This document shows, piece by piece, positions 1 to 64,000 of a stretch of DNA of 64,000 nucleotides. The position numbers were made by a program, and so were the translations under genes. Each line of letters begins with the position of its first letter. Positions within the stretch are counted from its first letter, which is position 1. Location: positions 1 to 64,000 of the forward strand of contig NZ_JARGEM010000002.1 in the NCBI RefSeq assembly GCF_029211225.1, in the 5' to 3' direction. Under the pieces are notes generated by a model. The model searched no databases, was not told the DNA's origin, and saw nothing but the letters and a program-made list of their open reading frames with translations. Origin of the DNA: Antiquaquibacter metalliresistens. GTDB taxonomy: Bacteria > Actinomycetota > Actinomycetes > Actinomycetales > Microbacteriaceae.

Positions 1-50
1 TGTCTTTCTGTGTGAGTAGCTTTTGTCGGTTCTCACCTGACCATCGCACG

Positions 51-140
51 ATGGCTCACCACGTCCACGACGTGACACTCGAGCCCGAGAACTACACCAC
101 CCCATGGGACGTCACCCTTCCGGGGAACGCGGAGCGCTGA
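51..140 (+). CDS. possible 29-residue small protein, unknown
   Basis: An ATG at 51 opens a 29-codon frame ending in TGA. The peptide starts MAHHVHDV and ends PWDVTLPGNAER; it is charged, with three His in the first six residues. No good ribosome binding site precedes the ATG, and the frame stays open to base 3, so this could be the end of a longer gene that begins outside the window. The bases before the ATG are much less GC-rich than coding sequence here, which favours a start inside the window. I do not recognise a family. It could also be a chance frame. Confidence 0.25.
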   Translation: MAHHVHDVTLEPENYTTPWDVTLPGNAER

Positions 141-185
141 GCACGGGCTCGCCGTGACGCTCGCTCGGCCTCCCCCTCGACCGCG

Positions 186-257
186 CTCCGCTCCCAGGAT
201 TCGAACCTGGACCTAACGGCTCCAAAGGCCGTCGTGCTGCCGTTACACCAAAGCGGA
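186..257 (-). tRNA. tRNA-Gln (anticodon TTG)
   Basis: On the minus strand this 72-base segment folds as a cloverleaf. The acceptor stem pairs TCCGCTT with GAGCGGA (one G-T pair), followed by discriminator G. The anticodon stem is ACGGC/GCCGT around the loop CTTTGGA, giving anticodon TTG, which reads the Gln codon CAA. The T arm is CCAGG-TTCGAAT-CCTGG. No CCA is encoded. Confidence 0.95.
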
Positions 258-337
258 TCGCCGGAATCGGCCCCTCAAGTCTGTCATGACCCGCAAGGGA
301 CGGACGGGCATCCAGCGCGCCGCGCCATAATGAACGG

Positions 338-838
338 ATGCTGCCCGCCCACGACGAAGTCGACCGAATCGTCGACTCCTGGTCGCGGGAGCGGCCCGAC
401 CTCGACTTCTCACCGCTGCAGGTGCTCAGCCGCGTCGGCAGGCTCGCGCGGCATCTGGAGCGTGCTCGACGCACGGCGTTCGCGGCATCCGACCTGGAGC
501 TGTGGGAGTTCGACGTGCTCTCGGCGCTGCGCCGCGAGGGGGCGCCCTATCAGCTCTCCCCGAAAGCGCTGCTGCAGCAGACGCTCGTCTCGAGCGGCAC
601 GATGACCAACCGGATCGACCGGCTCGTGCAGCGGCGGCTCGTGGAACGGCGCACCGACCCGAACGACGGCCGGGGCATCCTCGTCGTGATGACCGAGCTC
701 GGCCGCGAGCGCGTGGATGCCGCGATCAGCACCCTGCTGACCGCCGAGTCCGAGCTGCTCGCCCGCCTGTCGAGGGCGGACCAGGAGCGTCTGTCGAGCC
801 TGCTGCGCAAGCTGAGCCTGGACTTCGACCGCGAATAG
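338..838 (+). CDS. MarR family transcriptional regulator
   Basis: A 166-residue protein with the MarR winged-helix layout: a helical N-terminus, the recognition region LVSSGTMTNRIDRLVQRRLV around residues 88-107, and the wing RRTDPNDGRGILVVMTELGR. MarR proteins bind DNA as dimers and usually repress a neighbouring gene until a small ligand binds. The start is set by a CATAAT box at 326-331 lying six bases before the ATG, with no ribosome binding site, so the mRNA is probably leaderless. The neighbours are a tRNA and a convergent channel gene, so its target is not clear. It is clearly related to the MarR gene at 35242-35727; both carry SRERPDL- or QRERPDL-type N-termini. Confidence 0.9.
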   Translation: MLPAHDEVDRIVDSWSRERPDLDFSPLQVLSRVGRLARHLERARRTAFAASDLELWEFDVLSALRREGAPYQLSPKALLQQTLVSSGTMTNRIDRLVQRRLVERRTDPNDGRGILVVMTELGRERVDAAISTLLTAESELLARLSRADQERLSSLLRKLSLDFDRE

Positions 839-845
839 CGCCTCG

Positions 846-1490
846 TCAGGCCGCCTTCCGACTGCCGAATCGGCCCACGAAGAAGCTCACCGGGAAGAGC
901 GCGAACCAGAAGTACATCGCGGCATCCCCCGACCAGAGCAGCGCGATCGGGATGCTCGCCCAGAACACCGCCGGCGTGCTGAGCAGATCGCGCACCACGT
1001 ACCTGTAGACCGCGTCGCCGACCGCGGGGTCGAGCAGACCGGCTCTGTGCGCATAGACCCAGATCGCCAGCTGCATCATGCTGAGCGCACCGACCACGAA
1101 CGCGTAGAGCACCACCGCGGGCACCTGCCCGCCGTACTCGGCGAGCAGGCTCGTGGGAAACGGCACGAACGCGACGAGGAACAGCAGGCCGAGGTTGATC
1201 CACAGCAGTGGGCCGTCGTGCCCCTTGATCACGCGGAACTTGCGATGGTGACCCAACCAGTTGAGCGCGATGATGACGAACGAGAGCGCGTACGCGAAGA
1301 AGTCCGGGAGCGCGTCCACGATCAGGTCCCACGCCGAGCCGTCACCACTGGATGGCCGCGGAAGGTCGAGCACGAGCAGGGTGATCGCGATCGCGAAGAT
1401 CGCGTCGCTGAAGTACACCATGCGGTCGCTGTCGCCGCCGCGCGAGACCAGCCGCAGGTATCGTTCGCGCACCGTCTCCACGACGCACAT
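846..1490 (-). CDS. TMEM175-like (DUF1211) membrane channel protein
   Basis: A 214-residue protein with about six hydrophobic segments. Residues near 22-40 carry the family hallmark FSDAIFAIAITLLVLDL, the pore-lining motif of TMEM175/DUF1211 potassium channels; bacterial members normally have one such repeat and form tetramers, which fits this length. A basic loop (HHRKFRVIKGH) follows the second or third helix. The ATG at 1490 lies only 21 bases from the GTG of the divergent P450 at 1512, so both promoters overlap. A physical role (K+ leak) is known for the family only; a link to the P450 is not shown. Confidence 0.85.
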   Translation of the reverse strand: MCVVETVRERYLRLVSRGGDSDRMVYFSDAIFAIAITLLVLDLPRPSSGDGSAWDLIVDALPDFFAYALSFVIIALNWLGHHRKFRVIKGHDGPLLWINLGLLFLVAFVPFPTSLLAEYGGQVPAVVLYAFVVGALSMMQLAIWVYAHRAGLLDPAVGDAVYRYVVRDLLSTPAVFWASIPIALLWSGDAAMYFWFALFPVSFFVGRFGSRKAA

Positions 1491-1511
1491 GCTAGCCAGT
1501 AGATTGGCCCC

Positions 1512-2750
1512 GTGCCGGTAGCCGAGGACAAGACCGCCCCACGCCGCGAGCGCGTTCTGAACCCGCTCACCGACGGCATCGGGTCGAGCGCGAAAGCCCA
1601 CGAGCATCGCCTCCTGAGCGCGGCCCGGCCCGCACTGCCGTATCTGAACTGGCTGGGCACCCTCGCGAGGCCCATCATGCGGGTGCCGGGCCTCGGCTGG
1701 ATCACCGCGGACCCGCTCACGGCCCGCGCCGTGCTCAACGACCCCGACCACTTCACCCTGCTGAGCGAGGGCGGCGTCGGTCACCTCTGGGCGCAGATCC
1801 TCGGCGACTGGGTCTACGAGCTGTTCGACGGCCCCGGGCATTACGACCTGCGCACCCGCAGCCGCGAGCTGTTCACCGAGAAGACGAGCTTCGACTTCGT
1901 CGAGAAGGCGTGGGGTTCGCGCATCGAGGATGCCCGGCTGCGCTTCGACGCCGGCGAGGCGATCGACCTCGCCGACCTCTCCCGCATGCTCGTGGGGCAG
2001 ATGGTGGTGGCACTGCTGGGCATGCCCGTGCCCGACACGGATGCCGCGTACCGGGAGATCTTCGCGACCGGTGAGGAACTGGCATCCACCGCCCTCGGCA
2101 CCACGGCCGACACCGTGCTGCCGCCGCACAAGATCGCGCGCGCCCGGGAGATCGTGGAGCGTCTGACGGGGCACATCGATGCCGCGTTCGAGAGCGCGCC
2201 GACCGATACGATCATCGGCCGCTGCCGGGAGCTCGGGTTGAGCCTGCGCGAGACGAAGGGACTGTCGACGCTGCTCATGGTCGCGGGCACCGAGACGGCG
2301 GCCTCGGCGATGGCGCGCACGGCGGCGCTGCTCTACGACACGGGTGAGCAGCACCGACTCATCGAGCACCCCGACTACCTGGAGAGCGCCGTGCGGGAGG
2401 CGCTGCGCGTCACCTCCCCCGCCCCGATCATCGGCCGCTCCGTGCTCGCCGACCTCGAGATCGGCGGGCGCAGCCTGAAGGCCGGTGAACGCATCATCGT
2501 GCTCACCTGGACCGCCAACAACCTCGCCGGCGAGTACCGGGTGGACCGCGCCTACATTCCGCAGAACCGTCAGCTGTGGTTCGGCGCGGGACGGCACCTG
2601 TGCCTGGGTGGGCCGCTCGCGCGCGCCGAGCTCGGCAAGATCGTGCAACTGCTCATCGGCGACGGCCGGCCGTTCCGCGTGGTCTCGCGCCGCTATGGGC
2701 GACGGGTGCTGATTCCCGCCTACGAGAGTCTGGTGGTGCAGAAGGCCTAG
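1512..2750 (+). CDS. cytochrome P450
   Basis: A 412-residue soluble-type P450. It shows the I-helix motif AGTET at residues 258-262, the K-helix ExxR at E296-R299, and the heme loop FGAGRHLCLGG with axial ligand C364. The usual PERF region is poorly conserved. It resembles the P450 at 6216-7364 along its length: both have RVPGLG near the N-terminus, LWFGAG-H-CLG at the heme and LIPxYxSLVV at the C-terminus, so the two are paralogs. A TAGATT box at 1500-1505 sits six bases before the GTG start, suggesting a leaderless mRNA. Its stop codon shares the palindrome CTAG with the stop of the convergent CDF gene. Electron donors are not encoded nearby, so substrate and redox partner are unknown. Confidence 0.93.
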   Translation: MPVAEDKTAPRRERVLNPLTDGIGSSAKAHEHRLLSAARPALPYLNWLGTLARPIMRVPGLGWITADPLTARAVLNDPDHFTLLSEGGVGHLWAQILGDWVYELFDGPGHYDLRTRSRELFTEKTSFDFVEKAWGSRIEDARLRFDAGEAIDLADLSRMLVGQMVVALLGMPVPDTDAAYREIFATGEELASTALGTTADTVLPPHKIARAREIVERLTGHIDAAFESAPTDTIIGRCRELGLSLRETKGLSTLLMVAGTETAASAMARTAALLYDTGEQHRLIEHPDYLESAVREALRVTSPAPIIGRSVLADLEIGGRSLKAGERIIVLTWTANNLAGEYRVDRAYIPQNRQLWFGAGRHLCLGGPLARAELGKIVQLLIGDGRPFRVVSRRYGRRVLIPAYESLVVQKA

Positions 2751-3652
2751 TCGTGGGTGGGATGCTCGTGCTCGCCGTGCTCGGCCCGCTCGAGCTGGAA
2801 CGTGGAGTGGTCGATCTGCACCGCGAAGTGTCCCGCCACGCACGATTGGAGATCGTCGAGCATCTTGGGGGCATGCCCGTCGTAGAAGCACTCGTCGTCC
2901 ACGACGACGTGGGCGGTGAGCACGGGCATCCCGGTCGCGATCTGGCTGGCGTGCAGGTCGTGCACCGACTGCACGTGCGGCACCGCAAGGATGTGCTGGC
3001 GCACCGCCTCGAGATCGAGTCCCTTCGGCGTCGCCTCGAGCAGCACGTTCGTGGTGTCGCGCAGCAGCAGCACCGCCCGGGGCACGATGAGCACGCCGAT
3101 GAGGATCGCGGCGATCGAGTCGGCATAGCCGAACCCGGTGAGGGCGATGACGATCGCCGCGACGATCACGGCGACCGAACCGAGGGCATCGTTGAGCACC
3201 TCGAGGAACGCGGCGCGCAGGTTGAGGTTGCGGTGGCGCCCGCCCATGAGCACCGCGAGGGATGCCACGTTCGCCAGCAACCCGATGACGCCGAAGATCA
3301 CCAGCAGCCCGCCGTCGATCTCGGGCGGCGCGAACAGCCGCTGCACGGCCTCGATGACGACGAACACGCCGACCGCCAGCAGCACCGCCGCCTGTGCGGT
3401 CGCACCGAGCACCTCGGCGCGCATCCAGCCCCAGGTGCGGCGCGCGGTCGGCGGTCGTTCGGCGAGCGAGGCGGCGACGAGGGCGATCACGAGCCCGCCC
3501 GAGTCGGTGAGCATGTGGGCGGCGTCCACGAGCAGCGCGAGGCTGCCGGTGAGGATCGCACCGACGACCTCCGCGGCGAAAACGATGACCGTTATCGACA
3601 ACGCGATGGCGATCCGCCCACGACCGGTCGGTGCCGCGTGATCGTGGGTCAT
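2747..3652 (-). CDS. cation diffusion facilitator (CzcD-type) metal exporter
   Basis: A 301-residue CDF transporter with six predicted membrane helices (about residues 14-180) and a cytoplasmic C-terminal domain that begins after ATPKGLDLEAV. The family exchanges protons for Zn2+ or related divalent metals. In helix 2 the metal site reads D43, H46 and D50 (AAHMLTD). In helix 5 the equivalent HxxxD reads ExxxD (E151, D155, in EVLNDALGS), which could alter metal preference. Both termini are His-rich (MTHDH at the start, EHGEHEHPTHD at the end). It lies 31 bases downstream of the OleD-like gene on the same strand and may be co-transcribed with that cluster; a weak hairpin separates them. Confidence 0.92.
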   Translation of the reverse strand: MTHDHAAPTGRGRIAIALSITVIVFAAEVVGAILTGSLALLVDAAHMLTDSGGLVIALVAASLAERPPTARRTWGWMRAEVLGATAQAAVLLAVGVFVVIEAVQRLFAPPEIDGGLLVIFGVIGLLANVASLAVLMGGRHRNLNLRAAFLEVLNDALGSVAVIVAAIVIALTGFGYADSIAAILIGVLIVPRAVLLLRDTTNVLLEATPKGLDLEAVRQHILAVPHVQSVHDLHASQIATGMPVLTAHVVVDDECFYDGHAPKMLDDLQSCVAGHFAVQIDHSTFQLERAEHGEHEHPTHD

Positions 3653-3654
3653 CT

Positions 3655-3679
3655 CCGCCCATTCTCCCCCGGAGGGCGG
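3655..3679 (-). terminator. weak hairpin between the OleD-like gene and the CDF gene
   Basis: CCGCCC at 3655-3660 can pair with GGGCGG at 3674-3679 around a 13-base loop that itself contains CTCC/GGAG. There is no T tract. It could reduce read-through from the lipid cluster into the CDF gene, or simply be GC-rich spacer. Confidence 0.25.
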
Positions 3680-3683
3680 GCAA

Positions 3684-4550
3684 TCACCAAGCTTCGGCGC
3701 CCGTGAGCCTCGTCGGCCTCGGACGGTAGCCCAGCCGCTCGCGAGCGGCGGTGAGGTCGAGTGTGCGCTCCAACCCGAGCTGGCTGACCGCGTAGCGGGT
3801 CAGCCGCGGGCGGCGACCGCCCAGGCGCGCGGCGGCTTCGAGGGCGGCGGCGGCGGCGAACGCTGCGGGGTAGGGGATGCCGGTGAGCGCGACATCCGCT
3901 CGTCCCCGGCGACCGAGGAACTCGCGCAGCACCGCAGCCAGCAGCACCTCGGTGTCGTCACCGATGTTGTAGACGCCGGTCGGCGCCGTGAGGGCGAGTT
4001 CGACGGCGTCGACCAGGTTGTCGATGTGGGTGAGGGTGTGGCGCACCTCCGCGCCGGCGGGCAGCGCCAGTCGGTGACCGCGGATGCCGGCCAGGATGCG
4101 CGGCAGCAGGGTGCGGTCACCGGGGCCGTACACGGCGTGGGGTCGCAGGACCACGGCGTTCGCACCGACCTCGAGCTCGGCGCGGGTCTTCGTCTCCGCG
4201 TAGCTGCTCAGAAACCTCGTGACCGGCGCCGCGTTCTCACGCACCCGCACGTTCGGTGCGAACGCGTCGTAGACGCTCGCCGTGGAGATGTGCACGACCC
4301 GGGCTCCGGGAAAGCTCGCGACGACGTTGCGCGTGCCGATCACGTTGGACAGCATCGCCGCAGCGCGCGGCGCCCAGTCGTCGGCGAGCGCCGCGCTGTG
4401 CACGACGGCATCGGCCCGGCCGTCGATGGGCCCGCTCGTGATATCCCACTCCCGGCGCGTGTACGCCGTCACCTCGTGACCGCGCTCGGCGAGCGCGCGC
4501 GCGACGGCACCGCCGACAAACCCCGCCGCTCCCGTGACGGCCACCCTCAT
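3684..4550 (-). CDS. NAD(P)-dependent reductase, extended SDR, OleD-like
   Basis: A 288-residue extended short-chain dehydrogenase of the 3-beta-HSD/epimerase type. The nucleotide-binding glycines are at GAAGFVG (residues 7-13), the catalytic pair is Y117 and K121 (YAETK), and the upstream Ser/Thr is in HISTAS (about 88-92). In olefin and beta-lactone pathways OleD reduces a 2-alkyl-3-ketoacid to the 3-hydroxyacid. That role is inferred here from the neighbours: its ATG overlaps the stop of the OleC-like ligase by four bases (ATGA), and an OleA-like condensing enzyme is in the same run of genes. OleD proteins are usually somewhat longer (about 330 residues), so a plain sugar or steroid-type epimerase remains possible. 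Confidence 0.8.
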   Translation of the reverse strand: MRVAVTGAAGFVGGAVARALAERGHEVTAYTRREWDITSGPIDGRADAVVHSAALADDWAPRAAAMLSNVIGTRNVVASFPGARVVHISTASVYDAFAPNVRVRENAAPVTRFLSSYAETKTRAELEVGANAVVLRPHAVYGPGDRTLLPRILAGIRGHRLALPAGAEVRHTLTHIDNLVDAVELALTAPTGVYNIGDDTEVLLAAVLREFLGRRGRADVALTGIPYPAAFAAAAALEAAARLGGRRPRLTRYAVSQLGLERTLDLTAARERLGYRPRPTRLTGAEAW

Positions 4551-6022
4551 CGCAGCGCCTCCGCGAGGGCGGCGCGGTCGAGCTTGCCGCTGCGGCCCTT
4601 GCGCGGGAGCGCCTCGAGGCGCACGATGCGATCGGGCAGCACGGCGGCGTCGATGAGACCGGGCAGGGCGCCCGCGATGGATGCCTGGTCCGCCTCGCCG
4701 ACGTAGGCGAGCACGATGGCGTCGTCGCCGATCTCGTTCGGCACACCCACGAGCGCGGCCTCGTCGACGCCGGCCAGCGATGCGATCACCGGCTCGTAGA
4801 GGCCCGGGTAGACGTTGGTGGTGCCGCGGATGAACATGTCCTTCGCGCGACCGGCGAGCACGAGGCGGCGGCCGTTCAGCCGGGCGAGGTCACCCGTCGC
4901 GAGCCGCTCGAGCGGGGGCTGACCGAGATAGCCGAGCGCGAGCCCCGGGCCGGCGAGCACGAGCTCGCCGTCGACGACCGTCGCTGCCACGGTGCGCATG
5001 AGTTCGCCGACGTCGTCGCCCGCACCGACGAACGCGAGCTTCGCGTCGCCGTCCGCGATCGCGACCGGGAGGATCTCGGTCATGCCGTAGATCGCTCGGA
5101 TCGCAGCGCGGGGAAAGCGCGCCCTGGCGCGCTCGAGCAGGGGCCGCAGCACGGGGGCACCGCCGATCAGGAGCATGCGCAGGCGGGGAGCCGCGGCATC
5201 CATGCGCAGCAGGGCGTCGAGCGCGGCGGGCACCGCGAAGAGCACGTTCGCCTCGGCCAGCAGGGGCAGGTAGCGCTTCGGCCGGGCGCCCGGGTCGGCG
5301 CCCGTCGGCGGCAGCACCCAGTGCGCACCGCCGATGAGCGCCGGGATGCCGACCATCAGCTGATCGGTGAGCACGCGTTCCCCGGGCACGAACCCCACCG
5401 CCTCGGCGAAGTCGCCGAGCCCGGCGCCGAGCGAGGAGCGGGAGTGCACCACCGCCTTCGGCGCCTGCGTGGTGCCGCTCGTGAAGATGATCAGCGCCTC
5501 GCCGCGCGGGTCGCCGCGCAGCGCGCCCGCGGCGCCCCCGAGCAGTCGCCCCAGGCTCAGTGCCCCCTTCGGCACCCCCCGCAATCGGGGGCCGGCGACG
5601 ATGTGCCTCGCGTGCGGCACGACGCTCGCGTAGTCGGGCAGCTCGAGACCGCGGCGTCGGGCGATGCCCCGCAGCGGGCCGGATGACGCGGCGTACAGCA
5701 CCGCTTCGGCCGCCACCCACCGCGGATCCGCAAGCCCTGCCCGAGCCCGGAACATCGCCTCCCCCGCCCCCGGGTCGGCGAAGACGACCGTGCCGCCGGC
5801 GGCGATGATGCCGAGCGCGAGACAGATGCCGTCGAGACCCGGGCGCACCGAGAACAGCACCCGATCGCCCGGCACGAAGCCCTCGCGCTCGAGCGCGCCC
5901 GCCACGCCCAGCACCCGATCGCGCAGCCGACCGAAGCTCAGCGTGCGGCGACCGAGGGTCATCGCGGGCGCCTCAGGGGTGCGCTCGCACGCCTCCAACA
6001 CGGCGCCCAGGATGTCGCTCAT
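4547..6022 (-). CDS. AMP-forming ligase, OleC-like (beta-lactone synthetase type)
   Basis: A 491-residue ANL-superfamily adenylating enzyme. It carries the ATP loop FTSGTTQAPK (residues 180-189), YGMTE (312-316), TGDLARL near 376 and the C-terminal catalytic Lys in RKGRSGK (K480). The stretch VVFADPGAGEAMFRARAGL (about 79-97) matches the OleC style better than acyl-CoA ligases. OleC closes a 3-hydroxyacid into a beta-lactone using ATP. The position directly before the OleD-like gene, with a four-base overlap, supports that job, but a plain fatty-acid ligase cannot be excluded. I chose the ATG at 6022 because similarity begins there; a longer frame upstream would read through the palindromic repeats at 6088-6168. 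No clear ribosome binding site precedes this ATG. Confidence 0.85.
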   Translation of the reverse strand: MSDILGAVLEACERTPEAPAMTLGRRTLSFGRLRDRVLGVAGALEREGFVPGDRVLFSVRPGLDGICLALGIIAAGGTVVFADPGAGEAMFRARAGLADPRWVAAEAVLYAASSGPLRGIARRRGLELPDYASVVPHARHIVAGPRLRGVPKGALSLGRLLGGAAGALRGDPRGEALIIFTSGTTQAPKAVVHSRSSLGAGLGDFAEAVGFVPGERVLTDQLMVGIPALIGGAHWVLPPTGADPGARPKRYLPLLAEANVLFAVPAALDALLRMDAAAPRLRMLLIGGAPVLRPLLERARARFPRAAIRAIYGMTEILPVAIADGDAKLAFVGAGDDVGELMRTVAATVVDGELVLAGPGLALGYLGQPPLERLATGDLARLNGRRLVLAGRAKDMFIRGTTNVYPGLYEPVIASLAGVDEAALVGVPNEIGDDAIVLAYVGEADQASIAGALPGLIDAAVLPDRIVRLEALPRKGRSGKLDRAALAEALR

Positions 6023-6087
6023 CGCGCCACTGCTCGGGCGGCGCCGGGCACGGCCCAAGGTGCGCCGGGGATGGTTCGGTCTGCGGC

Positions 6088-6168
6088 ACTCCCATTGTGA
6101 AGGAACTCCTTCAGAACGGGAGTGCGGGCGACACTCCCATGGTGAAGGAGTTCCTTCAGAACGGGAGC
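6088..6168. repeat. two copies of a 36-bp imperfect palindrome
   Basis: Copies lie at 6088-6123 and 6133-6168, 45 bases apart, in the spacer between the second P450 and the OleC-like gene. Each begins ACTCCCATKGTGAAGGA and ends TCCTTCAGAACGGGAG plus T or C, so each folds as a near-perfect hairpin with a tiny loop. A third copy is at 59497-59532. They could be transcript-processing or pausing hairpins inside the operon, or copies of a small non-coding mobile element. Confidence 0.8.
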
Positions 6169-6215
6169 GAAAGCGACGCATGACCCGACCTGCGCGATCC
6201 GGGAGGCGCGGTCGC

Positions 6216-7364
6216 TCACTGCGCGCTCCGAATCACCAGCGAGCGGTAGCCCGGAATGAGCACCCCGCGAGCGGGCGCCCGCGAGACGATCTCGAGCGGT
6301 CCGGCGGCCAGCAGCGCGCCAAGCGTGCCGCGGATCTGCGCCATCGCGAGCGGGGCGCCGAGGCAGAAGTGCGTGCCCGCGCCGAACCAGAGCTGCTTGA
6401 GCACCGCGGCCGCGTTCACGGACGGGTCGAAGTCGCCGAACGCGCGGTTCGCGGCGAAGGTCGCGAGAATCACCCGGTCGCCCGGGCGCACCGCGACGGC
6501 GCCGATCGTCGCGGGCGCGACCGCGCTGCGCAGCATCACGGGTGAGGGCGTGGTGACCCGCAGCCCCTCGGCGATGGCGGGTTCGACGAGCGCGGGGTCG
6601 GAGCTCAGCCGCGGCATCCAGCCCGAATCGACGAGCAGGGCGACGAGCCGCGGGATGTAGGAGACCAGCGTCTCGGTGCCGGTGAGCACGAAGGCGCCCA
6701 CCGCACCCATCGCCTCGTCCTCCGTGAGGCCGAGCGAGCGCACGCGGCCCGGCACCGTGGACTCGTCGCCCGCCCCGTAGGCGGCGCGGGCGTGCACGGT
6801 GAGCTCGTCGAGGATCGCGCGCGCGGCCGCAGCCTGGGCGGGTGTGAGCCGCGGACGGGAGAGGCGCACGAACCGGGTGATCGAGGAGACGCGATCGAAC
6901 AGCGCATCGTCCACCTCGCTGGGCGGCAGGCCGACGAGCTGAGCGATCATGGCGCTCGCGTTGCGCTTGGCCTCCGCGACCACGTCGACCGGCTCGCCGT
7001 CGACCAGCCGTGCGGTGAGCTGCGCGGCGGGCAGCGAGCGGGCGACCAGGGGCTCGACGTAGGCCGGGGCGAAGAGCGGGCCGAGCTTGCGACGCAGGGC
7101 GAGGTGGTCGGCGCCCTCCATGTTCAGCAGCACGGCGGGGCCGAGCACGGGCGTCCAGAGGTCGCTCGGCGCTCCCGGCCCGGTCTTCGAGAACGCGGCG
7201 GTGTTCATGAGCGTCGCCCGCAGCAGCTCGGCGTCGCGCACGAGCACCCCGAGCCCGGGCACGCGCTGCACGGGCGCTCGGGAGGCCTTGAGCAGAGGGT
7301 AGGCGATGGGATGCGCGGCTCGCATCACCCGCTCCTCCCACTCCCGCGCCAGGGCGACGTTCAC
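6216..7364 (-). CDS. cytochrome P450
   Basis: A 382-residue P450 with I-helix TGTET (residues 228-232), ExxR at E266-R269, and heme loop FGAGTHFCLGA with C334. It is paralogous to the P450 at 1512. Its ATG overlaps the stop of the glycosyltransferase gene by four bases, so the two are translationally coupled, and it is the third gene after the OleA-like enzyme. This makes oxidation of the cluster's lipid product or its precursor likely, but the substrate cannot be read from the sequence. About 190 bases holding two palindromic repeats separate it from the OleC-like gene downstream. Confidence 0.93.
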   Translation of the reverse strand: MNVALAREWEERVMRAAHPIAYPLLKASRAPVQRVPGLGVLVRDAELLRATLMNTAAFSKTGPGAPSDLWTPVLGPAVLLNMEGADHLALRRKLGPLFAPAYVEPLVARSLPAAQLTARLVDGEPVDVVAEAKRNASAMIAQLVGLPPSEVDDALFDRVSSITRFVRLSRPRLTPAQAAAARAILDELTVHARAAYGAGDESTVPGRVRSLGLTEDEAMGAVGAFVLTGTETLVSYIPRLVALLVDSGWMPRLSSDPALVEPAIAEGLRVTTPSPVMLRSAVAPATIGAVAVRPGDRVILATFAANRAFGDFDPSVNAAAVLKQLWFGAGTHFCLGAPLAMAQIRGTLGALLAAGPLEIVSRAPARGVLIPGYRSLVIRSAQ

Positions 7365-8101
7365 CGGATGTCCACGTGCTCGGGCCGGTACGCGTGGTCC
7401 TTGTACCAGAGCAGGGTGTTCTTCAGTCCCCAGGCGTTCACGCGCCGCGAGGAGCCGTAGACCACGACATCCCGCCGCCTGGCGTAGCGGTCGGTGATGC
7501 GACGCACGGCGTTGACGAGCGCGCGGTCCTCGTGCAGGTCCTCGATCGCGGTGCGCGGAAAGCCGCCGGCGGCCTCGTAGAGCGCCGCCGTGATGCCTAC
7601 GTTGCAGCCCGCCGCCATCATGTAGGGCCCGAGGTATTCGGCGGAGCGGTTGCCGGGACGGATGCGCCCGAACGCCTCCGCGAGCTCCACTGCGGCGCGC
7701 AGCAGCACCCGGCGACGCAGCGGCAGCCCCTCGTCGTGGCGCGGCACGAGCTCGCCGCCGACGAGCCCGAGTCCCTCGGTCGTCAGCGATCGGCGGATCG
7801 CGGCCGTCCAGTCGCGACGGGGCAGACAGTCGGCGTCGGTGCGAGCGAGCAGCGTCGCCCCCGCGGCGATGGCGGCGCGCATCCCGGTGTCCGCGGCCGC
7901 TCCCGTGCCCTTCTGCGGCTCAGGCACGATGCTCCAGCGCGGATGCCCGAACGCCCGGATCACGTCGGCCGAGGCATCCGTCGAACCGTTGTCGACGAAG
8001 ATCACGTCGAAGTCGGCGTCGTGCTGCGCGGCCAGCGCCTCGAGCGTCGGGCGGATACCGGCGGCCTCGTTGTAGACCGGCACGACCACGAACAGACTCA
8101 C
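7361..8101 (-). CDS. family 2 glycosyltransferase
   Basis: A 246-residue GT-A type transferase: VVVPVYNEA near residue 5, VDNGSTD (36-42), the metal-binding DxD as D89-A-D91 (RTDADC), and an acidic acceptor-side motif EDLHED (187-192). There are no clear membrane helices, so it should be cytosolic or peripheral. It would move a sugar from a nucleotide- or polyprenyl-linked donor to an unknown acceptor. Its start overlaps the OleA-like stop by four bases and its stop overlaps the P450 start by four, placing it firmly in the same transcript; glycosylation of the lipid product is a reasonable inference. Confidence 0.88.
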   Translation of the reverse strand: MSLFVVVPVYNEAAGIRPTLEALAAQHDADFDVIFVDNGSTDASADVIRAFGHPRWSIVPEPQKGTGAAADTGMRAAIAAGATLLARTDADCLPRRDWTAAIRRSLTTEGLGLVGGELVPRHDEGLPLRRRVLLRAAVELAEAFGRIRPGNRSAEYLGPYMMAAGCNVGITAALYEAAGGFPRTAIEDLHEDRALVNAVRRITDRYARRRDVVVYGSSRRVNAWGLKNTLLWYKDHAYRPEHVDIR

Positions 8102-9105
8102 AACCGCACCACCATGAGCCCCAGGCTGATGCCGCCGGCCAGCCCGATGAGCAGCACGAGGCTGCCCGGCGCGACCATCCCGCGCTCTCGCGCCCGCACC
8201 AGCTGCAGCGGCAGCGTGACGGAGGCGAGGTTGCCGTGGTCGGCGATCGTGATCACCGACTTGTCGTCGGCCACGCCGAGCCGCTCGAAGATCGGGGGCA
8301 GGTACGGCAGCGCCACCTGGTGGATCGCGACGAGATCGAAGTCGTCCCAGCTGAGGCCGTTCTTCTCGAGCAGCGCGAGCACGGGCTCCGGGCCGAGCTC
8401 GAGGAACGCCTGCTGCAGTCCGTGCCCGTCCATGTCGAAGTAGGCGTGCTCGATGCTGCGCGGGTTCATCGAGCCCCCGGTCGGCAGTGTGCCGATATGC
8501 CAGTGCTTCGAGACCGCGACGAAGCTCGAATCGAGGATGCCGATGCCCGCGTCATCCGTCGCCTCGAGGATCACCGCGGCGCCGCCGTCGCTCATCGTGT
8601 AGCCCGGGAACGAGCGGATGAACTGCTCGTGATCGCGCAGGCTCCACCGCACCCCGTGGCTCGGCTGCTCGCCGCTGGCGATGAGCACCCTGCGGTACTG
8701 ACCGCTGCCGATCAGCGCCTCCGCGACCTGCATGGCGTTGATCACCGAGTTGCAGGCGTTCTTGATGTCCATCACCGGGCATTCGAAGCCGAGCTTGGCG
8801 GCGACGATGTGGCTCGTCGCCGGCTCGATGAGATCCTGACTGGCACTCGCGAAGATGAGCAGGTCCGGCGCACCGGGCGACTCCTCGAGGGCGAGCCGTG
8901 CCGCCGCGACGGCGAGGTCGGAGGTCTGCCACCCCTCGGGCCGCACGTGCACGCTGTCCACGCCGGTCAGGCGGTGGATCAGTCCGGTCGCGAGCTTGAG
9001 CCTCGGGTTCGATGTGCGCAGATCGCGTTCGGTCTGCACGGTCGTTCGGGTGCGCTCCGGAAGATAGACGCCGAGGCCTGCGATACGGGTCGAAGCGGAG
9101 TGCAC
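8098..9105 (-). CDS. KAS III / OleA-like thiolase-fold condensing enzyme
   Basis: A 335-residue 3-oxoacyl-ACP synthase III family protein. The catalytic triad is C118 (in DIKNACNSVINAMQ), H262 (AIHQVALPY) and N292 (DHGNLASVTLPL). Such enzymes condense acyl-CoA or acyl-ACP units; OleA joins two fatty acyl-CoAs head to head to give a 2-alkyl-3-ketoacid. The choice of OleA over FabH rests on the neighbours (OleC- and OleD-like genes) and on the absence of fatty-acid synthesis genes here. The GTG at 9105 lies seven bases after a TAGGCT box (9118-9113) whose TAG is the stop codon of the upstream gene, so it may have its own leaderless promoter inside the operon. Confidence 0.85.
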   Translation of the reverse strand: MHSASTRIAGLGVYLPERTRTTVQTERDLRTSNPRLKLATGLIHRLTGVDSVHVRPEGWQTSDLAVAAARLALEESPGAPDLLIFASASQDLIEPATSHIVAAKLGFECPVMDIKNACNSVINAMQVAEALIGSGQYRRVLIASGEQPSHGVRWSLRDHEQFIRSFPGYTMSDGGAAVILEATDDAGIGILDSSFVAVSKHWHIGTLPTGGSMNPRSIEHAYFDMDGHGLQQAFLELGPEPVLALLEKNGLSWDDFDLVAIHQVALPYLPPIFERLGVADDKSVITIADHGNLASVTLPLQLVRARERGMVAPGSLVLLIGLAGGISLGLMVVRL

Positions 9106-9115
9106 GCGTGCGAGC

Positions 9116-10078
9116 CTACTGCCGGGTCGCGCGGTGAGCCTTCACGATGCCATCGGCGGAGTCCCCGATCCCACCGAGCACGAAGACCAGCGCCATCACG
9201 GGGGCGAGAATCGACGCGCCGATCTGGTCGGGCCATCCCAACCGGGAGAGGAATTCGGGGTTGAAGACGCGGTCGTTCAGCACGAGCCAGGCGGCGGGTG
9301 CGACGAAGGCCACGTTCAGCACCACGTTGATCGCCGCCATCGGCCAGGTCCACCTGCGAAGCGCGTAGAGCACGATCGCGAAGGCGAGCTCGAGGCCGAT
9401 GAGCACGTAGACGTACGGGATCCAGAACGACCACAGCTCCGGCTGCAGCACCGGGATCGGGTCGCCCGCGGCATCCACGAACACGGACGACACCTGCTGC
9501 CAGACGAGCGCGCCGGCGAAGAACAGCAGGAACACGACGGAGGCGATCGCCTCGCCCAGCCCCGTGCGGGAGCGCGTGTCCGGCAGTTCGGGCAGGGCAT
9601 CGAGTCGCCACTCGACGAACGGACCCTTACGGGGCTGGCCGGTGCGCTCGAGGATCGCGAACACGAGCGTGGTCCAGAACCCCAGATGCACCGCGATCGC
9701 GATCGCGGTCGCGACCGAACTGCCGATGACCTCCCCGATGCCGTCGCCGGCGATCGTTCGGGCGAGGATGATCGCGGCGACCGCGATGGGCAGCACGATC
9801 GCATAGAGCACCTTCAGCAGGCGCAGGTAGTCGAAGTAGTACCGGGGACCGATGAGCATGTTCGGCCGCTGCGCGTACGAGGCCGCGAGCCGATCGGGAT
9901 CACCGAGCGCGAGCAGCGCTTCGCGCTCGGCGGTCACAGCATCGGCGCCGTCCGCGATGCGCGCCTCGATGTCGTCCGCGATGGATGCCCGGAGCTCGCG
10001 CTCGATGTCGGCGCGTTGATCCTGCGGTACAGCCCGGACGACGGCCCAGACATAGCGGTCGGTGAGCGTGGTCATCAT
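9116..10078 (-). CDS. HAAS-domain membrane protein paired with PadR
   Basis: A 320-residue membrane protein. The first 75 residues are the helical HAAS/permease-prefix type domain (AERELRAS-like helix RADIERELRASIADDIEARI, then LGDPDRLAASY). They are followed by about six to seven hydrophobic segments between residues 90 and 310. Proteins of this layout are regularly encoded beside PadR regulators and are thought to be partners or targets of them. Here the ATG overlaps the PadR stop by four bases. The molecular activity is unknown. Only ten bases separate its stop from the OleA-like gene. Confidence 0.8.
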   Translation of the reverse strand: MMTTLTDRYVWAVVRAVPQDQRADIERELRASIADDIEARIADGADAVTAEREALLALGDPDRLAASYAQRPNMLIGPRYYFDYLRLLKVLYAIVLPIAVAAIILARTIAGDGIGEVIGSSVATAIAIAVHLGFWTTLVFAILERTGQPRKGPFVEWRLDALPELPDTRSRTGLGEAIASVVFLLFFAGALVWQQVSSVFVDAAGDPIPVLQPELWSFWIPYVYVLIGLELAFAIVLYALRRWTWPMAAINVVLNVAFVAPAAWLVLNDRVFNPEFLSRLGWPDQIGASILAPVMALVFVLGGIGDSADGIVKAHRATRQ

Positions 10079-10407
10079 GCCTTCCCTTCATCGAGGTTCA
10101 TGATCGACTGGTGGAGGCTCCCCCAGTCCTTCAGCAGCACCGAGGCGAGCTCGTCGCCCGCGGCGCTCGTGCGGTAGAACTTGCGCGGCCTGGACTGATC
10201 GGTGTTCCAGTCGCTCTCGAGGTAGCCCTGGCTCTCGAGGCGGCGCAGCAGCGGGTAGAGCGTGTTCGCATCGACGGCGAAGCCCAACCCGGAGAGGCGC
10301 TCCAGCAGCGCGTAGCCGTAGTCGGGCGTGCGCAGCACGATCAGGCACGCGAGCACGACGGTGCCGCGCCGAAGCTCCTGCAGGTGTCCACTCGTCACGT
10401 CATCCAC
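10075..10407 (-). CDS. PadR family transcriptional regulator
   Basis: A PadR winged-helix repressor of about 110 residues: RRGTVVLACLIVL, DYGYALLERL, NTLYPLLRRLESQGYLES and the wing RPRKFYRTSAAGDEL. The open frame could begin at a GTG at 10431, but that codon lies inside a promoter: a TTGACA box at 10444-10439 and a TAACGT box at 10420-10415, 18 bases apart. The GTG at 10407 is seven bases after the second box, so I take it as a leaderless start. A perfect palindrome between the boxes is the likely operator, meaning autorepression. As first gene of the minus-strand run it probably controls the lipid cluster. Confidence 0.88.
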   Translation of the reverse strand: MDDVTSGHLQELRRGTVVLACLIVLRTPDYGYALLERLSGLGFAVDANTLYPLLRRLESQGYLESDWNTDQSRPRKFYRTSAAGDELASVLLKDWGSLHQSIMNLDEGKA

Positions 10408-10444
10408 GAGGGACACGTTAGTGTGTGTCACACACCATTGTCAA
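10408..10444 (-). promoter_or_regulatory. padR promoter with operator palindrome
   Basis: Reading the minus strand: -35 TTGACA (10444-10439), an 18-base spacer, and -10 TAACGT (10420-10415). The spacer holds GTGTGTG-A-CACACAC (10435-10421), a perfect 7+7 inverted repeat with one central base. A repressor bound there would block RNA polymerase. This is the only strong promoter I see for the minus-strand lipid cluster. Confidence 0.65.
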
Positions 10445-10459
10445 TCACACGAGTACGTG

Positions 10460-12235
10460 TCAGCCGTCGAGCAGTTCCGACAGCTCGAGCCACCTCACCT
10501 CGGCGTTCGCGAGCTCGCCTTCGAGGGCCGCGGTCTCCTCCATGAGCACCGAGAGTCCCGCGAAGTCGGACTGATCGGCGATCGCCATGCGCTCGTGCAG
10601 GCTCGCGATCGAGGCGCCGAGCTTGTCCATTTTGCGGGTGATGGCCGCGATCTCCTTCTGCGCGTTGCGCAGTTCGGCGCCCGCGAGTTTCGGCGTAGCG
10701 GCCGGTGCCGCCTTCGTCGCAGCACCCTTGAGCTGTCCGGCGCGCAGCTCCAAGTACTGGTCGACCCCGCGCGGCAGGTGCCGCAGGCCGCCATCGATCA
10801 CCGCGTACTGCTGGTCGGTGACGCGCTCCACGAGGTACCGGTCGTGGCTGACGACCAGGAGGGTCCCGGGGAAGGAGTCGAGCAGATCCTCGATGGCGGC
10901 GAGCATGTCGGTGTCGAGATCGTTGGTCGGCTCATCCAGGATCAGCACGTTCGGCTCCGACAGCAGGATGAGCAGCAGCTGCAGGCGGCGTTTCTGCCCG
11001 CCCGAGAGGTCCTTGACCGGCGTGGAGAGCTGCGCGTTCGAGAAGCCGACCCGCTCGAGGAGCTGGCCCGGAGTCATCTCCTTGCCGCCCGCGACGTAGG
11101 TGCTGCGTTGGCGGCCGATCACCTCGCTCACCCGGTCGTTCCAGACGTCGGCGAGCTCGGAGAGCTGCTGGGTGAGCGTTGCGACCTTGATCGTCTTGCC
11201 GCGCTTGACCCGTCCGCTCGTCGGCTGCAGGGAGCCCGCGACGAGGGACAGCAGGGTGGACTTGCCTGCACCGTTCACCCCGAGGATGCCGGTGCGCTCG
11301 CCCGGCGCGATGCGCCACGTGACATCCCGCAGCACGCTCTTGTCGCCGTAGGAGACGCTCACGTTCTCGAGGTCGACCACGTCTTTGCCGAGACGCTGCA
11401 TCGCCATCTGCGACAGCGACACGCTGTCGCGCACGGGCGGTTCGTTCTCGATGAGCTCGTTGGCGGCATCGATGCGGAACTTGGGCTTCGACGTGCGGGC
11501 CGGGGCGCCTCGGCGCAGCCACGCGAGCTCCTTGCGCATGAGGTTCTGCCGCTTGGACTCGGATGCCGCGGCCATGCGATCCCGCTCCACCCGCTGCAGG
11601 ATGTAGGCCGCGTACCCGCCCTCGAAGGGCTCGATGAGGCGGTCGTGCACCTCCCACGTGGCCGTGCAGATCTCGTCGAGGAACCACCGGTCGTGGGTGA
11701 CGACCACGAGCCCGCCGGAGCTCTGCGACCAGCGCCGCTTGAGGTGCCCGGCGAGCCAGGCGATGCCCTCGACATCGAGGTGGTTGGTGGGCTCGTCGAG
11801 GAAGATCACGTCCCAGTCGCCGATGAGCAGTGCGGCGAGCGCGACGCGGCGGCGCTGTCCGCCCGAGAGGTCGTCGACCTTCGCCTCCCACGGGATGTCC
11901 GCGATGAGGCCGGCGATGACATCCCGCACCTTCGGGTCGCCCGCCCAGACGTGCTCGTCGATGTCGCCGATGACCGTCTCGTGCACGGTCTTGCCGCTGG
12001 CGAGTTCGTCGGCCTGGTCGAGCATGCCGAGCGTGATGCCGCCGCGCCGGGTGACGCGTCCGTCGTCGGGCTCGAGCCGCCCGGCGAGCAGACGCAGCAG
12101 GGTGGACTTGCCGTCGCCGTTGCGGCCGACGATACCGATGCGATCCCCCTCGTCGAGGCCGATCGTGACCTTGTCGAAGATCACGCGGTTCGGGTATTCG
12201 AGGTGCAGCGCTTCAGCGCCGAGAAGGTGTGCCAT
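10460..12235 (-). CDS. ABC-F family ATPase (Uup/ribosome-associated type)
   Basis: A 591-residue protein with two ABC ATPase domains and no membrane segment. The Walker A motifs are GRNGDGKST (near 38) and GVNGAGKST in the second half; the signatures are LSGGQRRRVALA and LSGGQKRRLQLL. It ends in a roughly 70-residue charged coiled coil (AQKEIAAITRKMDKL), as in Uup. ABC-F proteins act on the ribosome, some relieving stalls and some giving antibiotic resistance; the interdomain linker does not let me choose. I start it at the ATG at 12235, where MAHLLGAEALHLEY leads directly into the first ATPase domain. It is divergent from the MOSC gene with 24 bases between starts. Confidence 0.92.
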   Translation of the reverse strand: MAHLLGAEALHLEYPNRVIFDKVTIGLDEGDRIGIVGRNGDGKSTLLRLLAGRLEPDDGRVTRRGGITLGMLDQADELASGKTVHETVIGDIDEHVWAGDPKVRDVIAGLIADIPWEAKVDDLSGGQRRRVALAALLIGDWDVIFLDEPTNHLDVEGIAWLAGHLKRRWSQSSGGLVVVTHDRWFLDEICTATWEVHDRLIEPFEGGYAAYILQRVERDRMAAASESKRQNLMRKELAWLRRGAPARTSKPKFRIDAANELIENEPPVRDSVSLSQMAMQRLGKDVVDLENVSVSYGDKSVLRDVTWRIAPGERTGILGVNGAGKSTLLSLVAGSLQPTSGRVKRGKTIKVATLTQQLSELADVWNDRVSEVIGRQRSTYVAGGKEMTPGQLLERVGFSNAQLSTPVKDLSGGQKRRLQLLLILLSEPNVLILDEPTNDLDTDMLAAIEDLLDSFPGTLLVVSHDRYLVERVTDQQYAVIDGGLRHLPRGVDQYLELRAGQLKGAATKAAPAATPKLAGAELRNAQKEIAAITRKMDKLGASIASLHERMAIADQSDFAGLSVLMEETAALEGELANAEVRWLELSELLDG

Positions 12236-12259
12236 CGCCCCCGAGCGTACCGTTGTTGC

Positions 12260-12745
12260 ATGAACGTTCCCGTCGAGGTGGTGCACCTGCTCGCCTCGCC
12301 CCTGCATCGCTACGAGGGGCGGCCCGCCGATGGGCCGCGCGAGGCGACCGGCGCGGAGTCGCACGCGAGCGTCGAGGTGCGTGCCGGTCTCGGCATCGTC
12401 GGGGACCGCTACTTCGGCCACCGTGCGCACGTCACCAGCTCGGTGACCGTCTTCGCGATCGAGTCGCTCGAGCACGTCGAACGCGAGCTGGGCATGTCCC
12501 TCGACGTCGCGGACACCCGCCGCAACATCGTCACCCGCGGCCTCGACATCGACCGGATGCGCGGTGAGGAGTTCTGGATCGGCGACGTGCGGTTCCGCGC
12601 CCACCGGCCCGCGAATCCGTGCGCCTGGATGGATGCCGCGCTCGCCCCCGGCGCGCACCGTGCGCTGCGGGGCCGCGGCGGCATGCGCTGCGAACCCCTC
12701 ACGGACGGCGTGCTGCACCTCGGCCCGACCCTCGCCCGCCTCTAG
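12260..12745 (+). CDS. MOSC domain protein
   Basis: A 161-residue stand-alone MOSC (molybdenum cofactor sulfurase C-terminal) domain. It has the opening AGLGIVGDRYFG region, the RRNIVTRGLDIDRM block and the conserved Cys in RPANPCAWMD. MOSC proteins handle activated sulfur or bind molybdenum cofactor; single-domain members are mostly uncharacterised. A TACCGT box at 12248-12253, six bases before the ATG, suggests a leaderless mRNA. A possible molybdoenzyme (13910-15439) is nearby but on the other strand and separated by the DUF559 gene, so a functional link is only a guess. Confidence 0.85.
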   Translation: MNVPVEVVHLLASPLHRYEGRPADGPREATGAESHASVEVRAGLGIVGDRYFGHRAHVTSSVTVFAIESLEHVERELGMSLDVADTRRNIVTRGLDIDRMRGEEFWIGDVRFRAHRPANPCAWMDAALAPGAHRALRGRGGMRCEPLTDGVLHLGPTLARL

Positions 12746-12797
12746 GACTCACACGCGACGCTGTTCTGACAGCCCCGGTGCCGCGGCCTCCCCTCCC

Positions 12798-12854
12798 CGA
12801 GTGCGCAGTTTCTGCGGGTCGTGGCCCTCCATACCCACAGCAACTGCACACTCG
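12798..12854. repeat. inverted-repeat element, left of the DUF559 gene
   Basis: The arm CGAGTGCGCAGTTTCTGCGG (12798-12817, continuing GT) is the near reverse complement of the arm at 12833-12854, which ends GCAACTGCACACTCG. The loop is about 13 bases. It lies between the convergent ends of the MOSC and DUF559 genes. A related element lies at 13820-13882 on the other side of DUF559. Confidence 0.75.
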
Positions 12855-12875
12855 ACGGCGCGTGGGGTGGAGGGC

Positions 12876-13766
12876 TCAGGGCCGGGGCGACTCAGCGAGG
12901 AGGGCTGTGAGTTCGCCCGCCAGGGAGCCGGGCCTGCGAAGCCGGGATGACGTCACCTCCAGCACGCGCCAGCCTGCCCGGATGAACAGCTCCCGCCGCG
13001 CGATGTCGGAGGCCACCGCGGGCTCATCCCGCCAGTGCGTGTGACCCTGGTACTCGATCGCGATGCGCTCGCGGGGATACGCGAGATCCGGCGTGCCGAC
13101 GAACGCGCCAGCGTGGAACACCGTGTGGCCGATCAGCGGCTCGGGCAGCCCGGCTCGCACGATCGCCAGACGCAGGCGGGACTCCTGCGCGGAGTCGGTG
13201 CCGGCGCGCACGTCGGCGAGGGCGGCGCGGCACGCCCGGATGCCTCGTACGCTGGCGGCGGCATCCACCCTCTGCCGGAGCGTGCCCAGGTCGGTGAGCC
13301 GACCCTTGCGCCGCACAAGCGAGTCGCCGGCCACGACGAGTTCGTCGACGTCGAGCCACCGAGCCAGCTGCAGCCACACGGCATCCGGCGCCAGCACCGG
13401 CAGTCCCTCGCGCTGTCGGATGTCGAGCTCACCGAGACGATGTGCGCTCACACCCCGGCGACGCGGCTGGGTCGAACCGAGCGGAACCGACACGTCCAGC
13501 GGACGCGACGACAGCCGGGCGGGCAACGGAATGCCGTAGAGGAAGGCAGCGGTGACATGGCTGAACGCGAACCGGCCGGGCGCGATCGGCAGGTACGCGC
13601 GGCACCGGTCGAGCACATCGAGCGTCGGCGCGACCGAGCGCGCACCGCGAAACGGCGCGTCGAGGTCGGATGCCCGCAGCCGCCCGGCCGACACGCCCGC
13701 AGCTCGCGCCGCCACCACCGAGAACCGGTCCCCGAGCCGCGGGTCGAGCTCTGCGCGACGAGTCAC
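12876..13766 (-). CDS. DUF559 (VSR-fold nuclease-like) protein with AbiEi-like N-terminus
   Basis: A 296-residue protein. Residues 1-60 look like a winged-helix segment of the AbiEi antitoxin kind (AARAAGVSAGRLRASDL). The last 110 residues form a DUF559 domain of the VSR/PD-(D/E)xK superfamily with the candidate metal site E (SAQESRLRLAIV), D (GTPDLAYP) and ExQ (RIAIEYQG), followed by RRELFIRAGWRVLEV. A nuclease role is possible but not demonstrated for the family. No partner toxin gene is adjacent. It is bracketed by two related inverted repeats, which suggests the gene and repeats may move or amplify together. The start is a GTG at 13766. Confidence 0.82.
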   Translation of the reverse strand: MTRRAELDPRLGDRFSVVAARAAGVSAGRLRASDLDAPFRGARSVAPTLDVLDRCRAYLPIAPGRFAFSHVTAAFLYGIPLPARLSSRPLDVSVPLGSTQPRRRGVSAHRLGELDIRQREGLPVLAPDAVWLQLARWLDVDELVVAGDSLVRRKGRLTDLGTLRQRVDAAASVRGIRACRAALADVRAGTDSAQESRLRLAIVRAGLPEPLIGHTVFHAGAFVGTPDLAYPRERIAIEYQGHTHWRDEPAVASDIARRELFIRAGWRVLEVTSSRLRRPGSLAGELTALLAESPRP

Positions 13767-13819
13767 GCGCCGATTCTCCAACGAGCCCGCGGCATCCCGC
13801 GGAATCGGCCCACAGTGCG

Positions 13820-13882
13820 CGTCGAGTGTGCGGTTCGTGTGGGTGCGCGGGCCCGACACCCGCAGAAACTGCACACTCGACG
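13820..13882. repeat. inverted-repeat element, right of the DUF559 gene
   Basis: The arm at 13820-13844 (CGTCGAGTGTGCGGTTCGTG, continuing TGGGT) pairs with the arm at 13858-13882 (ACCCGCAGAAACTGCACACT, continuing CGACG); 21 of 25 positions match. The 13-base loop contains GGGCCC. It lies between the 5' end of the DUF559 gene and the 3' end of the sulfite-oxidase-like gene. Confidence 0.8.
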
Positions 13883-13909
13883 AATGAAGCGCGGGGTGGG
13901 GAGGGAGGG

Positions 13910-15439
13910 CTACCCGACGTTCACGGTGACGGTGTGCCAGCCCTCGGAGCCGTCCGGGGCGGGCGGCACGCGGTTGCCGGACTGGGTGTCGCCCTCCGCG
14001 TCGGTGGCGCGCACGGCGAGCACGTGGGCGCCGGGCGTGGCATCCCACTCGTAGACCCACTGCACCCAGGTGTCGCTGGAGATCGCCTCGGCCAGGCGCG
14101 CGGGCTGCCAGGGGCCCTCGTCGACGCGCACCTCGACGCCCTGGATGCCGCGATGCTGCGCCCAAGCGACCCCGGCCACCGCGACCTTTCCCGCGGTCAC
14201 GGCGGCGCCGGAGCGCGGCACGTCGATGCGCGAGGCGGTCTTCACCGGCCCGTACGCGGACCAGCCGCGCGGCGTCCAGTACCCCTCGTCGTCCGCGAAC
14301 GTGGTCACCTTCAGCTCGACCACCCACTTCGTGGCCGAGACGTAGCCGTAGAGGCCGGGCACGACCAGTCGCACCGGGAAGCCGTGGTCGACCGGCAGCG
14401 CCACGCCGTTCATGCCGACGGCGAGCAGGCTGTCCCGGTCCTCCTCGAGCAGCACCTCGAGCGGCGACCCGGCGGTGAAGCCGTCGATGCTGCGTGAAAG
14501 CACCATGTCCGCGCCCGGCAGCGGGCCGGCCTGCGCGAGCAGCTCGCGCACGGGCCAGCCGAGCCAGGTCGCGTTGCCGACCAGCCCGCCGCCGACCTCG
14601 TTCGAGACGCACATCAGCGTCACCGTCGCCTCGGTGAGCGGCTTGGCCAGCAGCTCGTCGAAGCCGATCTCGATCTCGCGCTCGACCATTCCGGTGACGC
14701 GCAGCCTCCAGGTCGCGGCATCCACCACCGGCACTTGCAGAGCGGTGTCGATGCGGTAGAACACGTCGTTGGCGGTCACCAGATCGGAGATGCCCGGGAT
14801 GTCGAGCGCCGCCCCCGCAGGAATCGGCGCCGCCACGGTGGCCGGCTTCGGCAACACGATGGCGTCGCGCACGATGTCGACGGCCGTGGTCGCGGCGTTG
14901 ATCGCGCGGCCGCCGATCGCCGCGAGCAGCCCGAGGGCGGCGGCGACACCGCCGAAGCGCAGGAAGTCCCGGCGATCGTAGCCATCGTTCGGCGACGCCG
15001 CCCAGGCGTCGAACCGCCGCCGCATCGCACGGAGCACGAGCAGGCCGACGACCACTCCGGCAGCGGTCGGGATCGCCCACGCGGGGTTGGCCCCGGCCCG
15101 CGTCACCGCGATGGTCCCCGCGACGAGTCCGACGAGCAGGAGCAGCAGCGAGCCCCACGGCCGGCGGCGCACCTCGAGCACACCGACTGCGGCGGCGAGC
15201 AGCAGCACCAGCAGCCCCAACCCGACGAACAGCGCGATCTTGTCGCCGGTGCCGAACAGCGCGATCGCGAAATCCTTGAACCACGCGGGCACGATGTCGA
15301 CCACGAACGATCCGACGGCGAAGAGCGGACTGCTTCCGGGCGCGACCACCACCGCGACCGCCTCGGCGACCCCGAGCGTGACGAGCGCGGCGACGACGCC
15401 GACCACCGCCGACCAGATCAACCGCACGCGCGACGTCAT
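13910..15439 (-). CDS. sulfite-oxidase-family molybdopterin oxidoreductase with membrane N-terminus
   Basis: A 509-residue protein. The first 140 residues hold about four to five membrane helices. Then comes an internal twin-arginine-like motif RRDFLRFGG (156-164) with a hydrophobic stretch. The rest is a sulfite-oxidase fold: molybdenum-ligand Cys C277 in ATVTLMCVSNEVGGG, GYVSATKWVVELKVTTF, and a C-terminal dimerisation-type Ig domain (WAQHRGIQGVEVRVDEGPWQ). The catalytic part should be outside the membrane. The substrate is unknown; members oxidise sulfite or reduce sulfoxides. The start at 15439 (MTSRVRLIW) is 19 bases after the ispE stop. Confidence 0.9.
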   Translation of the reverse strand: MTSRVRLIWSAVVGVVAALVTLGVAEAVAVVVAPGSSPLFAVGSFVVDIVPAWFKDFAIALFGTGDKIALFVGLGLLVLLLAAAVGVLEVRRRPWGSLLLLLVGLVAGTIAVTRAGANPAWAIPTAAGVVVGLLVLRAMRRRFDAWAASPNDGYDRRDFLRFGGVAAALGLLAAIGGRAINAATTAVDIVRDAIVLPKPATVAAPIPAGAALDIPGISDLVTANDVFYRIDTALQVPVVDAATWRLRVTGMVEREIEIGFDELLAKPLTEATVTLMCVSNEVGGGLVGNATWLGWPVRELLAQAGPLPGADMVLSRSIDGFTAGSPLEVLLEEDRDSLLAVGMNGVALPVDHGFPVRLVVPGLYGYVSATKWVVELKVTTFADDEGYWTPRGWSAYGPVKTASRIDVPRSGAAVTAGKVAVAGVAWAQHRGIQGVEVRVDEGPWQPARLAEAISSDTWVQWVYEWDATPGAHVLAVRATDAEGDTQSGNRVPPAPDGSEGWHTVTVNVG

Positions 15440-15458
15440 GGGCGCGATCCTAGCCCGG

Positions 15459-16394
15459 TCAGTCGGTGATGAGCCTGGCACCGTGCACGGGTCCGGTGGC
15501 GCGCACGACGTTGAGCCGTGCGGCGCTGAGCGCGATCTGCAGCTCGAGCGCCGAGTCGAGGTCCGCGGCGAGGAAGGCGATGGTCGGTCCGGACCCCGAG
15601 ACAAGACCGGCGAGCGCGCCGTTCTCCTCACCCAGCTGCAGCACGGCGGCGAGCGAGGGCCGCAGGTGCAGCGCGGGCGCCTGCAGGTCGTTGGAGAGGC
15701 ACTCGGCGAGCATGTGCGGGTCGCCGGCGCGCAGCGCCTGCAGCACGTTCGCGTCGACGGAGGGCGCGATGGGCGCCGGGAAGATGTCCTGCGCGTGGCG
15801 ATCGCGGTGCCGGTCGAGCTCCCGGTAGACCTCGGGGGTGGAGAGCCCGAAGTCCGCGATCGCGAGCACCCACTGGAACTGCCCCTTGGCCAGCGCCGGG
15901 CTCAGCTGGTCGCCGCGGCCGGTGCCGATCGCGGTGCCGCCGGTGAGGGCGAACGGCACGTCGGCACCGAGCTCCGCGGCGAGGTCGAGCATGTCTTCGC
16001 GGGGCAGGGCGGTGCCCCACAGGGCGTCGACGGCCAGCAGGGTGGCCGCGGCATCCGCCGACCCACCACCCATGCCGCCCGCGACGGGCACGTGCTTGGC
16101 GATGTCGAGGTGCGCGCCGCCGCGGTAGCCGGTGCGCCGGGCGAGGAGCCTCGCCGCCTTGATCGCGATGTTGGAGCCGTCGGTCGGCACCTGCGAGACA
16201 TCGACCGAACCGCTCACCGCCACCGAGAAGTCGTCGGCGCCTCGAGCGCGCACGTCCTCGTAGAGCGAGACCGCCTGATACGCGCTCGCGACATCGTGGT
16301 AACCGTCGTCGAGCAGCGCACCGACCTTGAGGAAGACGTTGATCTTGCCCGGCGCCCGCGCGTGCACCGCGGTGGCGCCGGCCTCGGAGGTCAT
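15459..16394 (-). CDS. ispE: 4-diphosphocytidyl-2-C-methyl-D-erythritol kinase
   Basis: A 311-residue GHMP kinase of the non-mevalonate isoprenoid pathway. It phosphorylates CDP-methylerythritol with ATP. It has the substrate-end motif [14 protein letters not shown] (residues 13-26), the ATP loop [16 protein letters not shown] and the C-terminal [11 protein letters not shown]. It follows rsmA by nine bases in the usual actinobacterial order metG-tatD-rsmA-ispE. Confidence 0.96.
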
Positions 16395-16403
16395 GAGACC
16401 AAC

Positions 16404-17246
16404 CTAGCCGCGCGCGATGGCCAAGAAGTCCAACACCGTCAGTTCTTCGCCCCGTGCGGTCGGTGCGATGCCCGCCGCCTCCAGGCGCGCGGATGCCGCG
16501 GCCGAATCCCCGAGCGCGACCGACAGCGACTGGCGCAGCATCTTGCGCCGCTGCCCGAACGCGGCGTCCACCAGCGCGAAGGTCGCGACCCGCTCCGCCT
16601 CGGTGCCGGGCTGCTCGCGACGTTCGAAGCGCACCAGGATCGAATCGACGTTCGGCACCGGCCAGAACACCTGGCGGCTCACCTTGCCGGCGAGCGAGAA
16701 CTCCCCGTACCAGGCGGCCTTGACGCTCGGGCTGCCGTAGACCTTGGAGCCCGGGCCGGCGGCGATGCGCTCCCCCACCTCGGCCTGCACCATCACGAGA
16801 CCGCGCTGGATGCTCGGAAAATGCTCGAGGAAGTGCAGCAGCACCGGCACCGAGACGTTGTAGGGCAGGTTCGCGACGAGCACGGTCGGCTCGCCCGGCA
16901 GCTCGGCGATGCGCAGCGCGTCCGCGGTGAGCACCGTCAGCGGCGCGCCCGGCTGCAGCTGCGCGACGGTCAGCGGCAACTGGGCCGCGAGCCGGTCATC
17001 GATCTCCACGGCGACGACGGATGCCCCGACCTCGAGCAGTCCGAGCGTCAACGATCCCAGCCCCGGGCCGACCTCCACAACCGTCTCGCCCGCCGTGACC
17101 CCGGCGGACTTCACGATGCGCCGCACCGTGTTCGCGTCGATCACGAAGTTCTGCCCGAGCTTCTTCGTGGGGTTGACGCCGAGCAACTCGGCGAGGTCGC
17201 GGATCTCGGCGGGACCGAGCAACGCGCTGGAGCTGGGCCCGCTCAC
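16404..17246 (-). CDS. rsmA: 16S rRNA dimethyladenosine transferase
   Basis: A 280-residue RsmA/KsgA methyltransferase that dimethylates two adjacent adenines at the 3' end of 16S rRNA. It shows [10 protein letters not shown] near residue 28, the SAM-binding [11 protein letters not shown], the catalytic [11 protein letters not shown], and [14 protein letters not shown]. Its GTG at 17246 overlaps the tatD stop by four bases (GTGA). Confidence 0.96.
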
Positions 17247-18163
17247 GCGAGTTCCGCGAAGGGGCCGGTCTGCTCCGGGTCCACCGGCTCGGAGTCCCAC
17301 GTGCCGTAGACATCCTCGGTGTTCGAGGTGATTTGCGCCGCGAGCATCGACGCGTCGGTGCGCAGGTGCTCGGCCATGGCGCGCAACGTGTACGGGATGA
17401 GGTACGGCGAGTTCGGGCGACCGCGGAAGGGCTGCGGGGTGAGGAACGGGGCATCCGTCTCGATCAGGATGCGCGAGCGCGGGATCACCTCGAGCGCCTC
17501 GCGCAGGGCACCCGCGTTCTTGAACGTGACGGTGCCCGCGAAGGAGAGGTACCACCCGGCGTCGGCGACGAGCTTGGCGAACTCCGCATCGCCCGAGAAG
17601 CAGTGGAACACCGTCGTGTCGGGCGCCCCGACACGGTTCAGGGTCTCGACGACCTCGGCGTGGGCATCCCGGTCGTGGATCTGCATCGCGATGCCGTGCC
17701 GCTTGGCGATCTCGATGTGCGCCTCGAATGAGCGGTACTGCGCGGCGCGGCCATCGCCCTCGGCCGTGCGGTAGAAGTCGAGGCCCGTCTCGCCGACGGC
17801 GCGCACGCGCGGCAGACCGGCGAGCGCGTCGATCTCGGCGAGCTGGTCGTCGAGCAGCCCGGATGCCGCGAGCTTCGGCGCCTCGTTGGGGTGCAGCGCC
17901 ACGGCCGCCAGCACCCGGGGTTCCCGCCCGGCGATCTCGGCGGACCAGCGCGAGGTCTCCAGGTCGGTGCCCACCTGCACGACGCCGCGCACGCCGACGC
18001 TGGAGGCACGGTCGAGGTGCTCGCGGTAATCGAGCGGGTTGTCGCCGTCCGCGAACTCGAGGTGCGCGTGATTGTCGTAGACGCCCACCGTGAGCGCCTC
18101 GGGCAGCGGCGGGTACTCGAGGTCTCCCCGACCCTCGGACTCGCGCTGCCGCAGGAAGGTCAC
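17243..18163 (-). CDS. tatD: TatD family metal-dependent hydrolase / DNase
   Basis: A 306-residue TIM-barrel hydrolase. Metal-binding elements are DNHAHLEF near residue 30, [27 protein letters not shown] and LIETDAPFL. TatD enzymes are 3'-5' DNases and deoxyribonuclease-like hydrolases. The GTG start at 18163 overlaps the metG stop by four bases; the first 25 residues are variable, so a slightly later start is possible. Confidence 0.93.
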
Positions 18164-19719
18164 GTGGTGGCGTCCTGTTCGATGCGCGGGAACAGCGGTG
18201 GCTCGAGGGCGCTGACGCGGGCGCCGCCCTGGAAGTCCCAGGCCGTCGTGATGGACTGCGACTCGACCTCTCCGGCGCCGCCGAGCGCCGCCCACAGCCG
18301 AGCGCTCGCCTTCGGCACCACGGGGGCCAGCAGCACGGCGAGCGCGCCGAGGCCGTGCACCGCGGTCGCGAGCACCTGTTCCAGTTGGGCGCGCTTGGCC
18401 TCGTCCTTGGCGAGCGCCCACGGCTCCTGCTCGGTGATGTAGAGATTGAGCGCGTCGACGAGCTCCCAGGCGGCGGAGAGCGCCTCGTGGATGGCGAACC
18501 GATCGATCGCGTCGTTCGCGGCGGCCACCACCCGCTTTTCGAGCGCACTGATCTTCGCGTCGCGCTCGGCGACCGGGATCGCACCGTCGAAGTAGCGTGC
18601 GACCATCGCGATCACGCGGGATGCGAGGTTGCCGAAGCCGTTCGCGAGCTCGGCGTTGTAGCGGGCGGAGAGGTCCTCCCAGCTGAACGAACCGTCCTGA
18701 CCGAAGGCGATCGCCGACAGGAAGTAGTAGCGGAAGGCATCCGAACCGAAGGTGTCGGTGATCTGCTCGGGGGCGATGCCGGTGAGCTTGGACTTGGACA
18801 TCTTCTCGCCGCCGACCAGCAGCCAGCCGTGGCCGAACACCGCGCGCGGCACCTCGAGGCCCGCGGCCATGAGCATGGCCGGCCAGATCACGGCGTGGAA
18901 GCGGGCGATGTCCTTGCCGACGAGCTGCACGGCCGGCCAGCGCCGCTCGAAGTTCTCGTCGTCGACGCCGTAGCCGATCGCGGTGATGTAGTTCAGCAGT
19001 GCGTCGAACCAGACGTAGACGACGTGGCTGTGGTCCCACGGCACCTGCACGCCCCAGTCGAAGCTCGACCGCGAGATCGAGAGGTCATCCAGGCCCTGCT
19101 TGACTAACTGCACGATCTCGTTGCGCACGCTGACGGGCTGCACGAAGTCGGGACGGGACTCGTAGAGATCCAGCAGGCGCTGTTCGAACGCGCTCATGCG
19201 GAAGAAGTAGTTCTTCTCCTTGAGGATCTCCACCGGCCGGCTGTGGATCTTGCAGATGTACTGCCCCGCGTAGTCGCCGTCTGGGGTCTCCAGCAGGTCG
19301 TCGAGCTGCTTGTACTCCTCGCAGCCCACGCAGTAGTAGCCCTCGTACTCCCCCGCATAGATGTGACCGTCGTCGTAGAGCTTCTGGATGAAGCGCTGCA
19401 CGCCCTCTTCGTGACGGGGGTCGGTGGTGCGGATGAAGTCGTCGTTGCGGATGTCGATCGTCTTCAGCAGCGGCTTCCAGGCGGTCTCGACCAGCTGGTC
19501 GGCCCAGGCCTTCGGCGTGGTGTCGTTGGCGACCGCGGTGCGCAGGATCTTCTGGCCGTGCTCATCGGTGCCGGTGAGCAGCCAGGTGTCGTCGCCGCGC
19601 TGACGGTGCCAGCGGGCAAGCACGTCTGCCGCCACCTCCGTGTACGCGTGCCCGATGTGCGGCACGTCGTTGACGTAGAAGATGGGCGTCGCAATATAGA
19701 ACGAGTCGGCGGCGGCCAT
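18160..19719 (-). CDS. metG: methionyl-tRNA synthetase
   Basis: A 519-residue class I synthetase. HIGH is at residues 21-24, KMSKS lies in [11 protein letters not shown], and a single zinc-knuckle half ([10 protein letters not shown]) is present. It is the short form lacking the C-terminal tRNA-binding domain found in E. coli MetG. It charges initiator and elongator tRNA-Met. It heads the metG-tatD-rsmA-ispE run, with four-base overlaps joining the first three genes. Confidence 0.97.
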
Positions 19720-19785
19720 GGGTTCAAGCGTACCGGGCGAGGCGCGACTGTTACCGCCGCACGGGCATCGGGGCATCGCGTGGTG

Positions 19786-20595
19786 TCAGCGTGCCGCGAG
19801 CGCACCCTCGTACAGCTCACGCCGGGAGAGGCCGGTCGCGTCCGCGACCTCCGCCGAGGCGTCCTTGAGCCTGGCACCCGCGGCGACCAGTTCCAGCACC
19901 CTCGCGATGCCGGTCGGCAGGTCGGATGCCACGACCTCCGCCCCCGCGACCACGACCACGATCTCGCCCCTGGCGCCGTCCGCGAACCGTGACGCGAGCT
20001 CGGCGGCGGAGCCCCGCACCACCTCCTCGTGCAGCTTGGTCAGCTCCCGGCAGACCGCCACCCGGCGTTCCGCGCCGAACGCCGCGGCGATGTCGGCGAG
20101 CGCGGCGCCGATGCGGTGCGGGGACTCGAAGAACACCAGGGTGCGCGGCTCGCGCGCGAGCGCACGGAGCGCGGGCAGGCGACCCTTGCGCGGCAGGAAC
20201 CCCTCGAACACGAAGCGGTCGGTGGGCAGCCCCGAGACGGCGAGCGCGGTGAGCACGGCGCTGGGTCCCGGGATCGCCGAGACGGTGACGCCGGCGGCGA
20301 CGGCGGCCGCGACGAGGGGGAATCCGGGATCGCTGATGGCGGGCATCCCGGCGTCGCTGAGCACCAGCACGTCGCCGGATCTGGCGAGCTCGACGATCTC
20401 GGCGGCCTTCTCGGTCTCGTTGTGCTCGTGCAGCGGGATGAGCCGCGGCCGGTTCTCGATGCCGAGAGCGCGCATGAGGTGGATGGTCGTGCGAGTGTCT
20501 TCGCTCGCGATCACCTCGGCATTGTTCAGCGCCTCGACGAGTCGCGGCGAGGCGTCGCCGAGGTTGCCGATCGGCGTCGCTGCGAGGATGATCAC
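19786..20595 (-). CDS. rsmI: 16S rRNA (cytidine-1402-2'-O)-methyltransferase
   Basis: A 269-residue tetrapyrrole-methylase-fold enzyme that 2'-O-methylates C1402 of 16S rRNA. It shows AATPIGNLGD at the N-terminus, ASEDTRTT, VLSDAGMPAISDPG, IPGPSAVLTAL and FFESPHRI. The start is a GTG at 20595 preceded by AAGGA seven bases upstream; a longer frame from an ATG at 20622 is less likely. It is divergent from the mannosyltransferase gene with 33 bases between starts. Confidence 0.96.
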   Translation of the reverse strand: MIILAATPIGNLGDASPRLVEALNNAEVIASEDTRTTIHLMRALGIENRPRLIPLHEHNETEKAAEIVELARSGDVLVLSDAGMPAISDPGFPLVAAAVAAGVTVSAIPGPSAVLTALAVSGLPTDRFVFEGFLPRKGRLPALRALAREPRTLVFFESPHRIGAALADIAAAFGAERRVAVCRELTKLHEEVVRGSAAELASRFADGARGEIVVVVAGAEVVASDLPTGIARVLELVAAGARLKDASAEVADATGLSRRELYEGALAAR

Positions 20596-20628
20596 CTGCC
20601 CATCCTTGCAGCCGCATAACATGGCCGG

Positions 20629-22227
20629 GTGAGCAGCCGGCCCGAGTTCGACGAGCTCGTCGCGACCCGGGAGCCCGACGACGAGCCGACGGGGTCCGCG
20701 CTCGACCGCTGGTGGCAGTCTCGGACGCCGCGCGTGCGCACCGCGATCCGGTGGGGCGCGCCGGCGGCGGTTGTGAGCGTGGCGGCGATCACGCGATTGT
20801 GGGGGCTCGGGCATCCGGGCGAACTCGTCTTCGACGAGACCTTCTATGTGAAGGATGCCTGGACCCTCACTCAGCTCGGCTACGAGGCCGCGTGGCCCGC
20901 CGAGGCCGACGTGCGGTTCAACGCCGGCGAGACGGACTTCTTCCTGACGCAGGCCTCCTTCGTCGTGCATCCCCCGCTCGGCAAGTGGTTGATCGGACTC
21001 GGGATGCTCGCCTTCGGCCCCGACAACCCCGTCGGTTGGCGCATCGCGACGGCGCTGGCCGGCATCCTCGCGGTCGTGCTGCTCATGCTCGTGGCCAAGC
21101 GGCTCACCGGCTCGCTGCTGCTGGCGACGATCGGCGGCGCCCTGCTGGCGATCGACGGCAACGCGATCGTGATGAGCCGGGTCGCCCTGCTCGACAACTT
21201 CGCGATGCTGTTCACCCTGCTCGGCTTCGGCGCGGTGCTGCTCGATCGTCAGCAGAGTGCGACCAGACTGGCGCTGTGGATGTCGCGGGGCGGCGGCACC
21301 TGGGGTCCCGCCCTGTGGTGGCGGCCCTGGCTCGTCGCCGCGGGCGTCGCGTTCGGCGCGGCGGCCGCCGTCAAGTGGAACGGGCTCTACTTCCTCGCGG
21401 CGTTCGCGGTGTACACCCTCGTGGTGGATGCGCTCGCCCGGCGCCGGGCGGGCATCCCGTTCTGGCTGAGCGGCACCGTGCTCAAGCAGGCGCCCGTCAC
21501 CTTCCTGCTCATGGTGCCGGTCGCGGTGCTGACCTATCTGTCGACGTGGACGGGATGGTTCCTCGGCGAGAACGGCTATCACCGGCAGTGGGCGGACCAG
21601 CCCGGCAATGCGTGGACCGGGGCGTTCGCGTGGGTGCCGCACGCGTTGCAGTCGCTGTGGCACTTCGAGGTGGCGGTGTACGACTATCACGTCGGCGAGA
21701 ACCGCCCGCACCCCTACCAGGCCAACCCGTTGGGCTGGCTGCTGATGATCCGCCCGACGAGCATGTACTACCGCTCCATCGGCCAGGGCGAAGACGGCTG
21801 CGCGAGCTCGATGTGCGGCGAGTCCATCGCCGGCATCGCGAACCCCTTGATCTGGTGGGCGGCGACCGCGGCGGCCGTGTACCTGCTCGTGCGACTGGTG
21901 CGTCGCCGCGAGTGGCGTGTGGGTCTCGTGCTGATGGGCCTGGGTGCGGGCTACCTGCCGTGGCTGCTGTACCTGAACCGCACGGTGTTCCAGTTCTACA
22001 CGATCGTCTTCGAGCCCTACCTGATCCTCGCCCTCGTGATCGCGATCGGCATCATTCTGGGCGGCCCGGGCGATCCGTCGTGGCGGCAGGTGAGCGGCAT
22101 CCGCACCGTCGCGATCTTCCTCGGGATCGTGGCCCTGGTGAGCGCGTTCTTCTGGCCACTGTGGTCGGGGATGCTGGCCGACTACTGGTTCATCGCCGCC
22201 CACTGGTGGCTGCCGACCTGGCGCTAG
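20629..22227 (+). CDS. dolichyl-phosphate-mannose-type protein O-mannosyltransferase
   Basis: A 532-residue integral membrane GT39 enzyme that moves mannose from polyprenyl-phosphate-mannose to Ser/Thr of exported proteins. The family acidic pair is D69-E70 (ELVFDETFYVKD), followed by VHPPLGKWLIGLG in the first outside loop and about ten to eleven membrane helices. It stands in the standard actinobacterial position divergent from rsmI. A TAACAT box at 20617-20622 lies six bases before the GTG start, suggesting a leaderless mRNA. Its targets may include secreted proteins such as the next gene's product, but this is inference. Confidence 0.93.
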   Translation: MSSRPEFDELVATREPDDEPTGSALDRWWQSRTPRVRTAIRWGAPAAVVSVAAITRLWGLGHPGELVFDETFYVKDAWTLTQLGYEAAWPAEADVRFNAGETDFFLTQASFVVHPPLGKWLIGLGMLAFGPDNPVGWRIATALAGILAVVLLMLVAKRLTGSLLLATIGGALLAIDGNAIVMSRVALLDNFAMLFTLLGFGAVLLDRQQSATRLALWMSRGGGTWGPALWWRPWLVAAGVAFGAAAAVKWNGLYFLAAFAVYTLVVDALARRRAGIPFWLSGTVLKQAPVTFLLMVPVAVLTYLSTWTGWFLGENGYHRQWADQPGNAWTGAFAWVPHALQSLWHFEVAVYDYHVGENRPHPYQANPLGWLLMIRPTSMYYRSIGQGEDGCASSMCGESIAGIANPLIWWAATAAAVYLLVRLVRRREWRVGLVLMGLGAGYLPWLLYLNRTVFQFYTIVFEPYLILALVIAIGIILGGPGDPSWRQVSGIRTVAIFLGIVALVSAFFWPLWSGMLADYWFIAAHWWLPTWR

Positions 22228-22247
22228 AGCCGCGATCCCCCGACTGA

Positions 22248-22253
22248 TATATT
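22248..22253 (+). promoter_or_regulatory. -10 box of the Ig-repeat membrane protein gene
   Basis: TATATT lies about 50 bases before the chosen ATG at 22303. It is the most AT-rich spot in the spacer. Transcription would start near 22260 and leave a leader of about 43 bases. I see no convincing -35 box. Confidence 0.4.
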
Positions 22254-22302
22254 GTCGGGACCCGCACAGTCGCCGCATCATTTCCCCCGTATCGAGGCGC
22301 CG

Positions 22303-25239
22303 ATGACCCGCTCCCGCGTACCCGCCGGCGTCGCCGCGGTCGGCATCGTCGCCGCGCTCGTGCTCGGCGGAGCGTTCGCGGCGAACGCCGTACCGCCCGC
22401 CGGACCGCCCGTCATCGATCCCGCGTTGAACGGGACCGCCCACCCTCAGTCGGCTCTCCCGCCCATCACGGGCACGACGCCGGACACCGACACCGAGGTG
22501 CAGGTGACGCTCACCCCGAGCGTCGGGGCGCCGATCGTCTGCGCGCCCGAGCAGACCTTCTCCGGCAACTCGTTCAGCGCGTGCGGCGCGGCCGTGATCC
22601 CCCCGGGCGTGTACACCGTCACGGCGGTCGGCGATCTCGTGCTCGACCCCGGGTACGACCCGAGCGGTGCGAGCGCGCCGGTGACCATCATCGTCTACGG
22701 CACCGATCCGGTGTCCGTCACGAGTTCGCCAGCGGCCAGCAGCGCCGACGCGACACCGTCGTTCGCCGGCACCGGTCCCGCGCTCGGCACGGTGACCGTC
22801 TCCGGCGACGGAGTGAACTGCTCGAGCGCGGTCGCCGCCGACGGGACCTGGGGCTGCACCTCCGGCGCGGTGGCCTCCGGAGGACCGTTCGCACCGACCG
22901 CCGACGGACTGGCCCACTCCGGCGCCGCGGTGGCGGGGGACATCGTCGCCGCCTTCTCCATCACGCCGCCGCCCGCGCCGGGCGTGGATCAGACTTTCTC
23001 CCCGTGGCGCACCGGTCAGGCTACCCGCGACGTGCAGGGCAACAAGGACGTGGACATCGACTACATCCAGGTGTACGTCTCCACGAACGGGGGTCCCGCG
23101 CTGCCGTACTGCCAGGCGACCGACGTGCTCGGCGCGTCGATCTGGTATTGCGATCCTCCGTTCGGCACGCTCGGAGCGGGTTCGAACGAGCTCACGGCGA
23201 TCGGTTCGAACGAGGCGGACGAGTTCTCGGCCGCCGGAAGCCCGGCGACGATCCAGCGCGTGGCCGCGCCGACGATCGCCGCTCCGGCGGACGGCGCCTT
23301 CACGAACGACGCCACCCCGACGTTCTCGGGCACGACCGACCCGGCCGCGGCCACGGCCACCGTCTACGACATCGTCGGAACGAATTCGATCTGCTTCGAC
23401 AACACCCTGGTCGGCGGCGCCTATGCGTGCACCTCCGCCCCCCTCGCCGACGGTGCCTACCAGTACTTCGTCTACGCCGACGGCGACGAGGTCTCATCGG
23501 CACCGCGCACCCTCACGATCGATACGGTCGCCCCGGCCGGCCCCGTCATCACGGGGCCGGGTTCGACCACCACCAGCACGCACCCGGTGATCACGGGCAC
23601 CGCGGAGCCCTTCGCGACGATCGTCGTCTACCGCGATGGGATGCCCGCCGCCTGCCAGGAGGGCACGGTCACCGCGAACTCCGCCGGGGCCTGGTCGTGC
23701 ACCTCGAGCGCCGCGCTGGCCGTGGGAGGCACCTTCGCGTTCGGCGCGCTGCAGGTGGACCGCGCCGGCAACGCCTCGACCGCCGGCGTGCCCCCAGCCC
23801 AGCTCGCGGTCACCGTCGTACCCCCCTCAGCGACGCCGAGTCCGGTCACGACGCCCGCGCCGCGGGTGTTCCTGCCCTGGACGTTCCAGTTCACCGCGGC
23901 CGGCGACGAGTTCGCACCCGGTGACACCACGCGCCTGACCGGCTCCGGCCTGCCCGCCGGGGCGAGTGTCGAGATCGAGTTCCACTCCACCCCGGTGAAG
24001 GTCGGCACGACCACCGTGGCCGACGACGGCACCTTCGACGTGCTCGTGACGATCCCGCAGGACGCCGAGCCCGGGGCGCACCGCTTCGTGGTGCTCGTCA
24101 CCCCGGTCGAGGGCCTGCCCTCCGTGCAGGAGCGCGCGGTGATGGTCGTGCTGCCGACGCGTGCGATCGAGACGCCCGCCGAGGCGGCGACCGCGCATGC
24201 CGCGGAGAGCGGCGGAGCGGCCGGCGACCGCTCGAACCCGGCCGCTCCGAGCGGTCTCACCGGCACCATCCGCACCCTCGGCAGCATCCTCGCCAACCCC
24301 GTGATCATCGGCACGGCCGCGCTCTCCGGGCTCGCGCTGCTGCTGCTCGTCGCGTTCCCGGCCGAGCTGCTGAACTCCACGATCTCGGAGCAGTACCAGC
24401 GCTTCACCCGGCGCGTTCCCCGGCTCACCGCGCTCGAGCGGTTCACGAACTGGCTGGAACGCGTGCCGTGGCTCGGCGCCCTGCTGATCACGGCGATCGC
24501 CGCCGTCATCTTCGGCTTCGCCGATCCGGGCTTCGGCTTCGACGTGACCTCGCTGCGCGTGGTACTGGCGTGTGCGATCGCGCTCTTCATCGTCGGCTAC
24601 CTCGCGAGCGCGATCTCGGGCGCCATCGTCCGGGGGCGCTGGCATCTGGGCACCACCATGGAGCTCAAGCCCCTGGGCCTCGTGCTCACCGTGGTGGGCG
24701 TGGTGCTCTCGCGCCTGCTCGACTTCTCACCGGGCTTCCTGATCGGCCTGCTGCTGGGGATCGGGCTCATCGGTCGCACGAGTGCCGCCGAACGCGCCAA
24801 GGCGACCCTCGTGCAGGCGGGCGTCGTCTTCACGTTGGCCATGCTCGGCTGGATCGGGTACAGCCTGCTGATGGCCGGCGGCCCGCCCGAGACCTTCACC
24901 TCCGCACTGCTCGTGGACACGCTCGTCGCCGTCACGACCGAGGGTCTCACGACCCTGTTCGTCGGTCTACTGCCGTTGCGCATGCTCGACGGCTCCACGG
25001 TCTTCGAGCACTCGAAGCTCGCGTGGGCTGCGGCGTACACGATCACGGCGGCAGCCTTCGTGTTGATCGTGGTGCCATCGGCCTGGGGCGAACTCGACGG
25101 CTCATTGTGGACCTGGATCGTCGTGCTCGGCGGATTCGCGATCGTCGCGGTCGGTCTCTACCTCTACTTCCGGTTCGTGGCGCCCGCGCCGGAGGAACAC
25201 GAGGCCAAGATCGCCGGGGCCGTGGAATCCCGCCACTGA
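22303..25239 (+). CDS. secreted Ig-like-repeat protein fused to a multi-pass membrane domain (FGLLP-type)
   Basis: A 978-residue protein. Residues 1-30 form a signal peptide (basic MTRSRVP, hydrophobic VAAVGIVAALVLGGAFA, cleavage near ANA). Several Ig-like repeats follow to about residue 560, with recurring TPTFSGT- and PVITGTAEP-type strands and Cys pairs. A proline-rich linker and a further beta domain (FTAAGDEFAPGDTTRLTGSG) lead to about eight membrane helices from residue 665 on. The motif LFVGLLPLRMLDG (near 885) resembles the FGLLP membrane family; it loosely recalls the LDG motif of M50 site-2 proteases, but I see no HExxH. The function is unknown; an envelope anchor or adhesin-like role is a guess. 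A perfect hairpin follows the stop. Confidence 0.8.
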   Translation: MTRSRVPAGVAAVGIVAALVLGGAFAANAVPPAGPPVIDPALNGTAHPQSALPPITGTTPDTDTEVQVTLTPSVGAPIVCAPEQTFSGNSFSACGAAVIPPGVYTVTAVGDLVLDPGYDPSGASAPVTIIVYGTDPVSVTSSPAASSADATPSFAGTGPALGTVTVSGDGVNCSSAVAADGTWGCTSGAVASGGPFAPTADGLAHSGAAVAGDIVAAFSITPPPAPGVDQTFSPWRTGQATRDVQGNKDVDIDYIQVYVSTNGGPALPYCQATDVLGASIWYCDPPFGTLGAGSNELTAIGSNEADEFSAAGSPATIQRVAAPTIAAPADGAFTNDATPTFSGTTDPAAATATVYDIVGTNSICFDNTLVGGAYACTSAPLADGAYQYFVYADGDEVSSAPRTLTIDTVAPAGPVITGPGSTTTSTHPVITGTAEPFATIVVYRDGMPAACQEGTVTANSAGAWSCTSSAALAVGGTFAFGALQVDRAGNASTAGVPPAQLAVTVVPPSATPSPVTTPAPRVFLPWTFQFTAAGDEFAPGDTTRLTGSGLPAGASVEIEFHSTPVKVGTTTVADDGTFDVLVTIPQDAEPGAHRFVVLVTPVEGLPSVQERAVMVVLPTRAIETPAEAATAHAAESGGAAGDRSNPAAPSGLTGTIRTLGSILANPVIIGTAALSGLALLLLVAFPAELLNSTISEQYQRFTRRVPRLTALERFTNWLERVPWLGALLITAIAAVIFGFADPGFGFDVTSLRVVLACAIALFIVGYLASAISGAIVRGRWHLGTTMELKPLGLVLTVVGVVLSRLLDFSPGFLIGLLLGIGLIGRTSAAERAKATLVQAGVVFTLAMLGWIGYSLLMAGGPPETFTSALLVDTLVAVTTEGLTTLFVGLLPLRMLDGSTVFEHSKLAWAAAYTITAAAFVLIVVPSAWGELDGSLWTWIVVLGGFAIVAVGLYLYFRFVAPAPEEHEAKIAGAVESRH

Positions 25240-25244
25240 CCCGT

Positions 25245-25274
25245 GCGACGCCGCGTTACGTCACACGGCGTCGC
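25245..25274 (+). terminator. hairpin after the Ig-repeat protein gene
   Basis: GCGACGCCG (25245-25253) is the exact reverse complement of CGGCGTCGC (25266-25274), with a 12-base loop. It lies six bases after the stop codon. There is no T tract, as is common in high-GC bacteria. It sits before the metY promoter box at 25291. Confidence 0.6.
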
Positions 25275-25303
25275 TCTGCCCGACGATCGGTAGCCTGATC
25301 AGC

Positions 25304-26593
25304 ATGGCTGATCGCGAGTATGGTTTCCGCACCCGGGCAATCCACGCCGGCAACATCCCGGATGCCGTCACCGGCGCACGGGCGCTGCCGATCTATCAGA
25401 CCAGCGCCTTCGTCTTCGACGACACCGCGGATGCCGCCGCCCGGTTCGCGCTGCAGAAGTACGGCAACATCTACTCCCGCGTCTCCAACCCGACGGTGGC
25501 GAGCTTCGAGGAACGCGTGGCATCCCTCGAGGGCGGGCTCGGTGCGGTCGCGACGGCCAGCGGGCTCGGCGCGCAGTTCATCACCTTCGCGGCGCTCGCC
25601 GGGGCCGGCGACCACATCGTCTCGAGTGCAAACCTCTACGGCGGCTCGATCACCCAGCTCGACATCACCCTGCGACGCTTCGGTGTCGACACCACCTTCG
25701 TGCGCTCCTCCGACCCCGCCGACTACGCCGCGGCGATCACCGACAAGACCAAGCTCATCTTCGCCGAGACGATCGCGAACCCCTCCGGCGAGATCGCCGA
25801 CATCGAGGGCCTCGCGGAGGTCGCGCACGCGCACCACCTGCCGCTCATCATCGACTCGACCGTCGCGACGCCGTACCTCAGCCGACCGATCGAGTGGGGC
25901 GCCGATGTGGTCGTGCACTCCGCTACGAAGTTCCTCGGCGGTGCCGGCACGACGCTCGGCGGCGTGGTGGTGGAATCGGGCCGGTTCCACTGGGCCAACG
26001 AGCACTTCCCGCTGTTCGACCAGCCGGTGCCCAGCTACGGCGGCCTCAACTGGCACGGCAACTTCGGCGAATACGCCTTCCTCACCCGCTTGCGCGCCGA
26101 GCAGCTGCGCGACATCGGTCCGGTGCTCGCGCCGCACTCCGCCTGGCTGCTCGCCACCGGGGTCGAAACCCTGCCGTTCCGCATGCAGGCGCACGTCGAC
26201 AACGCCCGCATCGTCGCGGAGTGGCTCGACGCCGACCCGCGCATCGAGAAGGTGTTCTGGGCCGGGCTGCCGGGGCATCCGCACCATGAACGCGCGAAGA
26301 AGTACCTGCCGAAGGGCCCGGGCTCGGTGTTCAGCTTCGTGGTCAAGGGCGGCCGCGAGGTCGGCCAGAAGTTCATCGAGTCGGTGAACCTCGCCAGCCA
26401 CCTCGCCAACATCGGCGACGCGAAGACGCTCGTGATCCATCCCGCGTCCACGACCCACGCTCAGCTCACCGAGCAGCAGCTGCTCGATGCCGGGGTGCTG
26501 CCGGGCGTCGTGCGTATCAGCGTCGGAATAGAAGACCCCGAGGACATCGTTGATGATCTCGACCAGGCTTTGTCCGCGGCAACGAAGGGCTGA
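25304..26593 (+). CDS. metY: O-acetylhomoserine sulfhydrylase / aminocarboxypropyltransferase
   Basis: A 429-residue PLP enzyme of the Cys/Met metabolism family. It makes homocysteine from O-acetylhomoserine and sulfide. The PLP Lys is K209 in VVHSATKFLGG; YSRVSNPT (57-64) and the SGLGAQF phosphate-binding region are also present. The length (about 430) and the long insertion after K209 match MetY rather than MetB/MetC (about 380). A TAGCCT box at 25291-25296 lies seven bases before the ATG (leaderless). The next gene, a CoA-binding protein, follows after three bases, an association seen in many actinobacteria. Confidence 0.95.
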   Translation: MADREYGFRTRAIHAGNIPDAVTGARALPIYQTSAFVFDDTADAAARFALQKYGNIYSRVSNPTVASFEERVASLEGGLGAVATASGLGAQFITFAALAGAGDHIVSSANLYGGSITQLDITLRRFGVDTTFVRSSDPADYAAAITDKTKLIFAETIANPSGEIADIEGLAEVAHAHHLPLIIDSTVATPYLSRPIEWGADVVVHSATKFLGGAGTTLGGVVVESGRFHWANEHFPLFDQPVPSYGGLNWHGNFGEYAFLTRLRAEQLRDIGPVLAPHSAWLLATGVETLPFRMQAHVDNARIVAEWLDADPRIEKVFWAGLPGHPHHERAKKYLPKGPGSVFSFVVKGGREVGQKFIESVNLASHLANIGDAKTLVIHPASTTHAQLTEQQLLDAGVLPGVVRISVGIEDPEDIVDDLDQALSAATKG

Positions 26594-26596
26594 ACC

Positions 26597-27175
26597 ATGA
26601 GCACCGCCACCGAAGAGACGGTCACGACGCAACTGGCCAATGGGCTGACCTGCGACATCCCCGCGGACTCGCCGCTCGCGAAGCTGCTGAAGTCGCAGCG
26701 CACCTGGATCGGCCCGAGCGCCAAGGAGCGGCTCGCGATCCTGCGCAAGGCGAAGTCGATCGCGATCGTCGGCGCTTCGCCGAACTCCACGCGATCGAGC
26801 TACTTCGTCGCCACCTACCTGCTGCAGTCCAGCGACTACCGCGTGTACTTCGTCAACCCGATGGTCGACGAGATCCTCGGCCACAAATCCTACAAGTCGC
26901 TCGCAGATCTGCCCGAGGTGCCCGACATCGTCGACGTCTTCCGCAAGGCCAGTGACATCCCCGCGGTCATCGACGAGGCGATCGCGATCGGCGCGAAGAC
27001 GGTGTGGGTGCAGTTGGGCATCTGGAATCAGGATGCCGCGATCTACGGCGAGTCCAAGGGCCTGACGATCGTCATGGACCGCTGCATCAAGATCGAGCAC
27101 GCCCGGTTCCATGGCGGCCTGCACCTGCTGGGCTTCGACACCGGCGTGATCACGGCCCGCAAGACGGTGCGCTGA
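26597..27175 (+). CDS. CoA-binding (Rossmann) domain protein
   Basis: A 192-residue protein with a CoA-binding Rossmann domain: SIAIVGASPNSTRSSYFV near residue 54, VYFVNPMVDEILG, and VWVQLGIWNQDAAIYGESKG with the conserved tail IVMDRCIKIEHARF. Stand-alone members have no proven activity. It sits three bases after metY, so the two are co-translated; a role in acyl-CoA sensing or in methionine synthesis is plausible but not shown. The ATG start matches the end of the metY gene. Confidence 0.88.
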   Translation: MSTATEETVTTQLANGLTCDIPADSPLAKLLKSQRTWIGPSAKERLAILRKAKSIAIVGASPNSTRSSYFVATYLLQSSDYRVYFVNPMVDEILGHKSYKSLADLPEVPDIVDVFRKASDIPAVIDEAIAIGAKTVWVQLGIWNQDAAIYGESKGLTIVMDRCIKIEHARFHGGLHLLGFDTGVITARKTVR

Positions 27176-27246
27176 GCACTGCCGAGCGGCGTGCCGGGGA
27201 CACGATCACTCCCGTCGAACGACGCACCGTGGCGTAGTCTCGGAGC

Positions 27247-27999
27247 ATGTCGTCGACGACCCTCACCTTCGTGGGCGGGCCGACCGCCATCCTCGACTAC
27301 GCGGGCCTGCGCTTCGTGACCGACCCGACGTTCGACCCGCCGCGCTCCTACGCGGAGCCGGGATCGACGACGCTCGTGAAGACGGCCGGGCCCGGCATCC
27401 CGCGCGAGCAGCTCGGGCACGTGGACGCGGTGCTCTTGAGCCACCACTCCCACAAGGACAACCTCGACTACGAGGGCCTCGAACTGCTCGCCACCGGCGT
27501 GCCGACCTTCAGCACGTCGGATGCCGCGACCGAGCTCTTCGGCGGCGGGCTGATCGGCCTCGACTCCTGGGAGTCCGCGACCCTGGGCCCCGTCACCGTG
27601 ACCGCCGTGCCCGCCCTGCACGGACCGCCCGGCAGTGAGCGCTTCGTGGGGGTGGTGACCGGGTTCGTGCTCGAGGCCGAGGGCGAGCCGACCGTGTACG
27701 TCAGCGGCGACAACGCCTCGCTGCCGCTCGTGGAGCAGATCGCGGGGCGGTTTCCGGCCATCGACATCGCCCTGCTGTTCGCCGGTGCCGCCCGCGTGCC
27801 ATCGATCGCCGGCGACCTCACGCTCTCGGCGCGCGATGCGGTGACCGCCGCCGACATGCTCGGCGCCTCACGCGTGGTCGTGCTGCACGCCGTGGATTGG
27901 GAGCACTTCAGCGACCCGGCGGACGCCGTGGAGTCGGCCTTCGCCGGAGTGGATGCCTTCGTGCGATGCCCGCGCGGTGAGGCCGTCAGCCTCGCGTGA
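27247..27999 (+). CDS. metallo-beta-lactamase-fold hydrolase (UlaG-like)
   Basis: A 250-residue MBL-fold protein. The metal motif is SHHSHKDNLD (residues 60-69), an SHxHxDN variant; VSGDNAS and VVVLHAVDWEHFSD supply later ligands. Such proteins include L-ascorbate-6-phosphate lactonase and many unassigned Zn/Mn hydrolases. A TAGTCT box at 27235-27240 lies six bases before the ATG (leaderless). The convergent aldo/keto reductase gene ends four bases later. Confidence 0.85.
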   Translation: MSSTTLTFVGGPTAILDYAGLRFVTDPTFDPPRSYAEPGSTTLVKTAGPGIPREQLGHVDAVLLSHHSHKDNLDYEGLELLATGVPTFSTSDAATELFGGGLIGLDSWESATLGPVTVTAVPALHGPPGSERFVGVVTGFVLEAEGEPTVYVSGDNASLPLVEQIAGRFPAIDIALLFAGAARVPSIAGDLTLSARDAVTAADMLGASRVVVLHAVDWEHFSDPADAVESAFAGVDAFVRCPRGEAVSLA

Positions 28000-28003
28000 G
28001 CCG

Positions 28004-29984
<1,981 letters not shown>

Positions 29985-29992
29985 CGTGTCTC

Positions 29993-30919
29993 CTAGTGCT
30001 CTGGGTTGGTGTGCGCAGCGTGGCTGTCGAGGGAGAAGTTGAACACGCTCGTGTCGAAGGCGTTGTACGCCTCGTAGTCGAGCAGCTCATAGAGCCTTGC
30101 CCGAGTCTGCATGCCAGCGACCTCCGATTGCAACGACCCTTCTGCTGCGAGCGTGTCGAGGCCGCGCTCGGCGGCACCCATCGCGATGCGCAGCAACGAC
30201 ACCGGGTAGATCACGATGCGGATGCCGACGTCGGCGAGCTGCTGCCGGGTGAACAGCTCGCTCTTGCCGAACTCGGTCATGTTGGCCAGCACCGGCACGT
30301 CCAGCGCGTTCGTGACGGCCTCGAACTCGCCGAGATCCTTCATGGCCTCCGGGAAGATCGCGTCGGCACCGGCATCCACGAGCGCCTTGGCCCGATCGAT
30401 CGCCGCCTGCAGACCGTCGACGGCCCGGATGTCGGTGCGCGCCATGATGAGCAGGTTCGGGTCGCGCCGGGCGTCCGCCGCCGCGCGGATGCGCTTGAGC
30501 GCGGTGTCGGTGTCCACCACGGCCTTGCCGTCGAGGTGGCCGCAGCGTTTCGGGTTGACCTGGTCCTCGATGTGGAGGCCGGAGACGCCGGCATCCTCGA
30601 GCTCCTGCACGGTGCGAGCCACGTTCATCGGCTCGCCGAAGCCCGTGTCGGCGTCGATGATGGTCGGCAGGTCGGTCATCCGCGAGATCTGGGCACCCCG
30701 GCCGGCGACCTCGGTGAGCGTCGTCAGCCCGATGTCGGGCAGCCCGAGGTCGGCGGAGAGCACCGCCCCGGAGATGTAGACGCCATCGAAGCCCTTGTCT
30801 TGGATGAGCTTGGCCGAGAGCGGATTGAACGCGCCGGGGAACTGCAGCAGCTCACCGGAGTTCAGTCGTTCGCGGAGCGCCGCGCGCTTCTGCGCGACCG
30901 GGGTGCGGGAGTACAGCAT
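29993..30919 (-). CDS. prpB: methylisocitrate lyase
   Basis: A 308-residue isocitrate-lyase/PEP-mutase family TIM barrel. It cleaves 2-methylisocitrate to pyruvate and succinate. The catalytic Cys is C126 in NPKRCGHLDGK; Mg-binding DADTGFG is at 89-95, and the FPGAFNPLSAKL opening is typical. Its ATG overlaps the prpD stop by one base (TGATG), showing tight coupling. Confidence 0.96.
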   Translation of the reverse strand: MLYSRTPVAQKRAALRERLNSGELLQFPGAFNPLSAKLIQDKGFDGVYISGAVLSADLGLPDIGLTTLTEVAGRGAQISRMTDLPTIIDADTGFGEPMNVARTVQELEDAGVSGLHIEDQVNPKRCGHLDGKAVVDTDTALKRIRAAADARRDPNLLIMARTDIRAVDGLQAAIDRAKALVDAGADAIFPEAMKDLGEFEAVTNALDVPVLANMTEFGKSELFTRQQLADVGIRIVIYPVSLLRIAMGAAERGLDTLAAEGSLQSEVAGMQTRARLYELLDYEAYNAFDTSVFNFSLDSHAAHTNPEH

Positions 30920-32424
30920 CAGAAGATCCCCTTCGGGGTGATGGCGGGGAAGTCGCCGTTGACGGTGAGGCCGGCCAGCTCGGCGGCGCTGAGCTCCGGC
31001 AGCCGCTGGGCGGTGTCGAGGAAGCGCTCGATCTCGGCCGGCGCGAGAACCCCGTCGGCGAGCGAGCGGAACTTCTGCACGTACTGCTCGCGAGCGAAGG
31101 GACGCGCGCCGAGCGGGTGTGCATCCGCGACCGCGATCTCCTCGACGATGCGCCTTCCGTCGGTGAGCTCGATCTCGACGCGACCGCCGAAGGCCTTCTC
31201 GGAGATGTCGTTGGAGTGGTATCGGCGCGTCCACTCCGGGTCTTCGACGGTGGTCACCTTGTTCCACAGCTCGACCGTGTCGGGGCGACCGGCGCGTTCG
31301 GGGGCGTAGGAGTCGACGTGGTGCCACGTGCCGTCCTGCAGCGCGACCGTGAAGATGTACGGAATCGAGTGGTCGAGCGTCTCACGGCTCGCCTTCGGGT
31401 CGTACTTCTGCGGGTCATTCGCGCCGGACCCGATCACGTAGTGGGTGTGGTGGCTGGTGTGCAGCACCGCCCGCACGATGTTCTTCGGGTCGCGGAGTTC
31501 GGGATGCTCGTGCCCGAGCTTTCTGGCGAGGTCGATCCATGCCTGCGCCTGGTACTCCGCCGAGTGCTCCTTCGTGTAGCTGTCGAGGATCGCCAGCCGA
31601 GGCTCGCCGTGCTCCGGCAGCGGCACCTCGTAGCGACCCTCGGGGCCGTCGAGCAGCCAGGCGATCACGCCGTCCTCGCCCTCGTAGATCGGGGTGGGGC
31701 TGGTCTGTCCGCGCATCGCCCGGTCGACGGCCTCGACCGCCATCTTGCCGGCGAAGGCGGGGGCGTGCGCCTTCCAGGTGGAGATCTCGCCCTTGCGCGA
31801 CTGGCGCGTGGCGGTGGTGGTGTGCAGCGCCTGGCCGATCGCCTGGAAGATCGTCTCGGTCGGCAGGCCGAGCAGCGTGCCGATGCCGGCCGCCGCCGAG
31901 GGGCCGAGGTGTGCGACGTGGTCGATCTTGTGCTTGTGCAGGCTGATGGCCTTCACGAGGTCGATCTGGATCTCGTAGCCGGTGACGATGCCGCGCAGCA
32001 GTTCCGCGCCGCTGCGGCCGGTGTGCTGGGCGACGGCGAGGATCGGGGGGATGTTGTCGCCCGGGTGCGAGTACTCGGCCGCGAGGAACGTGTCGTGGTA
32101 GTCGAGCTCGCGCACGGGGACGCCGTTGGCCCAGGCCGCCCACTCGGGGCTGGTCAGCTGCCCACTGCCGAAGACGGTGCTGCCGGTGCCGTTGCGGGAG
32201 ACGAGGTGCGCCTCCGCCTGGGCGCGCGCGGCGACGACCGGACCGCGGGTCAGCGACGCGGTCGCGACGGCCGCGTTGTCGATCACGCGGTTGATCACCA
32301 TGTCGGCCACGGCATCCGTCGCCTCGATGTTCTCGCTCGCGACCTCCGCGATCTTCCAGGCGAGCTGGTTCTCGCGGGGCAGGGATTCGCTGCTCTTGTA
32401 CATGCGAACGGGGTGGAGCTTCAT
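30919..32424 (-). CDS. prpD: 2-methylcitrate dehydratase
   Basis: A 501-residue MmgE/PrpD family protein that dehydrates 2-methylcitrate to 2-methyl-cis-aconitate. Recognisable blocks are [38 protein letters not shown] and the [20 protein letters not shown] region. It is first of the prpDBC run and begins 43 bases after the GntR stop. Confidence 0.95.
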
Positions 32425-32467
32425 GCTGGGCCTTTCGATGGGAACTGGGCGGAGAATGCCGGGTGGA

Positions 32468-33205
32468 TCACGCGGTGACCGGGAGCGGCGACTCCGCGGC
32501 CATGGACAGCGCGCTCTGCAGCGCGCGATGGAGATGCACGTGGGTGGCGTGCTCGGCGAGCTCGCCGTCGCGCGCGGCGATCGCCTGCACGATCAGCAGG
32601 TGCTCGGCGGCGGCGGCGGAGAGCCGCTGCGGGTTGTCCTTGGCGAGCCTGCGCACGCGCACCAGGTGGGTGCGCAGGCTGGTCAGCGCGGTCACCAGGT
32701 AGGGGTTCTGCACGCTCTCGTCGACGGCCTCGTCGAAGCGGCGAACCAGGTCGTAGTAGGACTCGCGACGCGGGTCGGGGTGCTCGAGCAGCGCCGGCAC
32801 GGTGATGAACTCCCGCTCGAGGCGCTCGAACACGTCGGTGTCGTGACGGATCGCCGCCAGTCGGGCGGCACGGCCTTCGAGCGCATGGCGCACCTCGAAG
32901 AGTTCCCGGATGTTGTCGAGCGAGATGTCGGCGACGACGAGCCCGCGACCCGCCTGCGGTGCGACGAGCCCGTCTGCGGTCAGCCTCGCGAGCGCCTCCC
33001 GCAGCGGCGTTCTGGAGACCCCGAGCCGGGTGGACTGCTCGACCTCGCCGAGCACGCTGCCCGGCGGGAGCTCCCAGTTGACGATCTCATCGCGCAGCGC
33101 GAGGTAGGCGCGATCACTGGCACGGAGCACGACGGCCAATCTCGCTCCCCTCGCTCGGGCGACCCGGTGTTTCGAGCCCTGCGTGGCATCCCGGCACCCG
33201 GTCAT
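32468..33205 (-). CDS. GntR family (FCD-type) regulator of the propionate genes
   Basis: A 245-residue regulator. The winged helix runs from [19 protein letters not shown] to [13 protein letters not shown] (about residues 31-90), and an all-helical FCD ligand domain follows ([14 protein letters not shown] ... [19 protein letters not shown]). FCD domains bind small organic acids. It sits between prpD and the divergent prpE, and two TGTATACA palindromes flank that divergent region, so it very likely senses a methylcitrate-pathway acid and controls both sides. The exact start is uncertain: the ATG at 33205 overlaps one of the palindromes and has no ribosome binding site, so a start nearer the HTH is possible. 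Confidence 0.88.
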
Positions 33206-33275
33206 GTATACAGAATGCCGAGTATAGTCCGATCCGCTCGCGATTGTGCGAGACTTCTGGCACACTTTGTATACA
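33205..33275. promoter_or_regulatory. two TGTATACA operators in the GntR-prpE divergent region
   Basis: Identical 8-bp perfect palindromes lie at 33205-33212 and 33268-33275, 63 bases (six helical turns) apart. The first is just downstream of a minus-strand TATACT -10 box (33226-33221) for the regulator gene; the second overlaps a possible plus-strand -10 (TATACA at 33270-33275) for prpE. This layout suits repression of both genes, possibly with looping. Confidence 0.6.
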
Positions 33276-33318
33276 CGGAGCTCGCATCCGTGGAAGACCT
33301 TCGCTGAGGAAGTGATCC

Positions 33319-35238
33319 GTGAACCAATCACCGGGTGCCGTGTTCCGCTCCGTCGTCGAGCGCAGTCGTGCGGACCCGGAAGGCTTCTGGCTCGACGCGG
33401 CCGACGCCATCGATTGGGATGTCGCCCCCACCCGAGCCGTCGACGACGGTGCCGCGCCGCTCTACCGCTGGTTCCCCGACGGTGCGCTCAACACGTGCTT
33501 CAACGCCCTGGACCGCCATGTCGCCGCGGGGCGCGGCGACACCACCGCGCTCATCTACGACTCCCCCGTCGTCGGCAAGCAGAAGCGCTACAGCTATGCG
33601 ACCCTGCTCGACAAGGTCGCCAGATTCGCCGGAGTGCTCGCCGACGCGGGCATCGGCAAGGGCGACCGCGTGGTCATCTACATGCCGATGATGCCGCAGG
33701 CCGTCGTCGCGATGCTCGCCTGCGCGCGGCTGGGCGCCGTGCACTCGGTGGTGTTCGGCGGATTCGCCGCGAAGGAACTGGCCACGCGACTGGATGACGC
33801 CGAGCCCACGGTGATCGTCACGGCATCCGGCGGCATCGAACCGAGCCGCGTGGTGGAGTACCTGCCGACGATCGTCGAGGCGCTCGGCATGAGCAAGGGC
33901 ACCGTGCAGACGGTGATCGTGAAGGATCGTCCCGAGGTGCCCGGCTCCGCCGCCGAGTTCGCGGACTCCGTGCCCGGCGTGCGCTGGTGGGATTTCCGGG
34001 AGCGCGCGCTGGCCGCCATCGCTCACCCACCGGTCTCGGTCGCCGCCACCGACCCGCTCTACATCCTCTACACCTCGGGCACCACCGGCGCCCCGAAGGG
34101 GGTCGTGCGCGACAACGGCGGCCACGCCGTCGCGCTCGCCTGGTCGATGCGCAACGTCTACGACATCGGCGTCGGCGACGTGATGTGGACCGCGAGCGAT
34201 GTCGGCTGGGTGGTCGGCCACTCCTACATCGTCTACGGTCCGCTGCTGGCGGGTGCGACGACGGTGCTCTACGAGGGCAAGCCCGTCGGCACCCCGGATG
34301 CCGGCGCATTCTGGCGCGTCGCCAGCGACTACGGGGTCAAGACCCTGTTCACCGCGCCGACCGCGCTGCGGGCGATCCGCAAGGCCGATCCCCACGCCGC
34401 GCTGTCGCACCGGTACGACCTCAGCCGGCTCGAGACGCTGTTCCTCGCCGGCGAGCGGCTCGATCCCGAGACCTGGACCTGGGCCACGGCCCTGCTCGAC
34501 AAGCCCGTGATCGACCACTGGTGGCAGACGGAGACGGGCTGGGCGATCTGTGCGAGTCCGCGCGGCATCGAGCACCTGGAGCTGCGCGCCGGCTCGCCCT
34601 CGTTCCCGCTGCCCGGCTATCACGTCTCCATCGTCGACGAGCACGGTCTCCCGGTGCAGCACCTGGAGGAGGGCAACATCGTCATCGACCTGCCGCTGCC
34701 GCCGGGCACCCTCGCCACACTCTGGCACGCCGATCAGCGCTACATCGACTCCTACCTCAGCGCCTTCCCGGGCAAGTACCTCACCGGAGATTCCGGGTAC
34801 TTCGACCGCGACGGGTACCTCTACGTGATGGGCCGAACCGACGACATCATCAACGTCGCCGGCCACCGGTTGTCGACGGGATCGATGGAGCAGGTGCTGG
34901 CGCAGCATCCGGCCGTCGCGGAGTGCGCCGTGGTCGGAGTGAAGGACTCGCTCAAGGGCCAGAAGCCGCTCGGGCTCGTCGTGCTGAAGACCGGCAGCGA
35001 GGTCGAGACCGAGCGCCTCGTGACCGAGCTCGTCGCCCTGGTGCGCGAGCAGATCGGGGCGGTCGCGGCATTCCGGGATGCGGTCGTCGTCGCGACCCTG
35101 CCGAAGACCCGTTCCGGCAAGATCCTGCGCAAGACCATCCGTCAGATCATCGACGGCGAGGATTACGTGGTGCCGCCCACGATCGACGACCCGGCGGCGA
35201 TCGACCACATCATCGAGGCGGCCGCGCGAATCGCCTGA
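33319..35238 (+). CDS. prpE: propionyl-CoA synthetase
   Basis: A 639-residue AMP-forming acyl-CoA synthetase of the acetyl/propionyl-CoA group. It shows the ATP loop TSGTTGAPKGVVRDNGGH (the VRDNGGH extension is typical of PrpE), WWQTETGW, and the C-terminal catalytic Lys in KTRSGKILRKT. It activates propionate for the methylcitrate cycle encoded divergently. The GTG at 33319 is preceded by GAGGA, eight bases upstream. Confidence 0.94.
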   Translation: MNQSPGAVFRSVVERSRADPEGFWLDAADAIDWDVAPTRAVDDGAAPLYRWFPDGALNTCFNALDRHVAAGRGDTTALIYDSPVVGKQKRYSYATLLDKVARFAGVLADAGIGKGDRVVIYMPMMPQAVVAMLACARLGAVHSVVFGGFAAKELATRLDDAEPTVIVTASGGIEPSRVVEYLPTIVEALGMSKGTVQTVIVKDRPEVPGSAAEFADSVPGVRWWDFRERALAAIAHPPVSVAATDPLYILYTSGTTGAPKGVVRDNGGHAVALAWSMRNVYDIGVGDVMWTASDVGWVVGHSYIVYGPLLAGATTVLYEGKPVGTPDAGAFWRVASDYGVKTLFTAPTALRAIRKADPHAALSHRYDLSRLETLFLAGERLDPETWTWATALLDKPVIDHWWQTETGWAICASPRGIEHLELRAGSPSFPLPGYHVSIVDEHGLPVQHLEEGNIVIDLPLPPGTLATLWHADQRYIDSYLSAFPGKYLTGDSGYFDRDGYLYVMGRTDDIINVAGHRLSTGSMEQVLAQHPAVAECAVVGVKDSLKGQKPLGLVVLKTGSEVETERLVTELVALVREQIGAVAAFRDAVVVATLPKTRSGKILRKTIRQIIDGEDYVVPPTIDDPAAIDHIIEAAARIA

Positions 35239-35241
35239 CCC

Positions 35242-35727
35242 CTAGAGCTTGGCAAGCCACCTGGCCAGGATCGTCTCGATCGCGCGCCGATCGTCGGGAT
35301 CCAGCGCCGCGACGAGTCGATGCTCGTTGGCGATGTGGGCCTCGAACGCCCGATCGATCCGCTCGCGGCCCGCGGCCGTCAGCGCGACCACCCGACCGCG
35401 CCCGTCGCGCCGCGACACGCGACGCGTCACGAGGCCTGCGTCTTCGAGCCGATCGATCCGCTTGGTCATGGCCCCGGTCGTGACCATCGTGTGCATGGCG
35501 AGATCTCCGGGGGTTCGCTCGTAGGGCTCCCCCACCCGTCGCAGGGTCGCGAGCACGTCGAACTCCCCCTCGGTGAGGCCGTGCTCGCGATAGACGACCG
35601 CGAGCTGGTCGGTCAGCGCGAGCGCGAGCCGATGAAGCCGCCCGATGACCCCGACGGGGCTGACATCGAGATCGGGTCGCTCGCGCTGCCACTCGCGAAT
35701 GATCCCGGACACATGGTCTTCCGTCAT
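35242..35727 (-). CDS. MarR family transcriptional regulator
   Basis: A 161-residue MarR protein with HTMVTTGAMTKRIDRLEDAG as recognition helix and wing VTRRVSRRDGRGRVVALTAAG. It is divergent from an EamA transporter gene, the usual regulator-exporter pairing, with two palindromes between them. A TATCAT box (35741-35736) eight bases before the ATG suggests a leaderless mRNA. It should repress both itself and the transporter until a ligand binds. Confidence 0.92.
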   Translation of the reverse strand: MTEDHVSGIIREWQRERPDLDVSPVGVIGRLHRLALALTDQLAVVYREHGLTEGEFDVLATLRRVGEPYERTPGDLAMHTMVTTGAMTKRIDRLEDAGLVTRRVSRRDGRGRVVALTAAGRERIDRAFEAHIANEHRLVAALDPDDRRAIETILARWLAKL

Positions 35728-35740
35728 GGTCGACCATGAT

Positions 35741-35777
35741 ATCTTCCCAGGAAGCTATAGTGTCTTCCGTGGAAGAT
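35741..35777. promoter_or_regulatory. paired MarR operators TCTTCC-NN-GGAAG between marR and the EamA gene
   Basis: Site 1, ATCTTCCCAGGAAGCT, is at 35741-35756; site 2, GTCTTCCGTGGAAGAT, is at 35762-35777. They are 21 bases (two helical turns) apart centre to centre, so two dimers would bind the same face. A plus-strand TATAGT -10 box (35756-35761) lies between them, and site 2 covers the start of the EamA gene. A lone half-site, GTCTTCC, is at 35717-35723. Confidence 0.7.
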
Positions 35778-36665
35778 AAGTGGCGGTGGATGCTCGTCAC
35801 CGCCATCGCGCCCGTCGCCTGGGGCTCGACCTACGTCGTCACACGCGAACTGCTTCCCGCCGAACACCCGCTCTGGGGCGCCCTCCTCCGGGCCCTGCCC
35901 GCCGGACTGCTGCTGCTGGCCATCGCGCGCCGACGGCCGCACGGCTCGTGGTGGTGGCGATCGCTCGTGCTCGGGGTGCTCAACATCGGCGCGTTCTTCG
36001 TGCTCGTCTACCTCGCGGCGCAACTGCTGCCCTCGAGCATCGCGTCGACCATCATGGCGTCGTCGGCCGGGGTCATCCTGGTGCTCGCCTGGCCGCTGCT
36101 CGCCCAGCGACCGCAAGTGCTGTCCGCGATCGGGGCTGCCGTCGGCTTCGCTGGCGTCGCCGTGATGCTCGCCCCGGGCGGCGACGACATCAACGGCTGG
36201 GGCGTGCTCGCCTCGCTCGCCGCGATGGCGAGCTCCTCCGTCGGCTTTCTGCTGGCTCGTCGCTGGGGCGGGGGGATTCCGCTGCTGGCGATGACCTCGT
36301 GGCAGTTGATCGCGGGCTCGATGCTGCTGTTGCCGGTCGCGATCGTCGTCGAGGGTGCCCCGCCCACGCTCGACGGCGGTGCGACGCTGGGCTTCCTCTA
36401 CCTGACCGTCGTCGGCACCGCGATCGCCTTCGTCGCCTGGTTCGCGGGGCTGCGGCACTTGCCCGCGGGCGTGGTTGGCGTGATCGGGTTGCTGAACCCC
36501 GTCACGGGGGTGCTGTTGGGCACGCTGCTCGTCGGCGAGCACCTCGGCCCCGCCCAGCTCGTCGGCATCGCCCTCGTGCTCGCCGGTGTGCTGATCGGTC
36601 AGGCTGCGGCGGGTCGAGTTCGCCGATCGCCGCTGCCACGCGAGGCCGATCAGCCGATCGCCTGA
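35769..36665 (+). CDS. EamA-family (DMT) transporter
   Basis: A 298-residue drug/metabolite transporter with ten predicted membrane helices in two EamA halves (AWGSTYVVTRELLP at the start; FVAWFAGLRHLPAG and LLNPVTGVLLGTLLVGEHL in the second half). Members export amino acids or other small metabolites. I choose the GTG at 35769 because a TATAGT box ends seven bases before it (leaderless); GTG at 35760 would overlap that box. It is controlled by the divergent MarR gene through the sites at 35741-35777. Its 3' end overlaps the convergent hydrolase gene by 16 bases. Confidence 0.9.
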   Translation: MEDKWRWMLVTAIAPVAWGSTYVVTRELLPAEHPLWGALLRALPAGLLLLAIARRRPHGSWWWRSLVLGVLNIGAFFVLVYLAAQLLPSSIASTIMASSAGVILVLAWPLLAQRPQVLSAIGAAVGFAGVAVMLAPGGDDINGWGVLASLAAMASSSVGFLLARRWGGGIPLLAMTSWQLIAGSMLLLPVAIVVEGAPPTLDGGATLGFLYLTVVGTAIAFVAWFAGLRHLPAGVVGVIGLLNPVTGVLLGTLLVGEHLGPAQLVGIALVLAGVLIGQAAAGRVRRSPLPREADQPIA

Positions 36666-37429
36666 GCCACCACCCGCGCCAGACGCTTGCCGATGCCGTG
36701 GTCGCTCGCCGCCACCTTGTGCACGGTCACCCCGCTCATCCTGGCAACGACCTTGAGCGACCCCTCCGATGCGAACTCGTCGAGCGCGCCGTAGACGATC
36801 TCGACCGGCGCCTCGACCGCGGCCAGATCGCTCACCGTGGTCTGCGACTCGATCGAGTTCTCCAAGGACTTCACGAACGGCGTCCAGGTGCGTTCGTTGA
36901 TGTCCATCGAGCCCGGGATCGCCAGAAACTTCTCGACGACCGCCGCGTTCCTCAGGGTGAACTCCTTGTTCGTGCGCACGTACTCGTACGCCTTGCGGTA
37001 GAAGCCCATGCGGTCGCGATCGAGATCGCTGGAGAGCTCGGCGGGCGAGAGATAGATCGGCGGGCTGACGAGCACCAGCTTGTTCACCGACCGGGGGTTG
37101 CGCGCCGCGAATCGCGCACCGATCAGGGCGCCCATCGAATGCCCGACCAGGGTGAAGGGATGCCGCAGACCCAGTGACTGCACGGTGCGCTGGATCGCGG
37201 CGGCGTGATCGGCGAGCGTGTAGTCGCAGTCCTCGATGATCGGCGAGGTTCCGAATCCCAGCAGGTCGATCGAGATGCACCGGTGGGTGTGCTCGATCAG
37301 CGGCAGCACGTTCGTGAAGGTCACCGACGATGAGGCGATGCCGTGGATCAGCACGACGACGGGGCCCTGCCCGCGATCGTCGACGACGTTCAGCAGCGGA
37401 AGCCGCCGGGGCCGCTTCCACCAACGCAT
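36650..37429 (-). CDS. alpha/beta hydrolase
   Basis: A 259-residue alpha/beta hydrolase. The oxyanion region is VVLIHGIASSS, the nucleophile is Ser in LVGHSMGAL (near 97), and the triad is completed by D in YGALDEF and H in AASDHGIGK. It starts 12 bases after the SDR gene and is the last gene of the run monooxygenase-transporter-SDR-hydrolase, so an ester or lactone produced by the pathway is a sensible substrate. It is a paralog of the hydrolase at 53537-54343; both begin MRWW and share HGIASSSVTF. Confidence 0.9.
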   Translation of the reverse strand: MRWWKRPRRLPLLNVVDDRGQGPVVVLIHGIASSSVTFTNVLPLIEHTHRCISIDLLGFGTSPIIEDCDYTLADHAAAIQRTVQSLGLRHPFTLVGHSMGALIGARFAARNPRSVNKLVLVSPPIYLSPAELSSDLDRDRMGFYRKAYEYVRTNKEFTLRNAAVVEKFLAIPGSMDINERTWTPFVKSLENSIESQTTVSDLAAVEAPVEIVYGALDEFASEGSLKVVARMSGVTVHKVAASDHGIGKRLARVVAQAIG

Positions 37430-37441
37430 GCCTCGAGTATG

Positions 37442-38407
37442 TCACCGCTGCGGCGAAACGCTCCCCCATCGAGCGGCGCGATACGCCAGCAGCGCCTCGC
37501 GGCTGCTGTGCGAGGGCACCAGACCGAACTCGGCCTTCAACCGGGCGTTCGAGAGCACCGGCCGGTAGCGCAGGAACTTCACCTGCGCGGCCCCGTGCGG
37601 CGTCAACCGCAGCGCGTGGCCGACGGCGAGCGCGGCGGCGAGCGCCCACGCCGGGATGCGCAGCGTCGGCTTGCCGAGGATGTCGGCGATCTCGCGCACG
37701 GTGAGCTTGCCGTCGCCTGCCACGTTGTAGACACCGGTCGGGCCGTCGGTGGCGGCGCGCACCATCGCGGCCACGACATCCTCGACCCAGACGAACACGA
37801 ATGGGCTCTCGGAGCCGACGATCTCCAGGATGCGCTCGCCCTCCCACAGCGCCGTGATCTGATTGCGCACGGTGGGCCCGAGGATCGTGCCGATGCGGAA
37901 GACCACCTGTTCGAGCTCCGGGTTGGAGGCCCGCAGCGCGGCGAGCTGCTCCTCGACGAGTCGCTTGTGCCGCGAGTACGGAAAATCGTCGTTGCCGCGC
38001 AACGCATCCGTCTCGACGAGCCACTCGGGGTTGTCCGCGTGGTAGCCGTAGGCGGCGCCGCTCGAGGAGACCACCACGCGCCGCACGCCCGCCGCGAGGC
38101 AGGCGTCGAACACGGCACGCGAACCCTCCACGTCGACGCGGTACTCCTGCTCGACGGTCGTCGTCGCGCCGGGGTTGACGATCGAGGCGAGATGCACGAC
38201 CACGTCGATGCCGTGGCGCTCGAACAGCGGCTGCAGCGTGCCCGGCTCCGTGACATCGGCGCGCACGTAGGTCACGCCGGGCAGCGGCGATGCCGGCTCG
38301 CGCAGGTCGCCGCTGACCACGAGGTCGACGGCCGGGGATGCCGCGAGCCCCGCCACCACCGACGACCCGAGAAACCCCGATCCGCCCGTGACGAAGACGC
38401 GCGTCAC
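37442..38407 (-). CDS. NAD-dependent epimerase/dehydratase (extended SDR)
   Basis: A 321-residue extended SDR with TGGSGFLGS near residue 7, the acidic residue after beta-2, VVVSSSGAAYGYH, and the catalytic YSRHK (Y about 151, K about 155). Likely activities are alcohol/ketone oxidoreduction or sugar epimerisation. The GTG at 38407 overlaps the stop of the transporter gene by four bases. With an FMO and a bile-acid-type transporter beside it, oxidation of a hydroxylated, possibly steroid-like substrate is plausible. Confidence 0.88.
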   Translation of the reverse strand: MTRVFVTGGSGFLGSSVVAGLAASPAVDLVVSGDLREPASPLPGVTYVRADVTEPGTLQPLFERHGIDVVVHLASIVNPGATTTVEQEYRVDVEGSRAVFDACLAAGVRRVVVSSSGAAYGYHADNPEWLVETDALRGNDDFPYSRHKRLVEEQLAALRASNPELEQVVFRIGTILGPTVRNQITALWEGERILEIVGSESPFVFVWVEDVVAAMVRAATDGPTGVYNVAGDGKLTVREIADILGKPTLRIPAWALAAALAVGHALRLTPHGAAQVKFLRYRPVLSNARLKAEFGLVPSHSSREALLAYRAARWGSVSPQR

Positions 38408-39327
38408 ACCGCCACCTGCTCGGTGGCGTTCTCGGCGGCCTTGCGACGGCCCCACCAGGTGGCGAGCGCGAGGCCGGCGATGATGTCCCAGATGCCCCAC
38501 CAACCGGCCACGATCGCCATGCCGCCGAGCCCGCCGAAGAACGTGAACACGAGCCCCAGGCCGAGGCCCGCGTTGCGGATGCCGAGCTCGAAGGTCACCG
38601 CTTTCGAGTCGTACATGTTCAACCGGCCGAGTCGAGCGGCACCGAAGCCGAGCCCCAGTGCGATCGCGTCGTGCAGGAAGACCGCCAGCAGCACCACCCC
38701 GATGTAGGCGATGAAGTAGGTGAAGTTGCCGACCAGCGCGGCGACGATGAACCCGACGAGCCCGAGCAGGCTCACCCACTTGGCGATCGGGTGCACGCGC
38801 GCGGCGAACGCCGGCCAGCGGTGCCGGATGAACAGCCCGGCGGCGAACGGCAGGCCGATGATGAGGAAGATCTCGAGCAGCATCTGCCAGCCGTTGAGGC
38901 TCACCTGCTTGACGATCGCGGAGGCGGTGGGGTGCAGGCTGCCCCAGAACGACAGGCTCAGCGGCAGCACGAAGATGTAGATCACGTTCGTGACCGCCGT
39001 CATCGAGACCGAGAGCGCCACGTTGCCCTTGGCGCGGTAGGTGAGGATCTGCGAGATGTTGCCGGGCGGGCAGCACGCCACGAGGATCATGCCGAGCGCG
39101 ATCGAGCCCTGCACGTTCAACAGCAGCGTCAGGCCGAAGGTCACCGCGGGCAGCAACAGAATCTGCGCCACGAGCGAGATCGCGAAGGCCTTCGGCGCTC
39201 GGCGCACGGCCTTGAAGTCGTCGACGCTCGTGTCGATCGCGATGCCGAACATGATGAGCCCGAGCACGATGTTGAGGGCGATGAGCGAGCCGGGGGTGAA
39301 GTTCAAGACGACGTCGTCGATGTTCAC
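38404..39327 (-). CDS. bile acid:sodium symporter (BASS) family transporter
   Basis: A 307-residue protein with about nine to ten membrane helices. The BASS signatures are VACCPPGNISQILTYRAKGN (residues 83-102) and FELGIRNAGLGLGL near 240. The family carries organic anions such as bile acids, pantoate or pyruvate with Na+. Its ATG overlaps the monooxygenase stop by four bases, so it is translated together with it; import or export of that enzyme's substrate is likely. Confidence 0.9.
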   Translation of the reverse strand: MNIDDVVLNFTPGSLIALNIVLGLIMFGIAIDTSVDDFKAVRRAPKAFAISLVAQILLLPAVTFGLTLLLNVQGSIALGMILVACCPPGNISQILTYRAKGNVALSVSMTAVTNVIYIFVLPLSLSFWGSLHPTASAIVKQVSLNGWQMLLEIFLIIGLPFAAGLFIRHRWPAFAARVHPIAKWVSLLGLVGFIVAALVGNFTYFIAYIGVVLLAVFLHDAIALGLGFGAARLGRLNMYDSKAVTFELGIRNAGLGLGLVFTFFGGLGGMAIVAGWWGIWDIIAGLALATWWGRRKAAENATEQVAV

Positions 39328-40592
39328 GTGGTGGCCTTTCGGGTCAGGGATGCTGCGGCCTTGCGCACGGCGCGGCGGTAGGCGTCTTTGTTGACGTAGT
39401 ACGACATGCGCTCGAGTTCGAGGTAGCGGTACCCGCCGGTGAGGTCGGGTGGCGGCCCGGCGGCGCGCCGACGGAATCGGGCCTGCTGCGCGTCATCCGC
39501 CGCCAGGTATGCGGCGATGAGCTCGGCCTGCTCGGCGCGACCCTGCCATCCGATGCCGGATGCCTCGATCATCCCCATCACGAACAGCCCACTGAACGAC
39601 GGCGGGAAGATGTTGAGGTAGAGGCTCGGCGCCATGCCCGTCCAGTTGAGCTCGGCGCGCTCGACCATCGGGTAGTCGAGCGTGTAGCCCGTGGCGAGCA
39701 CGATCAGGTCGTAGTCGCGCGAGGTGCCGTCGGTGAAGTGCACGGTGCTGCCCTCGAACCGCTCCGGCCCCGGAACCACCTGCAGATCGCCCTGGCCGAG
39801 GTGGCCCAGCACGAGGGTGTTGACGATGGGGTGCGACTCGTAGATGCGGTAGTCGGGTTTCGGAAACCCGAACCGCACCGGGTCGCCGGTGAAGGCCTTC
39901 AGCACGCGCGAGTCGATCGCCTGCTTGATGCGCGCGGGTAGCGGCCGGCCCTGGTTGAGCGTGTCGCTGGGCTTGCCAAACAGGTAGCGCGGCACGAAGT
40001 AGTAGCCGCGCCGCACACTGAGGTCGACGGATGCCGCGTGGTGCACCGCATCGACCGCAATGTCGCACCCGCTGTTGCCCGCCCCCACGATGAGCACCCG
40101 CTTGCCCGCGAAGATCGTGGCGCTCTTGTACCCGCTCGAGTGCAGCAGTTCGCCGTCGAAGTGTCCGGGGAAGCTCGGGATGCTCGGCTCGGCGAGGGTG
40201 CCGTTGGCGAGCACCACGCCGTCGACGCGCTCGCCGTCGACGCTCCAGCCCGTGGCATCCCGCTCCACCCGTTCGACCTTCGTGCCGAAACGGAACCGCT
40301 CGCGCAGGCCGAACGTGTCGGCGTACTCGCCGAAGTACCGCTTCAGCTCGCGGTGACCCGGGTAGTCGGCCCTGCTGCGCATGGGCAGTTCGGCGAACTC
40401 GGTGGTGGTGCGCGAGGAGATGAGGTGCGCGGACTCGTACATCGTGCTGCGCGGGTTCTCGATGTCCCAGAGCCCGCCGACGTCGTGCGCCGCCTCGAAG
40501 CCGACGACCTCGATGCCCGCGCGATCGAGGGCGCGCGCAGCAGCCAGGCCCGATGGCCCCGCGCCGATGACGGCGATACGTTCCGGCTTCAT
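39324..40592 (-). CDS. flavin-containing monooxygenase
   Basis: A 422-residue class B flavoprotein monooxygenase. FAD binding is at GAGPSG (10-15), NADPH binding at LIVGAGNSGCD (near 170), and the FMO fingerprint FxGxxxHxxxY is seen as FDGELLHSSGY between them. A late ATG motif is VLATGYTLDYP. FMOs oxidise N or S atoms, and some act as Baeyer-Villiger enzymes on ketones. It heads a four-gene operon with a transporter, SDR and hydrolase. GGAGGG lies two bases before the ATG. Confidence 0.9.
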   Translation of the reverse strand: MKPERIAVIGAGPSGLAAARALDRAGIEVVGFEAAHDVGGLWDIENPRSTMYESAHLISSRTTTEFAELPMRSRADYPGHRELKRYFGEYADTFGLRERFRFGTKVERVERDATGWSVDGERVDGVVLANGTLAEPSIPSFPGHFDGELLHSSGYKSATIFAGKRVLIVGAGNSGCDIAVDAVHHAASVDLSVRRGYYFVPRYLFGKPSDTLNQGRPLPARIKQAIDSRVLKAFTGDPVRFGFPKPDYRIYESHPIVNTLVLGHLGQGDLQVVPGPERFEGSTVHFTDGTSRDYDLIVLATGYTLDYPMVERAELNWTGMAPSLYLNIFPPSFSGLFVMGMIEASGIGWQGRAEQAELIAAYLAADDAQQARFRRRAAGPPPDLTGGYRYLELERMSYYVNKDAYRRAVRKAAASLTRKATT

Positions 40593-40660
40593 TGCCCTCC
40601 GCGCTCCGTGCTGCTGGGAAATCCTATCGGTCGCGCGGGACGACTTAAGCTGGAGGGCTC

Positions 40661-43600
40661 ATGCCCACTCTCCCCACGATCGTCTATCCCGCCGGGCTGC
40701 CCGTCAGCCAGCGCCGGGACGACATCGTCGACGCCATCCGCGCCAATCAGGTGCTCGTGCTCGCCGGCGCGACGGGCTCGGGCAAGACCACCCAGCTGCC
40801 GAAGATGCTGCTCGAACTCGGCTACGAATCGATCGCCCACACCCAGCCCCGCCGCATCGCGGCCCGCACGATCGCGGAGCGCATCTCCGAGGAGCTCGGC
40901 ACCGAGCTTGGCGGACTCGTCGGCTACCAGGTGCGGTTTACCGACAAGGCCGGCCCGCAGACGCGCATCAAGCTCATGACCGACGGCATTCTGCTCAACC
41001 AGATCCACCGCGACCGCGACCTCACGCAGTACGACGCGATCGTCATCGACGAGGCGCACGAGCGCAGCCTCACCGTGGACTTCCTGCTCGGCTACCTCAA
41101 GCAACTGCTGCCGAGACGCCCCGATCTCAAGGTCATCATCACGAGTGCGACGATCGACCCGGAGAGCTTCGCGAAGCACTTCGCGGATGCCGCGGGCCGA
41201 CCCGCCCCGATCATCGAGGTCTCGGGCCGCACCTACCCCGTCGAGATCCGCTACCGGCCGCTGGTGGCCGAGGAGTCGGAGGACGAGAACGGCGACAGCT
41301 CCGCCGACCGCGACTACCTCCAGGGCATCAACGACGCCCTTGACGAGCTGTCCCGCGAGTCCGACGGCGACGTGCTCGTCTTCCTCTCCGGCGAGAACGA
41401 GATCCGGGATGCCGAGGACGCGATCAAGGGACGCCGCCTCCCCGGCACCGAGGTGCTCCCCCTCTACGGTCGCCTGAGCGCCGCGGACCAGCACCGCGTG
41501 TTCGAGTCCACCCGGGCCCCCGGTACCCGGCGTCGGGTGGTGCTGGCGACGAACGTCGCGGAGACGTCGTTGACGGTGCCGGGCATCCGTTACGTCATCG
41601 ACGCCGGCACGGCGCGCATCAGCCGCTACAGCGTGCGCTCGAAGATCCAGCGGCTGCCGATCGAGGCGATCAGCCAGGCGAGCGCGAACCAGCGCAGCGG
41701 ACGCTCGGGCCGCACGAGCGACGGCATCGCGATTCGGCTGTACTCGGAGGAGGACTTTCAGCGACGACCCGAGTTCACCGATCCGGAGATCCTGCGCACG
41801 AACCTCGCGGCGGTCATCCTGCAGATGCTCTCGCTCGGGCTCGGCGACATCGCGAGCTTTCCGTTTCTGCAGCCGCCGGACTCCCGAGGCATCAAGGACG
41901 GCCTCGACCTGCTGCGCGAGCTCGGTGCGGTCGACGCTGCCGGTGCGATCACCCGGATCGGCCGTCAGCTCTCCCAACTGCCGATCGACCCGCGGCTGGC
42001 GCGCATGGTGCTCGAGTCGAAACAGCACGGCACGACCCGTGAGGTGATGGCGATCGTCGCGGCGCTCAGCATTCAGGATCCGCGCGAGCGGCCGCTCGAG
42101 CGTCGCGCCCAGGCGGACCAGCAGCATGCGCGCTTCGTCGACCCGACGAGCGACTTCCTCACCCTGCTGAACCTGTGGAACCACCTGGAGGAGCGGCAGA
42201 AGGAGCTCAGCGGCAACGCCTTCCGCCGACTGGTCAAGAGCGAGTACCTCAACTACCTGAGGGTGCGGGAGTGGAACGACGTCTACCGCCAGCTCACCCG
42301 CATGTCCAAGCAGCTGGGGCTGGTGGTCGGCGCGGCGCACGTGAACCCGGACGGCATCCATCGTTCCCTGCTGGCCGGGCTGCTGAGCCACATCGGCCTC
42401 AGGGATGCCGCGAAGAAGGACTACCTCGGAGCCCGCCAGGCGCGGTTCGTGATCTTCCCGGGTTCCGCGCTGGCCAAGAAGCAGCCGGCGGCGATCATGA
42501 GCGCGGAGCTCGTCGAGACGAGCCGACTGTTCGCCCGCGTGAACGCCGCGATCGACCCGGCCTGGGCCGAGCCGATCGCCGGCGACCTCGTCAAGCGCAC
42601 CTATTCCGAGCCGCACTGGGAGAAGAAGCAGGGCTCCGTCGTCGCCTACGAGCGGGCGACCCTGTACGGCGTGCCGATCATCGTCAAGCGCCGGGTGCAG
42701 TACTCCCGCATCGACCCGGCGCTGGCGAGGGAGCTGTTCATCCGTCACGCGCTCGTGGAGGGCGAGTGGGATGTCGACCGGCTCGACCGCAGACTCACGG
42801 CGTTCGACCGGGCGAACCGTGCACTTCGGCGCACACTCGAGGAGGTGGAGGAGCGCACGCGGCGCCGCGACATCCTCTCCGACGACGAGGCGATCGTCGA
42901 ATTCTACGAGCGCCGCATCCCGGCCGACGTCGCGAGCGCGAGATCGTTCGAGACCTGGTGGCGCAGAGCCCGCGCGGAGACCCCCGACCTCCTCACCATG
43001 ACCTCCGCCGACCTGCTCGGTGAGGATGACGCCGAGCAGCCCGCCCTGGAGCGCCACGAGGGGGATTTCCCCAGCACCTGGAGCCAGGGCGACCAGACGC
43101 TCGCGCTCTCCTACCGCTTCGAGCCGGGCGCCGAGAACGACGGTGTGACCGTGACGGTGCCCATGCCGCTGCTGGCCGGGCTCCGCGCCGACGGCTTCGA
43201 CTGGCAGGTGCCGGGCCTGAGGGAGCAGCTCGTGACCGCGCTGATCAAGTCCCTGCCGAAGCACATCCGCAAGAACGTCGTGCCCGCCGCGGACTGGGCG
43301 CGCACGCTGCTGGCCGCCAGTGACGAGTCGCTGCCGCTCACCGCGTTCCTCGCGCGCGAGATCACCGCGCAGACGTACACCCCCGTGAACCCTGCCGACT
43401 TCGACCTCGACCGCGTGCCCGCCCACCTCAAGGTCACCTTCGCGGTCGCCGACGAGCGCGGCACGGTGGTCGCGAGCGGCAAGACCCTGAGCGCCCTGCA
43501 GGCGAGCCTCAAGCCCGCCGCGCGAGCGAGCGTCGCGAAGGTCGTCGAGTCCGGAGACCGGGCCCGCCGAGACCCGACCGAACGCTCCGGCATCACGGCC

Positions 43601-44431
43601 TGGGACTTCGACGCGCTCGACCGCGTTCGCGACGTCGAGCACGGCGGCAACACGGTGCGCGCCTACCCCGCCCTCGTCGACGAGGGCTCGAGCGTCGCGA
43701 TCCGGCTCATGGGCACCGCGCACGACCAGGCCGTGGCCCACCCGGGCGGGGTGCGCCGACTGCTGCTGCTGACCATCCCCTCCCCGGTCGGCTACGTGCA
43801 GCAGCACCTGACCACGCAGGAGAAGCTCGTGCTGGCTCAGAGCCCGTACCGCACCACGGCCGCGCTCTTCGAGGACTGCATGATCGCGTGCATCGACGCG
43901 GTTGTCGGCGATCGCGAGATCTTCACCCGCGCCGAGTTCGAGGCGGCTCGGGATGCCGTGTCCGCCACGATCGTCGACGACCTGTTCCAGACCGTCGCCC
44001 TGGTCTCGCGCATCATCGCGGGCTCCCGTGCGGCCGACAAGGCGATCCGGGATGCCACGAGCATGACCCTCATCGCCCCCCTCGGCGATGCCCGCACCCA
44101 ACTCGACGCGCTCGTGTATCCCGGTTTCATCGCGGCGACGGGACTCGGGCGGCTGCGGCGGCTGCCGGTGTACCTCGAGGGCATCGTGCACCGCGTGGGC
44201 AAGCTCGCGGAGAACCCGGCACGCGATCGGGTGTGGATGTCCGAGGTGCAGCTGGCCACCGAACGCTACCTCGCGGCCGGCGGCGAACTGCCGCTGCCCG
44301 CTGGGGCGGAACCCCGGCTGGCGCGCGTGCGCTGGATGCTCGAGGAGCTGCGGCTCTCCCTCTTCGCCCAGCACCTGGGTACCGACGGTCCGGTGAGCCT
44401 GCAGCGCATCGCGAAGGCCCTCGCGGACTGA
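40661..44431 (+). CDS. hrpA: ATP-dependent RNA helicase HrpA
   Basis: A 1256-residue DEAH-box helicase. Walker A is GATGSGKT (36-43), motif II is DEAH (140-143), motif III is SAT in IITSATID, and motif VI is QRSGRSGRT. The helicase core is followed by the HA2/ratchet and OB-like regions and the long HrpA-specific C-terminal half with DUF3418. HrpA helps rescue stalled ribosomes in other bacteria. The start is the ATG at 40661 with GGAGGG six bases upstream. A similarly long open frame on the opposite strand is only a GC-driven shadow. Confidence 0.96.
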   Translation: MPTLPTIVYPAGLPVSQRRDDIVDAIRANQVLVLAGATGSGKTTQLPKMLLELGYESIAHTQPRRIAARTIAERISEELGTELGGLVGYQVRFTDKAGPQTRIKLMTDGILLNQIHRDRDLTQYDAIVIDEAHERSLTVDFLLGYLKQLLPRRPDLKVIITSATIDPESFAKHFADAAGRPAPIIEVSGRTYPVEIRYRPLVAEESEDENGDSSADRDYLQGINDALDELSRESDGDVLVFLSGENEIRDAEDAIKGRRLPGTEVLPLYGRLSAADQHRVFESTRAPGTRRRVVLATNVAETSLTVPGIRYVIDAGTARISRYSVRSKIQRLPIEAISQASANQRSGRSGRTSDGIAIRLYSEEDFQRRPEFTDPEILRTNLAAVILQMLSLGLGDIASFPFLQPPDSRGIKDGLDLLRELGAVDAAGAITRIGRQLSQLPIDPRLARMVLESKQHGTTREVMAIVAALSIQDPRERPLERRAQADQQHARFVDPTSDFLTLLNLWNHLEERQKELSGNAFRRLVKSEYLNYLRVREWNDVYRQLTRMSKQLGLVVGAAHVNPDGIHRSLLAGLLSHIGLRDAAKKDYLGARQARFVIFPGSALAKKQPAAIMSAELVETSRLFARVNAAIDPAWAEPIAGDLVKRTYSEPHWEKKQGSVVAYERATLYGVPIIVKRRVQYSRIDPALARELFIRHALVEGEWDVDRLDRRLTAFDRANRALRRTLEEVEERTRRRDILSDDEAIVEFYERRIPADVASARSFETWWRRARAETPDLLTMTSADLLGEDDAEQPALERHEGDFPSTWSQGDQTLALSYRFEPGAENDGVTVTVPMPLLAGLRADGFDWQVPGLREQLVTALIKSLPKHIRKNVVPAADWARTLLAASDESLPLTAFLAREITAQTYTPVNPADFDLDRVPAHLKVTFAVADERGTVVASGKTLSALQASLKPAARASVAKVVESGDRARRDPTERSGITAWDFDALDRVRDVEHGGNTVRAYPALVDEGSSVAIRLMGTAHDQAVAHPGGVRRLLLLTIPSPVGYVQQHLTTQEKLVLAQSPYRTTAALFEDCMIACIDAVVGDREIFTRAEFEAARDAVSATIVDDLFQTVALVSRIIAGSRAADKAIRDATSMTLIAPLGDARTQLDALVYPGFIAATGLGRLRRLPVYLEGIVHRVGKLAENPARDRVWMSEVQLATERYLAAGGELPLPAGAEPRLARVRWMLEELRLSLFAQHLGTDGPVSLQRIAKALAD

Positions 44432-44488
44432 GCGGCAGCGCTACCCTGGTCTGTGGCGTACACCATCACTACACATGAGAGGCGCCCC

Positions 44489-45316
44489 GTGTCCCGAACC
44501 ATCTCCCCGGAGATCGCCCGATCCTGGCTGCTCGTCGCCGCGACCCGACCCGAGACCTTCGATACCGCCCAGGCCTCGCGGGCCGACCAGATCATCCTCG
44601 ACGTCGAGGATGCCGTCGACCCGGCCTTCAAGGCCGCCGCCCGTGAAGACGTCGCCGACTGGCTCAGCGTCGGCGGATCCGGCTGGGTGCGCATCAACGA
44701 CCGCACCTCCGACTTCTGGTCGGGCGACGTCGACGCCCTCGCCGGCCTCCCGGGCCTGCGCGGCGTGATGCTCGCCAAGGCGGAGTCGCCCGCGCACGTC
44801 ACCGAGACCTTCGACCGGCTGAAGGGCCAGACGCCGGTCATCGCGCTCATCGAGTCCGCACTCGGCATCGAGGAGGCCGCCAACATCGCCCGCGCCCGCG
44901 GTGCGTACCGCCTCGCCTTCGGTAGCGGCGACTACCGCCGAGACACCGGCACGAGCGCCGACGACATGGCGATGGCCTACCCGCGCTCCCGCCTCGTGGT
45001 CGCCAGCCGCGTCGGCAACCTGCCCGGCCCGATCGACGGACCGACGGTGGGCACGAACCACCCGCTGCTGCGCGAGCAGAGCACGATCGCCGTTGCACTG
45101 GGGATGACCGGCAAGCTGTGTCTGGACATCGAACAGTTGCCGATCATCAACGAGGTGATCAGCCCCACCCGCTCGGACGTGGCCTGGGCGCGCGAGTTCC
45201 TCGCCGACTTCGAGTCGCGCGGCCGAATGGTGCGCGACGGCTCCGACCTGCCGCGACTCGGCCGGGCCGAGAAGATCGACAAGCTCGCCCGCGCGTTCGG
45301 GGTGGAGCCGGACTGA
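44489..45316 (+). CDS. CitE-like / HpcH-HpaI aldolase family lyase
   Basis: A 275-residue TIM-barrel protein of the citrate-lyase-beta type. It has ADQIILDVEDAVDP near the N-terminus, ALIESALGIEEAANIA with the Mg-binding Glu, and LAFGSGDYRRD. Stand-alone CitE-like proteins cleave or form acyl-CoA thioesters such as malyl- or citramalyl-CoA. The chosen GTG has GAGAGG six bases before it. A longer frame starting with GTG at 44453 sits five bases after a TACCCT box and would be leaderless; the family alignment does not need those 12 residues. Confidence 0.85.
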   Translation: MSRTISPEIARSWLLVAATRPETFDTAQASRADQIILDVEDAVDPAFKAAAREDVADWLSVGGSGWVRINDRTSDFWSGDVDALAGLPGLRGVMLAKAESPAHVTETFDRLKGQTPVIALIESALGIEEAANIARARGAYRLAFGSGDYRRDTGTSADDMAMAYPRSRLVVASRVGNLPGPIDGPTVGTNHPLLREQSTIAVALGMTGKLCLDIEQLPIINEVISPTRSDVAWAREFLADFESRGRMVRDGSDLPRLGRAEKIDKLARAFGVEPD

Positions 45317-45340
45317 CCGCACGGCGGGGATGCCGCGCGG
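45317..45340. terminator. bidirectional hairpin between the CitE-like gene and nrdB
   Basis: CCGCACGGC (45317-45325) pairs with GCCGCGCGG (45332-45340) with one mismatch and a six-base loop. It begins right after the stop of the CitE-like gene, ten bases from the end of nrdB, a natural place for a shared terminator of convergent genes. No T tract is present. Confidence 0.5.
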
Positions 45341-45350
45341 TCTCCGCCCG

Positions 45351-46355
45351 CTACTCCGTCTTTGCCTTGCCGCCCGTCGAGGCCTGCGCGTTCGACTCGT
45401 AGGAGGTGTTCGTGGACTCGAAGAAGTTCACGAGCTGCAGGGTGTCGTTGGCGGCGGCCATCCACTTCGCCGGGTTCGAGACGTTGTAGTGCGGCTCGAA
45501 CCCGAGCTCCTCGAGGCGGCGGTCGGCGAGGTACTTGACGTACTGGTTGATGTACGTGGCGTTCAGACCGAGGATGCCGTTCGGGAGCAGGTCGCGGTTG
45601 TACTGCTCCTCCATCTCCACGGCATCCAGGATCATCTGCTTGATCTCGGCCGCGAACTCCTCGGTCTGCAGGTCGGGGTTCTCCTCGAGCACCGTGAGGA
45701 TGAGGTTGATGCCGAACTTCAGGTGCAGGCTCTCGTCGCGCACCACCCAGTCCATGAGCGAGCCGAAGTTGCGCAGCAGGTTGCGCTGCCGGAAGCTCAG
45801 CGCCACCATGAAGCCCGAGTAGAACCAGACGCCCTCGAGGATCACGTTGTACGCGACGAGGTTGCGGATGAAGTCCTGCTTGCCCTCGGTGGTGGTGATG
45901 TCGAGGGTCTGCTCGGTCATGCGCTTGATGTACTTGACCTCGAACTCCTCCTTGCGCGCCATCGACGGAACGTCCACGTGCGCGTTGTAGGCCTCGTTGC
46001 GGTCGATCGGGAAGGTCTCGAGCACGTACTCGAAGCTCATGCAGTGGTTGGCCTCCTCCCACATCTGCTTCGCGAGGTACAGCGTGGCCTCGGCCGCGTT
46101 GACGTAGGGGTAGACGCCGAAGGCGAGCGCCTTGTTGACGAGCAGCTCGTTCGGATTGAAGTAGCTCATCAGGAAGGTGACCGCGTGGCGCTCTTCGTCG
46201 GTCATCTTCTTGAAGTCGGCGATGTCCTCGCCGAGCTGGATCTCATTGGGGAACCAGGTGTTCGCGACGGCCTGGTCGTACAGGTCCATCGCCCACTGGT
46301 AGCGGATCGGTTTGAGCAACAGGCCCTCTTGCAGGCCCGTTCCGAGAATTCCCAT
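45351..46355 (-). CDS. nrdB: ribonucleotide reductase small subunit, class Ic (R2c) type
   Basis: A 334-residue R2 protein. The six metal ligands are all visible: E70 (FNPNELLV), E101 and H104 (WEEANH), E174 (VILEGVW), E208 and H211 (RDESLH). The first ligand is Glu, not the Asp of class Ia, and the position of the radical Tyr (H104+4) is F108; Y110 follows two residues later. This is the pattern of the Chlamydia trachomatis R2, which uses a Mn/Fe centre instead of a tyrosyl radical. The subunit should therefore supply the oxidising equivalent to NrdA from a metal centre. It lies downstream of nrdA on the same strand, after a 23-codon frame coding a CxxC tail. Confidence 0.93.
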   Translation of the reverse strand: MGILGTGLQEGLLLKPIRYQWAMDLYDQAVANTWFPNEIQLGEDIADFKKMTDEERHAVTFLMSYFNPNELLVNKALAFGVYPYVNAAEATLYLAKQMWEEANHCMSFEYVLETFPIDRNEAYNAHVDVPSMARKEEFEVKYIKRMTEQTLDITTTEGKQDFIRNLVAYNVILEGVWFYSGFMVALSFRQRNLLRNFGSLMDWVVRDESLHLKFGINLILTVLEENPDLQTEEFAAEIKQMILDAVEMEEQYNRDLLPNGILGLNATYINQYVKYLADRRLEELGFEPHYNVSNPAKWMAAANDTLQLVNFFESTNTSYESNAQASTGGKAKTE

Positions 46356-46419
46356 GTGCGTGCTTCTTACTCTGTGTGCGGGTGATACAGCGGTCGCGGC
46401 GCGGCCGGGGAGGGAGCTG

Positions 46420-46491
46420 TTACTGGCAGCTCTCGCACTGCAGGTCGTCCATCGGATCGACCGGAACGTCGTACTCGGCGATGCGATCCAT
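46420..46491 (-). CDS. 23-residue CxxC peptide: detached C-terminal tail of NrdA
   Basis: The ATG overlaps the nrdA stop codon by one base (TGATG). The 23-residue peptide begins MDRIAEYDVP and ends DDLQCESCQ. Class I NrdA proteins normally end in just such a redox-active Cys pair, which carries electrons from thioredoxin or glutaredoxin to the active site. The NrdA encoded here ends in a Pro/Ala-rich segment with no Cys, so this frame supplies the missing tail, in the -1 frame. There is no slippery heptamer at the join; stop-and-restart is the simplest route. A natural frameshift or a one-base assembly error would give the same picture. Confidence 0.6.
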   Translation of the reverse strand: MDRIAEYDVPVDPMDDLQCESCQ

Positions 46492-48944
46492 CACGCACCC
46501 GCCTTCGGCGCGAGGCCACCGAACCCGCGACGCGCGGGTGCCGCCGGGGCGGTCTCGGTCGTCGAGCCCGCCGCGGCGGGCGCCGCGGTGACGAGCTCCT
46601 CGGCCTTGTTGACCTTCACCGTCGACTGCTCGGCCGTGTGACGCGGCTTCATGTGCAGGTAGTACGTCGTCTTCACGCCGCGCTCCCAGGCCGCGTAGTA
46701 GATGTCCATCATGTCGCCGAGGTCGCGCGTCTCGAGGTACATGTTGCGGCTGATGGCCTGGTCGATCCACTTCTGGGCGCGCGCGGCAACCTCGAGGAAT
46801 GCGTACGGCGAGAGCTGGAAGCTCGTCTTGTACACCTCCTTGAGACTGTCCGGGATCGCCGCGATGTTCTGGATGTCACCCTGCGAACGCAGGATCGACT
46901 CGCGGGTCGACTCCCAGATCCCAAGCTTCTGCAGGTCGGCCACGAGGTTGCGGTTGACCTCGAGGAACTTGCCGTTCGAGGTCGCGCGGCTGAAGATCTG
47001 CGAGAACTGCGGGTCGAGGCCGGGCGTGGTACCCGCGACGAGACCGATGGATGCCGTCGGCGCGATCGCCATGAGCGTCGCGTTGCGCATGCCGCCCTTC
47101 ACCTTCGCGCGCAGGGCGTCCCAATCCAGGCGCGTCTTCCGGTTGACCTTGATCTCGACGCCGCGGTCCGCCTCGGTGAGTGCGATCGAGTCGAGCGGCA
47201 CGAGGCCCTGCGACCACCGGCTGCCCTCAAAGTTCGCGTACGAGCCACGCTCCTTCGCAAGTTCGGTCGAGGCGTCGATCGCCGCGTACGACACGTGCTC
47301 CATGATCTCGTCGATCAGGTCGTAGGCGGCCTCGGACTCGTAGCTGACGCCGAGCTTCTCGATCACGTCGGTGAAGCCCATGACGCCGAGCCCGACCGCG
47401 CGGTTCTGCTGGTTCGAGAAGTCGGCCTCCTTCACGCTCGACCGCGTGATGTCGATGAGGTTGTCGAGCTGACGCACTGCGATGCGGGCGGACTCCTCGA
47501 TCTTCGCGAAGTCGAGCGAGACGGCGCCGGACTCCGCGACGACCAGGTGCTGCGAGAGGTTGATCGAGGCGAGGTTGCAGACCGAGACGTTGTCCTCGTC
47601 CTGCGGCAGCGTGATCTCCGTGCACAGGTTGGAGAGGTGGATCGTGCCCGTGTTGTTGTTGAGGGCGCGGTTGTTGATCGTGTCCTTCCAGGTCAGCCAC
47701 GGGTGGCTGGTGGTCTGGAGGGAGATGAGGATCGACTTGAACTGCTCGCGCGCGGAGATCTTCTTGAACATGCGCAGGCGGCCGGCCTCGGCCTCGGCGA
47801 CGTAGAACGCGTAGCGCTCGGAGAACGCCTTGCCGTAGAGCTCGTTGAGGTCGGCGACCTCGAGCGGGTCGAAGAGGTACCAGTCGTCGTCGTTCTGCAC
47901 GCGCTTCATGAACTCGTCCGAGATCCACACGGCGGTGTTGGCCGTGCGGGTGCGACGGTAGGGGTCGCCCGAGTTGTTGCGCAGCTCGAGGAACTCGGGG
48001 AAGTCGAGGTGCCAGTTCTCCATGTAGAAGCACAGCGCACCGAACTTCTTGCCGCCGCGGCTGACCGCGCGCAGGATCGAGTCGATCGTGTGCATGAAGG
48101 GGATCGGCCCCGTCGAAGTGGTGTTGTTCGAGCGGATGGGCGAGCCCTGGGCGCGCAGCTTGGTCACGGAGAGGCCGATGCCGCCCGTGCCCTTGGTCAG
48201 CCACATCACATCGCGAGTCGTCTTCGCGATGTGCTCCATGTCGTCCTGCATCTCCATGACGAAGCAGTTGGCGAGCTGGGGGTAGATGGTGCCGGCGTTG
48301 ACGAGCGTGGAGCCCGCGGCGAGGTATTCGAGGCTCGACATCTTGTCGTAGAACCGGATCGCCGCTGCGGTCGGGTCCTGCTCGTTGAGCGAGAGCCCCA
48401 TCGCGATGCGCATCCAGAAGTACTGGGGCACCTCGAGGGCGTCGCCGTTGCGGCCCTTGATGCCGTAGCGGTTGTTGAGGGTGACGACGCCGATGTACTT
48501 GAGCAGTTCGTCGTGTGCGGGCTCAAGCCGGGCGGCGAGCGTCTCGAGGTCGAACAGCTGCGTCAGGCGCGGGTCGAGCAGCCCCTCGTCGACCCCGCGG
48601 GTGACGTTCGGGATGAAGTGCTCGCGATGCAGCGCCTTGAGCTCCTCGGCGGTCTGGTAGTCGCCGAGCACGCGCTTGTAGATGGTCTTCAGCAGCAGCC
48701 GGGCGGCGACGACGTCGAACGCCGGGTCGTCCTTGACGTTCTGCAGCGCGACCTGGATGACGGCCTCGTCGAGCTGCTGCGTCGTGATGCCGTCGAAGAG
48801 CGTGAGCTCGAGCTCCGAGGCGATCTGCGTCACCCAGGTGATGTTCTCGTCGAGACCGACCGTCGCGGCCTCGATCGCGAGGTTGATCTTGTTCGCGTCG
48901 TACGGCTCCCGTGCGCCACTGCGCTTGACGACTGTGATGGTCAC
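46491..48944 (-). CDS. nrdA: ribonucleotide reductase large subunit, class I (lacking in-frame Cys tail)
   Basis: An 817-residue NrdA. An N-terminal ATP-cone (residues 1-90, VVKRSGAREPYDANKINLAI) gives overall activity control. Active-site elements are the first redox Cys in LANCFVMEM, NLCTEI with the thiyl-radical Cys, the partner Cys in VSVCNLASINLS, and YYLHMKPR near the end. The C-terminus is a Pro/Ala-rich linker ending GFGGLAPKAGA without the usual CxxC pair, which is found in the overlapping small frame downstream. I use the GTG at 48944, preceded by AGAGGGA, rather than upstream codons. NrdR and DnaA sites lie 85-180 bases upstream. Confidence 0.95.
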   Translation of the reverse strand: MTITVVKRSGAREPYDANKINLAIEAATVGLDENITWVTQIASELELTLFDGITTQQLDEAVIQVALQNVKDDPAFDVVAARLLLKTIYKRVLGDYQTAEELKALHREHFIPNVTRGVDEGLLDPRLTQLFDLETLAARLEPAHDELLKYIGVVTLNNRYGIKGRNGDALEVPQYFWMRIAMGLSLNEQDPTAAAIRFYDKMSSLEYLAAGSTLVNAGTIYPQLANCFVMEMQDDMEHIAKTTRDVMWLTKGTGGIGLSVTKLRAQGSPIRSNNTTSTGPIPFMHTIDSILRAVSRGGKKFGALCFYMENWHLDFPEFLELRNNSGDPYRRTRTANTAVWISDEFMKRVQNDDDWYLFDPLEVADLNELYGKAFSERYAFYVAEAEAGRLRMFKKISAREQFKSILISLQTTSHPWLTWKDTINNRALNNNTGTIHLSNLCTEITLPQDEDNVSVCNLASINLSQHLVVAESGAVSLDFAKIEESARIAVRQLDNLIDITRSSVKEADFSNQQNRAVGLGVMGFTDVIEKLGVSYESEAAYDLIDEIMEHVSYAAIDASTELAKERGSYANFEGSRWSQGLVPLDSIALTEADRGVEIKVNRKTRLDWDALRAKVKGGMRNATLMAIAPTASIGLVAGTTPGLDPQFSQIFSRATSNGKFLEVNRNLVADLQKLGIWESTRESILRSQGDIQNIAAIPDSLKEVYKTSFQLSPYAFLEVAARAQKWIDQAISRNMYLETRDLGDMMDIYYAAWERGVKTTYYLHMKPRHTAEQSTVKVNKAEELVTAAPAAAGSTTETAPAAPARRGFGGLAPKAGA

Positions 48945-49029
48945 GACAATCCCTCTGCTTCCTACGAAAAATCGGGGTTCATGCACCCCGGAACGGCCTG
49001 TTCGCCCCCACCCCGGCCAGGCGGTTTCA

Positions 49030-49077
49030 CCACTATATATCGTGGGTCTGACAGCGGGGTAACACCAGATCTAGTGG
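49030..49077 (-). promoter_or_regulatory. pair of NrdR boxes upstream of nrdA
   Basis: Two 16-bp imperfect palindromes: CCACTATATATCGTGG at 49030-49045 and ACACCAGATCTAGTGG at 49062-49077. The first is close to the known NrdR consensus (aCaCtATaTatTgtgt-like); the second is more degenerate. Their starts are exactly 32 bp, or three helical turns, apart, the spacing normal for NrdR box pairs. NrdR binds them with dATP or ATP to repress RNR genes. Confidence 0.85.
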
Positions 49078-49081
49078 CGTG

Positions 49082-49121
49082 TCGTCCACAGGTTGTGGAC
49101 AAGTTGCCCGAGTTCTCCACA
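49082..49121. promoter_or_regulatory. cluster of three DnaA-box-like 9-mers
   Basis: TCGTCCACA (49082-49090), TGTGGACAA (49094-49102, the exact reverse of TTGTCCACA) and TTCTCCACA (49113-49121) lie within 40 bases, next to the NrdR boxes. The outer two differ from the consensus at one or two positions. DnaA control of RNR genes is known in E. coli; here it is inferred from sites alone. Confidence 0.6.
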
Positions 49122-49238
49122 GGCTGTGCATGGATGCTGTACCCCGAATCCGCCTCCCACCGACCACGCGGGGGCGCGTGGATCCGCTCGTCGAGTCGCT
49201 CGATCGCAGGGTGGGGGCGGGGCTAGGCTGAGTCGGTT

Positions 49239-50447
49239 ATGAAGAGCTATGCGGGCCTGCTGCGCACGCCGGGAGTGGCTCGACTGCTGTTCTCGCAACT
49301 CGTCGCGCGCTTTCCGGGCGGCATGCTCTCACTCGCGATCATCCTGCACGTCGAGAAGCAGTTCGACTCCTACGGCGCCGCCGGCATCGTGCTCGCCGGT
49401 CTCAGTGTCGGGCAGGCCGTCTCCGGCCCGCTCACGAGCCGCCTGATGGGCGTGCTCGGCATGCGGCCCGTGCTCGTGGTCACCGGCGTGGTGTGCTCGA
49501 TCACCCTCACCCTGATGGCCCTCGTGCCGTTGCCGCTCGCCGCCATCCTCGTGCTCGGCATCATCGCGGGACTGAGCTTTCCGCCGATCCAACCCGCCGT
49601 GCGCACCATCTACCCGAAGATGGTCAACTCGTCGCAGCTCACGCCGCTCTACTCCCTCGACGCCTCCGCCCAGGAGATCATCTGGATCGGCGGACCGGTG
49701 CTCGTCACCTTCGTCGGCACGCAGGTGTCGACCGAGCTCGGCGTGCTGCTCTCCGTCGCGTTCATCGTGGCCGGCGGCCTGTGGTTCGTGACCTCTCCCG
49801 CCCTCGGCCGGGTGCGCATCCCGCGCAGCAAACGGCGCTTCGGCGTGGTGCTCGCCCGCCCGGTGGTGCTGCTGTCGACCGTCGTCGGCTTCCTGCTGGT
49901 CGGCGGCTTCGCCGCGATCGAGACGAGCGTCGTGGCGACCTTCGGCGATCACGGAGCCGAGGCCGGCATCGTGCTCGCGATCTGGTCGGTGGCCTCACTC
50001 GCGGGCGGACTCGCGCTCGGCGGCGTCGAGATCTCGCCGTGGTCGCTGGCCCGCCGGCTCGCCGTGATCGCGGTCGGCGCGACGCTGGCCATCTTCGCCT
50101 GGGAGTTCTGGAGCATCTCGGCGGCGCTCGTCATCGCCGGATTCTGCATCGCGCCGGCGCTCACCGTGATGTTCTCGGTGGTGTCGGCGAGCGTGCGGTT
50201 CAGCGACACCGCGGAGGCCTACGGCTGGGTCGGCACCGGGCAGCTGATCGGCGCCGCCGCGGGCGCGGCGGCCGCGGGCTTCCTCATCGACGCGAACGGC
50301 GCGGACGGCGGCTACTGGGTCGCCGCGGCATTCCTCGTGCTCTCCGCGATCATCGCGACCGTCTTCCACCGGGTGATGCCAGACCTCCGAGGGCGGGATG
50401 CCACGCCGCTCACCGACACCGAGCCCGTGCCGGTGCAGCCGAGCTGA
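49239..50447 (+). CDS. MFS transporter
   Basis: A 402-residue major facilitator protein with about twelve helices. It shows LLFSQLVARFPGGML in helix 1, the GPLTSRLMGVLGMRPVL loop 2-3 region (a loose version of the MFS motif A) and a second half starting near RRFGVVLARPVVLL. No substrate can be read. A TAGGCT box lies nine bases before the ATG. It is divergent from nrdA across 294 bases that contain the NrdR and DnaA sites. Confidence 0.88.
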   Translation: MKSYAGLLRTPGVARLLFSQLVARFPGGMLSLAIILHVEKQFDSYGAAGIVLAGLSVGQAVSGPLTSRLMGVLGMRPVLVVTGVVCSITLTLMALVPLPLAAILVLGIIAGLSFPPIQPAVRTIYPKMVNSSQLTPLYSLDASAQEIIWIGGPVLVTFVGTQVSTELGVLLSVAFIVAGGLWFVTSPALGRVRIPRSKRRFGVVLARPVVLLSTVVGFLLVGGFAAIETSVVATFGDHGAEAGIVLAIWSVASLAGGLALGGVEISPWSLARRLAVIAVGATLAIFAWEFWSISAALVIAGFCIAPALTVMFSVVSASVRFSDTAEAYGWVGTGQLIGAAAGAAAAGFLIDANGADGGYWVAAAFLVLSAIIATVFHRVMPDLRGRDATPLTDTEPVPVQPS

Positions 50448-50559
50448 GCCGTCCCACCGGACTGCCCCGCACCGGACTGACCCGCACCTGCAAGACGACC
50501 CTCCCCGCCCGCGCGCCTGCCAAGAACTCCGCGGCCCCAAGAAAGCCCGGTCGGCGGGA

Positions 50560-50628
50560 GTCATTTCTACCGCCAACCGGACCTTGCCCCCGCCGAAGAC
50601 GGAACGGCCGGGGATTCCTCCCGCCAAC
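50560..50628. repeat. two copies of an 18-bp GC-rich intergenic motif
   Basis: On the minus strand both copies read GTTGGCGGKAGRAATSMC: one at 50577-50560 and one at 50628-50611, 51 bases apart. Each is followed by a C/G-rich run that could pair with GGCGG. They fill part of the 231-base spacer between an MFS gene and the FMN reductase gene, whose 3' ends converge. I see no gene in this spacer. Confidence 0.5.
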
Positions 50629-50678
50629 GGGTGTGTCTGCCTCCGCAGCGCGGGCCGCTTGGAGTGCCCCGCCGCGGG

Positions 50679-51236
50679 CTAGCGCAGGCTCGCGAGCCTG
50701 CCCTGCAGGTCGTCGAGCTGATCGAGCATGCGACCGAGGATCGAGACGTCCTTCTCCTCGGGCGCGAAGGCGCCGTCGACGATACGCCTGCCGATGGCGT
50801 TGATCTCCACCGAGGCGCCGACGCGAGCCAGACCGAGCGTCGTCAGCGTCGGCTCGAGCAGTGCCACACCGCGGCTGCCCGCCGAGACGCCGCCGTAGCT
50901 GACGAAGCCGACCGGTTTGTGGCTCCACTCGCTGCCGAGGAAGTCGAGCGCGTTCTTGAGCGCGGGCGAGAAGGAGTGGTTGTACTCGGGGGTGACGAAG
51001 ATGAAGGCGTCGGCGGCATCCACTCGTCGACTCCAGGCGATCGTGTGCGGCTTCGTGTACGCGCGCTTGGAGGGATGCTCGGGCTCGTCCATGAACGGCA
51101 GCGCGAGTTCGGCGAGGTCGACGAAGTCGAGCGCGAACCGGTCGTCGGCCTCCGCGACGGAGCGCACCCACTGCGCGACCGGCAGGCCGGCGCGCCCCGG
51201 ACGCACGCTGCCGACGATGATCATGAGAGAAGTCAC
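50679..51236 (-). CDS. NADPH-dependent FMN reductase family protein
   Basis: A 185-residue flavodoxin-fold reductase. It has the phosphate-binding GSVRPGRAGL near residue 10 and the family motif TPEYNHSFSPALKNALDF (about 86-103). It should use NAD(P)H to reduce FMN, quinones or azo-type compounds. The start is uncertain: GTG at 51236 or ATG at 51224 both fit; the longer frame begins with TTG. Confidence 0.9.
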   Translation of the reverse strand: MTSLMIIVGSVRPGRAGLPVAQWVRSVAEADDRFALDFVDLAELALPFMDEPEHPSKRAYTKPHTIAWSRRVDAADAFIFVTPEYNHSFSPALKNALDFLGSEWSHKPVGFVSYGGVSAGSRGVALLEPTLTTLGLARVGASVEINAIGRRIVDGAFAPEEKDVSILGRMLDQLDDLQGRLASLR

Positions 51237-51293
51237 ATGACGAGTCAACCATGTCCGGCGGGTCTCGCTCGCCGCCCGGGCCGGTTCGGCGGG

Positions 51294-52556
51294 CTACTGC
51301 GGCACGAAGGGGTCGGTCGGGCCGGCACCGTCGCCGTTGTCGACGTCCTCGGGGTTCGGCAGGCTGATCAAGAACCTGAAGAACACCAGGCTCGCGATGG
51401 TCTCGAGCGCCCCGAACACGATGAACGGCAGAGCCAGGTCGATGCGGGCCACGAGGCCGCCGAGCACGGCGCCGAGCGGCATCGCCCCCCACAGCAGGGT
51501 GCGCCAGGTGCCGTGCACGCGCCCGAGCAGGCGCCCCGGGATCACGGCCTGCCGCAGCGACATCACGAGGATGTTCCAGGTCGTGATGAACAGCGACGAC
51601 AGGCCGTAGCCGAGCCCGGCCGCCCAGATCACGGGCAGCACCCCCACGAGCACGAAGGACAGCCCCGTCGCCGCCGCGGCGACCGCCATCGTGAGGCCGG
51701 CGCCCCATCGCGACTTCACCCGGTTGGTCACCACGGCACCGAGGATGCCGCCCACCGCCCCGCTCAACAGGAACACTCCGAACAGCGCCTCGGGCACGGC
51801 GAGCGTGTCGAGGATGAACAGCACGACGCTCGCGGTCGCCGCGGAGGTCATCAGTCCGCAGAAGGTGCTGAAGAGCCAGAGCGTGCGCAGCATCCGGCTC
51901 GCCAGGATGAACCGCAGACCCTCGACGAACTGACGATGCCATGGCGCCTCGTCCCGCGGCTGACGAGCGAACTGGCGGCCGGAGGCGGCCCGCGGCAGCA
52001 GAAGGGCGAGGGCCCCGGCGAACGCGAACACGAGCCCGTTGATCCCGAGCGGAATGAGCACGGAGACGGCGAACAGCGCCGAGGTCAACGGGCCCGCGAT
52101 GAAGTTCTGCACGACGAGCTCGCCGCCCTCGATGCGGGAGTTCGCACGCGGCAGGTCGACCTTCGCCACGATGCTCGGCATCACCGCGCGGATCGCACCG
52201 TCGTAGACGGTCTCGAAGGCGCCGTAGACGAAGATCACCGCGAACAGCCACCAGATGGTCAGGGCGTCGGTCGCGACGAGCAGCACCAGCAGCGTCGCGA
52301 GCACCAGGCGCACGGCCTGGGCGATCGCGAGAGCTCGACGCCGGTCGATGCGATCGATGAGGATGCCGGCCGGAATCGCGAAGAACAACCACGGCAGCAG
52401 GGCGAGGGCCGCGAGCATCGAGATGAGGAACGGGTCGTGCGTCAGCCGCGCGCCGAGCAGCGGGATCGCGGTGCGTGCGATCCCGTCCCCGAGACTCGAG
52501 GCGAGGTTCGCCGTGAAGACGTTGGCGAACGCGGCGGGCAGCCGCCCCGGCTTCAC
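51294..52556 (-). CDS. MFS transporter (MFS_3 / enterobactin-exporter-like)
   Basis: A 420-residue protein with twelve predicted helices. It has LASSLGDGIARTAIPLLGARLTHD-type helix 1, then GILIDRIDRRRALAIAQAVR, a good MFS motif A, and a Gly-rich helix 11. The layout fits the MFS_3 exporters. The GTG at 52556 overlaps the aldo/keto reductase stop by four bases, so the two are coupled. It ends in an acidic tail (NPEDVDNGDGAGPTDP). Confidence 0.9.
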   Translation of the reverse strand: MKPGRLPAAFANVFTANLASSLGDGIARTAIPLLGARLTHDPFLISMLAALALLPWLFFAIPAGILIDRIDRRRALAIAQAVRLVLATLLVLLVATDALTIWWLFAVIFVYGAFETVYDGAIRAVMPSIVAKVDLPRANSRIEGGELVVQNFIAGPLTSALFAVSVLIPLGINGLVFAFAGALALLLPRAASGRQFARQPRDEAPWHRQFVEGLRFILASRMLRTLWLFSTFCGLMTSAATASVVLFILDTLAVPEALFGVFLLSGAVGGILGAVVTNRVKSRWGAGLTMAVAAAATGLSFVLVGVLPVIWAAGLGYGLSSLFITTWNILVMSLRQAVIPGRLLGRVHGTWRTLLWGAMPLGAVLGGLVARIDLALPFIVFGALETIASLVFFRFLISLPNPEDVDNGDGAGPTDPFVPQ

Positions 52557-53527
52557 CACCGCGCGTGGATGTCCGCGCGGAAGTAGCGGTCGTAGATGCG
52601 CCGCACCTCGTCGTTGAGATCCAGCGGCGGCACGTGCGCGGCAGCGGCGTTGGCGCGCGCCTGCTCGGCGCTGCGAGCACCCGGGATGACCGTGGTGACG
52701 CCCTCGAGCTGGATCAACCAGGCGAGCGCCGCGGTCGCCGGTGCGATGCCGTGGCTGGCGGCGAGGGACGCGAACTCCTGCGCCGCGGCGACACCGGTCT
52801 CGAAATCGACCCCCGAGAAGGTCTCCCCCACGTCGAACGCCTCGCCGTGCCGGTTGTAGGTGCGGTGATCGTCCGACGCGAACACGGTGTCGCGCGTGTA
52901 CCTGCCGCTGAGCAGTCCCGAGGCGAGGGGCACGCGCGCGATGATCGCCACACCGTGGTCGATCGCGGCGGGGAGCACGGCATCCAGCGGCTTCAGCCGG
53001 AACGCGTTGAGGATGATCTGCACGCTCGCGACATGCGGGCGTGCGATCGCGATGAGCGCCTGTTCGACCGTCTCCACGCTCACCCCGTAGCGCGCGATGG
53101 CGCCCTCCGCGACGAGCGTGTCGAGCGCGTCGAACACCCGGTCGTCGCGATACACCTCGGTGGGCGGGCAGTGCAGCTGCACGAGATCGAGCCGGTCCAT
53201 GCGCAGATTCGCGCGGGATCGATCCGTCCAGGCGCGGAAGTTCTCGAGCGAGTAGTTCTGCGGCTCCTGCGGCAGGCGCCTGCCCATCTTGGTCGCCACG
53301 AAGATGTCGGGATGCGTGGCACGGAACGCGCCGATGATCGCCTCGCTGCGCCCATCCCCGTACACGTCGGCGGTGTCGAAGAAGGTCACGCCCGACTCGG
53401 CGGCGGCTTCGAGCACGGCGGTGGCATCCGCCTCGGTCACGGCCCCCCAATCCGCGCCGAGCTGCCAGGTGCCGAGGCCGATCACGGAGACGGATGTGCC
53501 GAGCCGCGGCGCCGAGTGCTGTTGCAT
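52553..53527 (-). CDS. aldo/keto reductase (YajO/general-stress type)
   Basis: A 324-residue AKR. Tetrad parts are D and Y in FFDTADVYGDGRSE, K in FVATKMGRR and H in LVQLHCPP; the NADPH end motif is TTVIPGARSAEQARAN. It is coupled by overlap to an MFS transporter gene, so the two may act on the same small molecule. No substrate is evident. Confidence 0.92.
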   Translation of the reverse strand: MQQHSAPRLGTSVSVIGLGTWQLGADWGAVTEADATAVLEAAAESGVTFFDTADVYGDGRSEAIIGAFRATHPDIFVATKMGRRLPQEPQNYSLENFRAWTDRSRANLRMDRLDLVQLHCPPTEVYRDDRVFDALDTLVAEGAIARYGVSVETVEQALIAIARPHVASVQIILNAFRLKPLDAVLPAAIDHGVAIIARVPLASGLLSGRYTRDTVFASDDHRTYNRHGEAFDVGETFSGVDFETGVAAAQEFASLAASHGIAPATAALAWLIQLEGVTTVIPGARSAEQARANAAAAHVPPLDLNDEVRRIYDRYFRADIHARW

Positions 53528-53536
53528 GCCACCAGC

Positions 53537-54343
53537 CTACGAGGCGGTGACTGCCCCGGGAGAGCCTTCTCCGCCATCGATCGCCGCGGCGACCACCTTG
53601 GCCATGCGCGGACGGATCACGTGATCGCCGACCGGAACGCGACGCACGGTGACATTGCGCAACTGCTCGATGATGCGCAATCCGGCGGTGGCCAACAGCG
53701 GATCGAGCGTGCCGTAGACGACCTCCACCGGAATGCGCACCGACGAGAGGTCGGCGACCGTGGTCTGCGTCTGGATCGAGTTCTCCAGGGAGAGCATGAA
53801 CGCGCGCCAGTTGCGCTCGGAGACCTCGAGCACGTTCTTGATCGGCGACAGCCTGGCGAGCCCGGCCGCGGCCGCCATGGTGAAGTCCTTGTTGGCGCGC
53901 AGATAGTCGTAGGCGCGCAGGTACAGGTCCATCGTGGTGCGATCGCGCCAATCGCCGACCGCCTGCGGCGCGAGGTATACCGGCGGGCTGACCAGCACCA
54001 GGCGGGTGAGTCGTCGCTGGTACTGGGCGGCGTAGCGGGTCGCGATGATCGATCCCATGGAGTGCCCGACGAGCACGAAGGGCGTGCGCAACTTGAGACC
54101 GTCGATCGTGCGGGCGACGGCGGCGACGTGCTCGTCGATGGTGTAGTTCGCGGTCTCGGGGGCCGGGGATGCGCCGAAACCCAGCAGGTCGATCGCGATC
54201 ACGCGGTGCCGAGCCTCGATGAGCGGCGCGAGGAACTGGAAGGTGACCGACGAGGAGGCGATGCCGTGCAGCAGCACGACCGGCGGGCCGCTGCCGGTGT
54301 CGATGGCGACGTGGAGTTTCGGCGCTCGGCTCCACCACCTCAT
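53537..54343 (-). CDS. alpha/beta hydrolase
   Basis: A 268-residue hydrolase. VVLLHGIASSS (oxyanion), nucleophile Ser in LVGHSMGSI, Asp in YGTLDPL and His in PVGDHVIRP form the expected triad. It is about half identical by eye to the hydrolase at 36650-37429. It precedes the aldo/keto reductase by nine bases on the same strand, giving a hydrolase-AKR-MFS run. HGNPT-type motifs of OleB/dehalogenases are absent. Confidence 0.9.
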   Translation of the reverse strand: MRWWSRAPKLHVAIDTGSGPPVVLLHGIASSSVTFQFLAPLIEARHRVIAIDLLGFGASPAPETANYTIDEHVAAVARTIDGLKLRTPFVLVGHSMGSIIATRYAAQYQRRLTRLVLVSPPVYLAPQAVGDWRDRTTMDLYLRAYDYLRANKDFTMAAAAGLARLSPIKNVLEVSERNWRAFMLSLENSIQTQTTVADLSSVRIPVEVVYGTLDPLLATAGLRIIEQLRNVTVRRVPVGDHVIRPRMAKVVAAAIDGGEGSPGAVTAS

Positions 54344-54431
54344 GCGGAGAGCATAGCGAGCGCGCGGACTCGGTGATCGAGCGCGTCGAGTTCCCGTTGC
54401 GGACCTCGGCGCGGCTCGATCACCGCGGGCG

Positions 54432-54635
54432 TCAGCTCGCGGGGGTCGCGGGCGGCGGGGTCTGGTGCTTGTCGTCGCCGTCGAAGAGGTCCTTGACGTC
54501 CTCCGCCTTGTCCTTCGCGAAGTCCGCGACATCCTCGGCCTTGTCCTTGATGAACTCGCCGGCATCGCCCGCGACGTCCTTGACCTTGTCGATGCCCTCG
54601 GCGATGTTCTCCTTGGCGTCGTCGATGAATCCCAT
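54432..54635 (-). CDS. small charged amphipathic protein (MGFIDDAK type)
   Basis: A 67-residue protein beginning MGFIDDAKENIAEGIDKVKD, rich in Lys, Asp, Glu and Ala in a pattern of amphipathic helices with 11-residue-like periodicity (EFIKDKAEDVADFAKDKAED), ending in a short Pro-rich tail. AAGGAG lies seven bases before the ATG. It resembles small actinobacterial proteins annotated as MT0933-like antitoxins or CsbD/LEA-like stress proteins; I cannot choose. A second protein with the same opening is 74 bases away on the same strand. Confidence 0.75.
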   Translation of the reverse strand: MGFIDDAKENIAEGIDKVKDVAGDAGEFIKDKAEDVADFAKDKAEDVKDLFDGDDKHQTPPPATPAS

Positions 54636-54708
54636 GCTGCACTCCTTCGTCTGGATTGCGGCGAAACCGCCGACAGCACCGAGGATAGCGGCCCAGCCGC
54701 GCGATGAC

Positions 54709-54903
54709 TCAGTCGCGCAGAGACTCCTTGTAGTCGTTCTTCGCCTTGGTCGCATCGCGTTCCGCCTCGGCCCGCTTGACCTCGGCGTCGGCCTTCATCT
54801 CGTCGACCTTGTCGCTGACCCGCTCCTTGGTGTCGTCCACGGCCTCGCCGATCTTCTTGCCGGTGGCCTCCGCAGCGTCCTTGGCGTCGTCCATGAATCC
54901 CAT
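54709..54903 (-). CDS. small charged amphipathic protein (MGFMDDAK type)
   Basis: A 64-residue protein beginning MGFMDDAKDAAEATGKKIGE, then KERVSDKVDEMKADAEVKRA. It is almost entirely helical and highly charged, with no Cys, Trp or Pro. CAGGAG lies a few bases before the ATG. It shares its first eight residues (one change) with the neighbouring small protein and looks like a diverged tandem copy. A stress-protective (LEA-like) or antitoxin-like role is possible; no toxin gene is next to it. Confidence 0.78.
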   Translation of the reverse strand: MGFMDDAKDAAEATGKKIGEAVDDTKERVSDKVDEMKADAEVKRAEAERDATKAKNDYKESLRD

Positions 54904-55078
54904 GTCGTACTCCTGTCAACGTTCGGCGGGTGTCTCCCGCACCCCTTCGACGCTACGCCGCGACATCCCTGGCTCAAGGGGCTTGACGTACGGCGCGGAG
55001 ACGGCAACACACCGTGACGCCCGAATCGTGACAAACGTTGGGCTGTGCCGACGGCCCGGCGTGGCTAGCGTGGTGGCC

Positions 55079-55954
55079 ATGAGGCGCATATTCAGCATCA
55101 CCACAGCACTCGCGATCACCGCGATCGCACTCACGGGCTGCGTTGCTAGCGGCGGCAGCATGTCGGACTCCCCGGCCATCCAGTCCGAGTCCGGGGTCGG
55201 CGCACCGGAGCCGCTCGCCGGCGATTCGAGCGAGATCGGCGGCGACGTCGTCGATCGACAGGTCATCACCACCGGGTGGGTCACGATCGTCGTGGACGAG
55301 CCCACGGATGCCGCGACCGAGGCCGTGCGCATCGTCGAGTCGTCCGGGGGCCGCATTGACGGCCGCACCGAGGTCGCACCGGCCGACGGCGACCGGGGTA
55401 GCGCGACGCTGACGCTGCGGGTGCCCGCCGCGTCCCTCACCGCGACGCTCGACAAGCTGCGCGAGCTCGGCGACGTGCGGGAGATCTCGTTGAACTCCTC
55501 CGACGTCACCATGCAGAGCCAGGACCTCGAGGCCCGCATCACGGCGCTGCAGGCATCCGTCGACCGGCTGCTGGCACTGCTGCCGACCGCGACGGACACG
55601 CAGGCGCTGGTCGCCCTCGAGACGGCGCTCTCCGAACGGCAGGCGGAGCTGGAGTCGCTCAAGGCGCAACAGCGCTACCTCGACGACCAGGTGAGCATGT
55701 CCACGATCACGCTCTCGCTGGTCTCCATCGCCGATGCGCCCGTGGACGAGCCGAACACCTTCCTCTCCGGGGTGATCGCGGGCTGGAACGCGTTCGTCGC
55801 CTTCTTCGCCGGTCTGCTCGTCGCACTCGGGGTGCTGTTGCCGTGGCTGGCGCTCGCGGGGCTCATCACGCTCGTAATCGTCCTGCTCGTGCGCCGGGCG
55901 CGGCGGAAGGCGGAGAAGCCCGCGCCGACCGGGGTCGACGCACCGAAGGCGTAG
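55079..55954 (+). CDS. DUF4349 lipoprotein
   Basis: A 291-residue lipoprotein. The signal peptide ends in the lipobox ALTGC (C21). The DUF4349 domain spans about 60-240 (TTGWVTIVVDEPTDAATE, RVPAASLTATLDKLRELGDV, then a coiled region ALETALSERQAELESLKAQQ). A hydrophobic stretch at about 245-280 and a basic tail RRARRKAEK follow, so it is anchored at both ends with the domain outside. The function of DUF4349 is unknown. A TAGCGT box at 55066-55071 is seven bases before the ATG (leaderless). Confidence 0.9.
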   Translation: MRRIFSITTALAITAIALTGCVASGGSMSDSPAIQSESGVGAPEPLAGDSSEIGGDVVDRQVITTGWVTIVVDEPTDAATEAVRIVESSGGRIDGRTEVAPADGDRGSATLTLRVPAASLTATLDKLRELGDVREISLNSSDVTMQSQDLEARITALQASVDRLLALLPTATDTQALVALETALSERQAELESLKAQQRYLDDQVSMSTITLSLVSIADAPVDEPNTFLSGVIAGWNAFVAFFAGLLVALGVLLPWLALAGLITLVIVLLVRRARRKAEKPAPTGVDAPKA

Positions 55955-55957
55955 GAA

Positions 55958-56722
55958 CTAGCCGGGGAGGCGCATCCGCTGAGTCAGGCGGTGCGCCTCC
56001 TCGAGCAGCAGCCGGCCGAGTGCGGGTCGGCGATCGTCGCGGAACCGGGACTCGATCCCGGTGATCGACAGGGCCCACGTCGGCTGGTCCTTCGCATCGA
56101 AGACCGCGGCGCCCATGCCCCAGCTGCCCTCCAGGATGCGGCCGGGATTGAGCGAGCACCCGGCCTGCCGGGTGCGTTCGAGCAGGTCGAGCACGTGGGC
56201 GTCGTCGTGCTGAGGCCCGAAGCCGGCGCGACGCTCGCGGGTGTCGTCCAGGGCGCGCTGGAGCTCGTCCGGCGGCAGGAAGGCGGCGATCGCGAGCCCC
56301 GCCGTACCGACGCCCAGCGGGAAACGCGCGCCGACGTGCAGCACGAAGGATCGCACCGGAAAGCTGCCCTCCTCCCGCAGCAGGCACACCACCTCGGCGC
56401 CGCGCCGCACCGAGAGGAACGCGCTCTCGCCCGTCTCGTCGGCGAGCCGCTGCAGGCTCGGACGGGCGGCATCCTCCACCGCGTAGCGCTCCTGGGCGAT
56501 CAGCCCCATCAGGAACATCTCCGGCCCCAGCACCCAGTGGCGCCCGTCCGCCGCACGGTCGACGAGCCCCTCCGCCGCGAGCGAGCTCAGCAGGCGGTGC
56601 ACCGTGGGTCGGGTGAGGGCGGAGCGCTCGACCAGGGCTCGGGTCGAGGCCCCGTCGGTCTCCTCGGCGATGAGCTTGAGCAGTTGCGCCACCCGCTCCA
56701 CAACCTGCGACCCCTCAGCCAT
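55958..56722 (-). CDS. IclR family transcriptional regulator
   Basis: A 254-residue IclR protein. The winged helix spans about 10-65 ([20 protein letters not shown], then [15 protein letters not shown]), and the ligand-binding domain from 80 to 250 has [14 protein letters not shown] and [11 protein letters not shown]. It is divergent from the CoA-transferase/thiolase operon and most likely controls it. A CATAAT box (56734-56729) is six bases before the ATG, so the mRNA is probably leaderless; the upstream longer frame runs through this promoter and is rejected. Confidence 0.92.
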
Positions 56723-56796
56723 GCTCACATTATGGACAACTTGCGGCGCGGCGTCCACGATTCGAGATCGGATTGACCGAATCTCTGGGGCAGAGC

Positions 56797-56824
56797 TAGC
56801 CTCCGAGTGTCCACAAGGCGGACA
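56797..56824 (+). promoter_or_regulatory. scoAB promoter with TGTCC-N7-GGACA palindrome
   Basis: A TAGCCT -10 box (56797-56802) is followed by the inverted repeat TGTCC-ACAAGGC-GGACA at 56808-56824, which covers the expected transcription start. A second, wider repeat GATTCG-N13-CGAATC lies at 56759-56783 just upstream. Either could be the IclR site. Confidence 0.45.
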
Positions 56825-56841
56825 GCGATCGAGGAGGATGC

Positions 56842-57555
56842 GTGTCCAAACTGCGTTCGAGCGCGGCGGAGTCCCTGGAGGGGCTGCTGCGCGACGGCAT
56901 GACGCTCGCCGTCGGCGGCTTCGGCCTGAGCGGGAACCCGAGCGATCTCATCGAGGCGGTGCGGGACTCCGGAGTGAAGGACCTCACGGTCGTCTCCAAC
57001 AACATGGGCGTCGACGGACAGGGGCTCGGCCTGCTCATCGAGGCCGGCCAGGTGCGCAAGGTGATCGCCTCCTACGTCGGGGAGAACAAGCTCTTCGCGG
57101 AGCAGTACCTCGCCGGCACGCTGGAGGTCGAGTTCGCACCGCAGGGCACGCTCGCCGAGCGATTGCGGGCGGGTGGTGCGGGCATCCCGGGCTTCTACAC
57201 CGCCACGGGTGTCGGAACGCTCGTGGCCGAGGGCAAGCCGCAGGCCGAGTTCGACGGTCGCAGCTACATCCTCGAGCGCGGCATCGTCGCCGACCTCGCG
57301 CTCGTGAAGGCGCACCGCGCCGACCCGGAGGGCAACCTCGTCTACCGATACACGGCTCGCAACTTCAACCCGCTGGTGGCCACCGCCGGCCGGGTGACGG
57401 TGGCCGAGGTCGAGGAACTCGTCGGGCTCGGGGACATCGACCCGAACGTGGTGGTGACCCCCGGCATCTTCGTGCAGCGGCTCGTGGTCTCCAGCGGGCG
57501 GCCCAAGGTGATCGAACAGCGCACCGTGCGCGAGCGGGAAGGGGCGGCGTCATGA
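56842..57555 (+). CDS. 3-oxoacid CoA-transferase subunit A
   Basis: A 237-residue SCOT-type subunit [67 protein letters not shown] and [12 protein letters not shown]. With subunit B it moves CoA between succinyl-CoA and a 3-oxoacid such as acetoacetate or 3-oxoadipate. The sequence fits acetoacetate-type SCOT best. GAGGAGG lies a few bases before the GTG start. Subunit B starts inside its stop codon region (ATGA). Confidence 0.93.
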
Positions 57556-58202
57556 CCTGGACGCGCATCGAGATGGCCACCATCGCGGCATCCGAACTCC
57601 ACGACGGCGACTACGTGAACCTCGGCATCGGCATCCCGACGCTCGTCGCCAACTGCCTGCCGCCCGGCGTGAACGTCACGCTGCAGTCCGAGAACGGGCT
57701 GCTGGGCATGGGTCCGTTCCCCTACGAGGGCGAGGAGGACGCCGACCTCATCAACGCCGGCAAGCAGACCGTGACCATCCTGCCCGGCGGCAGCATCTTC
57801 GACTCCGCGACCTCGTTCGGGATGATCCGGGGCGGCCACGTGGCGATCGCGATCCTCGGGGCGCTCGAGGTCGCGGGCAACGGCGACCTCGCCAACTGGA
57901 CCATCCCGGGCAAGCTCGTCAAGGGCATGGGCGGGGCGATGGACCTCGTCGCGGGCACCCCCCGGGTGGTCGTGCTCACCGACCACGTGTCGAAAGACGG
58001 CACCCCCAAGATCGTCGAACGCTGCACCCTGCCGCTGACCGGCGTGGGGGTCGTCGACCGCATCATCAGCGATCAGGCGGTCTTCGACGTCATGCCTGAG
58101 GGCCTGGTGCTGCGCCGCCACGCGGATGATGTGACCATCGATCAGCTGCGCGCCAACACCGGCGCGAGCTTCACGGTAGGACTCGAGGAGGTCGCCGCAT
58201 GA
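57552..58202 (+). CDS. 3-oxoacid CoA-transferase subunit B
   Basis: A 216-residue subunit B. The catalytic Glu is in [12 protein letters not shown] (near residue 46); [13 protein letters not shown] and [14 protein letters not shown] are family blocks. It overlaps subunit A and the thiolase gene by four bases at each end, so all three are made together. Confidence 0.94.
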
Positions 58203-59368
58203 CCACCGTCATCGTCGGGTACGCCCGCACGCCGTTCGTCAAGTTCAACGGGGCGTTCGCCACCATCCCCGCCACGGTGCTCGGCGCGCACGCGATCCGC
58301 GCCGCGCTCACCAGGGCCCAGATCAGCCCGGATGCCGTGCAGCACGTGATCGCCGGGCAGGTGCTGCAGGCGGGGGCGGGCCAGAACCCGGCGCGCCAGT
58401 CGGCCGTCGGCGCGGGCATCCCGATGAGCGTGCCCGCCATCACCGTCAATGCCGTGTGCCTCTCGGGGCTCGAGGCGATCGTCGCAGGCACGCGCCTCAT
58501 CGAGGCTGGCGAGGCCGAGATCGTCGTCGCCGTCGGTCAGGAGTCGATGTCGCTCGCGCCGCACGCATGGTCGGCGCGCGCCGGCAGGAAGTACGGCGCC
58601 ATCGAGTTTCTCGACACCCTCGAGCACGATGGCCTCACCGACGCCTTCGAGCACACATCGATGGGCTCCTCGACGGAGGCGCGCAACGCGGGCCTCGGGC
58701 TCACCCGTGAGGAGCAGGACGCCTGGGCCGCCGCGTCGCACCAGCGGCTCGCGGCATCCGTCGACTTCATCGCCGACGAGATCGAGCCGTTCCCGGTGCC
58801 GGGACGCGGCGAGCCGGTGATCGTGAGCGCCGACGACGGCGGTCGGCCAGACACGACGGTCGAGACCCTCGCGAGGCTGAAGGGGTCGTTCGGCGGCGAC
58901 GGCACGATCACCGCCGGCAACTCCTCGCAGATCACGGATGGTGCGGCGGCCGTCGTGCTCATGGACGAGTCGGCCGCGCGCTCGGCCGGCGTGCCCATCA
59001 TCGCCCGTGTCGTCTCGCACGCCCTGGTCGCCGGTCCCGACGTGTCGCTGCACCGTCAGCCGTCCAACGCGATCGCGGCGGCGCTCGCGAAGACGCCACA
59101 TGGGGCGTCGGACCTCGCCGCGGTCGAGATCAACGAGGCGTTCGCCGCGGTGTCCGTGCAGTCCGTGCGCGATCTGGGGATCGACCCGGCGATCGTCAAC
59201 GCGCACGGCGGCGGCATCGCGCTGGGGCACCCGATCGGCGCGTCGGGTGCCCGGATCGTCGGCCACCTGGCGCGCACGCTCGCCCAGTCTGGGCCGGGCT
59301 CGCTCGGTGCGGCTGCGCTGTGCGGCGGCGGCGGGCAGGGCTCGGCGATCGTCATCGAAGCGGTCTAG
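58199..59368 (+). CDS. acetyl-CoA C-acetyltransferase (thiolase)
   Basis: A 389-residue thiolase. The nucleophile Cys is in [12 protein letters not shown] (near 88), and the C-terminal His and Cys are in HPIGASGAR and CGGGGQGSA. It would split acetoacetyl-CoA made by the CoA-transferase into two acetyl-CoA; a role on 3-oxoadipyl-CoA is the alternative. The usual CGSGL motif reads CLSGL here. It overlaps subunit B by four bases. Confidence 0.94.
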
Positions 59369-59403
59369 GCGGGCCGGCGCGGCCGGGCTCGGGCGGCGCG
59401 ACT

Positions 59404-59445
59404 GGGTCGGCGCGGCCGGGTCGGCGCGGCCGGGTCGGCGCGGCT
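59404..59445. repeat. three tandem copies of a 14-bp GC-rich unit
   Basis: GGGTCGGCGCGGCC is repeated exactly at 59404 and 59418 and with one change at 59432. Degenerate relatives flank it (59379-59403 and 59594-59612). It lies in the 250-base spacer between the convergent thiolase and LLM genes, where I see no coding sequence. Confidence 0.8.
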
Positions 59446-59496
59446 TTGAGCTTCCACGGCGGAGTTCCGCGACACCCGCGGTCGGCCGTTCGACAG

Positions 59497-59532
59497 ACTC
59501 CCGTTCTGAAGGAACTCCTTCACAACGGGAGT
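59497..59532. repeat. third copy of the 36-bp imperfect palindrome
   Basis: The element reads ACTCCCGTTCTGAAGGA, AC, then TCCTTCACAACGGGAGT: a hairpin with one C-C mismatch. It matches the copies at 6088-6123 and 6133-6168. Here it lies between convergent genes, where it could act as a terminator or mRNA end hairpin for both. Confidence 0.8.
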
Positions 59533-59618
59533 GTCCGACGACCGCACGCCTAGACCACGCCCTGCGCAGCGCGAACCCCGGACGCGCCGGGCTCGGGTCG
59601 GCCGGCGCGGCCTCGCCC

Positions 59619-60650
59619 TCAGGCGATCATGTCCTTGACCATCGGCACGACCTCGGAGCCGTAGAGCTCGATCGAGCGCATCATGCGCTCGTGCGGCAGG
59701 GTACCCGCGCTGTACTTGAGGTCGAAGCGCTGGATGCCGAGCGTCGTGATGGTGTTCGCGAGCTTCTTCGCCACCGTCTCCACCGAGCCGAGGTACAACG
59801 ATCCGTTCTCGATCTCGTGTCGGTACTCGTCCTCGGTCGACGGCGGCCAGCCGCGCTCCGCGCCGATCCGGTCGCGCATCGCGCTGTAGTGCGGCCAGAA
59901 CTGCTCGGCGGCCTGCTCGTCGGTGTCCGCGACATACCCGGGCGAATGCACCGCGACCGGCAGGTCGGGCTGCTCGAGCTGGGTGAGCGCACGATGGAAC
60001 AGGTCCACGTACGGCGCGAAGCGCTCGGGCGCGCCGCCGATGATCGCGAGCACGAGGGGCAGACCGTAGCGCGCCGCGCGCACCACCGACTCGGGGCTGC
60101 CGCCGACGCCGATCCAGGTGGGGATGCGACCACCCTCGGTGTGCGGATAGACGCTCTGCTGCGTCAGCGGCGAGCGCAGCGCGCCCTGCCAGGTCACCGG
60201 CTGCTCCTTGAGCAGTTGGGCGAACAGATCGAGCTTCTCCTCGAACAGCTGCTCGTACTGGGCCAGATCGAGCCCGAAGAGCGGGAACGACTCGGTGAAC
60301 GAGCCGCGCCCGAGGATCACCTCGGCGCGGCCGTTGGAGAGGGCATCCACCGTCGCGAAACGTTGGAACACGCGCACGGGCTCGTCCGAACTCAGCACCG
60401 TGACCGCGGAACCCAGGTGGATGCGCTTGGTCGCCGTCGCCAGTCCCGCGAGCACCACCTCCGGTGCGGAGACGGCGAAGTCCTCACGATGGTGCTCCCC
60501 GACCCCGAAGAAGTCGAGGCCGAGCTCGTCGGCGAGCACACCCTCGGCCACGAGGTTGCGAATCACCTGCGCCTGGGTCACCGGCGAGCCGTCTAGACCG
60601 ACGGTGACGTCGCCGAAGGTGTCGAGTCCGAATTCGACCTGCTGTGTCAT
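59619..60650 (-). CDS. LLM-class flavin-dependent oxidoreductase
   Basis: A 343-residue luciferase-like monooxygenase: FFGVGEHHREDFAVSAPEV near residue 47, RIHLGSAVTVLSSDEPVRV, VILGRGSFTESFPLFG and PTWIGVGGSPES. It uses FMNH2 or F420; the substrate is unknown. AGAGGG lies four bases before the ATG. A palindrome at 60670-60684 is just upstream. Confidence 0.92.
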   Translation of the reverse strand: MTQQVEFGLDTFGDVTVGLDGSPVTQAQVIRNLVAEGVLADELGLDFFGVGEHHREDFAVSAPEVVLAGLATATKRIHLGSAVTVLSSDEPVRVFQRFATVDALSNGRAEVILGRGSFTESFPLFGLDLAQYEQLFEEKLDLFAQLLKEQPVTWQGALRSPLTQQSVYPHTEGGRIPTWIGVGGSPESVVRAARYGLPLVLAIIGGAPERFAPYVDLFHRALTQLEQPDLPVAVHSPGYVADTDEQAAEQFWPHYSAMRDRIGAERGWPPSTEDEYRHEIENGSLYLGSVETVAKKLANTITTLGIQRFDLKYSAGTLPHERMMRSIELYGSEVVPMVKDMIA

Positions 60651-60669
60651 GGTGCCCTCTCAGTCCATG

Positions 60670-60684
60670 TGAACGCATGGTTCA
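60670..60684 (-). promoter_or_regulatory. TGAAC-GCATG-GTTCA palindrome upstream of the LLM gene
   Basis: A perfect 5+5 inverted repeat with a five-base centre lies 20 bases before the ATG of the LLM oxidoreductase. It could be an operator, but no regulator gene is adjacent. Confidence 0.3.
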
Positions 60685-60775
60685 ACCGGGCAGCGTCGGA
60701 CCCTATTCCCCGGATGCCGCGAACAGCCGACTCGACTGCCGCAGCACCAGCGCCGCCGAGGCCGTGGCATCCCCT

Positions 60776-61492
60776 TCAACGAGCGGCCTTCAACCCGAGG
60801 TAGTGCCGCCGGGTCTCGGGGTCGAACTTCTCGATCGCGTAGCGCAGGGCGGTGCGCGGCATGGTCGCGGCGTGGGCGTCGAGGAAGGCCGCCAGCCGGG
60901 CGGGATCCGCGGTGCCGACGTCGCGCAGCATCCAGCCGACCGCCTTGTGGATGAGGTCGTGCTTGTCGCCCAGGAGCAGCTCGGCGATCGCGATGGCGTC
61001 GTCGGTCTGCCCGGCCCGGATGAAGGTCCAGCAGCTGACCATGGCGGTGCGCCGTTCCCACAGGTTCTGCGAACGCGCGAGGCGGTAGAGGATGTCGCGC
61101 GGCTTGTCGAGCAGGTAGCCGCCGATCACCGAGCGGCACGCGATGTCCACCAGATCCCAGTTGTTGATGCGGTCGTGGCGACGCAGGTACAGCTCGTAGA
61201 GCTCGGTGCGTCGCGCCTCGGTGGTCGTCTTGCGGCGCGCCTCCTGATGCATGATGGCCAGCGCCGTCGTGCGCGCCTCGTGGTACTCGCTCTCGAGCAG
61301 TCGCTCGAGCTCGGACACCGGCATGCCGAGGTTGCGCTTGGCGAGGCTCGTCACAGTCGTGAGGTTCAGCCCCAAGAAACGGTCGCCCTCGCCATACTCC
61401 CCCGGTCCCGTCTTGAAGTAGCGCGCCGACTTCGCGGCCTCCTCGGGGGATGCCGCGGCCACCAGCTCGGCGAGCACCTCGTCCGCGGTCAC
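60776..61492 (-). CDS. DNA alkylation repair protein (AlkD/HEAT-like)
   Basis: A 238-residue all-helical HEAT-repeat protein of the AlkD family. It includes SARYFKTGPGEYGEGDRFLG, NNWDLVDIACRSVIGGYL (with the conserved WD), KAVGWMLRDVG and RTALRYAIEKF. AlkD removes 3- and 7-alkylated bases. The GTG at 61492 overlaps the stop of the ABC ATPase gene by four bases, so it is the last gene of the exporter operon, an unusual pairing. Confidence 0.9.
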   Translation of the reverse strand: MTADEVLAELVAAASPEEAAKSARYFKTGPGEYGEGDRFLGLNLTTVTSLAKRNLGMPVSELERLLESEYHEARTTALAIMHQEARRKTTTEARRTELYELYLRRHDRINNWDLVDIACRSVIGGYLLDKPRDILYRLARSQNLWERRTAMVSCWTFIRAGQTDDAIAIAELLLGDKHDLIHKAVGWMLRDVGTADPARLAAFLDAHAATMPRTALRYAIEKFDPETRRHYLGLKAAR

Positions 61493-62184
61493 GACGCATC
61501 CGCAACGTGTCGGCCGTGGCGGCTGAGGTGTCCATCGTGGATTTCCAGCACCCGATCGGCTCGCTCGGCCATCCGAGGATCATGGGTGGAGACGATGGCG
61601 CCGACCCCCTCGGTGTGCACGAGGGAGGCGATCAGGTCCATCATCGTCGCCGCCGTGCCGCTGTCGAGCTGCCCGGTCGGCTCGTCGGCGATGAGCAGCC
61701 CGGGTCGGTTCGCGAGTGCACGAGCGATGCCCACCCGCTGCTGCTGGCCGCCGGAGAGCTCATAGGGTCGCTGCTCGGCGTGCTTGGCGAGCCCGACCAG
61801 TTCCAGCAGTGCCCGCACGCGTTCGTCGCGTGCGGCCGGATCCATGCCGACGATGCGCATGGGCACCTCCACGTTCTCGGCCGCCGAGAGCACCGGGATC
61901 AGCCCGAAGGACTGGAAGACGTAGCCGAGCTCGACCTGGCGTACGCGCGCGAGTTCGTCCTCACCCATCTCGGTGAGATCGCGGTCGCCCAGCAGCACCC
62001 GCCCGGCGGTCGGACGGTCGAGTCCCCCGAGCAGGTTCAGCAGCGTCGTCTTGCCGGAGCCGGACGGGCCCCGCAGCACGACCAGCTCACCGGCTGCGAC
62101 CTCGAGCGTGGCATCCGTGAGCGCGTGTACGGCCGTCTCGCCGGAGCCGAAGACGCGACTCAGTCCCTCCGCGCGAATGATCAC
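61489..62184 (-). CDS. ABC transporter ATP-binding protein (MacB/LolD type)
   Basis: A 231-residue ATPase. Walker A is GPSGSGKTT, the signature is LSGGQQQRVGIARAL, Walker B is LLIADEPTGQLD and the H-loop is IVSTHDPRMA. It would drive the FtsX-like permease encoded two genes upstream. Its GTG at 62184 overlaps the stop of a second ATPase gene by four bases. Confidence 0.93.
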   Translation of the reverse strand: MIIRAEGLSRVFGSGETAVHALTDATLEVAAGELVVLRGPSGSGKTTLLNLLGGLDRPTAGRVLLGDRDLTEMGEDELARVRQVELGYVFQSFGLIPVLSAAENVEVPMRIVGMDPAARDERVRALLELVGLAKHAEQRPYELSGGQQQRVGIARALANRPGLLIADEPTGQLDSGTAATMMDLIASLVHTEGVGAIVSTHDPRMAERADRVLEIHDGHLSRHGRHVADAS

Positions 62185-63053
62185 GACTCGCTCCCTTCCG
62201 TCGGGTAGACCTCGACGCGATCGTCCTCGAGCGCGAGGCGCACACGGTCCTTCATGGCCAGGCTCGTGATGTAGTCCTGCGGCAGCTGCAGGCGACCGAC
62301 GCGGTCGAGCACCGCGAACTCCTCGGCCACGTGCTGCTCCCGGCCGTGCTCGTCGAGCTCGGTGCGCCGCAGCACCTCGGTGGAGGTGCGACCGTCTCGG
62401 ATCTGCACGGTGCGGCGCACGTGACCGGAGACGCTCGGATCGTGGGTGACGATGAGTGTGGTGACCCCGAGCTCTTCGTTGACGGCCCGCATCACCTCGA
62501 GCACGCTCGCCGAGGTCGCCTCGTCGAGCTCGCCCGTCGGCTCGTCGGCGAGCAGCACCTCCGGCTCGTTGGCGAGGGCGACCGCGATCGCGACGCGCTG
62601 CTGCTCTCCCCCCGACATCGCGGCCGGCACGCGATCGCGCACGTGCGCGACGCCGAGCAGGTCGAGCAGGCCTGCGATGCGCGGGGTTCTGCCCTTGGTG
62701 CCGGCAACCGACATGGCCAGCTCGAGGTTCTCGGCGGCGGTCAAGTAGGGCAGCAGGTTCCGGGTGGTCTGCTGCCACACGAATCCGACGGTGTGACGTC
62801 GATAGCGGATGCGTTCGCGCCCGGTCATCGTCAGCAGATCATGCCCGGCCACCGAGGCCGCGCCCGCCGTGGGCACGTCGAGTCCGGAAAGGATGGTCAG
62901 CAGCGTCGACTTGCCCGAGCCGCTCGCCCCGACGAGCGCGATGAGCTCGCCGCGGTCGACGCGCAGATCGAGTCCCTGCAGCGCTTGCACCTCGACGCCC
63001 TGCGCGACGAAGATGCGCACCAGATCGGTGCAGAGGATGTGCGGTGTCGCCAT
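62181..63053 (-). CDS. ABC transporter ATP-binding protein (MacB/LolD type) with C-terminal extension
   Basis: A 290-residue ATPase. Walker A is GASGSGKST, the signature is MSGGEQQRVAIAVAL and Walker B is VLLADEPTGELD. About 65 residues follow the ATPase core (from IRDGRTSTEVLRR), including VGRLQLPQDYITSL, which looks like an added swapped-hairpin or regulatory segment. The start ATG overlaps the permease stop by one base (TGATG). Two different ATPases next to one permease suggests a heteromeric pump. Confidence 0.92.
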   Translation of the reverse strand: MATPHILCTDLVRIFVAQGVEVQALQGLDLRVDRGELIALVGASGSGKSTLLTILSGLDVPTAGAASVAGHDLLTMTGRERIRYRRHTVGFVWQQTTRNLLPYLTAAENLELAMSVAGTKGRTPRIAGLLDLLGVAHVRDRVPAAMSGGEQQRVAIAVALANEPEVLLADEPTGELDEATSASVLEVMRAVNEELGVTTLIVTHDPSVSGHVRRTVQIRDGRTSTEVLRRTELDEHGREQHVAEEFAVLDRVGRLQLPQDYITSLAMKDRVRLALEDDRVEVYPTEGSES

Positions 63054-64000
63054 CAGTCGGCTCCCATTCGCAAGGTGGTGGTCGGGTTGGTGCGGCGCGC
63101 GGACACGATCGCGATGGCGATGGCGGCGAGCACTGCGAGCAGCACCGCGCCGAGCACGGCGGCCACGCTGAGGGGGTCCACGGCCGGCGCGGGCTGACCC
63201 ACACCGCCGGTGAAGGGTGTCAGGTCGACGGCCGCCGTGACGATGAAGGGCAGGCCAAGTCCCAGCATCGTGCCCGCGATCCAGGCGGCGATCACCGGCG
63301 GCACGAGCTCCCACGCGACCATCGCGCCGGACTGGCGTTCGGTCACCCCGAGCGTGCGCAGCAGCCCGAGCAGGCGCTGTCGCGACGCCGCGCCGATCGC
63401 CGCCGAGAGCACCACGGCGAGCGCCGCCAGCACCGCCGCGACCACCACCGCGATCAGCAGGGCCGAACGCAGTCCGGCGGTGGCCGGCGCCGATCGGGCG
63501 TCATCGATCGCCTCCGCGAGACTCGTGACCGCGGTGGTGGGGCCGCCGAGCTCGGTCAGCGCCGTGGCGATGGCCGCGTCATCCGCCGACGGAGCCGTGT
63601 CGACGAGCAGCAGTCGCGGCTGATAGTCGGTGCCCGCAAGCCGATCCGCGAACGCGCGGTCCACGATCGCCCACGGGCCGGACACCCCGTAGCCGCTCGA
63701 GCGCGGCGCGGAGCCGACGATCACGACCGGCTCCCCCTCGATGAGCAACTCGGCGTCGGGACCGACCGTGTCGGCCACGTCGCCCGAGAGCACGATCGGC
63801 ACCGCATCGCCCTGCGCGTCGGCGAGGCCCGCGGGAAGCTCCCGGAACGCGTTCAGCGTCTCCGCGTCGACCACGAGCAGCCGCAGATCCGTGCGCACCT
63901 GGTCGACGCGCAGCGCGACCGGTGCCGAGACGTCGATGCCCGAGACCGCGTCGACGCCGTCGAGATCGGATGCCGCGGCAACCGTCGACGCGTCGAACAC
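63053..64000 (-). CDS. ABC transporter permease, FtsX/MacB-like (partial, N-terminus outside window)
   Basis: The last 315 residues of a permease; the frame is open to the window edge. An extracytoplasmic domain is followed by four hydrophobic segments: about residues 178-203 (LLIAVVVAAVLAALAVVLSA), a pair near 230-262, and 280-300 ahead of the basic end ARRTNPTTTLRMG. That is the FtsX domain layout. It works with the two ATPases downstream, most likely exporting a lipid, peptide or drug. Confidence 0.85.
   Translation of the reverse strand: MFDASTVAAASDLDGVDAVSGIDVSAPVALRVDQVRTDLRLLVVDAETLNAFRELPAGLADAQGDAVPIVLSGDVADTVGPDAELLIEGEPVVIVGSAPRSSGYGVSGPWAIVDRAFADRLAGTDYQPRLLLVDTAPSADDAAIATALTELGGPTTAVTSLAEAIDDARSAPATAGLRSALLIAVVVAAVLAALAVVLSAAIGAASRQRLLGLLRTLGVTERQSGAMVAWELVPPVIAAWIAGTMLGLGLPFIVTAAVDLTPFTGGVGQPAPAVDPLSVAAVLGAVLLAVLAAIAIAIVSARRTNPTTTLRMGAD

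Follow-up and report, generated by a model that had tools for sequence, protein, structure and literature searches.

A conserved gene set with OleA-, OleC- and OleD-like enzymes, a P450 and a glycosyltransferase in Antiquaquibacter metalliresistens: candidate genes for an oxidised, glycosylated lipid

What is made by a run of Ole-related genes that comes with a cytochrome P450 and a glycosyltransferase, and with no OleB? The question is raised by a stretch of 64,000 nucleotides from Antiquaquibacter metalliresistens, here called the window. A first-pass annotation, made from the letters alone, had read the run PadR, HAAS, OleA, GT2, P450, OleC, OleD as a beta-lactone-type lipid cluster. The seven open reading frames of this run lie on the minus strand at the coordinates listed here, and all matched the families that the annotation had named.

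846-1490, minus strand: TMEM175-family channel gene, divergent from P450 a
1512-2750, plus strand: cytochrome P450 a, 412 aa, the recurrent second P450 of the set
2747-3652, minus strand: CDF cation exporter, a neighbour (family match)
3684-4550, minus strand: OleD-like extended SDR, 288 aa (family match)
4547-6022, minus strand: OleC-like adenylate-forming ligase (family match)
6023-6215, minus strand: spacer of 193 bases between the OleC-like ligase and P450 b
6216-7364, minus strand: cytochrome P450 b, 382 aa (family match)
7361-8101, minus strand: GT2 glycosyltransferase, 246 aa (family match)
8098-9105, minus strand: OleA-like condensing enzyme, 335 aa (family match, catalytic residues)
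9116-10078, minus strand: HAAS-domain membrane protein (family match)
10075-10431, minus strand: PadR regulator (family match)

The spacing had also been described correctly. Four-base overlaps join OleD/OleC, P450/GT2, GT2/OleA and HAAS/PadR, and 10 bases separate OleA from HAAS. The ligase probably starts at 6022, as against 6181 for the mechanical open reading frame; we prefer this start because the alignments of most relatives begin near residue 54. The spacer contains two copies of a palindromic repeat (6089-6122 and 6134-6167) that is found at 6 further places in the genome. The sole Rfam match was a tRNA.

Relatives were collected with the peptide patterns QDL[IV]EPAT and V[MF]D[VI]KNAC. 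Both the Glu and the Cys are conditioned in the scanned loci, since the patterns demand them. We used 80 of 355 loci and omitted 13 with less than 5 kb on one side, which left 67 with 5 kb either side of oleA. The same five genes are present in 52 of these, with identical order and strand in 51, and P450 b is near oleA in 67/67. The five-gene set is a real unit. It spans Microbacteriaceae, Micrococcaceae, Promicromonosporaceae, Cellulomonadaceae, Pseudonocardiaceae, Thermomonosporaceae and Streptomycetaceae (families as labelled), and the gene order is conserved across several actinobacterial families. P450 a had been taken for a mere flank, but it recurs in 35 of the 52 full sets (in these neighbourhood counts, P450 a and OleC matches below 35% identity were left uncounted).

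The other flanking gene, the metal exporter, is indeed local. It is near the cluster in 8/80 relatives, and we rejected it as a pathway member. PadR and HAAS had been counted as part of the run; they are near the cluster in 1/80 relatives and were rejected likewise, HAAS being for the same reason a local partner of PadR. Among the loci searched, the TMEM175 gene is confined to the source genus and two Lacisediminihabitans loci. An open reading frame at 1047-1502 on the plus strand has no family match and overlies the TMEM175 gene of the opposite strand, and is not accepted as a gene. Clustering of 26 diverse loci for an additional conserved gene gave the known genes, their reverse-frame shadows and families found in at most 8 loci; no further widely recurring family, such as an acyl transferase, was found among them.

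One variation of the set is frequent. At 10/67 loci, in Herbiconiux, Agromyces and Psychromicrobium, GT2 and OleC are jointly swapped for an F390-synthetase-like ligase, a protein of the F390/PaaK kind (one of these proteins, from locus L063, was matched to TIGR02304; the others were recognised because they resemble L063 and L061 in tblastn). GT2 and the OleC-like ligase occur together in 57/57 loci, and both are absent at all loci with the variant ligase (10/10).

An oxidised, glycosylated Ole-type lipid is our best reading of the gene set, because the core is Ole-related, a single OleA and no OleB were found, and a P450 and a glycosyltransferase lie in the operon. That the set makes such a lipid, likely by a beta-lactone route, is proposed tentatively, as something a little short of probable. 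From its residues and gene context, the OleA-like enzyme would couple two acyl chains in a head-to-head manner, giving a 2-alkyl-3-keto acid. The OleD-like reductase would convert this to the 2-alkyl-3-hydroxy acid, a role supported by clusters that are left with only a canonical OleD. The OleC-like ligase would adenylate the acid and most likely close the beta-lactone, which is the weakest step of the scheme. P450 b, often together with P450 a, may hydroxylate a chain, and GT2 would transfer a sugar to a hydroxyl; the genes do not tell which one. With no OleB, nothing would remove CO2, and the pathway would end at the lactone or the hydroxy acid.

We compared the ligase with OleC by tree, profile and motif. 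In a quick tree with long branches and a small sample, it groups with 16 OleC rows against the genome's 9 other ligases, with an SH-aLRT of 97 (the own-ligase set has 11 rows for 9 genes, two being doubled through overlapping loci). The grouping with plain acyl-CoA ligases that the annotation named as refuting was not seen with these 9 genes. In this small tree the ligase stands beside OleC as a sister group. It scores far less than the curated OleC cut-offs require (56 of 900 bits for NF045786 and 98 of 478 for NF006754); the OleC-family matches of 136 genomes likewise stay below 478 bits, with 382 as the best. Five other ligases of the genome outscore it on the OleC-family model, and its own best match, at 115 bits against a cut-off of 476, is a model for acyl-CoA ligases. 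The cluster ligases share K.DR and much of the YGMTE.LPV stretch with OleC. The C-terminal RHN[SA]KI stretch is seen in 0/13 cluster ligase rows versus 9/9 actinobacterial OleC rows, and the residue after the A3 lysine/arginine is Ala in 13/13 cluster rows and Gly in 15/15 OleC and other rows. Proteins related to the claimed OleA/OleD/OleC beta-lactone core are present. Lactone formation is something we infer, because the ligase is sister to OleC and has no counterpart of the C-terminal stretch seen in OleC.

The same features are compatible with a pathway that makes no lactone. Here the ligase would activate the carboxyl of an oxidised, glycosylated 2-alkyl-3-hydroxy acid for transfer (as an ester, CoA or glycosyl ester), and the product would be a mycolate-like glycolipid. 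The sister position, the Ala in the altered motif, the missing C-terminal stretch and the top score on an acyl-CoA ligase model argue for this, as does the joint presence and joint loss of GT2 and the ligase. The grouping with OleC and not with the genome's other ligases argues against it, and no acyl transferase or other added family is widely recurrent in the 26 diverse loci. We regard this alternative as possible but rather unlikely. Its broader form is, in our judgement, unlikely: a 2-alkyl-3-hydroxy acid made by the Ole route, bearing a sugar and oxidised by a single P450 or by two, would belong to a widespread class and would not be a rare lactone antibiotic. The notion within it that GT2 and the OleC-like ligase form one exchangeable module for activation and sugar attachment, replaced whole by the F390-synthetase-like ligase, we consider equally doubtful. 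To our knowledge, the actinobacteria that carry the gene set have no mycolic acids.

The condensing enzyme has Cys118, Glu94, His262 and Asn292 as catalytic residues. They align with identical residues of X. campestris OleA (PDB 3row), which we take to be C143, E117, H285 and N315, Glu117 being the OleA glutamate. The Cys-His-Asn triad and the glutamate are invariant in 15/15 rows of an alignment that covers 15 of 20 genomes and is built from whole-protein matches. The glutamate column holds Glu in 33/33 cluster rows (32 of them from the scan pattern that requires it), 17/17 OleA rows and 0/6 FabH-type rows. PpyS- and DarB-type enzymes have a similar glutamate. Besides the window, the trees include 32 loci out of the named 80, with 16 oleABCD loci picked among 136 genomes for reference; one of the loci, L003, has no OleA-HMM match. 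With six FabH-type rows, the unrooted tree gives three groups: cluster (100/100), FabH-type (100/100) and OleA, the last with a support of only 62/8. With one FabH outgroup, the reference OleAs do not form one group. The annotation had named a grouping with FabH as a refuting outcome. The OleA glutamate is kept, but in the unrooted tree the enzyme forms a separate third group beside OleA and FabH. In two reference loci (L203 and L210), the OleA next to OleBC resembles those of the cluster much more strongly (252 and 266 bits) than in the other 14 (93-129 bits). Three KAS III C-terminal matches were found in the genome, on three separate contigs and with no adjacent OleA pair. This agrees with the earlier view of a single OleA and no pair of the lipstatin/nocardiolactone type.

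Is the set, then, another KAS III pathway? In such a pathway, the acid loaded by the ligase would be small or aromatic; the condensing enzyme would form a ketide, pyrone or furan that is then hydroxylated and glycosylated. Overall resemblance does not tip towards OleA. On the cluster profile, two FabH structures (165 and 160 bits) outscore that of X. campestris OleA (136 bits), and the NCBIfam scores are level (153 versus 152 bits). The variant ligase of the F390/PaaK kind also points this way. In addition, passages of Smith et al. 2020 (PMC7064751) report that the OleA of such a gene set from Actinoplanes, 29% identical to X. campestris OleA, did not condense C8-C16 acyl-CoAs when purified, although little enzyme was obtained and it precipitated. 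The scores and this negative assay also count against the preferred scheme, as does the exchange of ligase and GT2 at 10/67 loci. Against this pathway, the OleA glutamate is kept, an OleD-type reductase is present, and clusters without OleD occur only where a canonical OleD exists. We think it improbable.

The reductase bears directly on this point. The best match of the OleD-like protein is NF042422, at 115 bits (below the cut-off of 580), and the SDR Tyr and Lys are kept in 68/68 OleD-like rows. With a model made from the cluster OleDs, the OleDs of 16 ole loci score 169-202 bits, whereas no other SDR of the genome scores above 108. At a fork that the OleD tree does not resolve, one unrelated SDR with a long branch is placed with the cluster proteins and OleD. 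All 5 assessable clusters of the GT2 type that have no OleD are in OleB-bearing genomes (5/5), as against 5/36 for those with OleD (Fisher 3e-4), a correlation that is based on two lineages, Agrococcus and one Cellulosimicrobium. Locus L106, whose contig breaks off within oleC, was left out of the OleD count. For the clusters without OleD, the OleD of the separate oleABCD operon is the sole match in the genome at E<=1e-20. It appears that this OleD serves the GT2-type clusters that have none of their own. The confinement of the five assessable OleD-less clusters of the GT2 type to genomes with a separate oleABCD operon is new here, as is the joint replacement of GT2 and OleC by the F390-synthetase-like ligase.

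No OleB was seen in the window, as the annotation had stated, and none was found in the 3.07 Mb genome with a profile made from 12 OleBC fusions (best score 32 bits over 107/304 positions). The absence is not wholly certain because the genome is 97.7% complete. Among the 50 cluster genomes (from 50 of the 80 loci), a strong OleB match was found elsewhere in 11 and not found in 39 at E<=1e-40. Strong matches score 358-490 bits in 14 listings, some of which are one genome twice. Among 19 genomes at E<=1e-10 there are five matches to the profile, of which three are strong (452-490 bits); the other two, G093 (98 bits, with most of the profile covered) and G205 (45 bits), were not scored as OleB. 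The 11 genomes would allow an olefin pathway that takes its OleB from elsewhere in the genome. However, the source genome gave no OleB, and in the six such loci checked OleB is part of another operon, which has an OleA, OleC and OleD as well, so this pathway is highly improbable.

Just as implausible is that the P450-like proteins are heme-free partners of the glycosyltransferase, of the kind of the P450-derived activator EryCII. Both P450s have weak matches to TIGR04515 (80 and 43 bits, cut-off 343). Such activators are not known to keep the heme cysteine, whereas this cysteine, ExxR and the Glu-Thr pair are kept in all P450 rows long enough for alignment (77/77 for P450 b and 39/39 for P450 a), and we rejected the idea. 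GT2 has DxD and HEDR motifs, and its catalytic residues are kept. The structure model has a GT-A fold (mean pLDDT 89) and matched many GT-A enzymes at a TM of about 0.6; this modelled fold indicates neither the donor nor the acceptor.

The preferred oxidised, glycosylated Ole-type lipid can be compared with known systems. The annotation had taken an oxidised, glycosylated lactone lipid to be without precedent among described clusters. Our best reading retains the oxidised, glycosylated Ole-type lipid; the lactone is a deduction, and the novelty does not hold, since the architecture is already described. Passages of Smith et al. 2020 (PMC7064751) place OleA, GT, OleC, P450 and OleD together in Actinoplanes atraurantiacus, whose OleA is divergent and whose genome gave no OleB. 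The product foreseen there, a hydroxylated, glycosylated beta-lactone, is a prediction and not a compound. The same five protein kinds are together in our genome, also with no OleB found; the likeness is one of protein kinds. These passages name one P450 (PMC7064751), whereas a second recurs in the present set. No Actinoplanes records are among the 80 relative loci (of 355).

The oleABCD olefin pathway of Xanthomonas and Micrococcus shares the OleA-type catalytic residues and a related OleD, and in the small tree its OleC is sister to our ligase. The present set differs from it in having no OleB, one or two P450s and GT2, and a ligase without the C-terminal stretch of OleC. The lipstatin (lst) and nocardiolactone (nlt) clusters also have OleA/C/D-related genes without OleB; we know of no P450 and GT2 that form part of them. 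Lipstatin uses an LstA/LstB heterodimer, according to passages of PMC7064751, and the present set has one OleA instead; the lst and nlt clusters are known here from descriptions. The literature search, judged by listings alone, gave no other recognisable paper on such clusters and no product for the gene set, and the passages of PMC7158056 that were searched do not mention glycosyl or P450.

A lipid of this kind, if real, would have escaped notice in many common bacteria, and the mycolate-like glycolipid, if true, would mean a widespread unseen lipid class. Three handles are offered by the presence of the set in some congeners and its absence from others at one site, by the apparent borrowing of OleD and by the natural swap of ligase and glycosyltransferase, which could reveal a joint role of both enzymes. 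The cluster was absent from four other genomes of the genus (0/4), but this was a sampling effect, as 10/20 congener genomes carry it in a larger set. Congeners with and without the gene set share one conserved site, and in 2/10 same-genus genomes without the cluster this site is occupied by the CDF exporter.

Open reading frames were found at the places where the first-pass annotation had put its seven minus-strand genes. The coordinates bear out the overlaps between genes and the 193-base spacer that it described, and Pfam and NCBIfam agree with the kinds of gene it named. The genome measures 3.07 Mb, and the window is the opening 64 kb of its contig C12. The genes and their neighbors are:

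1512-2750, plus strand, cytochrome P450 (P450 a)
2747-3652, minus strand, CDF exporter
3684-4550, minus strand, extended SDR, best match OleD
4547-6022, minus strand, AMP-binding ligase, OleC-like
6216-7364, minus strand, cytochrome P450 (P450 b)
7361-8101, minus strand, GT2
8098-9105, minus strand, KAS III condensing enzyme, OleA-like (OleA-type and FabH models score level)
9116-10078, minus strand, HAAS
10075-10431, minus strand, PadR

The cluster is a true unit. A whole-protein search found strong relatives of its OleA in 20 of 249 family genomes, its own included. Scanning species genomes yielded 355 relatives, of which 80 were taken on; the nearest OleAs among these listed matches, from Rhodoglobus and Salinibacterium, are 86-90% identical and place the window in the Microbacteriaceae. 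Counts use the 67 of 80 loci with at least 5 kb on either side of oleA. P450 b is near oleA in all 67, the OleD-like gene in 62 and P450 a in 36; GT2 and the OleC-like ligase share one set of 57 loci. The full core of five genes is present in 52 loci, with identical order and strand in 51 of them and P450 a close by in 35. Among rows long enough to align, window included, the heme Cys, ExxR and Glu-Thr are kept in P450 b (77/77) and P450 a (39/39), as are the DxD aspartates of GT2 (68/68) and the Tyr and Lys of OleD (68/68).

The borders were examined at the site beside an ABC-F gene (10460-12235) in 20 of the 26 other genomes of the genus. The cluster is present there in ten and absent in ten. 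A MarR gene (338-838) is still nearby in nine of the ten cluster-free congeners; in one of them (locus L240) roughly 150 bases separate it from ABC-F, leaving a clean empty site. P450 a occurs in 9/10 congeners with the cluster and 0/10 without (Fisher 6e-5, a count that is not independent because the genomes are related). The CDF exporter is found in 10/10 with and 2/10 without, but near the cluster in 8/80 of the scanned loci, and therefore tracks the cluster in this genus and not beyond it. PadR and HAAS were seen near the cluster in one other genome (L067/L248). This comparison delimits the unit as oleA-GT2-P450b-oleC-oleD, which P450 a often accompanies. A TMEM175-family channel gene (846-1490, minus strand), divergent from P450 a, occurs in 7/10 congeners with the cluster and 0/10 without.

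Ten of the 67 loci (in Herbiconiux and relatives, Agromyces and Psychromicrobium) have neither GT2 nor the OleC-like ligase; in these, a ligase related to F390 synthetase lies within about 4 kb of oleA. One such protein (L063) was compared with TIGR02304 and, at 350 bits, exceeded the cut-off of 252. Two examples are:

L063:10407-12032, F390-synthetase-related ligase (TIGR02304), beside OleD-OleA-P450, replacing GT2 and the OleC-like ligase
L061:10122-12188, F390-synthetase-related ligase, beside OleD-OleA-P450, replacing GT2 and the OleC-like ligase

Throughout the 67 loci, GT2 is always accompanied by the OleC-like ligase and never by the F390 type, which suggests that activation and glycosylation are exchanged together as a module.

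As the first-pass annotation proposed, OleB was sought across the genome, and none was found. Among 19 further genomes of the family that have the cluster, 3, all in one genus (g50), carry a strong OleB, as do 11 of 50 named cluster genomes. In the six loci examined, OleB belongs to a distinct operon that has OleA, OleC and OleD of its own. Of the 50 loci, eight belong to the GT2-less variant, and one of the GT2 type (L106) was left out because its contig ends within oleC. The cluster has oleD in 36 of the remaining 41 and lacks it in five (four Agrococcus, one Cellulosimicrobium). OleB is in the genome for 5/5 loci without oleD versus 5/36 with it (Fisher 3e-4 if independent). The cluster OleD profile has a single match in each of these five genomes and in a sixth without clustered oleD (G119, probably of the same genus as two of the five), and in all six it falls on the OleD encoded in the separate ole operon. 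The simplest reading, from two lineages, is that the canonical OleD would serve both pathways, and the cluster intermediate would therefore be a 2-alkyl-3-keto acid or a closely related compound.

For kinship, OleC-family matches were found in 136 of 347 genomes of the order, and 16 such loci were chosen as the reference set. Frames resembling OleA, OleC and OleD are present in every one, and OleB domains fused to OleC are recorded for 14. The cluster OleD model gives the reference OleDs 169-202 bits versus 108 for the genome's best other SDR. In a quick tree with long branches, the cluster ligases group together (100) and are sister to OleC (97), apart from 11 rows that represent nine other ligase genes of the genome. 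The K.DR motif is present in 13/13 cluster ligases, 7/9 OleC rows and 0/6 other ligases, and much of the YGMTE.LPV stretch is common to cluster ligases and OleC. However, RHN[SA]KI of OleC is absent from the cluster ligases, their motif A3 carries Ala in place of the Gly of OleC and other ligases, and the OleC-family model scores five other ligases of the genome (113-138 bits) above the cluster ligase (81 bits). The name OleC is therefore too strong; the enzyme is OleC-like, probably of a sister group.

In alignment, the cluster profile matches Cys143, Glu117, His285 and Asn315 of X. campestris OleA, Glu117 being the characteristic OleA glutamate. The Glu column holds Glu in 33/33 cluster rows and 17/17 OleA rows, and Thr, Phe or Ser in six FabH-type rows. 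Overall sequence similarity does not favor OleA: the top two solved structures are FabH (165 and 160 bits), followed by X. campestris OleA (136 bits). The unrooted tree has three groups, cluster (100/100), FabH-type (100/100) and OleA (62/8), and thus gives neither OleA nor FabH as nearer kin. Two large genomes from a single family of the order (L203, L210) have an OleA far nearer to those of the cluster (252-266 bits). It is accompanied by OleD and an OleBC fusion, and the 10 kb examined gave no match to GT2 or P450 b. These loci are a possible link between the ole and cluster pathways. In three OleAs (L064:8105-9187, L065:8635-9717, L063:8037-9107), about 20-40 residues rich in Ala, Gly and Pro are inserted at a single position.

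The cluster is real and conserved, and its outline has already been proposed in print. The first-pass annotation knew of no oxidized, glycosylated lactone lipid from described clusters. Its claim to novelty fails, since Smith et al. (2020, PMC7064751) report OleA, glycosyltransferase, OleC, P450 and OleD in A. atraurantiacus, state that its genome lacks a candidate oleB, and infer a hydroxylated, glycosylated beta-lactone. Among the open-access papers listed, none was found on how widespread the set is, on its second P450, on the exchange of ligase and GT, or on OleD sharing. The genes have candidate functions: the pathway would proceed by condensation, reduction, activation with ring closure, oxidation and glycosylation, each reaction predicted from the observed gene presence, conservation and kinship. 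Lactone formation is the least sure step, for two reasons. The ligase falls outside OleC proper, and the Actinoplanes OleA, the one enzyme from a set of this kind known to have been assayed, acts on a p-nitrophenyl ester but gave no condensation of C8-C16 acyl-CoAs in the same study (PMC7064751).

A palindromic repeat, about CTCCCGTT.TGAAGGA..TCCTTCA..A.GGGAG with up to 3 mismatches, was matched 14 times, counting both strands, at 8 places in the genome, and the reversed control gave 0. Two tandem copies lie in the 193-base spacer inside the operon. Pattern matches in the window are:

6089-6122, palindromic repeat, in the spacer
6134-6167, palindromic repeat, in the spacer
59498-59531, palindromic repeat
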